Assembly (NCBI GenBank): GCA_031260245.1
Contig: JAIRKH010000083.1
Coordinates: 1-64,000, forward strand
Length of the DNA stretch: 64,000 nucleotides
Reading direction: 5' to 3'
Source of the DNA: Treponema sp.
GTDB lineage: Bacteria > Spirochaetota > Spirochaetia > Treponematales > Breznakiellaceae
Shown here: positions 1 to 64,000 of the stretch, piece after piece
Layout of the letters: each line of letters starts with the position of its first letter
Numbering within the stretch: the stretch's first letter is position 1
Position numbers and translations under genes: made by a program
Notes under the pieces: model-generated
The model's database searches: none
The model's input: the letters and a program-made list of their open reading frames with translations, nothing else
What the model was told of the DNA's origin: nothing

Positions 1-368
1 TTCTCCGCTATATAGTCCCGCGTCCGCAGAAAATCCGTTATCCCGCTGATTATCCGCGAATAGAAGCGTTCTCCCCACAGATGTCCTTTGCGTCCGTGCG
101 CCTTGTTCCACGCCTTCGCAAAATTACACTTTATCCATTGCATTATCTCCGATAAATTAGCGTCTTTTCCCGGCTTTATCAAGAAATGGATGTGATTCCC
201 CATGATACAGAAATCCCACAACTGGAAATGGAACTTCCGCTTGGCTTTCTTGACGAACGAGAGGAATAATAGCTTGAATTGTGGTTCAAGCAGACTCATG
301 TCGTCGTGGTCTATTTTCGACGTAACGTGATACGCCGCTCCGTAGATGAGTATTCGTAAAGGTCTCAT
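1..368 (-). CDS. REP-associated (RAYT/TnpA_REP-like, Y1 HUH) transposase, copy A, truncated by window start
   Basis: Reverse-strand translation [96 protein letters not shown]..; HUH motif (NHIHFLI). Not in the ORF track because it runs off the window edge; near-identical to three other copies. Confidence 0.92.
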   Translation of the reverse strand, partial: MRPLRILIYGAAYHVTSKIDHDDMSLLEPQFKLLFLSFVKKAKRKFHFQLWDFCIMGNHIHFLIKPGKDANLSEIMQWIKCNFAKAWNKAHGRKGHLWGERFYSRIISGITDFLRTRDYIAE

Positions 369-430
369 ACCTATAAATAAGGGTTTGCTATGAGAATTGC
401 TTGTGTTTGAATCTTTTTCTCACGAACACG

Positions 431-471
431 GTGTCAGACACTTGTTGCGACATTGCTTTGGTGTCAGACAC
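431..471. repeat. Doublet of palindrome GTGTCAGACAC (431-441, 461-471)
   Basis: Two perfect 11-mers with 30-bp start-to-start spacing at the 5' side of RAYT copy A. Confidence 0.9.
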
Positions 472-485
472 GAGCGAGTAAACAC

Positions 486-527
486 AGGAACGCCTACCGC
501 CTTTTCGAAAAGGCGGTAGGCGTTCCT
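486..527. terminator. Perfect 42-bp palindrome; likely terminator hairpin downstream of tpiA
   Basis: aggaacgcctaccgccttttcgaaaaggcggtaggcgttcct reads identically on both strands; followed on + by ttattatttctt. Confidence 0.7.
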
Positions 528-553
528 TATTATTTCTTATGGGTGGAACGCTC

Positions 554-1306
554 TTATGCGAATTTGGCTATTGGGAGGAAGGCATCCGCCTTGAGGCTCG
601 CGCCACCGACCAACGCGCCGTCTATGTTTTCTTTGGACATGAGTTGCGCTACGTTTTCCGGCTTCACGGAACCGCCGTATTGTATCACGATGTTTTCAGC
701 CGCGTCCGCGCCGTAGAGCCTGCTAACGACTTTGCGAATATACGCGTGAATCGCGTCCGCGTCGTCCGGCGTCGCGGTTTTGCCCGTGCCTATGGCCCAT
801 ACAGGCTCGTAGGCTATAACGACGTTAGCCAGAGCGTCTTTCGGAACGCCCGCGAGACCCCAGATAATCTGACTCTCGCACACGACTTCAGCTTGTCCAT
901 TCTCGCGTTCCTCAAGAGTCTCGCCTACGCAAAGGATGACTTCAAACCCGTGTTTTAAGGCGAGTTTGACCTTCTTGTTGACGAGCGCGTCGTCTTCCTT
1001 GTATGTGTGCCTGCGCTCGCTATGCCCCAAAATAATCGTCTGTACGCCCAAGTCTTTCAACATCAACACAGATACTTCGCCAGTATGCGCGCCTTGTTCT
1101 TCGGCCGCTACGTCCTGCGCTCCAAGCCTGACGTTCGTGCCTTTGACAACGGCGCCTACGGCTTCAAGCGCGGTGAACGACGGCGCTGCCAGATACTTAT
1201 GTTTGCCGTCCTTGAGTCCGTCGACCAACGCCTTGGCCAATTCAACGGCTTCGGAGCGCGTCTTGTGCATTTTCCAGTTGCCGGCGATGTAATATCGTCT
1301 GCTCAT
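554..1306 (-). CDS. tpiA: Triosephosphate isomerase
   Basis: RRYYIAGNWKMHKT...ILGHSERR...AYEPVWAIGTGKTA...QYGGSVKPEN...GALVGGASL. Confidence 0.97.
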   Translation of the reverse strand: MSRRYYIAGNWKMHKTRSEAVELAKALVDGLKDGKHKYLAAPSFTALEAVGAVVKGTNVRLGAQDVAAEEQGAHTGEVSVLMLKDLGVQTIILGHSERRHTYKEDDALVNKKVKLALKHGFEVILCVGETLEERENGQAEVVCESQIIWGLAGVPKDALANVVIAYEPVWAIGTGKTATPDDADAIHAYIRKVVSRLYGADAAENIVIQYGGSVKPENVAQLMSKENIDGALVGGASLKADAFLPIAKFA

Positions 1307-1318
1307 TTCTTCTTCTCC

Positions 1319-2587
1319 TTACCTGCATACCTCTATGCCGGGCAATTTCTTGCCTTCGAGCAATTCGAGAGACGCGCCACCGCCGGTGGATACATGGCTC
1401 ATCTTGGAAGCCAGCCCGAACTTGTTGACGGCCGCAACCGAGTCGCCGCCGCCTACCACTGTGATTGCGCCTTTGGCTGTGGCGTCCGCGACTAGTTTGG
1501 CGACTTCTTCCGTGCCTTTAGCGAAAGCGGGGAATTCAAACACGCCGACAGGACCGTTCCAAACAATGGTTTTCGCCGTTGCGAGAACTTCCTTGTATTT
1601 GGCGATTGTTCTGGGACCAACGTCCAAACCCATGAGGTTGTCCGGCAGGTCTAGTCCGTCGATAAGATTCGGCGCCGCCTCCGCGTCAAAGGTTTCAGCG
1701 CCCACTTGGTCAATCGGTAGGACGATTTCTACGTTTGCCGACTTCGCCGCATCGAGGATTTTCCGCGCAACGTCGAGTTGGTCGTCTTCTACAAGCGACT
1801 TGCCGACCTTACGCCCCTGCGCTTTGAGGAACGTGTAAGCCATTCCCCCGCCGACGATAAGCGCGGACGCGTTTTTCAGCAGGCTTTCCAGAACGGCGAT
1901 TTTAGAGCTGACTTTCGCGCCGCCGATGACCGCGACAAGGGGTTTCTGCGGACTGGTAACAATGGGTTCGAGGTAATCAACTTCTTTTTTCATCAAAAAG
2001 CCCGCAACGGACGCCGACGCAAACTTGGCGATGCTGGCGGTTGAGGCGTGGTCGCGGTGCGCGGTACCGAAGGCGTCGTTCACAAAAACGTCGCCGTAGG
2101 ATGCGAGTTCTTTGGCGAGCTTGTCGCGCTCCGCCGCGTCTTTGGACGTTTCTTCTTTGTGGAAACGAGTGTTCTCCAACATAATAACCGAGCCGTCCGA
2201 CTGTCCCTCAATAAAGGCTTTTTTACCGAAACACCCGTCTTCGCCTGCGAAAATTACGGGTTTACCGAGTTTTTTCGCTAAATATTCGGCGACTGGTTTC
2301 ATTCGATGCTTGCCCGCGATATATTTGTCGTGGTCAAAGGGTTTGCCGTCTTTTTCGGCTTTTTCCTTTGCCTTCTTTTCGTCTTTAGACGGGTCGCCGA
2401 GATGGGACGTTAAGGTCAGGGTTTTTGCGCCGTGTTCAAGCACGTAGTTAATAGTGGGGAGCGCGGCGACAATGCGGGTATCGTCTTGCACAACGCCGTC
2501 TTTCATGGGAACGTTGAAATCGACCCGCATGATAACTCTTTTGCCTTTCAAATCAATGGTTTCCACCGTTTTAATGTTTCCAGACAT
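1319..2587 (-). CDS. pgk: Phosphoglycerate kinase
   Basis: KRVIMRVDFNVPMKDG...TLTSHLGDP...VIGGAKVSSKI...WNGPVGVFEFPAFAKGT...GGGDSVAAV. Confidence 0.97.
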   Translation of the reverse strand: MSGNIKTVETIDLKGKRVIMRVDFNVPMKDGVVQDDTRIVAALPTINYVLEHGAKTLTLTSHLGDPSKDEKKAKEKAEKDGKPFDHDKYIAGKHRMKPVAEYLAKKLGKPVIFAGEDGCFGKKAFIEGQSDGSVIMLENTRFHKEETSKDAAERDKLAKELASYGDVFVNDAFGTAHRDHASTASIAKFASASVAGFLMKKEVDYLEPIVTSPQKPLVAVIGGAKVSSKIAVLESLLKNASALIVGGGMAYTFLKAQGRKVGKSLVEDDQLDVARKILDAAKSANVEIVLPIDQVGAETFDAEAAPNLIDGLDLPDNLMGLDVGPRTIAKYKEVLATAKTIVWNGPVGVFEFPAFAKGTEEVAKLVADATAKGAITVVGGGDSVAAVNKFGLASKMSHVSTGGGASLELLEGKKLPGIEVCR

Positions 2588-2680
2588 AATTCCTCCAAAA
2601 TTTAGCGAGGAATAGGGCTTATTGAAAAAAGATTGCCGTTAGACTCTTCAATCAACGCCCCTACTCTTCGCTTTTATTCC

Positions 2681-3778
<1,098 letters not shown>

Positions 3779-3945
3779 TTAGGATAAATCTAAAAGATAA
3801 AATAGTCAAGGGGGTAAACGCTACATCGTCGCGGTAAAAGCGTTTATTTCAAATTTAAAAAGACAGCGATTTTTCCATATCTTTTGCTTAAAAACGGCTT
3901 GACAAATTCTATTGGCTGTGGTAATATGACGGCGATTTATATTAA

Positions 3946-4018
3946 GGCGGTGTAGCTCAGTCGGCAGAGCAAACGGCTCATATCCGTTAGGTCATTGGTT
4001 CAAGCCCAATCGCCGCTA
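3946..4018 (+). tRNA. tRNA-Met (anticodon CAT; elongator-like)
   Basis: Cloverleaf: acceptor ggcggtg/cgccgct+A, D-arm gctcagtcggcagagc, anticodon stem aacgg-ctCATat-ccgtt, T-arm attggttcaagcccaat. Confidence 0.9.
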
Positions 4019-4041
4019 TTCCTTCAATAAAGGACCGTATC

Positions 4042-4806
4042 TTGGTTAAAAAAACTTTTCTCTTTCAAGGACAGACTTTATTCATACCTGACGATTCCTT
4101 TATGAAGGATACCTTTAAAGGCGAAGATTTTTCTGGGGAAGAATTTATTATTCCTCCGCTCGGAAGTATTTCATCTATCAGAACTATTGACGCGCCGGTG
4201 GATGTTTTGCCGCCGTGGCGAGAATTCCTTGTCGGGGTAAGAGCAGCGATTTTGCTTGTACAAGAAGAGGAGGCGAAAGCTGTTTCCCGCGCCTTTCATA
4301 TCGTTCAGTGGAGACGCGAGTCTGTTTTCTGCGGAAGATGCGGTCATAAAAACATTGATATAGAACAAGAGGTCGCTCGCGTATGTCCAAATTGCGGCAG
4401 AGTAGAATTTCCCCGTATTTGTCCGGCTGTTATTGCGCTTATTACCGACGGCAAGGATAGAATCCTCTTGGCGCATAATAGGAAATTTAAATCCGGAGTT
4501 TTCAGTCTGATAGCGGGTTTCTGCGAAGCCGGCGAAACTCTTGAGGAAACGGTTGAAAGGGAAGTGATGGAAGAAACCGGGGTGCGCGTCAGAGACGTCC
4601 GTTACGCGGGGTCGCAGGCGTGGCCCTTCCCCAATTCCCTCATGGTAGGATGGACAGCCTCTTACGCTGGCGGGAGCGTCCGTCCAGACGGTGTAGAAAT
4701 CGAAGAAGCGCGATGGTTCAATCGCGATCGCTTACCGAAACTACCCGCGGAAGGCTCGGTGGCGCGAAAATTCATAGACCAATGGCGGAACGGAGTATGC
4801 CTATGA
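4042..4806 (+). CDS. nudC: NADH pyrophosphatase (NudC-type Nudix hydrolase), TTG start
   Basis: Zinc ribbon CGRCGHKN..CPNCGRVEFPRICPAVI; Nudix box GFCEAGETLEETVEREVMEETGV; SQAWPFPNSLMVGW motif. Confidence 0.9.
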   Translation: MVKKTFLFQGQTLFIPDDSFMKDTFKGEDFSGEEFIIPPLGSISSIRTIDAPVDVLPPWREFLVGVRAAILLVQEEEAKAVSRAFHIVQWRRESVFCGRCGHKNIDIEQEVARVCPNCGRVEFPRICPAVIALITDGKDRILLAHNRKFKSGVFSLIAGFCEAGETLEETVEREVMEETGVRVRDVRYAGSQAWPFPNSLMVGWTASYAGGSVRPDGVEIEEARWFNRDRLPKLPAEGSVARKFIDQWRNGVCL

Positions 4807-5255
4807 AAAAAAATGTCATAAATAAACCTCTCAATTTTGAAGATACTCTATATATACTTAACGAGAGAATACAGATTCTTTATGATTTTCTGTCTCTCAA
4901 CCTGTCCGAAGACTTATTTCACGAAAAAAATATGGACGATATGGATTTCATCGATAAAATCCTTGATATTCTGCTCAAAAATCTCATGGAAGACGCATAT
5001 CTCTTGGACAGGGACGAACAATTGGATAATCTTTCCGAAACAGAATGGCAATTTTCTCAAGTCTTGACGAAATTTATGAGTACCAGTAACGACCTACATC
5101 ATTCTTCCCTATCCAGAGACAAGTTTTTCGCGTTAAGAGACCGGAGCGCAGCGCGCCGAAAAACAGCCGAGGATTCGCAGATAAAGATAGAAAAGATGAG
5201 CGACGTATCCGTTATCAGTGAAGATGAAATGAGTAAATTATTGAAGAGATTTTAA
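4803..5255 (+). CDS. Hypothetical protein (internal start of ORF 4620..5255)
   Basis: MKKNVINKPLNFEDTLYILNERIQ...; overlaps the nudC stop; no recognised domain. Confidence 0.7.
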   Translation: MKKNVINKPLNFEDTLYILNERIQILYDFLSLNLSEDLFHEKNMDDMDFIDKILDILLKNLMEDAYLLDRDEQLDNLSETEWQFSQVLTKFMSTSNDLHHSSLSRDKFFALRDRSAARRKTAEDSQIKIEKMSDVSVISEDEMSKLLKRF

Positions 5256-5286
5256 TGCGGAGTACCCGGCTAGGTAAGGTAAAAGT

Positions 5287-5820
5287 ATGAGAATCACCGG
5301 CGGAACTTTATGTCGGAGAAGGGTAGCGATGCCAGAAGGGGCGATCAGACCCGCGATGGACGTTATGAGAGAATCCATTTTCGCGAAACTTGGTGAATTA
5401 ACGGGGTTGTCTTTTCTTGATTTGTTTTCAGGTTCCGGCGTTATCGCGCTCGAAGCCGCGTCCCGTGGAGCTTGTCCCATTGAGGCTGTGGAAAAAGACC
5501 CGCTCAAACGGAAGACCCTCCTGCAAAACGCGGCGTTGTCCCCTGTTCGTATCGCCTGCCGATTCATGCCTGTGGAACTCTACATCCGCCGTTCCCAAAA
5601 GACCTTTGACCTGGTGTTCTGCGACCCGCCTTTTCCCTACAAATTTAAGTCGGAACTGGTCGGAAACATAGCCAAGTCCTCTCTTATGAAGACCGGGTCG
5701 CGGCTGTTGCTTCATCGCCCCCGCGAGGAAACGGCTGTTTTTGTAGAAATAGAAAACCTCGTTTTAGAGGAATCAAAGAGATACGGACGCTCAACGGTTG
5801 ATTTTTTTGTAAAGAAATAG
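5287..5820 (+). CDS. rsmD: 16S rRNA (guanine966-N2)-methyltransferase RsmD
   Basis: MRITGGTLCRRRV..IRPAMDVMRESIFAKL...FLDLFSGSGVIALEAASRGA...FDLVFCDPPF. Confidence 0.93.
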   Translation: MRITGGTLCRRRVAMPEGAIRPAMDVMRESIFAKLGELTGLSFLDLFSGSGVIALEAASRGACPIEAVEKDPLKRKTLLQNAALSPVRIACRFMPVELYIRRSQKTFDLVFCDPPFPYKFKSELVGNIAKSSLMKTGSRLLLHRPREETAVFVEIENLVLEESKRYGRSTVDFFVKK

Positions 5821-5888
5821 GCGGCGTTCTGAAAAGCGCAGACTTATCAGGCGAGACGCAAGCGTAACATTGGATACAGGCGGCGAAC

Positions 5889-7121
5889 ATGAATTTAAGA
5901 GAGCGATTGCAGGTCGTCAAAACCATCGCTAAGAAACAGGAACCGGCGCCTCGGCAAGTTTTTCCCCAATTTCCCCGCGATTGGACCGTCGTTGCGGACG
6001 GAGTACTGAAACGCGCCGAATACGTCAAGTTTGATAGACAAAATGCGGCGGATGTAGCGAGTCTGGCGATTCTTGCGCCGGATTTTCTGCCGTGTCTCAC
6101 GATAAAAGGGGCGCCGAGGTTTGAGCCTCTGGTGTTTTTTGACTTTGAGACGACTGGGCTTTCGGGCGGAGCTGGAACCATCGCTTTTCTTGCGGCTTTC
6201 GGGCGTTTTGAAAATACTATGAATACGCTTAAAATCACCCAATACCTGCTTTTGGATTATCCTGCTGAACGCGACTTTTTGGAAGCCGTTCTGCCCGAAT
6301 TCGGCGCGAGGACTTCCTCGCAATCCACGCCCGTTAAGGCTAATATCGTTACTTATAACGGCAAGTGCTTTGATTTTCAGATTTTACGAACTTGCTGTTT
6401 TATGAACCGCCTTGAACCGCCTATATTCAATGCGGTCGACCTACTTCACCCATGCAGACGCCTGTGGAAGCGGCTCCTACCCTCTTGCTCTCAGGCAAGC
6501 ATTGAGTCCGCGGTCCTTGGTTTGGACAGAATTGACGATATTTCAGGAAGCCTTGCGCCGGAAATCTGGTTTTCTTTCCTAAAGACAGGCGAAACGGACG
6601 ACCTCTTACGGATTTGCGCGCATAATCGGCGGGATATTTTCGGGCTGGCTTCCATTTTTACGGCTCTTGAAGACATCTCCCGCGACCCGCTTGGCGCGTT
6701 ATTTATTGACCGCGAAAGTACCGCCCTGCGGTGGCGGGAGACATTGCGCCGATACGCCGCTTTTTTTGAAGAAAATTGTGAGAAAACCGAGATAAACCGT
6801 TATTGGGAAACGAGCCGCCGGTTGTTGGAGGCGGCTAGGGATTGCCCACGGGCCGCCCTTGCGCTTGCCGTCGACTTATTCAAAGAAGGGCGGGAAGCGG
6901 AGGGCAGAAGGCTACTCGTCAGCCTCAGTAACGGAGACGCCCCTGTCTCCGTTAAGGCGCAGGCTTTACGCCGCCTCGCCTTTGACGCGGAAAAGCGGTT
7001 GCGGGACATAGACGCGGCGCTCACCTATCTTGACGCAGGCTTGGCGATGGAAACAAGCGCATCGGTACGCGGCTATTTTGAGCGCCGCAGAAACCGCTTG
7101 TTAGGCAAACGCGGGTTTTAA
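5889..7121 (+). CDS. Ribonuclease H-like (YprB-type) exonuclease domain protein
   Basis: FFDFETTGLSGGAGTIAFLAAFG..TYNGKCFDFQILRT..HNRRDIFGLASI exonuclease motifs. Confidence 0.8.
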   Translation: MNLRERLQVVKTIAKKQEPAPRQVFPQFPRDWTVVADGVLKRAEYVKFDRQNAADVASLAILAPDFLPCLTIKGAPRFEPLVFFDFETTGLSGGAGTIAFLAAFGRFENTMNTLKITQYLLLDYPAERDFLEAVLPEFGARTSSQSTPVKANIVTYNGKCFDFQILRTCCFMNRLEPPIFNAVDLLHPCRRLWKRLLPSCSQASIESAVLGLDRIDDISGSLAPEIWFSFLKTGETDDLLRICAHNRRDIFGLASIFTALEDISRDPLGALFIDRESTALRWRETLRRYAAFFEENCEKTEINRYWETSRRLLEAARDCPRAALALAVDLFKEGREAEGRRLLVSLSNGDAPVSVKAQALRRLAFDAEKRLRDIDAALTYLDAGLAMETSASVRGYFERRRNRLLGKRGF

Positions 7122-7176
7122 CTTTACCGCGCGCCGCATTCAACGCCCGCGAACCGCGTTACGTAAAAGCGGCGAA

Positions 7177-8835
7177 TTACGCGCCTAACGCCCTTTCCGC
7201 GGCCAATTTGTCGCCAAGCTCCCGTAGTTTATATTTCTTGATTTTGCCGCTGTCAGTAAGCGGGAAAGCGTCGACGAAAAACACGTATTTGGGGATTTTG
7301 AACCGACTGATTTTGCCTCGGCAAAAGTCTTGCACGTCTTCCTCTCCAATAGAAACGCCCGAATGGAGAATAATGAACGCGCCTACTTCTTCGCCGTATT
7401 TTTTACTGGCGATACCCACGACTTGAACGTCTTTTACGCCGCTCATGGTGTAGAGAAAGTCTTCAATTTCCTTGGGGTAGATGTTCTCGCCGCCGCGAAT
7501 AATCATGTCTTTGATACGCCCCGTTACTTTGAAATAGCCGTTTGCGTCCTTAACACCCATGTCCCCGGAATGAAGCCATCCCTGCTCGTCGATACACTTC
7601 GCCGTTTCTTCCGGCATCTTATAGTAGCCTTTCATGCTGTTGTAGCCGCGGCAACAGAATTCGCCAAACTCGCCCACGGCGCATTCCTCGCTGGTTTCTG
7701 GGTTGCGGATAGTTACTTCCACTCCAGGCAGCGCCTTGCCGACGGTTTCCACCTTCGCCTCAATGCCGTCATCGTATCGGGTTTGCGTCATCACCGGAGA
7801 GCTTTCCGTTAATCCGTAACAAATGGTAACGTCGCTCATATGCATCTCATTGATGACCTGGCGCATCGCTTCGATGGGGCAAGGCGAACCTGCCATGATG
7901 CCGGTGCGGAGGCTGGTCAAATCAAACATTTTGAACATCGGGTGGTTGAGTTCGGCGATGAACATGGTCGGCACCCCGTAGACCGCGGTACATCTTGCCT
8001 TTTGAATAGACGCGAGTACGAGCAATGGGTCAAAAGCCTCCACTAGAACCGCGGTCGCCTCATGCGTGAGAATGGCCATCATTCCAAGAACCAATCCGAA
8101 GCAGTGGAACAACGGCACTGGGAGGCACACAATGTCCTTATCGGTGAGGCGTTGGTTGTCGCCTATGCCGAGTCCGTTGTTCAAGATGTTGCGGTGCGTG
8201 AGCATAACGCCCTTGGGGAAGCCTGTGGTGCCTGACGTGTATTGCATATTCACCACGTCGTTACGGTCTATTCCCGCCTCAATCGCCTGCAATTCCGCGT
8301 TTTCAACGTGTTGTCCAAGGAGGAGCAATTCGGAAAAGCTATACATTCCCCGGTGCTTCTGTTGTCCGATATACACCACGCTTCGCAGAAAGGGGAATTT
8401 TTTCGCGTGGAGATTCCCGCGCTCGCACGTCTTTATTTCGGGCGCGAGTTCGTTTATCATCGCCACATAGTCGCCGTCGCGGAACCCGTCTATCAGGCAG
8501 AGGCAGGCTAGGTCCGATTGGGTCAACAGGTACTCTAGCTCATGGCTTTTATACGCCGTATTTATGGTAACCAGTACCATACCCGCGCGCGCGGCCGCGA
8601 AGAGTATCGTGTTCCAGTCTGGGACGTTGGTCGCCCAGACGCCGACGTGGTCTCCTTTCTTCAGACCTATGGCTAAAAACCCACGCGCCAGGGCGTCGAC
8701 TCTGCGGTCAAACTCCGTATAGGTCCACCGTAGGTCTCTGTCCGCGTAGACGATGAAGTCATGGTCGGGCTGTTTCCGCGCGTTTCGCCGCAGGAATTCG
8801 CTTAACGTTATTTCTATCATAATTTGACCCCTCAA
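7177..8835 (-). CDS. AMP-dependent acyl-CoA synthetase/ligase
   Basis: [18 protein letters not shown]...[11 protein letters not shown]...[43 protein letters not shown]...[13 protein letters not shown]. Confidence 0.93.
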
Positions 8836-9413
8836 ACCGGCGTGTAGATTACCGCGAGGATACGCGCGGGGGCGCCGTTAGCGGCCAAGACGCGGTGCGG
8901 GACGATGGAGTCGTAGTAGATAGAGTCGCCCACGTTCAAAGTATAGGCGTCTACGCCGTATTCTATGGAAACCGCGCCGTTGAGCGCGTGGATGAATTCT
9001 TCGCCCTCGTGGGACGACTTGGATTGTTCCGCGTCTTCCGCGATGTCTACGATAAACGGTTCCATGCGCCTGCCGTTTTTGTGCGCCGCAAGCGCCTTAA
9101 ACGCGAGCCCTTTATGGTCTTTATCTTTTGTTTTTCCCTCATTGGGGAGTCCGGTTATGAAACGGGGGACTTCGTCGGCTTGACCCGCTCGGGTAATAAC
9201 CGGACCGAGTTCCTCGTGGTCGTCGAGAAGAGTTCCGAGCCGCACCCCCAGGGCGCGGGAAATCTTGAGCAGGGGCGCAAGATCCGGAATATGCCCGTTT
9301 TCCGTAATCCGTTTAATGAGTTCAGGACTCAATCCGCTTCGTTCCGCCAAATCTTCGATGCTGACGGAATGAATTTTACATAATTCGACGATGTGTTCGC
9401 CTAATGTGGCCAT
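8832..9413 (-). CDS. XRE-family regulator with C-terminal cupin domain
   Basis: N-terminal HTH ([22 protein letters not shown]) and cupin ([35 protein letters not shown]); overlaps the acyl-CoA synthetase start. Confidence 0.9.
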
Positions 9414-9511
9414 TTATACACCTCCATGATTTATTATAGCGAGACGCGAGGAGCGGAGTCAAGGGCGGACAAGCTTGTTTATGTTAGGGGGCGCAGAAGC
9501 CGTCTAACAGG

Positions 9512-10240
9512 CTACGCTTGCCTACATTGGAGGGCTTTCACAAGAGCTTGTATATCGACTCCTTGGTCAGTACCGTTTGGGACGAGTTCCTCAAGGGTAA
9601 TATCCAAGACGAAGGGGCGCCGCGCGACGTGTTCCAGGTAGTGGGCGTCCGAGGACGTGATAAGCGGATAACCGAGCGTATCGACGGACGGAGGCAAGCG
9701 GACGCATTCAAGGGCTGCCCAGGGACCCGGCGTTACTACTCCGAGCTGGCTCGTCATAGAAAAGGCGGCGCGGTCAACGTGCGCGGGAATCACAATACCG
9801 CCGAATTCCGCGACTTTGTTTCCGATATCTTCGACGCTTAGATTCAAGGGATTCACCAGATAATATTCCACTTCGCCTTCAATGTCGTCGTTTTCGTCTA
9901 CGAACACTTGATCCCCGGTTTTTTCCGGGTTATTGAGGAAGGGCGTCAAGATGCTATATGTGTATTCGCTGAAAGCGAGGCTGGCGTCGAGCTTGGTAAA
10001 CAGGCATAGCACATGTATTTCCTCAGACGTTGTGGCTTCCATACCGAAGAGAGGCGCGACGCCGAATCGGGAGCAGGCTTTGGCGAAAGCCGGGCAATTA
10101 AGGCTCGAGTTGTGGTCCGTGAGCGCGAGGACCTGGACGCCTTTTTGGGCGGCTCTTTCTACCAGAGCGCGCGGGCTTAATTCTAAGGACCCGCAGGGCG
10201 AGAGGCAGGAATGATTGTGAAAATCGGCTAAAAGCGACGT
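9512..10240 (-). CDS. PHP-domain phosphoesterase; N-terminus extended beyond the tracked ORF, apparent ACG start
   Basis: Tracked ORF starts at 10042, but the in-frame upstream sequence encodes (T/M)SLLADFHNHSCLSPCGSLELSPRALVERAAQKGVQVLALTDHNSSLNCPAFAKACSRFGVAPLFG-MEATTSEE, with PHP motifs HNH and TDHN. Confidence 0.8.
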   Translation of the reverse strand, partial: TSLLADFHNHSCLSPCGSLELSPRALVERAAQKGVQVLALTDHNSSLNCPAFAKACSRFGVAPLFGMEATTSEEIHVLCLFTKLDASLAFSEYTYSILTPFLNNPEKTGDQVFVDENDDIEGEVEYYLVNPLNLSVEDIGNKVAEFGGIVIPAHVDRAAFSMTSQLGVVTPGPWAALECVRLPPSVDTLGYPLITSSDAHYLEHVARRPFVLDITLEELVPNGTDQGVDIQALVKALQCRQA

Positions 10241-10327
10241 TTGTTTATCTCCTTTATGTAAAATATAGACCTAAAGCGGCGTAAAGTCAAATTCTTTTCT
10301 CGCCATAAAACGTTCTTAGTCTACACG

Positions 10328-10363
10328 GTGTCTGACACCCGTACGGTTCAAGATGTCTGACAC
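10328..10363. repeat. Palindrome GTGTCTGACAC (10328-10338) plus degenerate copy ATGTCTGACAC (10353-10363)
   Basis: Direct sequence match, intergenic upstream of the GH3 gene. Confidence 0.85.
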
Positions 10364-10458
10364 TATTTTTATTTCTTCATTTACTTTACTGAAAATCTAT
10401 GATATACTCTTCTCAATACGATTCGCCTCCTTTAGGAGGATGTAATTAAGGAGATACT

Positions 10459-12729
10459 ATGGAGCGTGATATTAAGGCTCTGGTCAAACAGTTGACCATT
10501 GAAGAAAAAGTCGGGCTGTGCGGCGGAGAAGATTGGTGGCGTTTGCGGGCTGTGGAGCGTTTGGGCGTTCCCAGCGTGATGGTGAGCGACGGACCCCACG
10601 GCTTGCGTAAACAGAATGATAAGGCTGATCATCTGGGAGTGAACGACAGCATCAAAGCAGTGTGTTTTCCGTCCGCGTGCGCGACCGCGTCGTCTTTTGA
10701 CGAGGAATTGCTTTATAAGCTGGGAGAAGCCCTAGGCGAGGAGTGTCAGGCGGAGAACGTGTCTGTGATACTTGGACCCGCGATAAACATAAAACGGAGT
10801 CCGCTGTGCGGGCGTAATTTTGAATATATGTCCGAAGACCCGTTCCTTGCGGGGAAGAGCGCGGCCGCGTTTATCAAAGGCGTTCAGAGCAAGAACGTGG
10901 GAACGAGTTTGAAACACTTCGCGGTTAATAATCAAGAATTCTTCCGCACTACGGTCGATTCTGTCGTCGACGAGCGGACTTTACGGGAGATTTATCTTGC
11001 GGCGTTTGAAATAGCCGTTAAAGAAGCCCAACCGTGGACTGTTATGTGTTCCTACAACAAACTGAATGGTATTCACGCTTCGGAGCATCAGTGGTTACTT
11101 ACCAAGGTCCTGCGCGACGAATGGGGCTTTAAGGGATACGTGGTGAGCGACTGGTTCGCGGTCAGCGACCGCCCGGCCGCGCTTAACGCGGGTCTTGACC
11201 TGGAGATGCCTTATTCGGGCGGTCATAACGACGAGGCGCTTTTGGAGGCGGTCAAAGACGGTCGCGTGTCGGAAGCCGCTCTGGATGCGGCGGTCGAGCG
11301 TATATTGACCAAGGTCTTTGAATACGCGGATAACCGTATAAAGGCGGAATTCAACCTCGACGCCCACCACGCTATCGCCGCGGAAATCGAAAAAGAGAGC
11401 GCCGTTCTCCTTAAAAACGAAGGCAGTCCCGATAACGGCCTTTTACCGCTTAAAAAAGACCAGAAAATCGTATTTATAGGGGCGTACGCCGCAAAACCGC
11501 GCTTTCAGGGCGGGGGTAGTTCCCACATCAACGCGTACAAGGTGACGAGCGCGCTTGAAGCGGTAAAGGCGCGGGGCGTAGACGTCGCTTATGTTGAAGG
11601 CTTCCCAGCCGATAAGGACGTGGACGATCCATCGGCGCTCAAAGCTGCGGTTGAGGCCGCGAAACAGGCGGATGTCGCGGTCGTCTTCGCGGGATTGCCT
11701 GACGCCTTTGAAAGCGAAGGCTATGACCGGGATCACATGAGGCTACCGGATTGCCAGAACACGGTCATCGCCGCTGTCGCCGAGGCCCAGCCCAACGTCG
11801 TAGTCGTTCTGCACAACGGCTCGCCTGTGGAGGCGCCGTGGATAGGCGGCGTAAAGTCCGTACTGGAGCTGTACCTCGGCGGGCAGGCGGTCGGCGAAGC
11901 CGCGGTCGCCCTCCTGTTCGGCGAAGCGAATCCTTCGGGCAAGCTCGCCGAAACCTTCCCTCTACGCCTTGAAGACAACCCTTCCTATGAAAATTTTCCC
12001 GGAGACGGCAAAACCGCCCAGTATCGGGAAGGCGTTTTCGTGGGCTACAGGTATTACGACTACCGGAAGATGGACGCGCTTTTCCCGTTTGGGCATGGGC
12101 TTTCGTATACTTCGTTCAAATACGGGAATCTGAAAGTGGAAAAATCCGCGGTGGATTTTATTACGGGCGGCGAAACGCTCAAGGTAACAGTCGACATTAC
12201 CAATACCGGCAAGGTCGCGGGCAAAGAAACAGTTCAGCTCTACGTTGAGGACAAAACAGGCGCGGCTATCCGCCCGATACGCGAGCTTAAAGGCTTCGAT
12301 AAGGTAAGCCTCGCCCCCAGCGAAACCAAACAAGCCGTCTTCACGCTGGATAAACGTTCTTTCTCATGGTACAACGTAGAACTGGGAGACTGGTACTGCG
12401 AAACCGGCGATTATAAGATCGTTATCGGCGCGTCTTCCCGTGATTTGCGTCTTTCCGCAACGGTGAAGGTAACGTCCCACGTCAATCCGCCCTTCCATGT
12501 TGATTGGAACACGACGATTGACGCTCTCTTGAAAGATCCGCGTACCAGAGGGCTGACTTTGGAACTGAGCGACAAGCGTTTCGGCAACGGCCCGGCGCCG
12601 GAAGGCATAGCAAGCAAGTGGGCGGAACGCGGCTACCTCGAAGCGACTATGCGTAATCTCTATATGGTGATGGGCGTTCCCTACGAGGAAGTTGAAAAAA
12701 TAATCGAGGCGTTTAACAAGCTACTGTAG
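10459..12729 (+). CDS. Glycoside hydrolase family 3 beta-glucosidase-like
   Basis: VMVSDGPHGLRKQ...KHFAVNNQE...GFKGYVVSDWFAV...GGSSHINAYKVTSALEA...FPFGHGLSYTSFKYG; fibronectin-III-like C-terminus. Confidence 0.95.
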   Translation: MERDIKALVKQLTIEEKVGLCGGEDWWRLRAVERLGVPSVMVSDGPHGLRKQNDKADHLGVNDSIKAVCFPSACATASSFDEELLYKLGEALGEECQAENVSVILGPAINIKRSPLCGRNFEYMSEDPFLAGKSAAAFIKGVQSKNVGTSLKHFAVNNQEFFRTTVDSVVDERTLREIYLAAFEIAVKEAQPWTVMCSYNKLNGIHASEHQWLLTKVLRDEWGFKGYVVSDWFAVSDRPAALNAGLDLEMPYSGGHNDEALLEAVKDGRVSEAALDAAVERILTKVFEYADNRIKAEFNLDAHHAIAAEIEKESAVLLKNEGSPDNGLLPLKKDQKIVFIGAYAAKPRFQGGGSSHINAYKVTSALEAVKARGVDVAYVEGFPADKDVDDPSALKAAVEAAKQADVAVVFAGLPDAFESEGYDRDHMRLPDCQNTVIAAVAEAQPNVVVVLHNGSPVEAPWIGGVKSVLELYLGGQAVGEAAVALLFGEANPSGKLAETFPLRLEDNPSYENFPGDGKTAQYREGVFVGYRYYDYRKMDALFPFGHGLSYTSFKYGNLKVEKSAVDFITGGETLKVTVDITNTGKVAGKETVQLYVEDKTGAAIRPIRELKGFDKVSLAPSETKQAVFTLDKRSFSWYNVELGDWYCETGDYKIVIGASSRDLRLSATVKVTSHVNPPFHVDWNTTIDALLKDPRTRGLTLELSDKRFGNGPAPEGIASKWAERGYLEATMRNLYMVMGVPYEEVEKIIEAFNKLL

Positions 12730-12771
12730 GACGTAAAACGGCGGCGACTCTCAAAGAGCGCCGCGTCATAA

Positions 12772-13328
12772 GCGCCAGACACCGCTCATATGTCGCTCAT
12801 ATGTTGTCGCCGGGGATAGGCTCGTCTAACAAGTCAGATTGCCGATGTAGCCGGTGATATAAACTCCCAAACGCCCACTCCGCCGCCCGCTCCACTAACC
12901 CCGCCTTCACAGGATTTTCCGCAATGTATTCCTGCGTCCGTAAAAAGTTGTCTATCCCCCCGATTATTCGCGAGTAGAATCGCTCGCCCCACACATGCCC
13001 CTTCCGCCCGTGCGCCTTGTTCCACGCCTTCGCAAAATTACATTTTATCCACTGCATTATCTCCGATAGATTGCCGTCTTTACCCGGCTTTATCAAGAAA
13101 TGGATATGATTTCCCATGATACAGAAATCCCACAACTGGAAATGGAACTTCCGCTTGGCTTTTTTGACGAAAGAGAGGAATAATAGCTTGAATTGAGTTT
13201 CGAGCAGGCTCATGTCGTCGTGGTCTATTTTCGACGTAACGTGATACGTCGCTCCGTAGATAAGTATTCGTAAACTTCTCATATCTGTAATACGGGCTTG
13301 TCATGAGAATTGCTTCGGTGTCAGACAC
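12772..13328 (-). mobile_element. RAYT element copy B (left-end palindrome 13318-13328, degenerate right-end palindrome 12772-12782)
   Basis: Conserved left end GTGTCTGACACCGAAGCAATTCTCATGACAA before the transposase; degenerate right end GTGTCTGGCGC. Confidence 0.8.
12797..13282 (-). CDS. RAYT/TnpA_REP-like transposase, copy B
   Basis: [23 protein letters not shown]...[13 protein letters not shown]...[18 protein letters not shown]. Confidence 0.95.
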
Positions 13329-13343
13329 TTTTTTATTTATGCG

Positions 13344-14297
13344 GTGTCAGACACGCGGAGTTTGCGGCTGACAGGCTTCGCCTGCCTGCTTGACAAAGAG
13401 GGAACGATTATTGATACTTTAAACGTGAATAGCGAAGATGTTACCTACATATACGTTACAAGTTGCGAACCGTCGCCGCCGAGCGGAGGCGTTTTCTCCC
13501 CCTCCGAGGCCTCCTACATTTGGGTAACGAGCCTTGACGAGCCGAAGGAAGAAGAGCCTCCTCTCGTTGAAAAGCATCTGCTTTCCATTACGAATCTCCA
13601 CAAACGATTCGGCAGAAAGGAAGTCGTTCACGGCGTCAGCTTTTCTATGCGTAATGGACAAGTGGTAGGACTTTTGGGACCAAACGGCGCGGGCAAGACC
13701 ACGACCTTCTATATGATAGTAGGCTTCTACCGCCCGACCATAGGCAAAGTAAGCATGGACAACGTTGACATAACCCGTAAGCCCATGTATAAACGGGCGC
13801 GGCAAGGCATCGCCTATTTGCCGCAAGAAGCGTCCATCTTCCGCAAACTCACCGTGGAGCAGAACATTTGGGCGATTCTCGAAAGCCGCCTAGACATCAA
13901 CTACAGACAAAAGAAACAGCGGCTCGAAGAGCTTCTCAACGAATTCGGCATCGCCCGCCTACGGAAACAACCCGGGCTGACCCTTTCCGGTGGCGAAAGA
14001 CGGCGTACCGAAATAGCCCGCGCCTTGGCGACCGAACCGAAATTCCTCCTCCTAGACGAGCCTTTCGCCGGCATAGACCCCATCGCGGTCTACGAAATCA
14101 AGCAAATTATCCGCAAGTTAGCCAAAAAAGGCATCGGCGTGCTCATCACCGACCACAACGTCCGCGATACCCTGGAGATTACCACCGAAGCCTTCATCAT
14201 CAACGCAGGCGTAATCGTCGCCCGCGGGGACAGAGAAGCTATCCTCAACAACGAAATGGTAAGACAGGTATATCTGGGAACGGAATTCAGAATGTAA
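13344..14297 (+). CDS. lptB: LPS export ABC transporter ATP-binding protein LptB; start uncertain (GTG inside a palindrome repeat)
   Basis: [53 protein letters not shown]...[17 protein letters not shown]...[16 protein letters not shown]...[11 protein letters not shown]; atypical ~75-aa N-terminal extension. Confidence 0.9.
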
Positions 14298-14416
14298 GGA
14301 TAAGGCGGAACGCCTCCTCTTGAAACCTTTGGCGCGATTTGCTACACTAAAGTTGTTCTGTAATAACAGAAAAGTCTAGTAAAACGCCGTCCGTTTTACC
14401 TTATTTAGGAGCGAAA

Positions 14417-16843
14417 ATGCCGAAATATCCCTTTTTAGAAATAGAATCCAAATGGCAAAAATACTGGGAAGAGAACAAGACGTTCAAAGCGGAAGAAGAC
14501 CCCGCGATTCCCAAAGAAATGCGCCGCTATGTGCTTGATATGTTCCCCTATCCGTCCTCTCAAGGATTGCACGTGGGACATCCCGAAGGCTACACAGCCA
14601 CCGACATTTACTGTCGGTATCTCCGCGCCAACGGTTATAACGTCCTACACCCCATGGGCTTCGACGCATTCGGACTGCCCGCAGAAAATTACGCCATCAA
14701 GACCGGCGCGCATCCCGCGAAAACCACAGCCGCGAACATAGACAAGTTTCGCGCGCAAATCAAGGCGCTCGGCTTCTCCTACGATTGGGACAGAGAAGTC
14801 AGCACCTGCAACGCGGATTATTATAAATGGACCCAGTGGATATTCTTGAAACTGTTTGAGAAAGGGCTTGCCTATGAGAGCGACAGCCCTATAAATTGGT
14901 GTCCCTCGTGCAAGACGGGACTCGCCAACGAGGAAGTCAAAGACGGCGTATGCGAGCGTTGCGGCGCGAAAGTTACCCGCAAACGCATACGGCAGTGGAT
15001 TCTCAAGATTACCGCGTACGCGGAACGCCTCCTCGAAGACCTTGACGGGCTTGAGTGGCCCGAATCTGTCAAACTTATGCAGAGAAACTGGATAGGCAGG
15101 AGCGAAGGCGCGAGCGTATTATTCGTCGTAGACGGGTTCCCGGACAAGATAGAAATCTACACGACTCGTCCGGACACGCTTTTCGGCGTTACTTATATGG
15201 CGCTTGCGCCAGAGCATCCGCTCATTGAGAAGATAACGTCTCCCGCTCAAAGGGCGGCGGTTTCCGCCTACCTTGAGGAAGCCGCGAAAAAGAACGACCT
15301 TGAGCGCACCGACCTTGCCAAGACCAAGACAGGCGTTTTCTCCGGCGCTTTTGCGATTAATCCCGTGAACGGGGAGAAAGTCCCGATTTGGATAGCGGAT
15401 TACGTCCTGATTTCCTATGGGTCCGGGGCGATAATGGCCGTGCCTGCCCACGACGAGCGGGACTGGGAGTTCGCCAAGACCTTTGACTTGCCCATTCGTA
15501 CCGTGGTGATCGAGGAAAAAACGACGGACGCCAACGCGGAGCCAGTGGAATGTACCGCGGCGGACGGTTATTCGGTCAATTCAGGGCGATTTTCAGGACT
15601 GCCCACGGACCAAGCCAAGCGGCGCGTTACCGAATGGATTGAGGAGCAGGGCTGGGGTAAGAAGGCGATTAATTACAAGTTGCGAGATTGGATTTTCAGT
15701 CGGCAGCGTTACTGGGGCGAGCCGATACCGATAGTTCACTGCGAGAAATGCGGCGTCGTTCCTATACCGGAAGGCGACCTGCCCCTGCGCCTGCCGAACA
15801 TACGCTCCTACGCGCCCACCGGCACAGGCGAGTCTCCGCTTGCAGGCGTAACGGAGTGGGTCAACACTGTCTGTCCCAAATGCGGCGGCACGGCTAAACG
15901 GGAAACTAATACTATGCCCCAATGGGCCGGTTCCTGCTGGTATTACCTACGTTACCTTGACCCGAATAACCCAGACGCCTTCGCGGACAAAGATAAAATC
16001 GCCTATTGGTCGCCGGTAGACCTCTACGTTGGCGGCACGGAACACGCGGTTCTTCATCTACTTTACGCTCGTTTCTGGCACAAAGTCCTCTTTGATTTAG
16101 AGCTGGTCAACACGAAAGAGCCGTTTCAACGACTCGTCAATCAAGGCATGATTCTGGGCGAGGACAATCAGAAGATGAGCAAGAGCCGCGGCAACGTAGT
16201 CAATCCAGACAACGTTATCCGCGAATACGGCGCGGATTCCATGCGCGTCTACGAGATGTTCATGGGGCCGCTTGAGGTAAGCAAACCCTGGACCACCGCT
16301 GGTCTTGTGGGGGTTTCGCGCTTCTTGGAACGCCTGTGGAATATAGGCGAAAGGATTGGAGAGGGCGAAGCCAAGCCGCCGCTCCTCAAGTTGTTGCATA
16401 AGACCATAAAGAAGGTTTCCCAAGACACGGCGAACCTGAACTTCAACACGGCTATTAGCCAAATGATGGTATATTCCGGGGAGTTAGCCAAGCTGGAGAC
16501 GGTTCCGAGCGCGTTGTGGGAGCCGTTGGTCGTCATGCTTGGAGCTTACGCGCCGCATTTAGGCGAGGAGCTATGGATGAGGCTTGGACGCGCGGGGTCG
16601 GTATCCAAGGCGTCGTGGCCCGCATGGGACGAGGCGCTGATCGTGGACGACGAGACGACGGTAGTCGTGCAGGTGAACGGTAAGATTCGTGACAAGCTCG
16701 TGGTTCCGGTTGGAACGCCCAAGACGGAGCTTGAGAAGCTCGCGCTCGCCTCGCCCGCGGCGCGGAAGTGGCTCACGGGGCGGACGGTCAGGATTATCGT
16801 CGTGCCGGATAAGCTCGTAAACATCGTGTGTGAAGTCGTCTGA
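14417..16843 (+). CDS. leuS: Leucyl-tRNA synthetase
   Basis: [24 protein letters not shown]...[14 protein letters not shown]...[13 protein letters not shown]. Confidence 0.97.
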
Positions 16844-16935
16844 CAGTTTGTGCCTGCGTCTGCGCTATTGACAGACCGCTCTAATGGGTAGATAATAAGA
16901 CGGTTCCCAAAACTAAAACCGAAAAGGAGCGAATT

Positions 16936-17736
16936 ATGATGAAAAAAACAAGCGTTTTATTGTTGACCGCGCTATTAATAGGGACTACAACCTACGGTCA
17001 GAGCGCGGACTGGACGGATTCTCCCTTTGGCGGAACCAACGTGGAGAAAGCCATGATACTATCCGACATGGCGTTGATGAAACTAAACGGACTCATTCCT
17101 ATGCGCTTCGCCAACGCCCTAGACGGACGACCCATACCTGGAGCTACGGTGAATATACCGGGCATAGGCGTCTTCATTACGGACGACAGGGGGATTATTT
17201 CTTTTCCCCAGCGGGAGGACGGCGCGTTTACTCTGGTCTTTAGCAAAGACGGCTTTATCACCACCTCCATCCCCTTCAAGATACAGGTTTCCACAGTGAT
17301 TAACAACTGGTTCTCCGTTTCGCCCGGTCTGGAAGGGGACTTCCGGTTTGTGTTGGATTGGGGGGAGAGACCCGCGGACTTGGACATTCACTTTGAGAAG
17401 GAAGGCGGGTATCACATCTCGTATAGGAATATGCGTTCCTTGACTGACGGGAGCGCGAAACTTGACAGGGACGATACCAGCGGGTATGGACCGGAGACCA
17501 TTACCGTGGAGCGCGCGGAAGCCGGTGGGCGTTATCGCCTCTACGTGATAGATTACACCAACCGCAACGTTCCGAACTCCGCGGCGCTGTCCCGTTCGGG
17601 AGCGACTATCCGAGTCTATCGCAACAACCAGTTGCTGGATACCTTCGTTTCGCCTACCGAGAATCTCGGTAATCGGTGGAACGTGTGCGAAATCGTCCAG
17701 AACCGAGTCGTCCCTGTGGGAACCATAGGGCGTTAA
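16936..17736 (+). CDS. Secreted protein with carboxypeptidase-regulatory-like and YfaP/DUF2135-like regions
   Basis: Signal peptide; PIPGATVNIPGIGVFITDDRGIISFP; LDWGERPADLDIHFEKEGGYHISYRN. Confidence 0.65.
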   Translation: MMKKTSVLLLTALLIGTTTYGQSADWTDSPFGGTNVEKAMILSDMALMKLNGLIPMRFANALDGRPIPGATVNIPGIGVFITDDRGIISFPQREDGAFTLVFSKDGFITTSIPFKIQVSTVINNWFSVSPGLEGDFRFVLDWGERPADLDIHFEKEGGYHISYRNMRSLTDGSAKLDRDDTSGYGPETITVERAEAGGRYRLYVIDYTNRNVPNSAALSRSGATIRVYRNNQLLDTFVSPTENLGNRWNVCEIVQNRVVPVGTIGR

Positions 17737-17770
17737 CGTCTGACATTGACTATTTTGGAAGGAATAATTT

Positions 17771-19510
17771 ATGAAAAAGGTATGTATTGCGCTGTTGGCG
17801 TTGGCGCTTGTCGGCGCGGCGTGGGCAAAGGACAGATTAGCTATTCTGCCCTTTACCGGCGGACAAGGAGAAGACGGCGAGACCATTGCGGAGCTGTTTT
17901 CATTTGAGAAAGAGATAAAAGCGGCTTTTGACCCAGTACCGCGCACTAGTATTAACACCGCGATACGGAACGAGCAGAGATTCCAAACGAGTTCGGGTAT
18001 GACGGACCCCGATACCATAGCCGCGCTCGGTAAACAGCTTGGGGCGCAGTACGTGGTTTCCGGGACGTTCACCGCGCTCGGCGGTCAGAAACTACTCGTC
18101 ATCGCTATTCTCAAGATAGACGAATTGCGACAGGTCGCTGGAGACGTCCAAACCTACAATAATATGAGCGAGATACGGGGCAAGCTGTCTGGTATGGCGA
18201 AAATCATAGTTGCGGCAAGTAAGAGAGACGCTTCGCGTTTGCCGCGACTTGCAACGCCGCCGGTGCGACTGTCGGAAGGCGCGAGCGAGCGGGAGGCGGA
18301 TACACTGGCGCAAATATTGGCGGTGTATCTGATACGAAGCAGGAAGTATGCGGTATACCCGCGCACCATGAGTCTTGAACAGGTACAGAAGGAGTACGGC
18401 AACCAATTCAGCGGCGACGTCGCGGACGAGTATCTACCCATATTAGGTAAAGGAAACAATCCACGACTGGTACTGGCGGTTGCGGGGCGAAAACTGGATG
18501 ATAATAATATGTTCAACGCGGCGATAATAAACCTCGTTACCGGAGTACAAGAAGTGGTCGCGACGGTTGACTATGAGAGCCTTGAAGATGGTATACAAGC
18601 AATGGAAGACCTAGCGCTTAAGCTGACTGGAAAGGAAAAACAGGTACAGGCGCGGATAGCCAAGGAAGAAGCCGCGCGAAAGAAGATGGGACAGGCAGGA
18701 AAGACGGCTGAAACTCGGACAAAATTTAACTACACCATAGGCGATGCGGAGACTTTTACTCGGTCAATCGCCGCTATTAATGCGGACAGCGCAGGCGGCG
18801 TTTATACTCTTACCCTGACTGGAAATTTTGTAATCAATCCTGTCGTCTTTACCAGTAACGCGGTCAAGACCATCGAAATTAGAGGAGACAGTTCTACCCG
18901 TACTCTTTGGAATAACGGCGGCGGCGCGTTGTTTACCACGCCAAGGGGTATAACATTGGCGTTAGGCAATAATATTACCTTGAATGGTAATAATAAAGCG
19001 GCGCCGATCGTGTCTGTAAAGAGTGGAACACTAACCATGAGAGTCGGCTCAGTGGTGCGCGGCGCTCGACAGCGCGGCGTGTCTGTGGAAAATGGCTTGT
19101 TTATGATGGAAGGTGGAACCATAAGTGGGAATAACGGCGGCGTATCTGTCTTTGACGGCGGACGTTTCACCATGTCAGGCGGGACTATAAGCGAGAATAA
19201 GGCAACAAGCGACGAGGGTGGTGGCGTATCAGTGAGAAATGGCAATTTCACTATGACCGGCGGAATCATAAGCGGGAATTCTGCTAATAATTCCTACTAT
19301 GAATACTACGGATATGGGGGTGGCGTATTTATCTCTGACGGAAGCTTTATCAAGAGCGGCGGCGGGACTATCGACGCTACCAACTCGGCGACAAGAGGAA
19401 GAGTGGTATATATAAAGAGCAACAATGGCGATAAACAACGCAACAACGTCGCGGGTCCAAGCGTGAACCTCGACAGCAGGGTAAACGGCGCGACGGGCGG
19501 ATGGGAGTAG
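17771..19510 (+). CDS. Secreted protein: CsgG/LpoB-like N-terminal domain fused to right-handed beta-helix repeats
   Basis: Signal peptide, KDRLAILPFTGGQGEDG...LGAQYVVSGTFTALGGQKLLV, then repeats FTMSGGTISENKA / FTMTGGIISGNSA / FMMEGGTISGNNG. Confidence 0.75.
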   Translation: MKKVCIALLALALVGAAWAKDRLAILPFTGGQGEDGETIAELFSFEKEIKAAFDPVPRTSINTAIRNEQRFQTSSGMTDPDTIAALGKQLGAQYVVSGTFTALGGQKLLVIAILKIDELRQVAGDVQTYNNMSEIRGKLSGMAKIIVAASKRDASRLPRLATPPVRLSEGASEREADTLAQILAVYLIRSRKYAVYPRTMSLEQVQKEYGNQFSGDVADEYLPILGKGNNPRLVLAVAGRKLDDNNMFNAAIINLVTGVQEVVATVDYESLEDGIQAMEDLALKLTGKEKQVQARIAKEEAARKKMGQAGKTAETRTKFNYTIGDAETFTRSIAAINADSAGGVYTLTLTGNFVINPVVFTSNAVKTIEIRGDSSTRTLWNNGGGALFTTPRGITLALGNNITLNGNNKAAPIVSVKSGTLTMRVGSVVRGARQRGVSVENGLFMMEGGTISGNNGGVSVFDGGRFTMSGGTISENKATSDEGGGVSVRNGNFTMTGGIISGNSANNSYYEYYGYGGGVFISDGSFIKSGGGTIDATNSATRGRVVYIKSNNGDKQRNNVAGPSVNLDSRVNGATGGWE

Positions 19511-19524
19511 GGAACGATGAGCAG

Positions 19525-19614
19525 GTGTCAGACAACGATGGCGTGGTGTCAGACACTACGCGGACTGGTACGGGGCGGGTCTATAGGGCGGACGGAAGCG
19601 CAGGTGTCAGACAC
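19525..19614. repeat. Palindrome cluster: GTGTCAGACAA (19525-19535), GTGTCAGACAC (19546-19556, 19604-19614)
   Basis: Direct sequence match downstream of the beta-helix gene. Confidence 0.85.
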
Positions 19615-19947
19615 CGTTGGATGGAGCGTCGATGGGACGGAGCGATTGCGTCCACGATAACGGCGGAGAATAGGGCGACGTCTGATGATATACTGCGCCG
19701 TCTTGCGGAGAGCGGAGGAGCGGGTCTCCAGCGTAGGGGCGTGGCGCAAAGTAGTTGCGAGCCGACCTCCGTTATGGAAAGCCCTGTCTATTGCGAAGTC
19801 GTTTAACAGATTCCGCCTGTTAAATGAAACCTACACCCGAGCTTTGATTGGCGCATTTGGGGACTTGCATAAATTCTTGCTTTATTGTAAGCTCATAGAA
19901 AATTTGCGCTGGAGGCGGAAGTTCCGTGTCCAGCATCGGAGTGATTA

Positions 19948-20313
19948 ATGAGTGTTCTTGGAACGATTTTATTGGTCTTTTTTATTATTACGGCGGTTCT
20001 CTTGGTGTTGTTAGTGTTGGTGCAGGATGAAGAGGGCGACAGTTTAGGCGGTATTTTTGCAGGCGGAAGTGCTTCGGCTTTCGGATCGCGGTCGGGTAAT
20101 ATCCTGACGCGAGTTACTTCCGTATTGGGCGCCTTGTTTCTGGTTTTGAGTCTGGGACTGGCGCTGGTGAACAAGACTTCAAATGGAAGCGGAGTGGAAG
20201 CCGCGGGCAGACAGCTTTCAACGGAGCAAAAGGGAAATTCGTGGGTTGATGAGGAAATCAGTGGAGAAGCCCTTGAATCTTCGCCTCCGTCCGAAGAGCA
20301 GTTGATCGATTGA
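19948..20313 (+). CDS. secG: Preprotein translocase subunit SecG
   Basis: LLVLLVLVQDEEGDSLGGIFAGGSASAFGSRSGNILTRVTSVLGALFLVLSLGLA. Confidence 0.93.
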   Translation: MSVLGTILLVFFIITAVLLVLLVLVQDEEGDSLGGIFAGGSASAFGSRSGNILTRVTSVLGALFLVLSLGLALVNKTSNGSGVEAAGRQLSTEQKGNSWVDEEISGEALESSPPSEEQLID

Positions 20314-20326
20314 ACGGAGGGCTGAA

Positions 20327-20797
20327 ATGTTGCTGAATGAAATGTTCCCTCCAGACCTCATCAAGGTTGGTTTAGATGCGGACGATAAAGATGAGGCTTT
20401 CGAGGAATTGGTCGATGTCTTCTGTAGTCGTCGAAACTTCAACGGGCGGAGTGAAATACTCGAAAGCCTACGTAAACGCGAGAAGCTTATGTCGACCGGC
20501 ATACAGAAAGGTATCGCCATTCCACATGGGAAAATAGACAGTCTTGACGACCTTTACGGAGTAATGGGGATCTCACGCAAGGGCGTCGACTACGAAGCGT
20601 TGGACGGCGGGCCGGTCCACCTCCTCTTCATGATACTGGTGCCGAAGAACTCGGAAAAACACCTGCGCGTCCTGCAACGGCTGGCTGAATTACTATCGAA
20701 TCCCCAGTTCTACAAAGATTTGACTGCGCAAAAAGACGCGGCCGTCGTAAGTGCGACGCTGAAGCGCTACGAGGACGACCTTATAGCGAAAGGATAA
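20327..20797 (+). CDS. PTS EIIA (fructose/nitrogen type) domain protein
   Basis: LRKREKLMSTGIQKGIAIPHGKID..; HLLFMILVPKNSEKHLRVLQRLAELLSN. Confidence 0.92.
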   Translation: MLLNEMFPPDLIKVGLDADDKDEAFEELVDVFCSRRNFNGRSEILESLRKREKLMSTGIQKGIAIPHGKIDSLDDLYGVMGISRKGVDYEALDGGPVHLLFMILVPKNSEKHLRVLQRLAELLSNPQFYKDLTAQKDAAVVSATLKRYEDDLIAKG

Positions 20798-20886
20798 GGA
20801 AGCGGAGTTTCGTTACTGATAGCGCTTGAAACGACAGCTAACAAAAACTACTCGCTATTCCGACCCTTAAAGTAAGAAGGAATATA

Positions 20887-21186
20887 GTGGAAGACAAAGA
20901 CGTTCTCCATCACCTGTTGGAAATTGAGGCTGAAGCCGCGTCTTTGGTAAACGACGCGGCAGTAGAAGCAGATAGACGCATAGCTTCGGACGAAAAACAG
21001 AATCGTCTGCGTTACGAAGAGCAATTCGCAAAGGCGTCAGCGGAGTGCGAAGCGAAGTATAACGATGATATGTCCGCTGTGAAAGTTTCCTACCAACAGG
21101 AGCTTGACGTCTTCCGCCGTGGTTTGGACTACATAAAGGAAGATAAGGACGGTTTTAACCGCCTGATGGAAAGTTTTCTCTTTTAA
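20887..21186 (+). CDS. Putative V-type ATPase stalk (H/G/E-like coiled-coil) subunit
   Basis: Short coiled-coil protein immediately upstream of subunit C; identity partly from gene order. Confidence 0.55.
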   Translation: MEDKDVLHHLLEIEAEAASLVNDAAVEADRRIASDEKQNRLRYEEQFAKASAECEAKYNDDMSAVKVSYQQELDVFRRGLDYIKEDKDGFNRLMESFLF

Positions 21187-21274
21187 GGAGGATGGGAATA
21201 GTTGGAGCAGGGTCGCTGTTGAGAACTTAGCGATAACTTTTAATTAGCGACCCAATTCTTAACTTCCGAAAAAC

Positions 21275-22273
21275 ATGGTCATATCCGGAGAAAGAGCCTA
21301 CATTTACGCCAAGATTTGCGGGATTATCGGAAAATCCTTTGTGGGTAAGCGGGTTTCAGCGCTCGGCGGCATAAGTCGGCTTGCGGAGCTGGACCGGATT
21401 GTTTTTCCCAACGCGAACAGAGATTTGCCGGAACGCGAGTTGCTTCCTGATTTAGAGAGGCGCATCGCTGAAAAAACAGTGCGAGAAATCATCGGTATCA
21501 TTGAGTGTTTTAAAGAACCGCCAGAATTCCTTGCTCTACTTGTACGCGCTTATGAATACGCGGACATGAAAGTCGTCCTATCGGCGATGGCGGATAGGGA
21601 AACAAAGCCTCCGTCATGGACTGACATCGGCGAGTTCCGCACCGTCAGCTTTGAAGCTTATCCCAATACCGAAAAAATGTTAAAAGGAACGGAATTCGAA
21701 TTTTTGTTAAAGGAAGACATGACGGATATCATTTCTTTACAAACGAAGCTCGACCGTCGTTATTACGGCGCCGTATGGAACGCCTTGTCAAAATTGCCGA
21801 AAAGCGATAGAAAAGGCGTCGAAAAGATCATCGGAGACGAAATAAGTCTCCGCAATGCGGCGTGGGTATTGCGATTGAGAACCTATTATAACATGAAGCC
21901 TGAAAATATCAAAGACATGCTCATTTTTATAGAAGGGAAGAAGACTTTCACCGACGACGCTCTTGAATCGTTGAATTTCGCCTTAGATACACGGTCAGAA
22001 TGGACTAAGTGGAAATGGGCATCCTTTGTCAACGAGGAAAAAACAGGCAATTATTGGAAGATAGATCCCCGTTATTTCCAGAATCAAGCATCCGCTTTTC
22101 TCTATAAAAGCGCCTACCACAGCCTCAGGGCGAGACCATTCACTCTTGATTCGGTTTTTTGTTTCATACGACTCAAACAATCCGAAGAGGACATACTCAC
22201 CAGCATAGCGGAAGGTTTCGGTTTCAATATGACTGTCCGTGAATCCTTAAATTTATTGGGGGAGGCAATATGA
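21275..22273 (+). CDS. V-type ATP synthase subunit C
   Basis: AYIYAKICGIIGKSFVG..; AC39-type protein, start overlaps next ORF; operon with I, K, F. Confidence 0.75.
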   Translation: MVISGERAYIYAKICGIIGKSFVGKRVSALGGISRLAELDRIVFPNANRDLPERELLPDLERRIAEKTVREIIGIIECFKEPPEFLALLVRAYEYADMKVVLSAMADRETKPPSWTDIGEFRTVSFEAYPNTEKMLKGTEFEFLLKEDMTDIISLQTKLDRRYYGAVWNALSKLPKSDRKGVEKIIGDEISLRNAAWVLRLRTYYNMKPENIKDMLIFIEGKKTFTDDALESLNFALDTRSEWTKWKWASFVNEEKTGNYWKIDPRYFQNQASAFLYKSAYHSLRARPFTLDSVFCFIRLKQSEEDILTSIAEGFGFNMTVRESLNLLGEAI

Positions 22274-24291
22274 TTAGACCTCGGAAGATGAAACGTATCG
22301 AGCTTACGGTTCTTGAAAAAGATACGGATACGGTTATCGAATTCTTGGGCAGACACGGACTTATACAATTTTCCTCTGCTGAAGAAACGCCTCCGCCAGA
22401 GAATCGGTCTGAAACCAAATTCAGGTTCATAGAGGAGAAACTGGAACGCCTCAATGCTTCAGCTTTATATTTGGAACTCGAACTGCCGACCTATCCTTAC
22501 GAGACTACGCGCCTTCCCACGCCGGAAGACGAACAAGACGCGGACGATATTTGCGCGCGCGTCGCCCGTTTGAAGGAGCGAGAACATGAGAAAATCGGCG
22601 AAAAACAAAAAATGGAAGACGCGTTGAGCGAATCCAAAGCTTTTGCCAATCTCAATGCGCCTTTCTCCGAGTTGGACCAACTCTCCTACCTCACACTGCG
22701 GGTCGGGCGGCTTGACCCCCAATATGTTGACGCGGTGCGGAGAAACCTCATGGACAGGGCGGCGATCATACCTTTGGATGACGGACGGGTACTTGCCGCA
22801 GCTTCCCGCAAGGGACGTTTCGCTCTTGATTCCGAACTGAAGAAACAGGGTTTTTCGTCCATTACCATCCCGAAAGATTACAAGGGCATACCGGCGGACC
22901 TGCTCGCCGGACTTGAAGAGCGCCAAAAAAGCGTTAAATCCGAATTGCAAGAAATCGACATGGAAAAAAAGCGCCTACAGACCGTATACGGATTTCGATT
23001 GCTTTCCCTGGCCGCTTCTTATATGATGTATGATGTCACCAGAAAAATCAAAGCGAAACTGGTTTCCACGAAAAGCGTCTATTTCCTTTCTGGTTGGGCG
23101 CCTGCCGACAGCGCGGACAATCTGACAGCGGAACTTCTCCGTATTACAAACGGGCGAATCGGCGTACGCGCCCTTGACCCCAACGAGGTCGAATCCGTGA
23201 GAAACGGCGCGGAGAAAGTGCCAACGGCGTTGAGTCATGGAAAATTCGCCTCCAGTTTCGAGCCTTTGGTCTTCTCCTACGGCGCGCCCCTCTACGGTTC
23301 CATTGACCCGACTTTCTTTGTCGCCGTATTTTTTACGTTGCTTTTCGGCGTCATGTTCGGAGACGTGGGGCAGGGCGGCGTTTTGTTGCTTTTAGGGCTT
23401 CTCATTAAATGGAGAAAAATTAAGTTTCTTGACGGATTCAAGAATTTCGGCGGTCCCCTGGTTTATGTTGGACTCTTTTCTATGTTTATGGGATTTCTCT
23501 ACGGCGGGGTGTTTTCCAACGAGACGCTTCTGGAAGCGCCGACGCGGGCATTGACAGGTTTCCTAGCGGACACGGGCTTCGGACGTTTGCTTAATATTCA
23601 CGAAACAAGCAAGATTCTCCATCTCATGCCGGAAAAAGGCAGTATAGACAAGCTGTTTTATTTTTTCGGTTTTACGTTGTTTCTAGGGGTGATTCTGAAC
23701 TCAGCAGGGCTTGTTTTCAATATCGCTAATCAATTTTTCGCTAAGAATTACGAAAAAGCCCTGTTTTCAAAGACTGGATTAGCGGGCGCTTTATTTTTTT
23801 GGTGGGTCATTGGCATAGCAGTACGGATGCTTGCCCGCGGACGGCTCCATTGGTTCGATATTCCCTGCATTGTCGCGCCGTTGTTGTGCGTATTTTTCGG
23901 CCCCCTGATATGGCGGATCATTTCGGGTGAGAATCCCAAGGAGAAAGACGGACTTCTAGTGTTCATCATAGAAGGAGTCGTGGAGATTTTGGAGGCGCTT
24001 TCGAGTTATATTTCCAACAGTGTGAGTTTTCTCCGCGTGGGCGCTTTTGCTTTGTCGCATGCGGTTCTGTCGTTTATCACATTTACGATGGCGGAACTTG
24101 TAGGACGCGATTCTTTGTTTGGCTCTTTGTTTTCAGTAGCTATTGTCATTTTCGGTAACTTAATTATCATTGTACTTGAAGGCATGATAGTGGCGATTCA
24201 GGTTACGCGGTTGCAGTATTACGAATTCTTTAGCAAATTCTGGACCGAGTCTGGTGTGAGATTTACGCCGTTCAGGTTTCGGAAAGAATAA
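22270..24291 (+). CDS. V-type ATP synthase subunit I
   Basis: RKMKRIELTVLEKDTDTVIEFLGRHGLIQF...FFTLLFGVMFGDVGQGGVLLLLG...SYISNSVSFLRVGAFALSHAVLS. Confidence 0.93.
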   Translation: MIRPRKMKRIELTVLEKDTDTVIEFLGRHGLIQFSSAEETPPPENRSETKFRFIEEKLERLNASALYLELELPTYPYETTRLPTPEDEQDADDICARVARLKEREHEKIGEKQKMEDALSESKAFANLNAPFSELDQLSYLTLRVGRLDPQYVDAVRRNLMDRAAIIPLDDGRVLAAASRKGRFALDSELKKQGFSSITIPKDYKGIPADLLAGLEERQKSVKSELQEIDMEKKRLQTVYGFRLLSLAASYMMYDVTRKIKAKLVSTKSVYFLSGWAPADSADNLTAELLRITNGRIGVRALDPNEVESVRNGAEKVPTALSHGKFASSFEPLVFSYGAPLYGSIDPTFFVAVFFTLLFGVMFGDVGQGGVLLLLGLLIKWRKIKFLDGFKNFGGPLVYVGLFSMFMGFLYGGVFSNETLLEAPTRALTGFLADTGFGRLLNIHETSKILHLMPEKGSIDKLFYFFGFTLFLGVILNSAGLVFNIANQFFAKNYEKALFSKTGLAGALFFWWVIGIAVRMLARGRLHWFDIPCIVAPLLCVFFGPLIWRIISGENPKEKDGLLVFIIEGVVEILEALSSYISNSVSFLRVGAFALSHAVLSFITFTMAELVGRDSLFGSLFSVAIVIFGNLIIIVLEGMIVAIQVTRLQYYEFFSKFWTESGVRFTPFRFRKE

Positions 24292-24312
24292 AAATTATTA
24301 GAGGAGGATTTT

Positions 24313-24606
24313 ATGAAGAAAAAGATTGTTTTTATTGCATTTTTCCTATTTGCAACAGGCTTTATGTTTGCCCAAGAGGGGGAAAAGGCGGGAAGCGGTT
24401 CCGCTGTCAAGTACATAGCGGCCGCTCTCGCTGTGGGCGTTGCCTGCATAGGCGGCGGTTTGGCTGTAGGCCAAATCGGCGCCGCAGCTATGGGCGCAAT
24501 GAGCGAAAACGCCGAGCTTTCAGGCAAAGCTATGCCTTTTGTCGGGCTTGCCGAAGGCATCTGCCTCTGGGGCTTCCTTGTCGGATTGCTCATCCTGATT
24601 CTGTAA
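24313..24606 (+). CDS. V-type ATP synthase subunit K (c-ring proteolipid)
   Basis: VKYIAAALAVGVACIGGGLAVGQIGAAAMGAMSENAELSGKAMPFVGLAEGICLWGFLVGLLIL. Confidence 0.95.
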   Translation: MKKKIVFIAFFLFATGFMFAQEGEKAGSGSAVKYIAAALAVGVACIGGGLAVGQIGAAAMGAMSENAELSGKAMPFVGLAEGICLWGFLVGLLILIL

Positions 24607-24684
24607 GGAGGACTTGGGTTTATTGGGGCTTGGGAGCCTTTGTTGAGAAGGATTTACTCCCAAATCCTTTACTCTCAATAAATA

Positions 24685-25023
24685 GTGGACTACTTTTTTA
24701 TCGGGGACTCCGAGTTAGTAACGGCGTTCCGTTTTGTAGGCATCGACGGCTTATCTGTGGATAACGCAGATTTGGCGCGTCAATCTTTTCGCCGAATCAC
24801 CGAAGGCTTTGACGAAGTCAGTAATACGTCCATTCCCGCTGAAGGTAGCCGCATCCTCATTATGACGCAGGAAATCGCCGACTGGCTGGGGGACCTGTTG
24901 TTGCAGTGGCAGTTGTCCGGACAGTATCCTCTTGTAGTGGAAATCCCCGGTATGATGGGTAAAATTCCAGACAGAAAAACGCTCGTGGACTCCATCAGGG
25001 AAGCCATCGGCGTCCATGTATAA
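24685..25023 (+). CDS. V-type ATP synthase subunit F, GTG start
   Basis: YFFIGDSELVTAFRFVGIDGL...ILIMTQEIADWLGDLL...YPLVVEIPGM. Confidence 0.88.
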   Translation: MDYFFIGDSELVTAFRFVGIDGLSVDNADLARQSFRRITEGFDEVSNTSIPAEGSRILIMTQEIADWLGDLLLQWQLSGQYPLVVEIPGMMGKIPDRKTLVDSIREAIGVHV

Positions 25024-25091
25024 ATCCTCAAATTACAGCTTTTACGGAAGTTTTCGGCTGGATTTCACCCCTGCCTGCCGCGTATACAGGG

Positions 25092-25928
25092 TCAGAAGGA
25101 ATCATAGCGGACGCCCGGTTCCAGAGTTTTGCCTTTGAGCGCCGCAAGTTGACCTACTGTTAAAAGCCAATACCCGTTTGAACGGAGCGCGTCTATTATG
25201 TCGGCAAGTACAGGCAGGGAGCGATTACCAGAGGTATTCGGTTCATGCAGGTTGATGACGCCCCCATCAGACGCGCCGTTAATGACGCTGACCATGCATT
25301 GATCAGCGGTACGGGACGCGTCCCAGTCGTTGCTCCACACATTAGCCCCGATGAGAGGCATACCTAGCGTTTTGCAAACGTCCACGAGGTTCGCTCCATA
25401 GTCGACGTTGGGAGCGCGGAATAAGAATGGAGCCTTACCGGCGATATTCTTTATTGCTGTAGACGCGGCATCCAGCTTTGTCCGAATCGTCCGCGCGTCT
25501 ATACCTTCCGAAGAGCCGCCTGCCCGCGCGCCGAGTCCCGCTCCATCGTCGGAATGATTTCCGACTTCGTGTCCCGCGTCAAGAATCGCTCGAACCGCGT
25601 CAGGATAGGCGCGGACATTCTGCCCTATCAGAAAAAAGGTCGCCTCTACCCGCTTTTCCGCCAAAATGTCAAGCACGTCTTGAGTTCGCGTCCCTTTTGC
25701 ACGCTCATTACCCGCAGGACCATCGTCAAAACTTATGGCGATATACTTCGTAGGCTTCTCGATGTATCCAAGCGTTTCCCAGTTCTCATCAATTTCTCTC
25801 AAAATATCGTCAGGGTTATAAGAATAGAAAAGCAAATCCGCGTCAACGCGGGCGTCTATCCTTGGGATGGAACCACAGCCGCTCAACGCAAGAGGCACAA
25901 GCATTACCTCCAATAACATCTTCTTCAT
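25092..25928 (-). CDS. Polysaccharide deacetylase (NodB-like) lipoprotein
   Basis: Lipobox LALSGCGS; AISFDDGPAGNERAKGTRTQDVLDIL..ATFFLIGQNVRAYPDAVRAILDAGHEVGNHS..LFRAPN; second metal His apparently missing (NHSDDG). Confidence 0.88.
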   Translation of the reverse strand: MKKMLLEVMLVPLALSGCGSIPRIDARVDADLLFYSYNPDDILREIDENWETLGYIEKPTKYIAISFDDGPAGNERAKGTRTQDVLDILAEKRVEATFFLIGQNVRAYPDAVRAILDAGHEVGNHSDDGAGLGARAGGSSEGIDARTIRTKLDAASTAIKNIAGKAPFLFRAPNVDYGANLVDVCKTLGMPLIGANVWSNDWDASRTADQCMVSVINGASDGGVINLHEPNTSGNRSLPVLADIIDALRSNGYWLLTVGQLAALKGKTLEPGVRYDSF

Positions 25929-25991
25929 GTTTCCTCCAGAGCCGCAGGCGCGAAGGATATTTTAGCCCCTACCGCCGCCCCACGTCGCAGT

Positions 25992-26073
25992 TGCGAAAGA
26001 GGGGACTTGAACCCCTACGCCTTGCGGCGCTAGAACCTAAATCTAGCGTGTCTGCCAATTTCACCACTTTCGC
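25992..26073 (-). tRNA. tRNA-Leu (anticodon TAG)
   Basis: Reverse strand gcgaaagtggtgaaattggcagacacgctagattTAGgttctagcgccgcaaggcgtaggggttcaagtcccctctttcgc+A; class II variable arm. Confidence 0.93.
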
Positions 26074-26212
26074 ATATCTTATAGCATAACAAGCCGCCTG
26101 TTTTTTGTCAAGCCTTGCGTTTTAAGCTTTTTGACAAATTCCTCTGCTTATTCTAAATATTCCTGAAAAATTCAGGGACGCATGGCGTTTCGCGCGCTTA
26201 TATCCGACGACT

Positions 26213-27310
26213 TCATTGAGGCAAAACGACGGAGTGAATTTTCACCTCTTTTCTCGCGGAGGCGTCTGTGACCATTTGTTCGGTGATTCTGCCCTGAGGC
26301 CGCGGGTGAGGAGGAGCGTCTCCGATGAGGATGATGAAACGGGATTCGGCTTCCCATGGGAAGCCGAGAGCTGTGTGGAGGGCTTCATGCACGGCTTCAG
26401 GAATGTCTCCGCCCCCGCCTGTGGTTATTTTGTTAAGTTCCCTCTGGAGGAAGGCGACGTCTTTGGTGAAGGGAATGGTTTTGGTGAGGTATTCCGCCCT
26501 GTAATCCTTGTAAAGCACGAAGCCCACGCGAGAGTCCCGTATTTTCACTTTTGAGAGCATATCCGCAAGATACCTACGGACTGCGGCCACATCGTTTTTC
26601 ATGCTTGCCGTGGTATCGAGACAGATGACGAGATCCAAGGGTTGTTCCTCTCCTTGTAGAATTTCTTCGATGATTTCAACGATGTCCTCAGGTCCTTTTG
26701 ATAGGCGCGCTTCCCCATTTGTACGGTCGCTTATGTCGGAAAAAGACTGTAGCGTGTCCGCCCTGTAGTTGCCGTCAGGCGGTCCTGGTAAGGGATTCTG
26801 GACGACGGACAGAATGTAGGGGTTGTCTTGAAACGCGCCTGAATAGTCCGCGTAGGGCAGGGCAAAAGCGCGCAGATTGAAATAGGAGCCGTCTTTCACG
26901 TATATCTCGCCATGCCTCCCGGTCTCATAGCCGAAGTCCAAAATATATGGGATGTAGATGTGAAAAGCCATGCCGAATTGCATATCCGTCTCCGGCGTTG
27001 AATCGAGAAGGTACTTATTCGGAGGCGGAAGTTCTTCGCCGTTCAACATACGAATCTCATTGCCATTGATTTCATTCCACGCGGACACGCGATAGGCGTA
27101 GTTTGCCTCCAAAAATTGGGCGTCCTTGGTGGACTCCGTTACGAGAATCGAAGAAATATCCGGTTTCTTGCGGATAAAAAGGTGAAATCCACCATCAATC
27201 CGCTGTTCTATCCGCAAATCGTCCTGAACGATGCCCAAGTCCTGCGCGTATATCAGTCCTGTCAATAAAAACGCCGCCGTCATTGCTATAGAACAGGATT
27301 TATTCGCCAT
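26213..27310 (-). CDS. Secreted von Willebrand factor A domain protein
   Basis: LDLVICLDTTASMKNDVAAVRRYLADMLSKVKIRDSRVGFVLYKDY (MIDAS-like DTTAS). Confidence 0.82.
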   Translation of the reverse strand: MANKSCSIAMTAAFLLTGLIYAQDLGIVQDDLRIEQRIDGGFHLFIRKKPDISSILVTESTKDAQFLEANYAYRVSAWNEINGNEIRMLNGEELPPPNKYLLDSTPETDMQFGMAFHIYIPYILDFGYETGRHGEIYVKDGSYFNLRAFALPYADYSGAFQDNPYILSVVQNPLPGPPDGNYRADTLQSFSDISDRTNGEARLSKGPEDIVEIIEEILQGEEQPLDLVICLDTTASMKNDVAAVRRYLADMLSKVKIRDSRVGFVLYKDYRAEYLTKTIPFTKDVAFLQRELNKITTGGGGDIPEAVHEALHTALGFPWEAESRFIILIGDAPPHPRPQGRITEQMVTDASARKEVKIHSVVLPQ

Positions 27311-27953
27311 TGGGTTCTTCCTGTTCGTCGATTAATTTCATTGATTGAAATTGTTCCCGTACGCTTTTCATAGCGTTTAACTCGCGCGTGATGATTTTCC
27401 CATAGTTCAACTCCTCGCGCTCTATTCTGCCGGATTCATCTTGCCAAAATTGGACGCGCTCCAAGTTCACAAATCGGAATCTTCGCGCGGACGCTTTCTT
27501 CGCCCATTCCTTCGCGTCATTCCAATAGGAAAGCGCTGTTCGGTAGCAGGCTTCGGCGGCGTCAAGGCTTTCAAGGTTCTGCCTCTTCCATGGGGCGTTG
27601 TAAAAGTACGCTTTTCGCTTGTTCCATTTGTTGCCCAGAAACAGATACTGCTCTATCATCTTGAGGTTCAGATGCATCATAAAAAGGTTCTTGTACTTCT
27701 CCCACTGATCGGTATTCTCTATCAAGGCGAGGGCGAAGAGAGGATTGGCGAAATCAGCCTTGAGCGCCTTTTCCAGATAATAGATGTTTTCCATCGTGTC
27801 ATCCGGGTACTGGATATAATGAAGATGATAAAGCCTGTAAAACTGTTCTTTATATTCCACGATGTAGGCGTAAGAACGAAGGATGTTTCCCCCAAAGAAC
27901 AATATGAATAACAGCGTCAATACAACGACGCTCGTTTTTCTGTTAAGAATCAT
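27300..27953 (-). CDS. Hypothetical membrane-anchored protein
   Basis: N-terminal TM segment; overlaps the vWA gene start. Confidence 0.65.
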   Translation of the reverse strand: MILNRKTSVVVLTLLFILFFGGNILRSYAYIVEYKEQFYRLYHLHYIQYPDDTMENIYYLEKALKADFANPLFALALIENTDQWEKYKNLFMMHLNLKMIEQYLFLGNKWNKRKAYFYNAPWKRQNLESLDAAEACYRTALSYWNDAKEWAKKASARRFRFVNLERVQFWQDESGRIEREELNYGKIITRELNAMKSVREQFQSMKLIDEQEEPNGE

Positions 27954-28072
27954 TTCTTGCTTCCTTATGATGATTTTATTTAATTTTACCGTGATTTGAG
28001 AAAAAAATCAATAATCTTGAGAACTTTTCACTACTCTTGACATTTTTTTACTGTATATTCTATCATAACGAT

Positions 28073-28354
28073 ATGATGAATTCTTCCCTTGACGCCGTTG
28101 ACAAAACCGCTTATAAAGGCTGGCGGGATGAAAAATACGATGAAGTCTTTGAACAGGAGCTTCGCGGGCTTGAGCGCCGTAGAGCGAATACGGGCTGTAC
28201 CATTGAGGACATAGAAGGTTTACTTGAGAGCCTCTATCGGTTAGATGGGGACAACTGGCTTGGGCGCGGCGAGGTTCAGGATATTGCGACATCCGCGACC
28301 ATCGCGGCTCACGAGCGCTTTATCGCCGAATGGAAAACCGAGCTTCGCTCATAG
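28073..28354 (+). CDS. Hypothetical protein
   Basis: MMNSSLDAVDKTAYKGWRDEKYDEVFEQELRGLERRR... Confidence 0.6.
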   Translation: MMNSSLDAVDKTAYKGWRDEKYDEVFEQELRGLERRRANTGCTIEDIEGLLESLYRLDGDNWLGRGEVQDIATSATIAAHERFIAEWKTELRS

Positions 28355-28419
28355 AGATAACACCGCGATGAAGTTTGTTTATCAATCCGCCTATTGTTTT
28401 TTCTTCCATATGAGTTCAC

Positions 28420-28881
28420 TCACTCCCATTTTCTCCTGAATTCCCGTTCTATCTCGCGGCTCACGTCCCGCTCGCGGATATCAGCGCGTTTATCCACGAC
28501 TTTTTTCCCCTTGCAAAGACCAAGCTCTACTTTCACCCGCCCATTCTTAAAGTAAAAAGACAAAGGAATCAAGGTGTAACCTTTTTCTTCAACCTTACGA
28601 TGTATGCGTTTTATCTCGTCGCGATGGAGAAGCAAACGTTTTTTTCGTTTCGGGTCGTGGTTGAAAATAGAAGAGAACGGGTTTTCCGCCACAATCAAGG
28701 AGTGAAGCCATACTTCACGGTCCGCAACTTCCGCCCAACTATCGGGAAAGGAGATTCTACCGTCTCGGAAAGATTTAACCTCTGTCCCCAACAACTCGAC
28801 GCCAGCCTCGTAACGCTCATCAACTGCATAATCGTACCGCGCCTTGCGATTCACCGCGATAATCTTTATACTATCCGCCAT
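28420..28881 (-). CDS. smpB: SsrA-binding protein SmpB
   Basis: VNRKARYDYAVDERYEAGVELLGTEVKSFRDGRISFPDSWAEV...GRVKVELGLCKGKKVVDKRADIRERD. Confidence 0.96.
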   Translation of the reverse strand: MADSIKIIAVNRKARYDYAVDERYEAGVELLGTEVKSFRDGRISFPDSWAEVADREVWLHSLIVAENPFSSIFNHDPKRKKRLLLHRDEIKRIHRKVEEKGYTLIPLSFYFKNGRVKVELGLCKGKKVVDKRADIRERDVSREIEREFRRKWE

Positions 28882-29214
28882 TTCTCTCCTTTCCGAATAA
28901 TGAAGGTAGCATACATTTAATAGCTACTTCATTGCTTGATTCAACGTCCTTGAAGGTTGTTGAAAAGCGCGTTTTGACTTCCGCCGAAGATGAGGCTTTC
29001 ATGATTTATATAATAATTTAGTTGCCCATAGTAGTCAAGTCGTCTTATAATATTTTCAGCCGTTCATTACGCCATACTTGCGCTTGTCACGCGTAAGAAG
29101 ACGCCTATGCGAACCAGATAACAGTCGAGCCGCTCTTGTCTTGAAATCGTTGTCAAAGTTTTGGGCGTTCTTAACGTCCATGTAGACGTTTTCGAGCGCC
29201 AGACCTAACAGGCG

Positions 29215-29255
29215 GTGTCAGACACTTTTCGGGAGACGCTTTCGGTGTCAGACAC
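29215..29255. repeat. Palindrome doublet GTGTCAGACAC (29215-29225, 29245-29255)
   Basis: Two perfect copies with 30-bp periodicity, intergenic. Confidence 0.9.
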
Positions 29256-29534
29256 CGCCCTCAAACAACGACACTTGTTCCCTGTCTGGAATCGAGACGT
29301 TCCGCTTATGAGCGCCGTAACTCAAATCCTTTGAAAAAGTATTACTCGCCGTATAAAAAATTGTTTACGCGCTCCGCGGCAGGTCAGTTCATATAATAGA
29401 ACAGTCGCCAGTATCATATAAAAAACGCTGAACATTAACTCGAAACAGCGCGTATTTATAGCGTCGCGGGGAAGCGGAGAAAAGCCGATCGATTCGTCGG
29501 AGCTTGAGCGGCGGTTGACAAAAAGGTTTACCAA

Positions 29535-31220
29535 TTGTATGATTTGATGGAAATGAGAAGCGATATTGTAAAGAAAGGCGTTGCGCGCGCGCCGCAGAGG
29601 GCTCTGTTCAAAGCGCTTGGGTTCTTGGACGAGGAGCTAGATAAGCCCCTCATTGGCGTCGCTGTTGCGGAAAGCGAAATAGTACCTGGACACGCGCATT
29701 TGGGGATAATCGCCAGAGCGGTTGCGGACGGGGTGAGAAGCGCAGGCGGTACGCCGATACGGTTTCCGATCATCGGCGTATGCGACGGTATCGCCATGGG
29801 ACACGACGGTATGCGCTACTCGCTCGTTACGCGAGAATTGATAGCGGATTCAATCGAATGTATGGCTATGGCGCATGGATTTGACGCGCTCGTGTGTATC
29901 CCGAATTGCGACAAGGTTGTACCGGGTATGTTGATGGGAACGGCGCGGGTGAATCTGCCGACGGTCTTTGTTTCAGGCGGACCCATGCTCGCGGGACGAA
30001 GGAACGGTAAACCCCTCACTTTGAGCTCCATGTTCGAGGCGGTCGGCGCTGTTTCCGCGGGTAAGATGAGCGAGACGGAACTCGCCGAGTTGGAGGAAGC
30101 GGCCTGCCCCGGTTGCGGCTCGTGCGCGGGAATGTTTACCGCGAACTCGATGAACTGCGTTACCGAAGCGCTCGGCATGGCGCTACCGGGCAACGGCACG
30201 ATTCCCGCGATCATGGCGGAACGAATCCGCTTCGCCAAACGGACTGGGATGCTCATCCTCGATGTTTTGCGAAAAGACGTCCGCCCGCGAGACGTCTTGA
30301 CCGAAAAGGCGTTCTTGAACGCGCTTGCCTTGGATATGGCGCTCGGCTGTTCGACAAACACCGCTCTACACTTACCCGCAATCGCCCACGCCGCGGGCGC
30401 GCGGTTTGCGAATTTTTCGGCGCTGGTCAACTGCGTCAGCGCGGAGACGCCGAACTTGTGCCGACTCGCTCCCGCCGGCCAAGCCGTTATCGAGGATCTT
30501 CACGCGGCCGGGGGCGTTTCGGCGGTTTTGGCGGAACTGGCGAAGAAAAACCTGATAGACCCATCCGCGCCCACGATTTATGGCTCCCTGGCGGATGGCT
30601 TGAAAGGCGCGGTCAACCGCAACGCGCGCGTCATCCGTCCGATTGACGAGCCGTTTTCGGCGACTGGAGGACTTGCGGCGCTCGCCGGCAATATAGCGCC
30701 GGACGGATGCGTAGTTAAGCAGAGCGCGGTTGCGCCGTCGATGCTCAAACACGAAGGACCCGCGCGGATATTCGACTCCGAAGAGGCGGCGTTTGAAAAC
30801 ATTATGGAGGGGAAAATCAAAGCAAAGGATGTGATAGTAATCCGTTACGAGGGACCGTGCGGGGGACCTGGTATGAAGGAGATGCTTGGACCAACCGCCG
30901 CGCTCGCGGGTATGGGACTTGACGACAAGGTAGCCCTTGTTACGGACGGACGTTTTTCAGGAGCGACTCGCGGCGCGGCTATCGGACACGTCTCGCCGGA
31001 AGCGGCTCGCGGCGGCGCTATCGGTTTGCTCAAGGATGGAGATGTTATCGCAATAGACGTCGTGAACCGTTCTATCAACGTCAGGCTGTCCGCCGAGGAG
31101 CTGGCGGAACGCAAATCAAAATGGACTCCTCCTTCGCCTAAAAACGTAGACCCCCAATCATACCTCTACCGTTACGCGCAACAGGTGAGTTCCGCCTCCA
31201 CAGGCGCGGTATTCGAATGA
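29535..31220 (+). CDS. ilvD: Dihydroxy-acid dehydratase
   Basis: [23 protein letters not shown]...[32 protein letters not shown]...[32 protein letters not shown]...[14 protein letters not shown]. Confidence 0.97.
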
Positions 31221-31305
31221 GCGCGTCCTGTTTCATAAAATGCGTCAGGACGTTTCGCCAGGCTATTGCAGAACAACGCAAATTGCGCTATTATAATGAA
31301 ACAAG

Positions 31306-32004
31306 ATGAAACCGAAAGAATTTATTTTTTTGACGCTTTTAGTTTTACCGTCATGGGGCTTTGCCGATGGTGATAATTTTTCAAGGGGCGAGGAATTGTT
31401 TCTGCAAGACAAGCCTACCGAATCCCTAGCTTATCTTCAAGCCGCGGCCGCTTCGCCGGACGCGCCGCCCCAAACGTTTCTCTATTTGGGCATTGTCTAT
31501 ACTCAACTTGGACGGGCAAGCGAGGCGGTTTCCGTTTACCGCAAGATTCTTCCATCCGCAGGTCAATATACGGCTCTCGTCGCGTTCAATCTGGGAAATC
31601 TGTATTATGCGCGAAACGACCTTGAGACCGCGGAAGATTACTACAACCAATCCATAGACGCGGACACTTCGTTCGCCTCGGCCTATTTGAACCGCGCAAA
31701 CACAAGACTCCGTAAGGGCGAAACTACCTTTGCCATAGCGGATTATTGGCAGTATCTGTCTCTGAAAGGCGATTCCGAAAAAAGACCGCAGATAGAGCAA
31801 GTCTTGAAGGTTTTGCAGAAAGAAGAAGATGAGCGTAACGTAAAAGCGGCGGCCGAGACGAGGCGTAGGGCGGACATAGAGGCGATGAACGCGGCGAATG
31901 AAGAGATGGAAAAACAGCGCGCCATGGAGACCCTCCCTGCTGTCCAAGCGGCTATGCGGATAATGGATGATATGACCGCTCTTATTAAAGGAGCTGATCA
32001 ATGA
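31306..32004 (+). CDS. TPR-repeat secreted protein
   Basis: Signal peptide then tetratricopeptide-like repeats. Confidence 0.75.
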   Translation: MKPKEFIFLTLLVLPSWGFADGDNFSRGEELFLQDKPTESLAYLQAAAASPDAPPQTFLYLGIVYTQLGRASEAVSVYRKILPSAGQYTALVAFNLGNLYYARNDLETAEDYYNQSIDADTSFASAYLNRANTRLRKGETTFAIADYWQYLSLKGDSEKRPQIEQVLKVLQKEEDERNVKAAAETRRRADIEAMNAANEEMEKQRAMETLPAVQAAMRIMDDMTALIKGADQ

Positions 32005-33149
32005 GCGGTAACAATGAACAAATACCCGCGCTTACGATCGCGACAGAATCTGCGGCGTCTACTGAAAAGAAAGCCACGGGATGGGTACAGAACTACGTAT
32101 TCGGCGCGATACTCGTCCTGTTTTTCATTCTCGTGTGCCGACTTTTCGCGCCTTTTTTCACAGTGCTACTGTGGTCTATTTTCTTATATGTGTTGTTAAA
32201 TCCTTTGCACAAGCTGGCGACTAAAAACGTTGATTTCGGCAAGATAGGCGGGAGAATTCTGAAGAACGTCTGGGCCGCGGTTTTCGCCGTGGGCACGGTC
32301 ATCGTCATACTCATTCCTTTATCCTTCACGGCGTTTCAATTCTTCAAACAAATCGTCGAACTCATCCGCTTCGGACAGGATTTATTCATGCGAAAGCCGG
32401 ACTTCATTCAAAATTCGTTTCAATCTATATCCGACTTCATCGCAGACGTAAGCGCGGGGCAGTTGAACATCGAGGCGGACGAACTTCAGCGCCGCGTTAC
32501 GGCGTTTTTGAATTTCAGTCTTCAAGGGGCGCTCCAGTTCAGCAGAAGTATAACCATGAACGTGAGTTCTTTCTTTATAAACCTGGTTTTCATGGTATTT
32601 TGCCTTTTCTTTTTTTATGTTGACGGCGCGTATCTCTCGCGCCTCGCGCTTCATATCATCCCCATACGGAAAGAATACATGGTTACGTTGACGGGAAAGT
32701 TCTCGGACGTTACGAAAAATCTCTTTTTCGGCTATATTATCGTTTCTCTCATACAGGCGATTATGGCGGGCGTGATATTCTCAATTTTTAATATAAAAGG
32801 TTCGCTGGTTTTCGCGGCGCTCACCTTCATCTGCGTATTTGTGCCTATGATAGGCGGCGGATTGGTTTGGGGGCCACTGGGGATCGCGCTTATTATGAAC
32901 GGACAAATACTCAAAGGCGTCGTCTTTCTTATTGTATCAGCCCTGTTCATATCAACTCTCGACAACTTCCTTCGTCCCTTATTCCTTCAAGACAGGATTA
33001 AGCTCCACCCGCTGATAATTTTCTTCGCCATACTAGGCGGACTGCGCGTATTCGGCTTTAACGGTCTCATACTCGGTCCCATGATTGTCATATTCTTCCT
33101 CACAGTACTTGACTTGTTCCTAATGGAACACAAGATACAGGAGTACTAA
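32001..33149 (+). CDS. AI-2E/PerM family membrane transporter
   Basis: Multi-TM; LVFAALTFICVFVPMIGGGLVWGPLGIALIMNGQILKGVVFLIVSALFISTLDNFLRPLFLQDRIKLHPLIIFFAILGGLRVFGFNGLILGPMI. Confidence 0.9.
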   Translation: MSGNNEQIPALTIATESAASTEKKATGWVQNYVFGAILVLFFILVCRLFAPFFTVLLWSIFLYVLLNPLHKLATKNVDFGKIGGRILKNVWAAVFAVGTVIVILIPLSFTAFQFFKQIVELIRFGQDLFMRKPDFIQNSFQSISDFIADVSAGQLNIEADELQRRVTAFLNFSLQGALQFSRSITMNVSSFFINLVFMVFCLFFFYVDGAYLSRLALHIIPIRKEYMVTLTGKFSDVTKNLFFGYIIVSLIQAIMAGVIFSIFNIKGSLVFAALTFICVFVPMIGGGLVWGPLGIALIMNGQILKGVVFLIVSALFISTLDNFLRPLFLQDRIKLHPLIIFFAILGGLRVFGFNGLILGPMIVIFFLTVLDLFLMEHKIQEY

Positions 33150-33196
33150 CAGCTCCACTTGCTCTGTATTGCTTGGACCCATGTTCGCGGGTTTTG

Positions 33197-33207
33197 GTGT
33201 CAGACAC
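33197..33207. repeat. Palindrome GTGTCAGACAC upstream of RAYT copy C
   Basis: Forms a doublet with the copy at 33229-33239. Confidence 0.9.
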
Positions 33208-33228
33208 CGATTTTTGACTGACAAAGAA

Positions 33229-33828
33229 GTGTCTGACACCAAAGCAATTCCCATAACAAGTCCGTATTATAGGTATGCGAAGTTTGCGAATACTCCTCGA
33301 AGGAGCGACGTACCACGTTACGTCGAAAATAGACCACGACGACATGTGCCTGCTTGATCCTCTGTTCAAACTATTATTCCTCTCGTTCGTCAAGAAGGCC
33401 AAGCGGAAGTTCCATTTCCAGTTGTGGGATTTCTGTATCATGGGAAACCATATCCATTTCCTGATAAAGCCTGGGAAAGACGCTAATTTATCGGAGATAA
33501 TGCAATGGATAAAGTGTAATTTCGCGAAGGCGTGGAACAAGGCGCACGGGCGGAAGGGTCACGTATGGGGGGAACGGTTCTACTCGCGGATAATCGGTGG
33601 GATAGATGACTTTCTGCGGACGCGGAACTACATAGCGGAGAACCCCGTGAAGGCTGGGCTTGTAGAGCGGGCCGCGGAATGGATGTTTGGGAGTCTATAC
33701 CATCGACTGCATCGACAATCCGACTTATTAGACGAGCCTGTCATCGGTGGCGACTACGACGACGTATGAGCGGCGTCTGACACCGTTGCTACCGCGTGTC
33801 AGACAAAACCTGTTGCGTGCGTCTAGCC
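33229..33828 (+). mobile_element. RAYT element copy C
   Basis: Left end GTGTCTGACACCAAAGCAATTC..; right end GCGTCTGACACC-GTTGC..ACCGCGTGTCAGACAAAACC.GTTGCGTGCGTCTAGCC shared with copy D. Confidence 0.85.
33275..33769 (+). CDS. RAYT/TnpA_REP-like transposase, copy C
   Basis: [23 protein letters not shown]...[66 protein letters not shown]. Confidence 0.95.
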   Translation: MRSLRILLEGATYHVTSKIDHDDMCLLDPLFKLLFLSFVKKAKRKFHFQLWDFCIMGNHIHFLIKPGKDANLSEIMQWIKCNFAKAWNKAHGRKGHVWGERFYSRIIGGIDDFLRTRNYIAENPVKAGLVERAAEWMFGSLYHRLHRQSDLLDEPVIGGDYDDV

Positions 33829-33990
33829 TTGTGCCTCGATCGGAAGCATGAGCATGAACGGAGAGTGCGTCAACTTGAAAGGGAACGTCCTTCGTGGGAC
33901 TATTCCCCGTTAAACGGACAAGCCGTCTAGTTAAATTTCAAGCGACTCCCGGACACGCGGGAGTTGTTCCTGAACATACGGAACAAGCGT

Positions 33991-34252
33991 TTATTCCTGC
34001 GGGTTGGAATACGCTATCTTACCAAAACTGCCATCGATGACAAACTTACCCCCGCCGTAGGCTATGGGAGGAGGTAGTGGATTCGAAAAACGGAGAGTCC
34101 TCTACCGCGGTCCATCTCAGACTGCCATCCGGTTTTTCATGGATGTCGCTACCGCCAGTGCTACCACTGCTGTCTTTGTCGCCGCTACAACTCATAAATG
34201 CCATGCCAAAGGATAGTATGACTGCTAACATAAACAGAAATGTTTTCTTCAT
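33991..34252 (-). pseudogene. Frameshifted lipoprotein remnant carrying a 'WTAV.DSPF...IAYGGGKFV..G..GKIAYS' repeat unit
   Basis: Frame 1: MKKTFLFMLAVILSFGMAFMSCSGDKD..SLRWTAVEDSPFFESTTSSHS then stop; shifted frame continues PIAYGGGKFVIDGSFGKIAYSNPQE*. Confidence 0.7.
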
Positions 34253-34400
34253 AAAAACACTCCTTAATATAGAAGCAACGGGTCTCTGTCCGCAAGGCTT
34301 CGGGTTTATTGGGAGCGGCTAAGTCGTCCGCTTAACCGTTGGTATAAATGGACAAAAACCGCCCCAGAGCCGCGAGGTATTTAACCCAAAGGAATAAAAA

Positions 34401-34411
34401 GTGTCTGACAC
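34401..34411. repeat. Palindrome GTGTCTGACAC
   Basis: Direct sequence match, intergenic. Confidence 0.9.
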
Positions 34412-34543
34412 CTTACACTTCTCCCCGTCAGCCGCGCAGGATTATTATCTGCGTAGGTTTGAGCGACTCCCTTCGTCGTTTTGAACGGCGTGGATTTTAT
34501 CGGTTCTATAAATTGCGGGGGCGATAACGTTTTTACCGCTACG

Positions 34544-35080
34544 CTATCGCGCTATGTTCCATCCAGCTTGGATTGCCTCTATGTTGAGCGGCAAGAATTT
34601 GTGCTTGTCAGGCGGGAAAAAGTCTTTTAAGATGGTTTCAATGTTCAAGATAGTTAGAGCGCCTGTGAGTTTCGCCATTGCGCCCATCGCGACCATATTG
34701 GCGAACTTAGCGGCGCCGATTTTTTCCGCTATGCCGGTAGCGTCTATTTTGGAGACGCGGACGCCTTTCCGTTCCGGCTCTTTTTTCACTAAAGATGAAT
34801 TGATAACCAACAATCCGCCGCTTCTTACGCTGTTTTCACAAAGCGGTAGAGAATCGGCGTTCATTACGAGCGCGGAATCCGGCGTTGTAACAAGAGGGCT
34901 GGCGATTTCCTCATCTGACACGACGACGCCCGCGCGGGCGATACCGCCGCGTTTTTCTGCGCCGTAAAACGGGAAGAAGGTTACGTTCTTGCCTTCTTTC
35001 ATACCGCAATATACCCAAATTTGTCCGAGAGAAATGATACCCTGTCCCCCAAAACCCGCAAAGAAAGATTTTTCAGTCAA
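34544..35080 (-). CDS. 2-oxoacid:ferredoxin oxidoreductase, gamma subunit
   Basis: FFAGFGGQGIISLGQIWVYCGMKEGKNVTFFPFYGAEKRGGIARAGVVVSDEEIASPLV. Confidence 0.92.
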   Translation of the reverse strand: MTEKSFFAGFGGQGIISLGQIWVYCGMKEGKNVTFFPFYGAEKRGGIARAGVVVSDEEIASPLVTTPDSALVMNADSLPLCENSVRSGGLLVINSSLVKKEPERKGVRVSKIDATGIAEKIGAAKFANMVAMGAMAKLTGALTILNIETILKDFFPPDKHKFLPLNIEAIQAGWNIAR

Positions 35081-35085
35081 GAGAT

Positions 35086-35844
35086 TTACGCCTCCTTTTT
35101 TAATGTGTTCTTGATTTCGCCAAGCGGAAACACTGGAAACATTTCTTGCTCAAGCCATTCAACCGCATGGACGGGGTCCATGCCCCAATTTGTGGGGCAT
35201 GGGGAGAGAATCTCCACCATTGTCCATCCCTGTCCCCGATCTTGCGCTTCAAGCGCTTTTCTGATATAGGACTTGGTCTTGCGGACGTTAGCCGCGTTGT
35301 TGACTGCGCCCCGCGCAATGTAACGCGCTCCTTCAAGCGTAGCAAGTAACTCGCACACGCGGATGGGATAGCCCATACCCGCGGCGTCCGGGTCCCGTCC
35401 GCGGGGCGCAGTCGCGGCTTTCTGCCCCACAAGAGTCGTAGGAGCCATCTGCCCGCCGGTCATGCCATAGATGGCGTTGTTGACGAATATCGTAGTAAAT
35501 TTTTCGCCGCGGTTAGCCGCGTGTACCATCTCGGCCGTGCCTATGGCGGCCATATCGCCGTCCCCTTGGTAGCAGATGACGGTGTGGTCGGGCAAGACGC
35601 GCTTGACGCCGGTAGCGGCCGCGGGCGTGCGCCCATGCGGGGGTTGAACCGTGTCCATGTCAAAGTAGAGGTCCGCCCAAATCGCGCACCCTACCGGGTT
35701 TGTGACGACGGTCTTCTCCCGTAGTCCCATTTCGTCAATAAGCTCGCAGATGATTCGCGTGATGACGCCGTGTCCGCATCCGGCGCAGTACTTCGTCTGA
35801 ACCGAATAGAGGCTCGTCGGACGTCCGTATTTTTTCTCCATCAT
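35086..35844 (-). CDS. 2-oxoacid:ferredoxin oxidoreductase, beta (TPP-binding) subunit
   Basis: YCAGCGHGVITRIICE...CYQGDGDMAAIGTAEMVHAANRGEKFTTIFVNNAIYGMTGGQMAPTT. Confidence 0.94.
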   Translation of the reverse strand: MMEKKYGRPTSLYSVQTKYCAGCGHGVITRIICELIDEMGLREKTVVTNPVGCAIWADLYFDMDTVQPPHGRTPAAATGVKRVLPDHTVICYQGDGDMAAIGTAEMVHAANRGEKFTTIFVNNAIYGMTGGQMAPTTLVGQKAATAPRGRDPDAAGMGYPIRVCELLATLEGARYIARGAVNNAANVRKTKSYIRKALEAQDRGQGWTMVEILSPCPTNWGMDPVHAVEWLEQEMFPVFPLGEIKNTLKKEA

Positions 35845-35961
35845 TTACACTCCATTTCTAGTATATATTTTTTGCAGGAAAGTGTATAGCCGCCTTCTTG
35901 CAAATTCTAAATACCTTTTTTCTTACTTGCCGCCGTCATTCTTTTATGGTAAATTAAAGTA

Positions 35962-37263
35962 ATGTTATTTAAATCTACCAGGTCGGATAGCGTGGTTTCC
36001 TTTAAAGAAGCCATTCTTAAAGGGTGTCCGTTAGACGGCGGACTGTTTGTTCCCGCGTCTGTACCTGACATGAGACAGTTTTTTCTCTATATGGATTCTG
36101 GCACAGCATACACGGAGCTTGTGTCCGCTATTTCGCCGTCGTTTCTTGAAGGGGACGTCAATCCCATAGCCGCCGCGCGGGTCGCGGAAAGCGCTTTTGA
36201 TTTCGAGCCGGAAGTGCAACAGTTGGACGAAAAGTTTTCAGTATTGAAGCTCTACAACGGACCTACGGGCGTTTTTAAAGATTTCGGTATAGCCTTTCTC
36301 GCGGCTATTCTCGAAGAATTAAACAACGGTAAGGCTATGGTTTTAACCGCGGCGCGGCATGACACAGGCGTGAGTATCGCTCGCGCCTTTCGTGATAGAA
36401 AAAACATTACGGCGGTCATTCTCTACCCGTCCGGTCCCATACGCGGGCTTGACGAGTCGGCTTTTGTCCAAAACGGCGGCAATATCATCCCCATTCAAGT
36501 AAAGGGCTGTTTTGACGACTGCCAGCGTATCGTCAGGTCCGCAATGTTGGACCGCGGCTTCGCGGAACGTTACAACATCACTTCCGCAAACGCGGTCAAT
36601 GTGGGACGGTTCTTACCACAGGCTTTCTATTACCTGTACGCGTTTATCAAGCTGAAAAAGAACATCGCGGACGATTTGGTCTTTAGTGTGCCGTGCGGCA
36701 ATTTCGGCAATCTCATAGCGGGTCTCTACGCTTGGAAATTTGGATTGCCTGTCCACGGATTCATAGCGGCGATGAATATCAATAACTCATTTGGCGACTT
36801 TTTTTCCGGACGGAACTTCAATCCTGCGCTCACGCCCATTGTCACTAATTCACCCGCAATGGATGTATGCTACCCGTCAAACTATGAGCGGATGTTCTCG
36901 TTCTATCAAGAATCGCCCGCGGTTATGAAAAACATGGTGTTTCCCGAAGTTATCGACGACACGACCACGGTAAAAACTGTCAGAAGCGCATGGGAAAAGT
37001 TCAAGATTCTCCTGAACCCGCACAGTGCGGTGGCTTTCGCCGCGGCGGAACGAGTTTTCATCGGAAAGGATAACGGAGCGCACTGCGTAGCGCTCGCGAC
37101 GGGACATCCTGCAAAATCCGCGGCTTTTGTTTCGCGGATAACCGGCCAAAATATCGCTATTCCCCAAAAACTCGCCATGTTAAAGAATACGTCCAAACCC
37201 ATAGCGGTGATTCCGCCTGAACTGGACGCGTTTGAAAGCGCTATCGCCGCGGTCGCCGGATAA
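35962..37263 (+). CDS. thrC: Threonine synthase
   Basis: LKGCPLDGGLFVPASVP...LKLYNGPTGVFKDFGIAFLAAILEE...FSVPCGNFGNLIAGLYAWKFGLP. Confidence 0.93.
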   Translation: MLFKSTRSDSVVSFKEAILKGCPLDGGLFVPASVPDMRQFFLYMDSGTAYTELVSAISPSFLEGDVNPIAAARVAESAFDFEPEVQQLDEKFSVLKLYNGPTGVFKDFGIAFLAAILEELNNGKAMVLTAARHDTGVSIARAFRDRKNITAVILYPSGPIRGLDESAFVQNGGNIIPIQVKGCFDDCQRIVRSAMLDRGFAERYNITSANAVNVGRFLPQAFYYLYAFIKLKKNIADDLVFSVPCGNFGNLIAGLYAWKFGLPVHGFIAAMNINNSFGDFFSGRNFNPALTPIVTNSPAMDVCYPSNYERMFSFYQESPAVMKNMVFPEVIDDTTTVKTVRSAWEKFKILLNPHSAVAFAAAERVFIGKDNGAHCVALATGHPAKSAAFVSRITGQNIAIPQKLAMLKNTSKPIAVIPPELDAFESAIAAVAG

Positions 37264-37322
37264 TTTCGCGCTAGACGTTAAGGGAATAATTTTGTATAAT
37301 ATGGAAATATAGAGGAGAACCA

Positions 37323-38291
37323 ATGATAACGGTATCGAACATAACGAAGCAATACGGCGGATTTACAGCGGTGAAAGATGTATCGTTTTCGGTTGACCGG
37401 GACCAGGTGCTAGGCTTTCTGGGACCAAACGGCGCGGGCAAAACCACGGTGATGAAGATACTCACCGGCTACCACTTCCCCACGTCCGGGACAGCGCTCA
37501 TAGACGGCGTTTCAGTGATGGAAGAGCCGGTCGAGGTGAAGAAACGTATTGGCTATCTGCCAGAGAGCGTGCCGGTTTACGGGGAACTCACGGTGGATGA
37601 ATACTTAACCTTCATAGCGCGCGCGCGTCTCATTCCCAAAGCGACCCGGAAAGGCGCGAAACAACGGGCGGTCGAGGCGTGCGGATTGGGAAGCGTTACC
37701 GGTAAAAAGATAGAAACCCTGTCCAAGGGCTATAAACAGCGTGTAGGACTGGCGCAAGCCATCGTCCACGACCCGGCAATCCTCATCCTCGATGAACCGA
37801 CCGCCGGACTCGACCCCAACCAAATCATAGAAATTCGCTCCCTCATAAAAGAACTCGGTAAGAGCAAAACCGTCATCTTGTCCACGCACATCTTGCAGGA
37901 GGTGGAGGCGGTCTGTTCTCAAGTTCTTATTATAAACGAAGGTAAAATCGCGGCGTATGGTACCGCCGCGGAAATCGCCGCTTCTCTTAAAAGGACAGAC
38001 GCATGGGAGTTGCGTTTGATTCCACCGCAAGACATGGACGAAGAGACCGTTCGCGTGAAAATCGCTACGGGAATGGGAGAATCGCGTATAGAGAAAAAAG
38101 CGGATTTCTCAGAAATAAACGGCAAGAGAGTCGTAGATTTGACGTTTTCGGCGCAAAGCGCGGAGTCGGCTTATCTTATGGACGGTGAAACGATATTTGA
38201 CTGGGTTGCGTCGTCCGGCTTCAAAATAATCGGTATGAACAAAAAAAAGGTAAGCCTTGAGGATATTTTCGTCAAACTGACAAAGGAATAA
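37323..38291 (+). CDS. ABC transporter ATP-binding protein (GldA/ABC-2 type)
   Basis: [19 protein letters not shown]...LSKGYKQRVGLAQAIVHDPAILILDEPTAGLDPNQIIEIR. Confidence 0.95.
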   Translation: MITVSNITKQYGGFTAVKDVSFSVDRDQVLGFLGPNGAGKTTVMKILTGYHFPTSGTALIDGVSVMEEPVEVKKRIGYLPESVPVYGELTVDEYLTFIARARLIPKATRKGAKQRAVEACGLGSVTGKKIETLSKGYKQRVGLAQAIVHDPAILILDEPTAGLDPNQIIEIRSLIKELGKSKTVILSTHILQEVEAVCSQVLIINEGKIAAYGTAAEIAASLKRTDAWELRLIPPQDMDEETVRVKIATGMGESRIEKKADFSEINGKRVVDLTFSAQSAESAYLMDGETIFDWVASSGFKIIGMNKKKVSLEDIFVKLTKE

Positions 38292-38293
38292 CG

Positions 38294-39001
38294 ATGAAAG
38301 CTATTATAAAGAAAGAATTATATTCGGCGTTACATTCGCCGATTTTTTATGGTGTAGCGGTATTTTTTCTGATTTTTACGTCCGTGTGGCTGTTTTATTT
38401 GCAGAGGTATTTCACGCTTGATAGCGCGACTCTGCGGCCGTTTTTCGTCGCGTTTCCGCTTGCCATGATTTTGGCGGCGCCGGCGCTCACGATGAAAGGA
38501 TGGGCGGAAGAGCGCAAGATCGGTAGCGTGGAGCTGTTGCTCACCTTACCCGCGTCCGAATGGGACCTGGTTTTGGGCAAATTTCTCGCGACGTTCAGTC
38601 TTTTGTGTATAATCCTCGCGCTTACGATACCAGTACCACTCACTCTTTCCGCTCTGGGCGATTTTGACGCGGGCGTCATTGTGGGCGAATACATCGGCGC
38701 TGTTCTGTTGAGCGCGTCTGCGATCAGTCTGGGGCTGCTACTTTCCGCTTTGTCCAAAAATCAGGCGTCCGCCTTTCTGGGAAGCGCGATTGTTCTTGTC
38801 GTGATGATACTTATCAATCAAGCGTCCGCGCGCCTACCCGCTCCGTTCGCCGACTTCGTCAACTTCTTCTCGTTGTCCTTCCATTTTGACTCCTTCTCCA
38901 AAGGCGTCATTGACACGCGGGATGCGGCGTTCTTCGTCTTGACGACCGTTCTGTTTTTGTTTTTGAACGTCCGAGTGATTTTGTATAGAAAATGGAATTA
39001 G
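38294..39001 (+). CDS. ABC-2 type transporter permease
   Basis: Multi-TM; MKAIIKKELYSALHSPIFYGVAVFFLIFTSVWLF..WAEERKIGSVELLLTLPASEWDLVLGKFLA. Confidence 0.9.
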   Translation: MKAIIKKELYSALHSPIFYGVAVFFLIFTSVWLFYLQRYFTLDSATLRPFFVAFPLAMILAAPALTMKGWAEERKIGSVELLLTLPASEWDLVLGKFLATFSLLCIILALTIPVPLTLSALGDFDAGVIVGEYIGAVLLSASAISLGLLLSALSKNQASAFLGSAIVLVVMILINQASARLPAPFADFVNFFSLSFHFDSFSKGVIDTRDAAFFVLTTVLFLFLNVRVILYRKWN

Positions 39002-39135
39002 TTTTGTGTAATATTTTTCTAAAATAACCTTGACACATACAAAAAAAACGTATATAATAAAGTTAAAGATTTTGTGATATCAGGCGTATTGTAATAGCGT
39101 TATAAAATAAAACGTTTAAAATTAAGAGGTGAGTC

Positions 39136-39696
39136 ATGTCGAATGCTGATGATGATGCTATTGGCCTTGGTGGCGACGATGGAGACGCCGATGCCGGTTC
39201 CAAAAAGAAAAAAGGCGCGGGATTTGTGATGCTCTTACCAAACCTACTCAAATTTGTGGCAATAGGATTAGGAGCGATAACTGTTGTTTTCACTATATCT
39301 GTGATTACGTTTAATATCTTGAATGGGAGTGGGAAATCTCAGACGACTGTTCCGGAAAACGAGGTGTGGATCGGGGAGAGACCCACGTATTCCACTTTTA
39401 ACGCTATTCCCGTCATCCGGGCGAACACGAAGGATACTCCCCCCTATTCGGTGGTGGTTGATATGGTTCTGGGCTATGACCTCAATAATTCGACCGCCGC
39501 AACCGAATTGACGAGTCGACTCGTGGAATTGCAAGACTTTATCCGCAATTACTTCAGCAATAAATTTCAGGCGGACCTGCAACCGGACAAAGAGACGGCG
39601 CTAAAAAACGACTTGATGGAAAAGATGAACCGTCTTTTGAATACCGCTAAAATTCGGACTATTTATTTTAAACAGCTGTCAACAATGGAAATGTAG
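39136..39696 (+). CDS. fliL: Flagellar basal body-associated protein FliL
   Basis: Single TM plus FliL-like periplasmic domain (ELTSRLVELQDFIRNYFSNKF) directly upstream of fliM. Confidence 0.85.
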   Translation: MSNADDDAIGLGGDDGDADAGSKKKKGAGFVMLLPNLLKFVAIGLGAITVVFTISVITFNILNGSGKSQTTVPENEVWIGERPTYSTFNAIPVIRANTKDTPPYSVVVDMVLGYDLNNSTAATELTSRLVELQDFIRNYFSNKFQADLQPDKETALKNDLMEKMNRLLNTAKIRTIYFKQLSTMEM

Positions 39697-39701
39697 ACAT
39701 T

Positions 39702-40733
39702 ATGACCGAAGTTCTGTCTCAGGACGAAATAGACCAGTTACTCACAGCCATAAGCTCCGGGGATACGGAGCCTGAAGATTTTAGGCCGACTCAAGACACT
39801 CGTAAAATCAAACTTTACGACTTCAAGCGTCCGGATAAGTTCTCAAAAGAGCAAATTCGTACTGTTTCTATCATGTACGAGACATTCGCCCGTCTCACTA
39901 CGACGAGCCTGTCCGCCCAGTTGCGGAGCATGGTACATGTGCATGTGGCGTCAGTCGACCAGCTCACATACGAAGAGTTCATCCGTTCGATACCCTCGCC
40001 GACCACTCTGGCAATCATCAACATGGACCCGCTCAAAGGAAACGCCATCCTTGAAATCGACCCGGCAATCACCTTCTCCATCATAGACCGTCTCTTCGGC
40101 GGTTCCGGCGAAGGGACGAAAGCTCAACACGAGCTTACCGATATCGAGACTTCGGTCATGGAGGGTATCATCGTAAGGATTCTGGGCAATATGCGAGAGG
40201 CGTGGACCACAGTGATTGATTTGCGTCCGCGTCTGGGACAGATTGACACGAATCCCCAGTTCGCCCAGATAGTGCCGCCGACTGAAATGGTGGTGCTGGT
40301 TACTCTCGAAACAAAGGTCGGGGATGTGGAGGGCATGATGAATTTTTGTATCCCTTATTTGACCATTGAACCAATTATCAGCAAGTTATCCGCCCAGTTT
40401 TGGTATTCGTCGGTGCGACGGGGAACGACCACGGAAAATTTGAACATAATAAAAGAAAAACTTTCAAGCGTCGACGTCAATGTGGTGGCGGAAATCGGGG
40501 CTATACAGGTATCCGTGCGCGACGTGCTTTCCTTGCAGATTGGAGACGTGGTGCGTCTCTACAACACGCGAGTCGGGGACCCCTATTCCTTGAACGTGGG
40601 TAACCAAAAGAAATTCTTGTGCAGACCGGGCGTTGTGGGTAAAAAAATGGCTGTGCAGATTATCAAAAAAACCGCTAAGGTTGAACATGGAGAATTTGAA
40701 GAATTCACAATGGAGAAGGAGGAAACATTATGA
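39702..40733 (+). CDS. fliM: Flagellar motor switch protein FliM
   Basis: MTEVLSQDEIDQLLTAISSGD...YDFKRPDKFSKEQIRTVSIMYETFARLTTTSLSAQLR. Confidence 0.97.
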   Translation: MTEVLSQDEIDQLLTAISSGDTEPEDFRPTQDTRKIKLYDFKRPDKFSKEQIRTVSIMYETFARLTTTSLSAQLRSMVHVHVASVDQLTYEEFIRSIPSPTTLAIINMDPLKGNAILEIDPAITFSIIDRLFGGSGEGTKAQHELTDIETSVMEGIIVRILGNMREAWTTVIDLRPRLGQIDTNPQFAQIVPPTEMVVLVTLETKVGDVEGMMNFCIPYLTIEPIISKLSAQFWYSSVRRGTTTENLNIIKEKLSSVDVNVVAEIGAIQVSVRDVLSLQIGDVVRLYNTRVGDPYSLNVGNQKKFLCRPGVVGKKMAVQIIKKTAKVEHGEFEEFTMEKEETL

Positions 40734-41815
40734 GCGATGGCGCTCTTTCACAAGCAGAAATAGACGCTTTATTATCAGGCGTAGATTCTTCGAGCACGGG
40801 GGGACCCGCTTCGCCTACGGCTCTGTCCGGCAACGACGATGAACGAAAGGCTCTTCATGACTTACTTACCGAAACCGACGAGAATCAGGGACGCGCTCTG
40901 TCCACCATGACGGGCACAACCGTTACCTTCAACGGTCCAGAAGTGTCTTTTTCCAACCGCGATTTACTACTTGGGCAGTTGCCTGATCAGGTCGCCGCCG
41001 TCAAGGCGGACTTCTCGGCGGGTTTTCCCGGCGAACATATGTTTATCATGGGCGAGGACACGGCAAAGCGTATCGCAAGCCTGCTTAACAAGGAAGACAA
41101 TATCGCTCTTGACGAGATGGCTCTCTCCATGATAGGCGAAGTGGTCTCTCAGTTGGTCGGCACCCAGATAACCGCCCTGACAAAGGCGACAAACAACACG
41201 TCCATCGCGTCTATTTCGCCGGAGGCGGTCAATGTACCGAGAGCCGTTGTCGCGCTTCCTAACGGTACTTTTCCGGTCGCTTTGTATAACATCGACCTGG
41301 GCGAAGGAACGCAACGACAACTCTGGGAGGTTTATGGTCCCGCGGTGTCGTCCAATATCGCGAAAGCCATAATCAGCGCTATAGCCGCGAAAAAAGCTCC
41401 TGTTCGTCAGCCTGCGGTAGCCGTTGCTATGCCCAGTATGAATAATATGCAGGGCGCCATGCCTATGCAAGGCTACCCTATGCCCACTTATACGCCGCCT
41501 AACGTGCAGTCCGTCCAATTCCCCAACCTCCTGCCCCAAAACGCGGCAATGGAACAGGGAAACATCGGTCTCATCATGGACGTATTTATGGAGATGACCG
41601 TAGAACTCGGACGCACCAAGAAACTCATCAAGGAAATCTTGAGCATGGGCGAAGGCACCATCATTGAATTGGATAAGCTCGCAGGCGAACCTGTTGATAT
41701 TCTCGTAAATCATAAGCTTATCGCCAAGGGCGAAGTCGTGGTCATTGATGAAAATTTTGGCGTTCGCGTTACTGAAATAGTCTCTCCCGTGGACCGTGTG
41801 AATACCGGAGAGTAG
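40730..41815 (+). CDS. fliY: Flagellar motor switch phosphatase FliY
   Basis: ALSQAEIDALLSG..; C-terminal FliN domain VTVELGRTKKLIKEILSMGEGTIIELDKLAGEPVDILVNHKLIAKGEVVVIDENFGVRVTEI. Confidence 0.95.
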   Translation: MSDGALSQAEIDALLSGVDSSSTGGPASPTALSGNDDERKALHDLLTETDENQGRALSTMTGTTVTFNGPEVSFSNRDLLLGQLPDQVAAVKADFSAGFPGEHMFIMGEDTAKRIASLLNKEDNIALDEMALSMIGEVVSQLVGTQITALTKATNNTSIASISPEAVNVPRAVVALPNGTFPVALYNIDLGEGTQRQLWEVYGPAVSSNIAKAIISAIAAKKAPVRQPAVAVAMPSMNNMQGAMPMQGYPMPTYTPPNVQSVQFPNLLPQNAAMEQGNIGLIMDVFMEMTVELGRTKKLIKEILSMGEGTIIELDKLAGEPVDILVNHKLIAKGEVVVIDENFGVRVTEIVSPVDRVNTGE

Positions 41816-41816
41816 T

Positions 41817-42464
41817 ATGTTCGGAAAATGGGGAACAGGGAACCTGAAAAAAAGCGAGATTTTCAGAAAATACATTCAGATAAAGCCCTCATTCTCTGTC
41901 CCTCGCGTTTTGTTTATATTGTTCTTTTTTATTGCGACGCAGTCGGCTTTTCCCCAGACGACGGCTCAAAGCCAAGCCGTTGGCGAGGAAGCTTTAGTGT
42001 TGGCGGACGAAAGCTCGTCGCAAACGCCTGACCCCTCTTCGGTCTCCACTTTTTTCGTCATATTGCGCCTCGTGATGGTTTTGGCGCTGGCGTCCGCGGC
42101 AATCTATGGATTAGTCTTCTTCCTCAAAAAATTCTCCCGCGGTCAAGAACAGAAAGGACCCTTCCTGAAAATACTAGCCGGCCTTTCGCTTGGAGCGAAC
42201 CGTTTTATCCATGTTGTCAGTGTGGGAGAGAAAGCGTGGCTTGTAGGGTCCGCTGACGGCGGCGTGTCCCTCCTCGCGGAAATCAACGACAAGGAGACCT
42301 TGGACGCCATGTTACTCGAAGAGTCGCGACGGAGCGCGGAAAACGCCAAGTCGTCCGGCTTTGCCGCTCTCATGCGCCATACAGGTAAACCCGCCCCACA
42401 CGTCGGAGAACCGCCCAAGGCGGAGAACGTCCGAAAATCCCGTGAAAGGCTTAAGGGACTGTGA
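41817..42464 (+). CDS. fliO: Flagellar biosynthesis protein FliO/FliZ
   Basis: Position between fliY and fliP; single TM; ANRFIHVVSVGEKAWLVGSADGGVSLLAEI. Confidence 0.85.
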   Translation: MFGKWGTGNLKKSEIFRKYIQIKPSFSVPRVLFILFFFIATQSAFPQTTAQSQAVGEEALVLADESSSQTPDPSSVSTFFVILRLVMVLALASAAIYGLVFFLKKFSRGQEQKGPFLKILAGLSLGANRFIHVVSVGEKAWLVGSADGGVSLLAEINDKETLDAMLLEESRRSAENAKSSGFAALMRHTGKPAPHVGEPPKAENVRKSRERLKGL

Positions 42465-43294
42465 CTCTCTCTATTTTCCCCAGACATTTCTATTTTCGCG
42501 TGTTTCTCTTATTACTCCTTGCGGGAACCTATGGGCTAGACGCGCAGGAGTCGGACTTCCCCGACACAGCCGCCTCCACAACCGCGGACATTCCTGCGCC
42601 CCCTCAAAATCCAGTTCTTCCTTTCATTGACCTGACCGTGAGAAACCCCCAATCAGGCAGAGAAGCGGCATTTTCTCTGCAACTGCTACTCCTCCTCACT
42701 GTGCTGTCCCTCGCGCCGAGCATCGTCATCCTTATGACAAGTTTCCTGCGCGTCTCTATCGTCCTCGACTTCATAAAACGCGCGCTTTCCCTCCAACAGG
42801 TGCCGCCGACTCAAGTGCTTATGGGAATCGCTCTGTTTCTGACGATTTTCATCATGTGGCCCACGTTTGACGCGATCTATCAGAACTCAGTGAAGCCTCT
42901 TTCTGACGGAGAGATTTCTGTGGAGCAAGCGTTCCAAGCGGCAGAGACGCCCCTGCGTATATTCATGTACCGACAGATGAGCGGACGTCCTGAAAACATC
43001 AGGCTCTTTATGGCGATGCGCGGTCTTGCGAAGCCCAACACACTAGCGGATGTGCCGACATACATCCTCATTCCCGCGTTCATCCTCAACGAATTGACAA
43101 CGGCCTTCAAAATCGGTATCTTGCTCTACATTCCTTTCATCGTGATTGATATGGTTGTGGCAAGCACCCTGATGTCTATGGGCATGATAATGCTCCCGCC
43201 CATTATGATTTCTATGCCCTTCAAGCTCATCCTCTTTGTGCTCATTGACGGATGGGGACTCCTGACGGAACAGCTCGTCAAATCCTTTATATGA
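42461..43294 (+). CDS. fliP: Flagellar biosynthetic protein FliP
   Basis: LAPSIVILMTSFLRVSIVLDFIKRALSLQQVPPTQVLMGIALFLTIFIMWP...IDMVVASTLMSMGMIMLPPIMISMPFKLILFVLIDGW. Confidence 0.97.
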   Translation: MTLSIFPRHFYFRVFLLLLLAGTYGLDAQESDFPDTAASTTADIPAPPQNPVLPFIDLTVRNPQSGREAAFSLQLLLLLTVLSLAPSIVILMTSFLRVSIVLDFIKRALSLQQVPPTQVLMGIALFLTIFIMWPTFDAIYQNSVKPLSDGEISVEQAFQAAETPLRIFMYRQMSGRPENIRLFMAMRGLAKPNTLADVPTYILIPAFILNELTTAFKIGILLYIPFIVIDMVVASTLMSMGMIMLPPIMISMPFKLILFVLIDGWGLLTEQLVKSFI

Positions 43295-43295
43295 T

Positions 43296-44129
43296 TTAAA
43301 ACCATAGATACACGCTGTGGAGTCTTATGCAGATGATCCATGTTCCTAAGCTCAGTAGCAGGAGACCCGCAAATGGGGCAATCCAGGTGTCCGCGTTGAC
43401 GAGGACTCCTCTACCGACAAGAACAGCGAGCGCGCCCAAACCCACAAAGATATAGTCCTTGCTTCCTCGCGTCAGGGCGGCGATGAAGAAAGTCGTAAGG
43501 GTAACGAGGGTGAACCCTAATTCGGCCATTCCGAAAAGCCGCGTGTGTCCGTTTGCCATGCTCAAACTACTGCTCCACGAAAAGCCGTCCATGGGAATGT
43601 TGAGCGCGAACACAAAGGATAACGCCGTTAGCGCGAGAATGTTGTTTTTTTGCTGTTGAACATTGAATCCTGCGGCGTAGAGGCTCGCCATAAACAAGGA
43701 GAATAACCCGAAGTACCTACCGAAGAACAACAGGCGCCCGGACATGATGAGATAAACGTTTGGCAATTCATTCGCCTCCTTCAACGGTATCATGATACGG
43801 CAGGATTCAAACGCAAAAGACATGACAAAGAAAGCAAAGAATAATATTTCGGGCGCCTGGGTCTTCTCGAAGAAGCAGTAGATGAATACGAGGGCGACGA
43901 GCGCGTAAACTGCGGATCCCGTCATTGACGCGAAAGCCGCATAATCCCATATTGGTCCAAAATGCGCCCCTATGACGTCGACTCTTTCAGTCGCAGACTC
44001 CATCAGAGCCAGGAAAACGCCGGGTTGAATTCGGAATACAGACGCGGACGCGAACGCTAAACAGCCCAATGCTATCGCGGCCATCATTATACCGATCCTG
44101 AAAAACAGATTTCTTTCTCGCAACGTCAT
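43296..44129 (-). CDS. Hypothetical polytopic membrane protein
   Basis: Multiple TM helices; convergent with fliP. Confidence 0.65.
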   Translation of the reverse strand: MTLRERNLFFRIGIMMAAIALGCLAFASASVFRIQPGVFLALMESATERVDVIGAHFGPIWDYAAFASMTGSAVYALVALVFIYCFFEKTQAPEILFFAFFVMSFAFESCRIMIPLKEANELPNVYLIMSGRLLFFGRYFGLFSLFMASLYAAGFNVQQQKNNILALTALSFVFALNIPMDGFSWSSSLSMANGHTRLFGMAELGFTLVTLTTFFIAALTRGSKDYIFVGLGALAVLVGRGVLVNADTWIAPFAGLLLLSLGTWIICIRLHSVYLWF

Positions 44130-44276
44130 GTTTCCACTATACCATAAATTTTTCTCTTATGGAAGTAATCAAACAAACGACCGATTGAAAATGATTGGTG
44201 AAATATTTTTGATATAAAGACGGTAGTTTATAAACAAAATCCATTCTGCCTTGCCCTTGAACTTCCCTTCTGAGAT

Positions 44277-47246
44277 ATGTTACAATCCTTTGTGTTTCTT
44301 AAAAGTCTTGACATATTCGGATTTAAGTCATTTGCGGACCGTACTAGAATCGAATTTTCCGGGGGTATAAGCGCCTTACTCGGACCAAACGGGTGCGGCA
44401 AATCAAACGTGGTAGACGCCATAAAGTGGGTTTTAGGCGAACAGAAGTCGACGGCTATGCGCGCCGAAAAAATGGAAGACGTCATCTTCAACGGCGCCGA
44501 AAGCAGAAAGCCGTTGAATGTCGCCGAAGTAACCCTCACTATTGCAAACGAAGCGAGTCTCCTCCCCATAGACGCGCCTGAGGTACAAATCAAACGCAGA
44601 CTCTTTCGGTCTGGAGATAGCGAATACTTCATCAACTCGCAAAGCGTCAAATTGAAGGATGTACGCGAGCTTTTTTGGGGGACAGGCGTGGGAAAAGCCG
44701 CATATTCCGTCATGGAACAAGGCAAGATTGACCAAATTTTGTCCTCGAAGCCTGATGAAAGGCGCTATTTGTTTGAAGAAGCCGCTGGAATCACCAAATT
44801 CAAGGTACAAGGCCGCGAGGCGGATCAGAAAATCGCCAGAACAGAGGAAAATATGCGGCAGGTACAGGGCATTTTAGGAGAAGTCCATCGCGCTTACGAC
44901 AGCCTCAAGGTTCAGTCGGACAAAACCGTCAAGTACCGCGCTCTGAAAGACGACATCTTTCGTCTCGAAGTTAACATTCAGCTCCTTCGCCTTAAACAGT
45001 TCAAGAACGACAAAGACGAGCGTTCTGAAAACCTGCGGCGGCGCGCCGAGGAACGGGATACGCTCAAAGCGGAACTTGACGCAATCAACAAAGCGCTTGA
45101 AGAAAGCATGGACGCTGTGAATTCTATGGAGACGAGACTCGTCGAGTATCAGAAGGAAATCATGAAACTCGCGGTTGAAAAGAACGCTAAAGAGAAGGAA
45201 GTCCGCCTTTACGCGGAACAGCGAAACGAAAGCAAGGTGAAAATCGCGCAAGACGAGACGCAAGAACGGCAGGTTGAGACAAAGATCGAGGAATTGATTG
45301 AGGACGCCGAAGAACAGGACGGCGCTGTACGGGATTTTCGCAAGAAAACCGCGTCTATAGAGGATAACATCCACTCTTTTGAAGGAAATATCGCGCTAGC
45401 TGGCTCGCAGGTCAAGGAAAACGATCGGCTCATCCATCAGAAAGAGGCGGAAATCAAGAAGTTCGGGCAAGAAATCTCCAGCCTTGAGAAGGAATTGGAG
45501 AAAATAACCGACGATATCGTTGCCGCGTTGGATAAAGGCTTGAAGGACGCAGGCTATTCGGCGGTCGAGCGGCGGACAAGTGAAGCCGCTCTGCTGGAGA
45601 CGTTTGCGCGAATTGAGACCGCGCTTAACGGCAGAGAAACCCTTACCAAGGACTTGGCGGATATGGTAGAACGGGGGCAGGAGACCGGAACTTCGCCCCT
45701 TTTTGAGGAATTCCAACGTGTAACCGTAGGAATTGCGGCCGCTTTGTCTGAAATTTCGGCGAATATGGCAAAGGTACGAAGCCTTTTTGACAATTATCGG
45801 CTGTCTACGCCCGCGTTTCTGGACGATTTCCTCGCTCCTCAGGGAATTATCACCAAAAAGCGAATGTTGGACGCGAAAATTCGAGATGCGAAGGACGGCG
45901 TGGAACAGTCGCGGGCGCGTATTGCGAATCTGGGAGCGGAAAACGCGGACTTGAGTGTGAAAATAGGCGAATACCGCGCTACTCTACAGGATTTACGAGT
46001 GAGTCAAGCGCGTATGACCGCTCAAGCTCACGCGGCCGAGGCACAGGCGCGGCTCATCCGAAGGGAGCTTGCGGGACAAGAGTCCCGCCTCAGGACCATA
46101 CGGGACGATCTCTTCCTCACGCGCAAACGCTTTGACGAAATCTCTGAGCGCATTTCAGACACGGAGCAGGAATTAGCGGAAATTGAAAAGGAAGGGGTCA
46201 GACTCACGAAGGAATTAGAGGATCTGGAAGCCGATTTGAAAAAGCGCAACGCCGACGTTTTCGGCGCTCAAGACACGATAAGAAAGAAAACCGCTGATCT
46301 TTCGCGGTCCCAATCCGTAATGGAAAAGATACATCTTGAACTAGCGCAATCCGAGACGGAAATTAAGAACATCGCGGAGAATTTTCGGGAAACCTACTCC
46401 CGCGACATCGGCGAGTTTGAGGAGAGTATGTTTGAAATCGTAGAGTCTGCGCCTGTTTTACGGGAAAAGCTCGCGAAGGCGCGAAATTCACTTAAAAATC
46501 TAGGCGCGGTGAACCTTATGGCGCCGGAGGAATTCGCCGAAACCAAGGAGAGGTTTGATTTTTTGTCTAATCAGTTGGCGGATTTGACCAAGGCGCGGGA
46601 CGACCTTAAAAACATCGCGGCGGAAATCCGCGCGGAATCGTCCCAAATTTTCCTTGGGGTTTACAACAGAATCAAGGGAAACTTCCATAATATGTTCCGC
46701 CGCCTCTTCGGCGGCGGACGAGCGGAGCTACGACTCGTTGACCCAAATCACGTTTTAGAATCGGGCATTGAGATTTTCGCTCGGCCCCCGGGCAAGAAGC
46801 TTGAAAACATAAGCCTGCTCTCCGGAGGCGAGAAATCCATGACCGCGGTCGCCTTACTCTTTGCAACCTATATCGTGAAGCCTTCACCCTTCTGCCTTTT
46901 GGACGAAATTGACGCGGCGCTTGACGAGGCTAATGTGAGCCGTTTTGTACAAGTCTTGCGGGAATTCGGGAGCGCGAGTCAGTTTATCGTCATCACCCAC
47001 AACAAAAAGACGATGATAGGCGCAGGCGCTCTGCTTGGCGTGAGCATGGAAGAATCCGGCGTTACAAAGATAATCTCAGTGCGTCTGGAGAACCGAGGCG
47101 AAACCACGCCGCCGCCTGTCGAAGACTTCATCTACGAGGACGTAGAATTCGAGGACGGACGAGAACTCCCTAAAGACGTGAACGACTCCGCTTTAGTAAA
47201 GGAAGAGGTTTTGCGTCCGGTGCGCGGAAAAACAGTTTCTATTTAG
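44277..47246 (+). CDS. smc: Chromosome segregation protein SMC
   Basis: SLDIFGFKSFADRTRIEFSGGISALLGPNGCGKSNVVDAIKWVLGEQ...LLSGGEKSMTAVALLFATYIVKPSPFCLLDEIDAALDEANV. Confidence 0.96.
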   Translation: MLQSFVFLKSLDIFGFKSFADRTRIEFSGGISALLGPNGCGKSNVVDAIKWVLGEQKSTAMRAEKMEDVIFNGAESRKPLNVAEVTLTIANEASLLPIDAPEVQIKRRLFRSGDSEYFINSQSVKLKDVRELFWGTGVGKAAYSVMEQGKIDQILSSKPDERRYLFEEAAGITKFKVQGREADQKIARTEENMRQVQGILGEVHRAYDSLKVQSDKTVKYRALKDDIFRLEVNIQLLRLKQFKNDKDERSENLRRRAEERDTLKAELDAINKALEESMDAVNSMETRLVEYQKEIMKLAVEKNAKEKEVRLYAEQRNESKVKIAQDETQERQVETKIEELIEDAEEQDGAVRDFRKKTASIEDNIHSFEGNIALAGSQVKENDRLIHQKEAEIKKFGQEISSLEKELEKITDDIVAALDKGLKDAGYSAVERRTSEAALLETFARIETALNGRETLTKDLADMVERGQETGTSPLFEEFQRVTVGIAAALSEISANMAKVRSLFDNYRLSTPAFLDDFLAPQGIITKKRMLDAKIRDAKDGVEQSRARIANLGAENADLSVKIGEYRATLQDLRVSQARMTAQAHAAEAQARLIRRELAGQESRLRTIRDDLFLTRKRFDEISERISDTEQELAEIEKEGVRLTKELEDLEADLKKRNADVFGAQDTIRKKTADLSRSQSVMEKIHLELAQSETEIKNIAENFRETYSRDIGEFEESMFEIVESAPVLREKLAKARNSLKNLGAVNLMAPEEFAETKERFDFLSNQLADLTKARDDLKNIAAEIRAESSQIFLGVYNRIKGNFHNMFRRLFGGGRAELRLVDPNHVLESGIEIFARPPGKKLENISLLSGGEKSMTAVALLFATYIVKPSPFCLLDEIDAALDEANVSRFVQVLREFGSASQFIVITHNKKTMIGAGALLGVSMEESGVTKIISVRLENRGETTPPPVEDFIYEDVEFEDGRELPKDVNDSALVKEEVLRPVRGKTVSI

Positions 47247-47513
47247 GGATAGGGAATACCTGCGCGCGTCTATGGGCTTGTTTGTCTGGTATCTAACCCA
47301 ACAAAGCTAATGCCTGCCATTCCGGTAAAATAATCATTGATTGCCATTTTTCCGCCGATAGCGCCCGCCAATCGGGTAACCGCTTTGCTGGAAGAATAGT
47401 TATGGTTACGGGAATAAGGCGCGGTTACCTACCAACACTGCTTAACATTTGAAATATTTTTGCTGATTTTCTCAATTACAAGACTTTTATGCGAAGTTGT
47501 CGCTGTTTTACAA

Positions 47514-48458
47514 TTATGTCCATTCTGTAATACTTCGTTTTGAAATTTCCCACTCCATTCCATTAAGAATAGATCCTTTTATATTACAATACTTACAAAA
47601 TGGGATTGGTTTACTTAAAAAACAAGCAATTTCCGCAGTATCTTTCGCTTCATATATATTTATGTAATCATCCTTTGTTACTTTAAGATCACAATTAAAA
47701 TATTTATTGAAATGCCGTATATTCGGAACCACGGAACAAGGATATAATCTCCCATTCTGTAATTGAATACACGCATTGGATTTAAAGCATAACTTGAAAT
47801 TATCTTCTATATCTTGTTCCCCTTGTATATCCAATACATCTTTACGCATGGTATTCGTTCTTTCATGCGGGCAATATATTTTTACATTATGTTCTTCCGC
47901 CTTAGCTTTTATGGCATTAATATCGATATTTATAGGATACCAGCTAACATGAATAGAAACTCTGTTTTTACAGCATAGTTCCCAAAATTCTTCCGTTTGT
48001 TTTAATAACAATGTACCGTTAGTAAGTATATTTATAAATTCATAATCAAACAACTTTCCAATTATTTTTATCACATCGACAATTTGAGGATGAAGCAAAG
48101 GTTCGCCACCTAATAAAGCAACTCCATGAATTTGCCTGTCCGACAATCTTGATAGACGTTCACAATCCATTTCAAATCCAGAAATATTTAAATATTCTTT
48201 TTCAGCAATTGGGGAAAAATGACTACAGCCTTTGCAAGCCAAATTACAATGTTCTGTAAGATGAACCTCAAAATACAATTTTGTTCTTGGTTGTAACCTT
48301 TTATTTGATAAGATTTTTCGCCGAAATAGTAAGATATCTTTTGGAATTATTGTTTTTATAATATCCTTAAAACCATTGTAAAAATCCATTTGAACCTCCA
48401 AAACATTTTGTGAAAATTGCCTCAAAAATTTTTCCAATCCATTCAGCGGGCATTTCAC
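47514..48458 (-). CDS. Radical SAM domain protein (AT-rich gene)
   Basis: YFEVHLTEHCNLACKGCSHFSPIAE (CxxxCxxC); GVALLGGEPLLHPQ; C-terminal Cys-rich FCKYCN; likely start at the internal MDFYNGFKD. Confidence 0.88.
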   Translation of the reverse strand: MKCPLNGLEKFLRQFSQNVLEVQMDFYNGFKDIIKTIIPKDILLFRRKILSNKRLQPRTKLYFEVHLTEHCNLACKGCSHFSPIAEKEYLNISGFEMDCERLSRLSDRQIHGVALLGGEPLLHPQIVDVIKIIGKLFDYEFINILTNGTLLLKQTEEFWELCCKNRVSIHVSWYPINIDINAIKAKAEEHNVKIYCPHERTNTMRKDVLDIQGEQDIEDNFKLCFKSNACIQLQNGRLYPCSVVPNIRHFNKYFNCDLKVTKDDYINIYEAKDTAEIACFLSKPIPFCKYCNIKGSILNGMEWEISKRSITEWT

Positions 48459-48600
48459 ATAACTACGAATATACGAACCATTTCGTATATCCCACAGCCA
48501 ACGGCTGTGTACACAATAATACTGCGCGCACTACAGCCGTTATATCAGCGCCGCCGTAACGGCGGTGGCTAATAATCCACAAAAACGCCTGGCTCCGAAA

Positions 48601-48611
48601 GTGTCTGACAC
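48601..48611. repeat. Palindrome GTGTCTGACAC inside the minus-strand ORF 48540..48872
   Basis: Direct sequence match. Confidence 0.9.
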
Positions 48612-49003
48612 GCCCCAGGCGGTACGAACCGCCGCGGTCATGTACGCCAGCCAATTCCGACACATCGCCAAGATAGCTGTCCGAGTTCCCGGCGTCCACT
48701 CTTTGTCATATCCCGCTCCTTTATTCATTACAACAAATGACTCTACAGTTTTGAATTTTGACTCGTTAGTTGTAACTAACGCTACACGCGCCGTTACGTC
48801 GCGTCCCGCCCAGACTCCGTAACAGGAAGCGGCGCAAGACTTCGGCGGCGTTATTATTAATTGCCATAACAATCTTCTGGTAAACGATATAAATAGAGAA
48901 AAACCGCAGTCTTCTCGACAACGAGAGACATCTGCTTTTCCTGAAAGGATATGAGAATAACCGGCGTGTCAGCGGGTTTGTCTGTCTGGTATCTAATGAA
49001 TAC

Positions 49004-49015
49004 GGGGGGGGGGGG
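49004..49015 (+). repeat. Poly-G tract (12 G)
   Basis: tac-GGGGGGGGGGGG-acatcagctc; within the small ORF 48951..49178. Confidence 0.9.
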
Positions 49016-49267
49016 ACATCAGCTCGGACTGCGGGTGGCTCGCTCCAACACGCTGTATCCCGAGTCGACTATAGTTAGCTTTTCTTTGTCGTTTCTGCAT
49101 AGGAATATAATTACTCAAAAAATAAGAATTGTCAAGCGGTTTTTTGTAAAAAAGCAACGAACGGGAAACGGCGTCTGACGCCGTGCGCCGATTCAATTCA
49201 CGTATAGATACCAACGCCTCTTCGCATAGACGCTTTTCGTCAACGCATCGTTTCGCTATATTACCGG

Positions 49268-49278
49268 GTGTCAGACAC
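49268..49278. repeat. Palindrome GTGTCAGACAC upstream of tmk
   Basis: Direct sequence match. Confidence 0.9.
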
Positions 49279-49368
49279 ATTCGCTCAAACAACGCCTCGT
49301 TATGAAGTCGTCCAACAGACGAAGTCTGACTGTAGCATAGATTCGCAAAGACCGTTATACTATATAGA

Positions 49369-49959
49369 ATGGAAATCGTTAAAAGGTTTATAGTATTTGA
49401 AGGCGTAGATGGAAGCGGAACCAGCACACAACTCGAATTGCTAAACGGTGAGCCCGGCGTGTGGACGACCTGCGAGCCGACAGACGGACCCATCGGACGC
49501 CTCATCAGAAGCGCTCTTCGCGGGAAAACGACATTGCGCCCAGAGACGCTTGCGTTACTCTTCGCGGCCGATAGAACCGAGCATCTATTCGCAAAGGACG
49601 GCGTCATAGAACGCTGTAGTCGAGGCGAAACCGTCGTTTCCGATAGGTACACGCTTTCGTCGATGGTTTATCAAGGCGTTTTATGCGGGGACTTGCCGTT
49701 CAATCTTAACAAGGACTTCCCTCTGCCGGAACTGCTTTTCTTTTTTGATATAGACCCGCGTATAGCGGCGCAACGCATGGAAAGCCGTCCTGTCCGTGAA
49801 ATTTACGAGTATATCGAATTTCAAGAACTCGTGCGCGATCGTTACAAGACTCTGGCGCCCCAATGGCGGCAAAAAGGCGTCCGCGTCGCCGTCATAGATG
49901 CGTCAGAGCCAATAGCAATCGTGGCAAGGGAAATAATGCGGGAAATCGACGCGCTCTAA
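49369..49959 (+). CDS. tmk: Thymidylate kinase
   Basis: KRFIVFEGVDGSGTSTQLELL...DGPIGRLIRSALRG...LLFAADRTEHLF...VVSDRYTLSSMVYQG. Confidence 0.94.
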   Translation: MEIVKRFIVFEGVDGSGTSTQLELLNGEPGVWTTCEPTDGPIGRLIRSALRGKTTLRPETLALLFAADRTEHLFAKDGVIERCSRGETVVSDRYTLSSMVYQGVLCGDLPFNLNKDFPLPELLFFFDIDPRIAAQRMESRPVREIYEYIEFQELVRDRYKTLAPQWRQKGVRVAVIDASEPIAIVAREIMREIDAL

Positions 49960-50083
49960 AAAGAATAATGACAAAACCGACGTTTTTGTATTGCCTTTTT
50001 TACGGCTTTATGCTAGTATAAAAACTAAGAGTGAATGTTAGAACATCTTTTAAAGGACGCCGCATTCTCTTGAGGAGATATTT

Positions 50084-50560
50084 ATGGAAAAAATAGCAAG
50101 TTTTCAAATTGACCATACACGCTTACTTCCAGGCGTCTACGTGTCCCGCCAGGACACTTTCGGCGAGACTATGCTCACAACCTTTGACCTGCGATTCAAG
50201 GCGCCGAATCGCGAGCCTGTTATGGATATGCCGGTGATGCATACCCTTGAACATCTAGTCGCCACATACCTCCGTTCCCGCGCTGAGTGGGGAAAACGGG
50301 TCGTTTATGTGGGACCAATGGGTTGTAGGACGGGTATGTATATTATATTTGAAGGGAAACTTAGTTCCGCCGACGTCTTGCTCCTCCTTGTGGAGACGTT
50401 TGATTGGCTTTTGAGTTTTGAAGGAACGATTCCGGGCGCGGCGCCTGAAGACTGCGGAAATTGGCGCGAACACAATCTCGATATGACCAAATTCGAGGCG
50501 AAACGTTATGTGGAAATATTGAAACGCGCGGGTAAGGAAAATCTGAACTACCCGGAATGA
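50084..50560 (+). CDS. luxS: S-ribosylhomocysteine lyase LuxS
   Basis: SFQIDHTRLLPGVYVSRQD...MPVMHTLEHLVATYLR...YVGPMGCRTGMYIIFEGKLSSADVLLLL..ECGNWREHNLDM-like (DCGNWREHNLDM). Confidence 0.97.
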   Translation: MEKIASFQIDHTRLLPGVYVSRQDTFGETMLTTFDLRFKAPNREPVMDMPVMHTLEHLVATYLRSRAEWGKRVVYVGPMGCRTGMYIIFEGKLSSADVLLLLVETFDWLLSFEGTIPGAAPEDCGNWREHNLDMTKFEAKRYVEILKRAGKENLNYPE

Positions 50561-50695
50561 TTAGCAATTTTAAAGATAAGTTTTCAAAGGACGATAACTA
50601 CTCGTTATTCGCCCTCCTGTTTCCCAAGTTTTTTGCATGAATATCTTGTATAACTTATTTAAGTAGTGTATAATGTCTATCTAGTAGGATTAAGT

Positions 50696-51019
50696 ATGGC
50701 AGATTATAGAAAAGTATTTCAAGAACAAGAAGTCGCCTTCATTAAGACTAGTCAACAACTGCCCATTACCAGCGCACAGAAGGTCATTCTCAACCGTAAA
50801 GGAAACGTTTTGTTTAACGAAGGAAATATTGAAGGAGCAAAGCGGGTTTTCCTGACGACTGGTTATTCAGACGGGCTTTCCCGAATCGGCGATTATTATA
50901 AGAGTCAGGGGAAGTTATTGGACGCTCTTCGTATGTACTGGAGGGCGCCGGACCGAAACAAAGCTGAAATTATTATTGTACAGCTTTCTGCCGTTATAAA
51001 AAACCTCATTGATAATTAG
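50696..51019 (+). CDS. Hypothetical protein (likely start MADYRKVF)
   Basis: Short ORF upstream of a TPR gene. Confidence 0.65.
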   Translation: MADYRKVFQEQEVAFIKTSQQLPITSAQKVILNRKGNVLFNEGNIEGAKRVFLTTGYSDGLSRIGDYYKSQGKLLDALRMYWRAPDRNKAEIIIVQLSAVIKNLIDN

Positions 51020-51036
51020 GAGGATTTCTAAAAAAT

Positions 51037-52182
51037 ATGGAAGGGACAAATTTCATAGACGACTTATTCAAAAAATACGATATAGCGGACTCGCATAACG
51101 AAAACCATGAACTAGCGGAGATTTCGGAGCTATCTAAAAAAGGCTATCAGCTCTTAAAAGAAAACAAGATATTTGAGGCGGTGGATTGCTTTGAAAAGAT
51201 TATTCTTATTGATGAATACAACAACTATGCGCTGGTAGGAATGGGAGACGCCTTTCGCAAGAAAGGTTCATTCCGCGAGGCCGTCATCTTTTATCAACGT
51301 TGCCTTGTTCACCATCCGGGCAACAATTACGCCCTATTCGGGCTGGCCGACTGTTATAAAGCTCTCAATCAGTTCCACAAAGCCATAGAGATTTGGGAAC
51401 AGTACCTCGTTCATGATGAAAGAAACATCACGGTTCTGACTCGCGTGGCGGACGCGTACCGTAAAATCAAAAATTTCAAACATTCTAAAGCCGTTTACCT
51501 ACGGGTGCTTGAGATGGAAAGCGATAATCCCTACGCCATCATCGGTTTGGGACACCTCCATTATGACTTCAAGGAATATACAGACGCGCTTTATTTTTGG
51601 AAGAAAATGCTCCTTACGGCTGATTACTCAACCATTGACATCCGCGTGCTCACCTCTATAGGGAATTGTTACCGTAAACTGAAGACCTTTGACGAAGGCG
51701 TCATATATTTTGAGAAAGCCCTTGAACGGGACCCCTATAACTTCTATGCGCTTTTTGGAATGGCGGATTGCTACCGAGGCATGAATATGCCTCTCAAATC
51801 TCTCGAATACTGGAACCGCATCATTGACCAGGATCCGCGTAACAAGGTGATTCTGACCCGCGCCGGAGACGCATACCGGACTCTCGAAGATTACGACAAG
51901 GCAGTAGAATACTACGAGAGGGCGATCAACATTGAATTCGACACTTATGCGGTGCTGGGCTTGGCTATGGTGGCGAAAGCCCGCGGCAGATTCTCGGACG
52001 CCATAGAATCCCTCTGCCGACTCATACAGCAGGACCCGAAGAATTACCGCCTTTACCTCGAATTAGCTGACTGTTTCGTCAGAATCAACGAAAAAAATAG
52101 AGCCATAGAGTTGCTTGAAGACTTCCAAAAGATGGGAGGGCGTAACCCCGCGATCGCGGAATTCCTGGAAAAGATAAAGTAG
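51037..52182 (+). CDS. TPR-repeat protein
   Basis: Repeated ~34-aa TPR units (NNYALVGMGDAFRKKGSFREAVIFYQRCLVHHPGNNYALFGLADCYKAL...). Confidence 0.92.
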   Translation: MEGTNFIDDLFKKYDIADSHNENHELAEISELSKKGYQLLKENKIFEAVDCFEKIILIDEYNNYALVGMGDAFRKKGSFREAVIFYQRCLVHHPGNNYALFGLADCYKALNQFHKAIEIWEQYLVHDERNITVLTRVADAYRKIKNFKHSKAVYLRVLEMESDNPYAIIGLGHLHYDFKEYTDALYFWKKMLLTADYSTIDIRVLTSIGNCYRKLKTFDEGVIYFEKALERDPYNFYALFGMADCYRGMNMPLKSLEYWNRIIDQDPRNKVILTRAGDAYRTLEDYDKAVEYYERAINIEFDTYAVLGLAMVAKARGRFSDAIESLCRLIQQDPKNYRLYLELADCFVRINEKNRAIELLEDFQKMGGRNPAIAEFLEKIK

Positions 52183-52269
52183 AAGATTGAAGATAGGGAG
52201 AAACCTCTCATGCTATTAAACGTCGAAGACTGTTTAAGCTGTTTTCAAAGACAAGACCGCTTTTAAAGA

Positions 52270-53313
52270 ATGAAACAATCCCTAGTCGGTTTGCCGTTGA
52301 CAGAATTAGAAAAATTATTCACCCCCTCTTTCCGCGCAAGACAACTCTATCAGCATATCTGTCGAGGAACGCGCTCATTCGCCGAGATGACAGACTTCTC
52401 ACTGTCTTTACGCGAGACTATGGAGAATCGCTACACCCTCTATTCGAGCGAGATCGTGCAACAGTTTAAGGACAGAGACGGCAGTGTGAAGCTTCAAATC
52501 GGCTTGAGCAACGAGGCGAGAATAGAGTCTATACTTCTTGCAGATAAGACTGGGCGCAAAACCGCGTGCCTCTCAACCCAAGTCGGCTGTCCCATAGGAT
52601 GCGTATTCTGTAGAACCGGGATGCTTGGCTTCAACCGCAACCTTGCATCAACCGAAATCGTTGAGCAGTACCTACACCTTCAGACCGTTGCCGGTTCCCG
52701 TATTGATAACGTAGTTGTTATGGGCATGGGTGAGCCTCTGTTAAATATCGAGGAATTACGGAAGGCGCTTGTATTTCTCACCAGCGCGGAAGGCGTGAAC
52801 CTTTCCAAACGGAGCGTAACCATTTCCACAAGCGGCGCCGCCGCGGGAATATGGGACTTAGCGGAGAAGGGCCCCAACGTACGACTCGCCCTATCCCTCA
52901 TCACCGCGGACGAGAAACTACGCGGACGACTCATGCCCGCGACACGGGCAAACCCATTATCTACCGTAAAAGACGCCCTACGCCGCTACCAGCAAAGCCA
53001 AAAACGCCGCGTTACGCTAGAAATCGTGATCCTCGGCGGCGTGAACAATCGACAAAAAGATGTAGACCTGACAGCCGACTTCGCCCAAGGGCTAAAAGTT
53101 GCGGTGAACCTGATACCGTGGAACCCGGTTTTCGGCGCTCTGTTTGAAGGCGCGCCTTTGCGCCAGCCGTCGCGAGCGGAAACCAACGGCTTCGCCGAGA
53201 GTTTACGGAGAAAAGGACTAAACGTAACCGTGCGTCTGAAAAAAGGATGCGACGTGGGCGGCGCGTGCGGACAATTGGGATATTTACCGCGGACAGAAGT
53301 CCATGAAACCTAG
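52270..53313 (+). CDS. rlmN: 23S rRNA (adenine2503-C2)-methyltransferase RlmN
   Basis: KTACLSTQVGCPIGCVFCRTGMLGFNRNLASTEIVEQ...VVMGMGEPLLN...GCDVGGACGQL. Confidence 0.95.
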   Translation: MKQSLVGLPLTELEKLFTPSFRARQLYQHICRGTRSFAEMTDFSLSLRETMENRYTLYSSEIVQQFKDRDGSVKLQIGLSNEARIESILLADKTGRKTACLSTQVGCPIGCVFCRTGMLGFNRNLASTEIVEQYLHLQTVAGSRIDNVVVMGMGEPLLNIEELRKALVFLTSAEGVNLSKRSVTISTSGAAAGIWDLAEKGPNVRLALSLITADEKLRGRLMPATRANPLSTVKDALRRYQQSQKRRVTLEIVILGGVNNRQKDVDLTADFAQGLKVAVNLIPWNPVFGALFEGAPLRQPSRAETNGFAESLRRKGLNVTVRLKKGCDVGGACGQLGYLPRTEVHET

Positions 53314-54101
53314 TCTCGCGGCGCTTTTGCGGGGTCTACGTAAACCCCGTCCTTGTCCACCATAAATAAAAGCTGAGGCGAACCGTCAGTTGACAGTCTG
53401 CCGAGTTCTGTGCCGACTCCTACTTTGTCGCCCTGTTTGACCGAAAGCCAATCGCAACCGCCGTAGATGTAGAGCCAGCCGCTTTCATTCTTTACGATGA
53501 CTACTTTTTTATAATGCAAGTAAGGTCCGGCGGATTGGACGACGCCTTTCGTTACGCTTCTGACGACTTCCGACGCGTAACTCGTGATGACGACCCCGCC
53601 CGCGATTTTGCCCGTAGATTTGGACATACTCTTAACCGTTACCGGCCACTCCAGAGTGGACTTCTGCAAAAGCGGCGGCTTTACCTCGGATTTTTTTTGT
53701 GGTATCTTGAGCCTGTCGCCCATTTTGAGAACATAATTAGCAGGCAATTCATTCAACTTCAACAATTCTGACACCGTTACGCCGTTTCTTTTGGCGATAC
53801 TAAAGAGCGTATCGTTTTTGACAACCACATATTCCGGATTATTCAGATTGACCGAGGAGCCGTTTTTCCTCGGCGCGTTAGACTTCGGGGCGTCCATTTT
53901 CTGAGGTATCTTGAGCTTCTGATCCGCCTTAAGCTTGGCCGGGTCGGTTATACCATTCAACTTCATAAGCGCGTCGGTACTGACCCCATAAGAGAGAGCA
54001 ATAGAATAAATAGTTTCCCCCCTCTTGACCGTGTGAAAGTCGTCTCCGAAGAGTGTCGCGCTAATAAAAAGACAAATAATAAAAAGAATAAACTTTCGCA
54101 A
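53310..54101 (-). CDS. LysM-domain protein with degenerate M23/LytM-like C-terminus
   Basis: Two LysM repeats (HTVKRGETIYSIALSYGVSTDALMKLNGI; YVVVKNDTLFSIAKRNGVTVSELLKLNEL); catalytic M23 His/Asp residues not evident. Confidence 0.85.
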   Translation of the reverse strand: MRKFILFIICLFISATLFGDDFHTVKRGETIYSIALSYGVSTDALMKLNGITDPAKLKADQKLKIPQKMDAPKSNAPRKNGSSVNLNNPEYVVVKNDTLFSIAKRNGVTVSELLKLNELPANYVLKMGDRLKIPQKKSEVKPPLLQKSTLEWPVTVKSMSKSTGKIAGGVVITSYASEVVRSVTKGVVQSAGPYLHYKKVVIVKNESGWLYIYGGCDWLSVKQGDKVGVGTELGRLSTDGSPQLLFMVDKDGVYVDPAKAPRD

Positions 54102-54293
54102 TTTTTAACCCTATATTTTAATAGTATACGATAATGGGGCAAGATATGCAAGAGGTACGGCGCATTGACCTCGTATGTCCCGACAGTCGGCTTACCATGC
54201 GCGAGTGGATTTGATACGGTCGGTACGGGGTGCGGACTTACGCGTGAGAAAAGAGCGTTTTAGGGGGTATACCGCTTGTGAAAGTGGAGCGAC

Positions 54294-54899
54294 TCATCGT
54301 TCTAGTTCCGCCTCTATCGCTTCATAGGAAAACCCTTCCTGTTTCAAAAGCCGTCTTTCTATGGGTTTTCCTGTTTTTTCTAACTTTTTCAAATATTTTT
54401 TCAAAAGAGTCTGTTCTTGTTCAAAGTCAAGAACCGTTTTGAAAGCGCGTTCAGCCGTCTTTCGCTCTATACCCTTGTTGCGAAGAGACGCGAACAGTTT
54501 ACGAGGGGAATCCGTTTTTGAAAAGAGGCGCGCTTCGAGCCAAAACCGCGCGTAACGCTCGTCGTTTACAACGCCCAGGTCTATCAGGTGGGCGACCACA
54601 GGCTTTACGCAGTTTTCCGTGTAACCGCGAGCCGTTAGCTTGTGCGAAAGCCCGTATACGGTCTGCTCCGCGTTAGCCGTAAGCGCCAACGCCGCTTTCT
54701 CCGCCTTCAAACACGCGGACACAAACCGCAAAGCGCGCTCTTCGTCGGCTGAAATCTCCCGCCCAGACGCCAACTCAAACGGCGAATTCATCACTGTCAA
54801 ATATATCGACTTAAATAAAAGAAACGTCCCGTCAGATAAACTGATACGATACGTTTCTTCAGTATGAGAACAATCTTTTTGGAAAGAGATAATGGTCAA
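54294..54899 (-). CDS. recX: Regulatory protein RecX
   Basis: Gly/helical repeats LTARGYTENCVKPVVAHLIDLGVVNDERYARFWLEARL..SPRKLFASLRNKGIERKTAERAF. Confidence 0.85.
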   Translation of the reverse strand: MTIISFQKDCSHTEETYRISLSDGTFLLFKSIYLTVMNSPFELASGREISADEERALRFVSACLKAEKAALALTANAEQTVYGLSHKLTARGYTENCVKPVVAHLIDLGVVNDERYARFWLEARLFSKTDSPRKLFASLRNKGIERKTAERAFKTVLDFEQEQTLLKKYLKKLEKTGKPIERRLLKQEGFSYEAIEAELER

Positions 54900-55036
54900 T
54901 AGTGGACGATGAATTTCTTAATTTGGTTAAATATCAACGTTCTAAAAAGTACGACGTTATACGGCGCAACCTCAATCTTGAAACAGAGGAGCCTATTCCC
55001 TCCGAACTCCCTCTTTTGCGCATACTTTCCAAGCCG

Positions 55037-55426
55037 TTAACGTTTGGAGAACTGGAACCTGCGCCGCGCGCCGCGTTGGCCGTATTTCTTGCGTTCGACC
55101 ATACGCGAGTCCCGGGTGAGGTAGCCGTTGGCGCGGAGGCTGGCGTAGTTGGCTTGGTCAACCTGACACAGCGCGCGCGCGAGTCCGTGTCTGCACGCGC
55201 CCGCCTGTCCGTGAATACCGCCGCCATAGACGTTAATCAACACGTCGAACTTGTCTTCACCGCCTGTTACCATAAGAGGCTGTCTCACCATGAGCGCGTG
55301 CTCGCCCTGTATAAAATACTGGTTGAGTTCCTTGCCGTTCACCGCGATTTTTCCGGCGCCTTCGCGCACGTAGACGCGGGCGACCGCTGTTTTTCTTCTA
55401 CCGGTTCCAATGCCGAGATTCTTCAT
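55037..55426 (-). CDS. rpsI: 30S ribosomal protein S9
   Basis: [32 protein letters not shown]...[27 protein letters not shown]. Confidence 0.98.
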
Positions 55427-55432
55427 ATTACC

Positions 55433-55897
55433 TCACAAATCAATTTTTTCAGGACCCTGAGCCGCATGGGGATGTTGCGGTCCCGCATACACTTTCACAC
55501 AACCGCAAAGCTTCCGTCCAAGGGGACCCTTGGGAAGCATCCCTTTAACGGCCAGTTCCAAAGGTTTCGTCGGATGCTTTGCTATGAGTTTCTCAAACGT
55601 TTCCGTTTTGAGTCCGCCCACATAACCGGTGTGGTGGTGGTAGAGCTTTTGCTGGGCTTTGCGCCCCGAAATCGCTACCTTTTCCGCATTGACGATCACT
55701 ACAAAATCCCCACATTCCTGATGAGGAGCGAACAAGGATTTTTCCTTGCCTCTGGCTATGGACGCGGCCCTGCCAGCCACTCTGCCTAAAGGCTTACCTT
55801 CGGCGTCTATAAGAAACCATTTCCGCTCAATTTCAGCGGGTTTCACAAACATCGTTTTCATAAGCGTCATTTTGCCATAGAATTGCATTTTTGTCAA
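55433..55897 (-). CDS. rplM: 50S ribosomal protein L13
   Basis: KWFLIDAEGKPLGRVAGRAASIARGKEKSLFAPHQECGDFVVIVNAEKVAISGRK; N-terminal start likely internal (MKTMFVKPAEIERKW). Confidence 0.97.
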   Translation of the reverse strand: MTKMQFYGKMTLMKTMFVKPAEIERKWFLIDAEGKPLGRVAGRAASIARGKEKSLFAPHQECGDFVVIVNAEKVAISGRKAQQKLYHHHTGYVGGLKTETFEKLIAKHPTKPLELAVKGMLPKGPLGRKLCGCVKVYAGPQHPHAAQGPEKIDL

Positions 55898-56004
55898 GCC
55901 GTTCCTTGCTTTTTTGTGGTCTTGCGTCGGATATTATTCTCATTTCTGTTTGTAAAAGAGGCTTGAATAAATCTCTTTTATTATTATATAGTAAAATATC
56001 CGTA

Positions 56005-56658
56005 ATGAAAATACTATGCATATCTGACCATATAGACCCTCTTGTCTACACCGCATCCATAAAAGAACGGTTTAAGGATATAGACATAATCTTGAGCGCC
56101 GGCGACCTGCCCCAAGATTACTTGGAATTTGTGGTATCTACGCTTAACAAACCCCTACTCACAGTCTATGGAAATCACAACCTCGAAGGTTTAAGGGAAC
56201 TGAAATGGTACGGCGAAATCTCTCTGCCATGGACAACGAACAGAACGGGAGAGATTCACATAGGGTCAAAAGTAAGAAAAGAAAACGGAATCATATTTGC
56301 AGGACTCGGCGGGTCCATGCGCTACAACAGCGGGGAAAACCAGTTTACGAATTTCCAGATGAAATGGGAGATTCTCCGTCTCGTTCCCCGACTCGTCATT
56401 AACCGCATCTTTCACGGCAGATTTCTGGATATTCTTTTGACGCACGCCCCGCCGTTAGGCATACACGACAAGGAAGACCTCTGCCACAGGGGATTTAAAG
56501 ACTTCCTTTGGTTTATGAGGATTTTCAAGCCCAAATACCTCATACACGGGCACATCCACCTTTACGACTTAGCGAGCGTGCGGCTTTCTCGTTATCGCGA
56601 CACTCTAGTCATAAACGCCTACAGCCATTACGTCGTGGATACGGAAAACGGCGAGTGA
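56005..56658 (+). CDS. Metallophosphoesterase
   Basis: MKILCISDHIDPLV..ILSAGDLPQDYLEF..VYGNHNLEGL..LLTHAPPLGIHD..HGHIHLY. Confidence 0.93.
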   Translation: MKILCISDHIDPLVYTASIKERFKDIDIILSAGDLPQDYLEFVVSTLNKPLLTVYGNHNLEGLRELKWYGEISLPWTTNRTGEIHIGSKVRKENGIIFAGLGGSMRYNSGENQFTNFQMKWEILRLVPRLVINRIFHGRFLDILLTHAPPLGIHDKEDLCHRGFKDFLWFMRIFKPKYLIHGHIHLYDLASVRLSRYRDTLVINAYSHYVVDTENGE

Positions 56659-56673
56659 GAAGGAGACAAGGAT

Positions 56674-57606
56674 ATGGATAACATGGATAATAGCCTACGG
56701 ATTTTACAATCCGCGGAAGATTTTGATAAAGCGAAAAGCAGAGCGGCGCTCATGCAGATAATGCATTTTATCAATGTAGACAAGGATAGACTGCTCTCCT
56801 TCAACGATGTGAAGGACGTCCTGAAGCCCAAAAATCAGGTTTATATGGGTATACAGATAATCCCCGTGAAACTCATCGTGGGCAGTGAAGGACGGTACCA
56901 GGATTTCAATCGTTTCTTCCTTCCGAAATCCGAGCACCTCCGCGCCCGATGGGAACGCGTGGACCAAGCCCAACTCCAGAGTATCAACCTGCCGCCCATT
57001 CAACTCTACGAAATAGGCGGCGCCTACTTCGTGAGAGACGGAAACCACCGCGTATCTGTCGCCAAGTCTCAAGGCGTTGAATCCATAGACGCGGAAGTGA
57101 TAAGCCTCTCCAGCGTGATTGACATAAAACCCAATCAGACCATCGACGACCTCAAGATAAGCCTCGTCAAATACGAAAAGACGGTTTTCTATGAAAAGAC
57201 TCGTTTTGCGGAGCTTACTGGCGACAATAACCTCGATTTTACCGCGACGGGGCGCTACGACGTTATCTATAACCACATTCTCGTTCACAAGTACTTCATT
57301 AACCAGGGTATAGAACAGGAAATCTCGTTTGACGACGCTCTTGTTTCGTGGTATAAGAATGTGTATTTACCCATTATTCAGATAATCAAAACCGAATGGA
57401 TACGTTTTGACTTTCCGGGTGTGACGCCTAGCGATCTTTACGTGTGGATAGTGAAGCACTGGGACTTTCTCAAGAAGAAATACGGTATTCATTATTCGCT
57501 TTCAAAAGCCGCGCGGGATTTTACCGTGAAGTACGGAGACGGTAAGGGCAAATTCATGCGGTTTCTATCAAAGATGGTGGGAAAAGTATTAGGAAATAAG
57601 AAATAG
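56674..57606 (+). CDS. ParB-like N-terminal domain protein
   Basis: LPPIQLYEIGGAYFVRDGNHRVSVAKSQGVESIDAEVI resembles the ParB/Srx fold motif. Confidence 0.65.
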   Translation: MDNMDNSLRILQSAEDFDKAKSRAALMQIMHFINVDKDRLLSFNDVKDVLKPKNQVYMGIQIIPVKLIVGSEGRYQDFNRFFLPKSEHLRARWERVDQAQLQSINLPPIQLYEIGGAYFVRDGNHRVSVAKSQGVESIDAEVISLSSVIDIKPNQTIDDLKISLVKYEKTVFYEKTRFAELTGDNNLDFTATGRYDVIYNHILVHKYFINQGIEQEISFDDALVSWYKNVYLPIIQIIKTEWIRFDFPGVTPSDLYVWIVKHWDFLKKKYGIHYSLSKAARDFTVKYGDGKGKFMRFLSKMVGKVLGNKK

Positions 57607-57666
57607 GAAGCAGGTTCATTACAAAATATCAATTCCTTATTTCCTAAAAATAATAAGGAGGCAAAT

Positions 57667-58521
57667 ATGCCGATTTTATCGATTCAATCTCATGTAGTTT
57701 ATGGACACGCGGGTAACAGTTCCGCGGTTTTTCCACTACAGAGACTGGGACGCGAGGTGTGGGCTATCAACACAGTTGAGTTTTCTAACCATACAGGTTA
57801 TGGTTCATGGACCGGGCAGTGGCTTTCGCCGCAGTTGGCGCGAGAACTAGTGCGCGGTTTGTCTGAACGCGGAGTACTAGGGCAGGCTGAGGCTGTGCTT
57901 TCCGGGTACATGGGAGATGCGGAAACAGGTTCTGCAGTAATGGATGCGGTGCGGCAAGTTAAAGCAGTAAATCCCGCGGCGCTTTACTGTTGCGACCCGG
58001 TCATGGGGGATGTGGGTAGAGGGCTTTACGTGAAACCGGGTATTCCAGAAATCTTCAAGAGCGAGATAGTCAGATGCGCCGATATTGTTACACCCAATCA
58101 ATTCGAGTTAGAGATTTTAACCGGCATTGATACAAGCGTTCGCGGAAACGCCCGCAGAGCGGTTGAAAAACTGCACGCCTTGGGACCAAAAATAGCGCTT
58201 ATCACGAGCTTCACTATGCAAGCGGATCGCGAACCGCGCATCAATATGTTAGCGTCTGACGGTGAAGAGATGTTCATCACTACTACGCCTGAATTGCCCT
58301 TTCCCCCAGGCATGGCAGGCTCCGGGGACCTCACCGCCGCGCTCTTCCTCTCACGCTACCTCGAAACTCGCGACATAAAACGAACCTTGGAACTGACGAC
58401 CGGCTCGATATTCGCAGTGATGGACGCTACATTCAAGGCGAGTAGTACGGAATTACTCACCATAGCGGCGCAGGACGAACTCGTTTCCCCCAGCCGTTCA
58501 TTCGAGGCAACGCCTTTTTAA
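57667..58521 (+). CDS. pdxY: Pyridoxal/pyridoxamine kinase (PdxY/PdxK)
   Basis: ILSIQSHVVYGHAGNSSAVFPLQRLGREVWAINTVEFSNHTGYGSWTG...CDPVMGDVGRGLYV...GSGDLTAALFL. Confidence 0.95.
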   Translation: MPILSIQSHVVYGHAGNSSAVFPLQRLGREVWAINTVEFSNHTGYGSWTGQWLSPQLARELVRGLSERGVLGQAEAVLSGYMGDAETGSAVMDAVRQVKAVNPAALYCCDPVMGDVGRGLYVKPGIPEIFKSEIVRCADIVTPNQFELEILTGIDTSVRGNARRAVEKLHALGPKIALITSFTMQADREPRINMLASDGEEMFITTTPELPFPPGMAGSGDLTAALFLSRYLETRDIKRTLELTTGSIFAVMDATFKASSTELLTIAAQDELVSPSRSFEATPF

Positions 58522-58529
58522 GGTGTTGT

Positions 58530-59113
58530 GTGTCTGACACCAAAGCAATTCTCATGGCAACCCCGTATTACAGGTATGAGAAGTTTACGAATACTTATCT
58601 ACGGAGCGACGTATCACGTTACGTCGAAAATAGACCACGACGACATGAGCCTTCTTGATCCCCTATTCAAGCTATTATTCCTTTCATTCGTCAAAAAAGC
58701 CAAGCGGAAGTTCCATTTCCAGTTATGGGATTTCTGCGTCATGGGAAATCATATTCATTTTTTGATAAAGCCGGGTAAAGACGCTAATTTATCGGAGATA
58801 ATGCAATGGATAAAGTGTAATTTCGCGAAAGCGTGGAACAAGGCGCACGGGCGGAAGGGACATGTGTGGGGAGAGCGATTCTACTCGCGAATAATCGGTG
58901 GGATAGAGGACTTTTTACGGACGCGGGAATACATTGCGGAAAATCCTGTGAAGGCGGGGTTAGTGGAGCGGGCGGCGGAGTGGGCGTTTGGGAGTCTGTA
59001 CTACCGACTACATCGACAATCCGACTTATTAGACGAGCCTATTCTCGACGTATGAGCGGTGTCTGACACCGTTGCACCGCGTGTCAGACAAAACCCGTTG
59101 CGTGCGTCTAGCC
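58530..59113 (+). mobile_element. RAYT element copy D (left palindrome 58530-58540; right palindromes 59059-59069 and 59081-59091)
   Basis: Same left end (GTGTCTGACACCAAAGCAATTCTCATGGCAA) and right end (GAGCGGTGTCTGACACCGTTGC..GTGTCAGACAAAACC..GTGCGTCTAGCC) as copy C. Confidence 0.87.
58576..59055 (+). CDS. RAYT/TnpA_REP-like transposase, copy D (start at MRSLRILI)
   Basis: [74 protein letters not shown]. Confidence 0.95.
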   Translation: MRSLRILIYGATYHVTSKIDHDDMSLLDPLFKLLFLSFVKKAKRKFHFQLWDFCVMGNHIHFLIKPGKDANLSEIMQWIKCNFAKAWNKAHGRKGHVWGERFYSRIIGGIEDFLRTREYIAENPVKAGLVERAAEWAFGSLYYRLHRQSDLLDEPILDV

Positions 59114-59160
59114 GACGCCATTGAAAGTCTCCGCCGTAGGCATCCGGTAGGCATCCGGCG

Positions 59161-59171
59161 GTGTCAGACAC
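59161..59171. repeat. Palindrome GTGTCAGACAC
   Basis: Direct sequence match. Confidence 0.9.
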
Positions 59172-59253
59172 ATTTATCGTAGGCGGGCGGGAAAGCTTTT
59201 GCCCACAAAATATGATAAAGAAGTAAAGACAATAGGATCAGCGCTGTACAGAA

Positions 59254-61266
59254 TCACTTCCTGAACCATCCGGGCGATTTACCGTAGATGTTCTTGAATA
59301 CCCTACAGAAATACGCTTGGTCTTGGAAGCCAGTTTTGTCGGCTATTTGGGCTATAGTAGCGCCCGAATGAATGAGAAGGTCAACGGCCATGAATACGCG
59401 GTAGTGGTTGAGATACTTCCAAAGGGACATCCCCATTTCCTTGCGAAAAATTCTGGTGATGTAGTCTTCGCTACTGCCTACCGCGTCCGCGAGCTTCCAT
59501 CGGAAGATGTGTCTGTGCGCGTACTGGTTGAAGTAGAGGATAGCCTTCTTCACTAAAGCGCCAGTAAATAGAGGGAGGATAGAGTCGCCCGCCGCGATAG
59601 ACCTCATACGCATACAGAATGCCGAAGAGCCGGCCACAGAACGGTTGCACAATACCACACGCGAGTATTTACTGAGTTCCTTGACAAGTTCAGGCGACTT
59701 TATGTGTTCGGGTACCACAACGATGGGCGTCATGGTAGTCGCCGGATGATTGCGGATAATCTTTATCATTTCAATGTCTATGTCTCCAAGGCTGACGACG
59801 TCCGGCGTAACTTTGGAAACCGCGTTAAGGAAATCTTCCGAAGGCGCGACGTTCACCCCCATGCCTTCGTCTATCCATGAAGATAGGAGTTCTCCGTTGG
59901 AAGCTTCTCCAGAAGCCAGTCCTTCCTGTCCTTCAATAAACAGTATACTGCCGTTTTTGGAATTCTTCTCTTCCAAAGCCTGACTTATAGTCTCGCCCTC
60001 AAGCTCGTCGCTGAAGCATAAAAACGGGGTTTGAAAAAACTCTGGATGCGCGCGGAAGAGGGACCCTAACTTCGCGGGGGAAAGGTCGCCGCGCTCCGCG
60101 TCCGTACGGATTGAGCACAGGATGAAACCGATTCTGTTGGGCGTATTTAAGGCTCTCGCCACGTTTCTGACGACTGGTAAACCGAGCAGAGCCTTCGTAT
60201 CAATAGGGACGTCGTTCAACGACAGCGCCGCTTTGCCCTTGGACGGTTCGGTTACCCGTCCCGAAAACGTGGTCCACGGGAGCGTAATTGAACAGGAGTT
60301 TTCACCGCAATCCGCGCTTCCGCCGTGCATGAGCGTGATGCGCTCTATTATGGTGAACGTCCATTTCGCCATTCCACCGCTCGCGCCCGTAAAGCGAATT
60401 TCGAGTCCTCTCTCGTGGAAATGCGCGGCGGGTTTGTCCCGATACTGGTTCTTTATGAGCGCGAATACATGGGAGAGAAGTTCCTCATCTCCTACCAATA
60501 AGGGAAATTCCCCTTCCAGTTCGGGCAGAATGGAATGGATATTAAACAGGGCTTTCTTGAAAGATAGGTCGTCGGTCTGGGATATGGCTAGCTCTATCAA
60601 GCGATGCATATGATTCTGGCGGTCCACGATGAGGTTCTGAAGGGCTTTTAGTTTGCTGAAGATTTCAGGGTTTCGCTCTAGGGGTACCTCCGCCATGAGG
60701 CTCTGAACCGCGGAGATTACTTCTTTAAATGGTTCGTTCAGGTTATTTCCCACGGTTGCGAAGAACTCGGTCTTTGCACGCTCTGAATTCTCGGCGAGTT
60801 GTTTTGCATGGAAGGTCTCTTCAAAGAAAGCAATGCCCTTGAAGGCGTTGCTCATAGCGGAGCGGAGTTCTTCCAAAATCACCCCGTCAAAAAACGGGAT
60901 ATTATGAACAAAATAACCTAACGGCTGATTCTCAATGAATAGGGGTTGAACCAGAAAGATTCCGTTCTCGAAGTATTCCTGCATATCTTGAGGGAAAAGT
61001 CGGCGCGCGGGAAAGAGGCGCGGAATCGTGTTGACGCCTTGAGAGGAGAAGCCGCCGATATATTCGGACGCGTCTTCGTCTTTGTAGGCGACCAGAAGCG
61101 CGGTTGTTACTCCTATCTTGGGTAGGCGTCGAGCAATGCTCTCAACCAGAGACTTCTTGTCCTTTATACCAAGCAATTCACATTTGAAGGAATTAAGAGC
61201 GCTATTTCTCTCTTCTCTTTCGTGCAAGGATAGAACATAATGCTGTTCCTGTAGGCAGGAAACCAT
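59254..61266 (-). CDS. AraC-family HTH regulator with HisKA-like and receiver-like regions; probably the 3' part of a phase-variable gene with 61361..62377
   Basis: C-terminal AraC HTH (IFRWKLADAVGSSEDYITRIFRKEMGMSLWKYLNHYRVFMAVDLLIHSGATIAQIADKTGFQDQAYFCRVFKNIYGKSPGWFRK). Frame is open upstream to the poly-G tract. Confidence 0.88.
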   Translation of the reverse strand: MVSCLQEQHYVLSLHEREERNSALNSFKCELLGIKDKKSLVESIARRLPKIGVTTALLVAYKDEDASEYIGGFSSQGVNTIPRLFPARRLFPQDMQEYFENGIFLVQPLFIENQPLGYFVHNIPFFDGVILEELRSAMSNAFKGIAFFEETFHAKQLAENSERAKTEFFATVGNNLNEPFKEVISAVQSLMAEVPLERNPEIFSKLKALQNLIVDRQNHMHRLIELAISQTDDLSFKKALFNIHSILPELEGEFPLLVGDEELLSHVFALIKNQYRDKPAAHFHERGLEIRFTGASGGMAKWTFTIIERITLMHGGSADCGENSCSITLPWTTFSGRVTEPSKGKAALSLNDVPIDTKALLGLPVVRNVARALNTPNRIGFILCSIRTDAERGDLSPAKLGSLFRAHPEFFQTPFLCFSDELEGETISQALEEKNSKNGSILFIEGQEGLASGEASNGELLSSWIDEGMGVNVAPSEDFLNAVSKVTPDVVSLGDIDIEMIKIIRNHPATTMTPIVVVPEHIKSPELVKELSKYSRVVLCNRSVAGSSAFCMRMRSIAAGDSILPLFTGALVKKAILYFNQYAHRHIFRWKLADAVGSSEDYITRIFRKEMGMSLWKYLNHYRVFMAVDLLIHSGATIAQIADKTGFQDQAYFCRVFKNIYGKSPGWFRK

Positions 61267-61360
61267 TCGGTACGTCTCGGATTTGAGCGCGTGATCGACG
61301 CCGATTCGCCCGCATACATAATCAAAAATCTCGAAGAAACAGCCAATATCTTCGTAGCTA

Positions 61361-62377
61361 TCAAGTATCTCCGTACATAATTTCGTAGCCGTTTCTAGGA
61401 AGAGCTTCTTTTGTTCCCCCCCCCCCCCGATTAATATTTAATATAAGGGCGTCAGCAAAGGCTTCTCCACCTTGCAAGTTCAATTTTTCCTGCGTCCCGC
61501 TTCTTCTTTCGCTGGGTCTGACGACGAGACGGCAGGGCAGGGTTACATCTCTGACATCATGTTTAGGGTCTCCCATCAGAGCTTTGAGGATCTTAAACGA
61601 CTCAGCGCTCATCTTCGTATAAGGAATTTCCACAGTTGAAAAGGGGATTATTTGGCTTTCAATGGAGTTGTTAAATCCGCCGATTCGGTACGAGTCTGGT
61701 GGAAACCCCTGTTTCTGAAGGTAGAGAGCGGCTGGCAGAGTCATCAGGTCGCTTGAGCCAATCAGTGTGTCAAAGTCTTGCGTCGGTCTCAAGCCCCGCG
61801 CCGCGAAAAGTTGAACGCACGCTGAAGCTCCGCGCGCCCAATCAAAAGGGTCGCTTATGAGTCTCTCGTTACAGGAGAGTCCGGACTCCGAAACCGCGTC
61901 CCGAAACCCCTGATACCGGTCCATAGCCGAGTGGTGCGAGGATGGTCCTCTCAAGAAGGCGATGTTCCGCGAACCTGTTTGTATGAAGTAACGGGTCAAG
62001 CTCTTCATACCGTCATATGCGTCAAAACGTACACAGGGGTGTCCCTCAAGCTTGTCCGAAATGGTCGTGTGGGGCAAGTCTCCAAAATGTCGGTGAAAGT
62101 CGGAGAGTTCGGAAAGGCTGGAACAGCCAATAGAGGAACTCCAACTTATCAGTCCATCGAGATTCTGGGCGTTAGCTAATGAGTAGATAGGGTTGCGTAG
62201 GTATTCCATGTTGTCTTCAGCGTTGAGTTTGCCTCCGGGAAATACAAAGAGGCTCGTCTTCTCGTCCATCGCGGCCCGCGCGAAATGGGACCACACGCCG
62301 CAGGCCGAACCGGTGTGTATTGAAGCGAGGACTAGACCAATTTTATTCTTTTCTACCATGTTCATATTATATACCAA
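61361..62377 (-). CDS. LacI/PBP1-like sugar-sensing domain without its own HTH; 5' part of a gene frameshifted at the poly-G tract
   Basis: KIGLVLASIHTGSACGVWSHFARAAMDEKTSLFVFPGG...ISWSSSIG...FIQTGSRNIAFLRGPSSHHSAMDRYQGFRDAVSESGL...FDTLIGSSDLMTLPAALYLQKQGFPPDSYRIGGFNNS. Confidence 0.88.
   Translation of the reverse strand: MVYNMNMVEKNKIGLVLASIHTGSACGVWSHFARAAMDEKTSLFVFPGGKLNAEDNMEYLRNPIYSLANAQNLDGLISWSSSIGCSSLSELSDFHRHFGDLPHTTISDKLEGHPCVRFDAYDGMKSLTRYFIQTGSRNIAFLRGPSSHHSAMDRYQGFRDAVSESGLSCNERLISDPFDWARGASACVQLFAARGLRPTQDFDTLIGSSDLMTLPAALYLQKQGFPPDSYRIGGFNNSIESQIIPFSTVEIPYTKMSAESFKILKALMGDPKHDVRDVTLPCRLVVRPSERRSGTQEKLNLQGGEAFADALILNINRGGGGTKEALPRNGYEIMYGDT
61416..61428. repeat. Poly-C tract of 13 (poly-G on the coding strand) inside the regulator
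   Basis: ttgttCCCCCCCCCCCCCgatta counted directly. Confidence 0.92.
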
Positions 62378-62498
62378 ATCTCACTTCTTGCAAGGATATT
62401 TTTCACATGAAAGCCGCGGTCCAGCCCGCGCCGATTTGCGCCGCCTTTAGGCGTTCACTGCGCTTGAAAGTTCCTTTGCTTTTGTGGTATAGTCTCGT

Positions 62499-63356
62499 AT
62501 GAGCTTTTTTGGGCGAATGATGAAAATGCCGTTGGCGCTTGGAGTCGCGCTCGTATGTTTCGGCTGCGCTCTTATAGTCCCAACTGAAAGGGTCGGACAG
62601 CTTATTGGAGGCGCTCTGCCCCAGAAAGCCACAGCCGTATATGCGGGCAGAGACGTCTCCTTATCTATGGGTGAAATAAACAAGGACGGGGACAGGAGCG
62701 GGACCGTGCAGTTGACCGAATTTCCATTTTTGCAAATGCAGGCGGAGCTACGAGTGGACGAATCCTTCTTATGGACCGAATTGCGCTTCTTGGGCGCTAG
62801 TCCCTCTGGGTGGAATGAATTCACCCAGGAACTGACGGGAGGCGGGAACGTCAGATTCACCGAAAGCTTCGCGTTCCTTAACGTACCCCGGACCGAACGC
62901 GGACAAATCGCAAGCGCAAATACGCTCTACAAGGACGGCAAACTACAGGAGGGGCAAGCCTTGTCGAATATGAGGGGTCGAGCCGAAAGGATTGACGCGC
63001 TGACCCAATGGATGCGCGCCCAGTTTGAGGACGCGCCCGTGCATTTCCCCAATGAGCGGGTATTCGAAGACTACTGGCGGCCCATTCTCCTGCCGGAAAC
63101 GGTTTCCGCCAAGAAGAGACCTTCAACATGGACAGACGCGGGCGCATGGGTCATAGCCGAAGAGGTCAAGTGGAACACGTCCTATACGACGCGCGTTCTG
63201 CCCGAACATTTAAGAGCCGCGCGGGACTCAGGCGCTCTGCTCCGCGACTGGGAAGAAGCCCTGGCATGGCTCTACATGGACTATGAGTGGGATTATGTGC
63301 AGAGCCTCTTTTCCCAGGGGCGCCTGACTCTTGTCAGAAAGCAAGGAGGTAAATAA
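62499..63356 (+). CDS. Hypothetical membrane/secreted protein upstream of exbB-like gene
   Basis: N-terminal hydrophobic segment MKMPLALGVALVCFGCALIV; no domain recognised. Confidence 0.65.
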   Translation: MSFFGRMMKMPLALGVALVCFGCALIVPTERVGQLIGGALPQKATAVYAGRDVSLSMGEINKDGDRSGTVQLTEFPFLQMQAELRVDESFLWTELRFLGASPSGWNEFTQELTGGGNVRFTESFAFLNVPRTERGQIASANTLYKDGKLQEGQALSNMRGRAERIDALTQWMRAQFEDAPVHFPNERVFEDYWRPILLPETVSAKKRPSTWTDAGAWVIAEEVKWNTSYTTRVLPEHLRAARDSGALLRDWEEALAWLYMDYEWDYVQSLFSQGRLTLVRKQGGK

Positions 63357-63357
63357 C

Positions 63358-64000
63358 GTGGAGAATTTTTCGTTGATAGATATTTTCAGGATGGGCGGTA
63401 TATTTATGTGGCCCCTCCTGGTTTTTTCTATTTGGACTTTTGCCATTGTCATTGAGCGCGCGGTCTACTTTCTTTATCACAACCTGCACGTTGAGGACCT
63501 TGAAGTCAAGGTGCAGGGCTATCTTGCCACAGGCAATATGAGGGGCGCGCAGGATTACTTATCCGCGCTTGCTAAGAAACAGTTAGGCGCGCGCGCGCTT
63601 CTCGCCATGGTCAAACAGCGCGACATACCAGAGAGCCAGTTAGAAAAGGCGGTGGAAGCCTCGGCCGCAGACTGCATTAGGGAAATGGAGACTGGTTTCA
63701 ACTTCCTGACAGCGCTCGGCTCCCTTTCTCCGCTCACTGGCTTTTTGGGAACGGTTTCTGGAATGATTGGCGCGTTCAGGTCCATCGCAGAAGCGGAAAA
63801 CGTCAACGCACAAATCGTAGCAAGCGGTATCTATGAAGCCTTGGTAACTACTGTCTTTGGTCTCATCATCGCTATAGCCGCTATGCTTGCCCATGCGTTT
63901 CTGTCGCACTTGGTCGACTCTTTCGCTTCGGATATGGAAAAAACGTGCTCAGACCTTATGATTGACATAACCCGCCTCAACGCAATGGGCAGAGGTAGAA
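63358..64000 (+). CDS. exbB: MotA/TolQ/ExbB proton channel family protein, GTG start, truncated by window end
   Basis: Translated by hand: VENFSLIDIFRMGGIFMWPLLVFSIWTFAIVIERAVYFLYH...FNFLTALGSLSPLTGFLGTVSGMIGAFRSIAEAENVNAQIVASGIYEALVTTVFGLIIAIAAMLAHAF. Not in the ORF track (runs off the edge). Confidence 0.93.
   Translation, partial: MENFSLIDIFRMGGIFMWPLLVFSIWTFAIVIERAVYFLYHNLHVEDLEVKVQGYLATGNMRGAQDYLSALAKKQLGARALLAMVKQRDIPESQLEKAVEASAADCIREMETGFNFLTALGSLSPLTGFLGTVSGMIGAFRSIAEAENVNAQIVASGIYEALVTTVFGLIIAIAAMLAHAFLSHLVDSFASDMEKTCSDLMIDITRLNAMGRGR

Follow-up and report, generated by a model that had tools for sequence, protein, structure and literature searches.

A 13-G tract divides a sugar-sensor/AraC regulator gene of a Treponema species and is a probable slipped-strand switch

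The window, by which we mean the whole 64,000-nt stretch of Treponema sp. DNA that was analysed, carries on its minus strand two reading frames separated by a homopolymer of 13 guanines, read directly from the sequence (Table 1). The upstream ORF encodes a sugar sensor whose Pfam matches are confined to Peripla_BP_3 and Peripla_BP_1, while the downstream frame ends in a helix-turn-helix that matches HTH_18 and HTH_AraC, in agreement with the preliminary description of this DNA, which had placed a sensor without a DNA-binding domain before the tract and an AraC domain after it. The upstream frame, followed from 62377, meets tandem stops shortly past the tract (TGA at 61363-61361), and its likely start is the ATG at 62359, which is the start common to the congeners. 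Beyond the tract 720 codons are open, the frame being stop-free down to 59254 (the remaining two frames have 36 and 28 stops), and the tract is the sole lesion in the gene; 12 G would put both ORFs into one frame. The sequence and the stop counts thus confirm the arrangement that had been claimed, including the joining of the two frames at 12 G. A promoter-like site lies directly upstream of the start region. Two further consensus promoter matches, at 61469-61440 and 61674-61647, precede the tract on the gene strand and may provide an internal promoter for the AraC half. The first ATG of the downstream frame itself is at 61266, 95 nt beyond the stop, and since no clear ribosome-binding site could be seen there by eye, a restart of translation at this point is possible but not favoured.

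Table 1. Positions of the features discussed (in the window, unless another locus is named)
Feature	Position	Strand	Remarks
Upstream ORF, LacI/PBP1-type sugar sensor	61361..62377	-	Peripla_BP_3 E 6.9e-17, Peripla_BP_1 E 2.4e-13
G13 homopolymer tract (site 1)	61416..61428	-	linker between PBP1 sensor and remaining protein
Downstream frame: pseudo-histidine-kinase, receiver-like region, C-terminal AraC helix-turn-helix	59254..61428	-	HTH_18 E 4.3e-20
Promoter-like site (TTGCAA, 16 nt, TATAAT)	62366..62393	-	consensus scan only, 10/12 matches
G12 run	49004-49015	+	intergenic
Adenylate-cyclase tracts	L215 1502-1511, L216 3369-3380, L217 3368-3379

Runs of G or C in the window become four- to five-fold rarer with every added base, this series ending at a length of 6, after which only one run of 12 and one of 13 are found. 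Under a first-order Markov model, 0.0009 runs of at least 13 would be expected in the window. The length of the G13 tract is not a product of chance, which it far exceeds at a position where length matters, between two frames of one gene. The number of 13 G in the assembly may represent the consensus of a mixed tract.

The domain picture of the regulator was built from sequence profiles. A profile of 54 homologues recovered the PBP1 and AraC parts, and the XylR-like combination of a PBP1 sensor and an AraC helix-turn-helix in one polypeptide is found in the homologues; in the window these two domains sit in different frames. The middle region, previously labelled HisKA-like and REC-like, has no match to a Pfam family for either label, but its profile supports the first by a match to histidine-kinase structures (E 2.8e-7) and, weakly, the second by matches to receiver domains (E 0.03-0.1). 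The phospho-accepting position of the H-box is a histidine in only three of the 54 homologues, so that the residue required of an active-kinase hybrid two-component protein is generally lacking; the region is therefore regarded as a pseudo-kinase, and one-component regulator is the most fitting description of the protein. The gene would thus encode a cytoplasmic regulator of ~1035 aa, predicted to consist of a LacI/PBP1 sugar sensor, a pseudo-histidine-kinase, a receiver-like region and an AraC DNA-binding domain.

Is this one gene or two? We examined 80 homologous loci in GTDB genomes across Spirochaetales. Outside the genus of the window, every readable homologue is a single uninterrupted ORF, 996-1146 aa long (a few loci are incomplete because the contig stops within them), and none has a tract at site 1, so that the fused, tract-free architecture that the preliminary description had proposed to look for is indeed the one found, and not the conserved separate genes it had set against it. 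The clear orthologues found when 201 genomes from the family were searched agree on a single ORF. Denoting the window's genome as G000 and the congeners discussed here as G001, G002, G004, G005, G006, G007, G009 and G011, the gene is intact in G001, G002, G004 and G011 (1039-1085 aa), and three congeners have no match to the regulator gene. When the two halves of the G000 gene were compared with G002, dN/dS was 0.096 before the tract and 0.124 after it, at a dS of 0.75-0.87, and purifying selection acts on both halves. With this constraint and no other lesion, the break is either recent or reversible, and since the gene is intact in relatives, it is the tract, rather than gene fission, that accounts for the break. 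Genuinely separate genes are ruled out by the single-ORF homologues, and a chimeric assembly join by the orthologous coding sequence, which runs on across the tract.

Tracts are also present in sister species, at two sites of this gene, and with one assembly per species their lengths are compared here between species. At site 1, where G000 has G13 and a split gene, G002 has an interrupted G8 (GGGAGGGGGGGG) that is in frame and may be decaying; no tract exists in the other congeners that are readable at this linker. At site 2, in the linker that joins the kinase-like region to the receiver-like one, G001 has C8 and an intact, in-frame gene, and in G009 the gene is split at a C14 within one contig. 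The contigs of G007 and G006 stop exactly at this site, in C13 and C15, respectively, and a G005 contig begins at site 2, with no tract shown. The gene tree puts G006 together with G000, G002 and G004, whereas G001, G009 and G007 fall elsewhere, so that at least three gains of a tract have to be assumed, unless there were repeated losses. Both sites are in the least conserved inter-domain stretches of the protein, and an out-of-frame length at either leads to loss of the AraC domain. Tract lengths thus differ between the genomes of different species, with in-frame and out-of-frame states both represented.

The G000 genome (2.34 Mb in 124 contigs) is rich in G/C runs, with 106 of 8 bases or more and 82 of at least 10 G, and a single match in a gene of 3 kb therefore does not, taken alone, indicate selection. 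We listed 100 of the 106 tracts and read them with their surrounding stretches, and among those read the lengths are bimodal with a mode at 12 (12 runs of 7, 13 of 8, 10 of 9, 5 of 10, 19 of 11, 38 of 12, 12 of 13 and 3 longer). Of 77 runs of at least 10, 24 are inside called genes. Among the genes that have a tract within them or at the 5' end are those for lipoproteins (one of them solute-binding), glycosyltransferases, a TetR regulator, an adenylate cyclase, hybrid kinases and a YidC-like/sulfatase protein, the last having in-gene tracts in several congeners also. In the HAMP/adenylate-cyclase gene, a candidate phase-variable cyclase, tracts of G10, G12 and G12 are kept at one 5'-end site in three sister species. 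One hybrid histidine kinase gene (L154 3483-5768, G000:C80) ends soon past a G12 tract, at 762 aa, while its orthologues have 931-959 aa and no tract; no remainder was found downstream of the truncated gene. Across the family, genomes differ widely in how many runs of at least 10 G they have, from 0 to about 290. MutS is present in nearly all of these genomes and is full-length in G000, which rules out the loss of this mismatch-repair protein as a cause of the tracts.

Most intergenic tracts precede a gene or separate two divergent ones, and some have common flanking repeats. Among 53 intergenic G tracts of G000 (L103-L180), 23 have a TATAAT-like box (5/6 matches, at most 16 nt upstream), as compared with a mean of 11 and a largest value of 18 in shuffled controls and with 6 of 53 on the downstream side. 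Judging from these boxes, intergenic G tracts may tune promoters, as in T. pallidum.

What the regulator may control is suggested by its neighbours. Near the regulator in the 80 loci we observed LplB-type permeases (57 loci), LplC (55), solute-binding proteins (49), UxaB-like, i.e. tagaturonate-reductase-like, proteins (46), UxaA-like altronate dehydratases (26), GH88/105 (21), GH28 (6) and pectinesterases (2), where enzyme names beyond the Pfam families come from sequence resemblance and context. The loci include those of T. saccharophilum and T. zioleckii, rumen species that are known pectin users. Linkage to uptake and catabolic genes is thus conserved, though the G000 regulator is itself not adjacent to them, having left its usual neighbourhood and presumed targets; the orthologous transporter (on contig C102) and uxaB-uxaA (on C28) are present and intact in G000. 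Taking the neighbours of the homologues together with these G000 genes, we infer a pectin/galacturonate regulon, and it is a well-founded inference that the regulator probably controls uptake and catabolism of these compounds. Of the earlier wording, "global or carbohydrate regulator", the second term agrees with the pectin/uronate neighbourhoods and the first proved too broad. A G8 run was also seen ~100 bp upstream of the G000 uxaB-like gene (L196 3115-3122; G000:C28 about 12560).

We consider it likely that the G13 is a slipped-strand contingency tract within one gene, which switches a one-component regulator, probably of pectin/galacturonate use. Slipped-strand mispairing during replication would alter the tract by one G, and lengths of 9, 12 or 15 G would be in frame and yield the full regulator, while at 13 G, the assembled state, as at any other out-of-frame length, translation would stop soon after the sensor and the product, having no DNA-binding domain, would be OFF. 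Slippage would flip cells between ON and OFF, presumably in a reversible manner in the living population, which may benefit from the resulting heterogeneity. The different in-frame lengths should all work, since the linker tolerates extra residues. The on/off switch that had been proposed at the outset is in part supported, namely by the tract-free fused gene of the relatives and by the tracts of the sister species.

One may also consider explanations other than a switch. The most serious of these, which we nevertheless judge unlikely, is neutral growth, whereby poly-G accumulates by mutational bias and settles in tolerant linkers, the regulator having been struck by chance and its OFF state being transient and of no benefit. 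Such a process would agree with the abundance of tracts (106 runs of at least 8 in this genome, and 0 to about 290 of at least 10 across family genomes), with the presence of 24 out of 77 runs of 10 or more bases inside called genes of diverse kinds, with the poor conservation of the linkers at both sites, and with a YidC-like/sulfatase gene that was struck in several congeners as well. It is harder to reconcile with a single gene that has gained tracts three times or more, at two sites, within a genus, with five orthologues of the tract-bearing hybrid kinase that have no tract, with an adenylate cyclase that retains its tract at one site in three species, and with a full-length MutS. Less probable still is an assembly artefact, in which the true tract has 12 G, the gene is intact and the thirteenth G is a homopolymer error. 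This is a short-read metagenome assembly, and several tracts in this genome and its relatives are found at contig ends or low-quality C/G ends; however, orthologous coding sequence continues on both sides of the tract, the G009 gene is split within one contig at another tract, and a tract of such length would be hypermutable at 12 or 13 G alike.

Long homopolymers can make polymerases slip, and slippage of RNA polymerase or of the ribosome might produce truncated and full-length protein in fixed proportions from one allele, both of them usable, with no genetic switching. We give this little credence, as the species differ in tract length and some have an in-frame one (G8, C8), and neither a conserved length nor a stimulatory element was seen. 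The loss of the regulator's usual neighbours in G000, as well as the three congeners with no match, could also point to a pseudogene decaying in this species, but that is most improbable for a gene in which the tract is the sole lesion and the 720 codons beyond it are open, with a dN/dS of 0.12 at a dS of 0.75 against G002, and in a genome that keeps the transporter and uxaB-uxaA intact.

The best-known cases of tract-driven phase variation are those of pathogens and of surface antigens. Regulators have been affected in comparable ways: in Bordetella pertussis, a change from C6 to C7 in bvgS truncates the master sensor and turns its regulon off (PMC1891110), so that there, as here, the gain of one base in a coding homopolymer truncates a sensor/regulator. 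In contrast, bvgS has a short C6 in a pathogen's virulence sensor kinase and mixtures have been demonstrated, whereas the present tract has 13 G, belongs to a one-component sugar regulator from a symbiont of the gut and is a proposed switch. Homopolymer mutations in the Campylobacter jejuni two-component pair flgR/flgS alter a whole pathway (PMC8355987), but those are in short A/T tracts and are described as not reversible, unlike the long G/C tracts observed here. Closer to the present organism, length variation of T. pallidum poly-G tracts (tprE/G/J, tprL, tp0126) affects expression, those tracts acting in promoters of outer-membrane protein genes (PMC7864442) and not, as here, in the coding sequence of a regulator. 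As for the protein itself, it resembles E. coli XylR in having a PBP1-type sugar sensor and an AraC domain, the latter matching XylR structures; the matching XylR chains are about 390-410 aa, whereas here ~650 residues, pseudo-kinase and receiver-like, intervene between the two.

The novelty lies in where the tract occurs, within the coding sequence of a carbohydrate regulator in a gut mutualist, and in its recurrence at two sites of this gene among sister species; among the papers searched in full text, only one on a mycoplasma matched, and no earlier report of phase variation in termite Treponema was found. The host habitat is presumably the termite gut, judging from near relatives and from what has been published on these genomes. 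If this regulator of plant-polysaccharide use flips randomly in an uncultured wood-feeding symbiont, it would be a sign that mutualists of the gut hedge their diet in a similar way. A broader proposal, which we put forward only tentatively and with some doubt, is that termite-gut members of the family have a large and apparently unreported set of poly-G/C contingency tracts that switches carbohydrate sensors and regulators (the present regulator, the adenylate cyclase and the solute-binding protein) along with surface genes, many of the intergenic tracts lying beside -10-like boxes. Phase variation would in that case let a mutualist hedge its bets on nutrition, a role other than immune evasion.

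Two other features of the window may be mentioned. The intergenic G12 run has a radical-SAM-like gene on one side (47514-48458, minus) and a thymidylate-kinase-like gene on the other (49369, plus). At 58528-59055 there is a transposase gene of the Y1 type (REP-associated-like), and the palindromes that accompany it, GTGTCTGACAC in 6 copies and GTGTCAGACAC in 11 copies, are scattered throughout the window, with copies such as those at 10328, 33229, 48601 and 59059.
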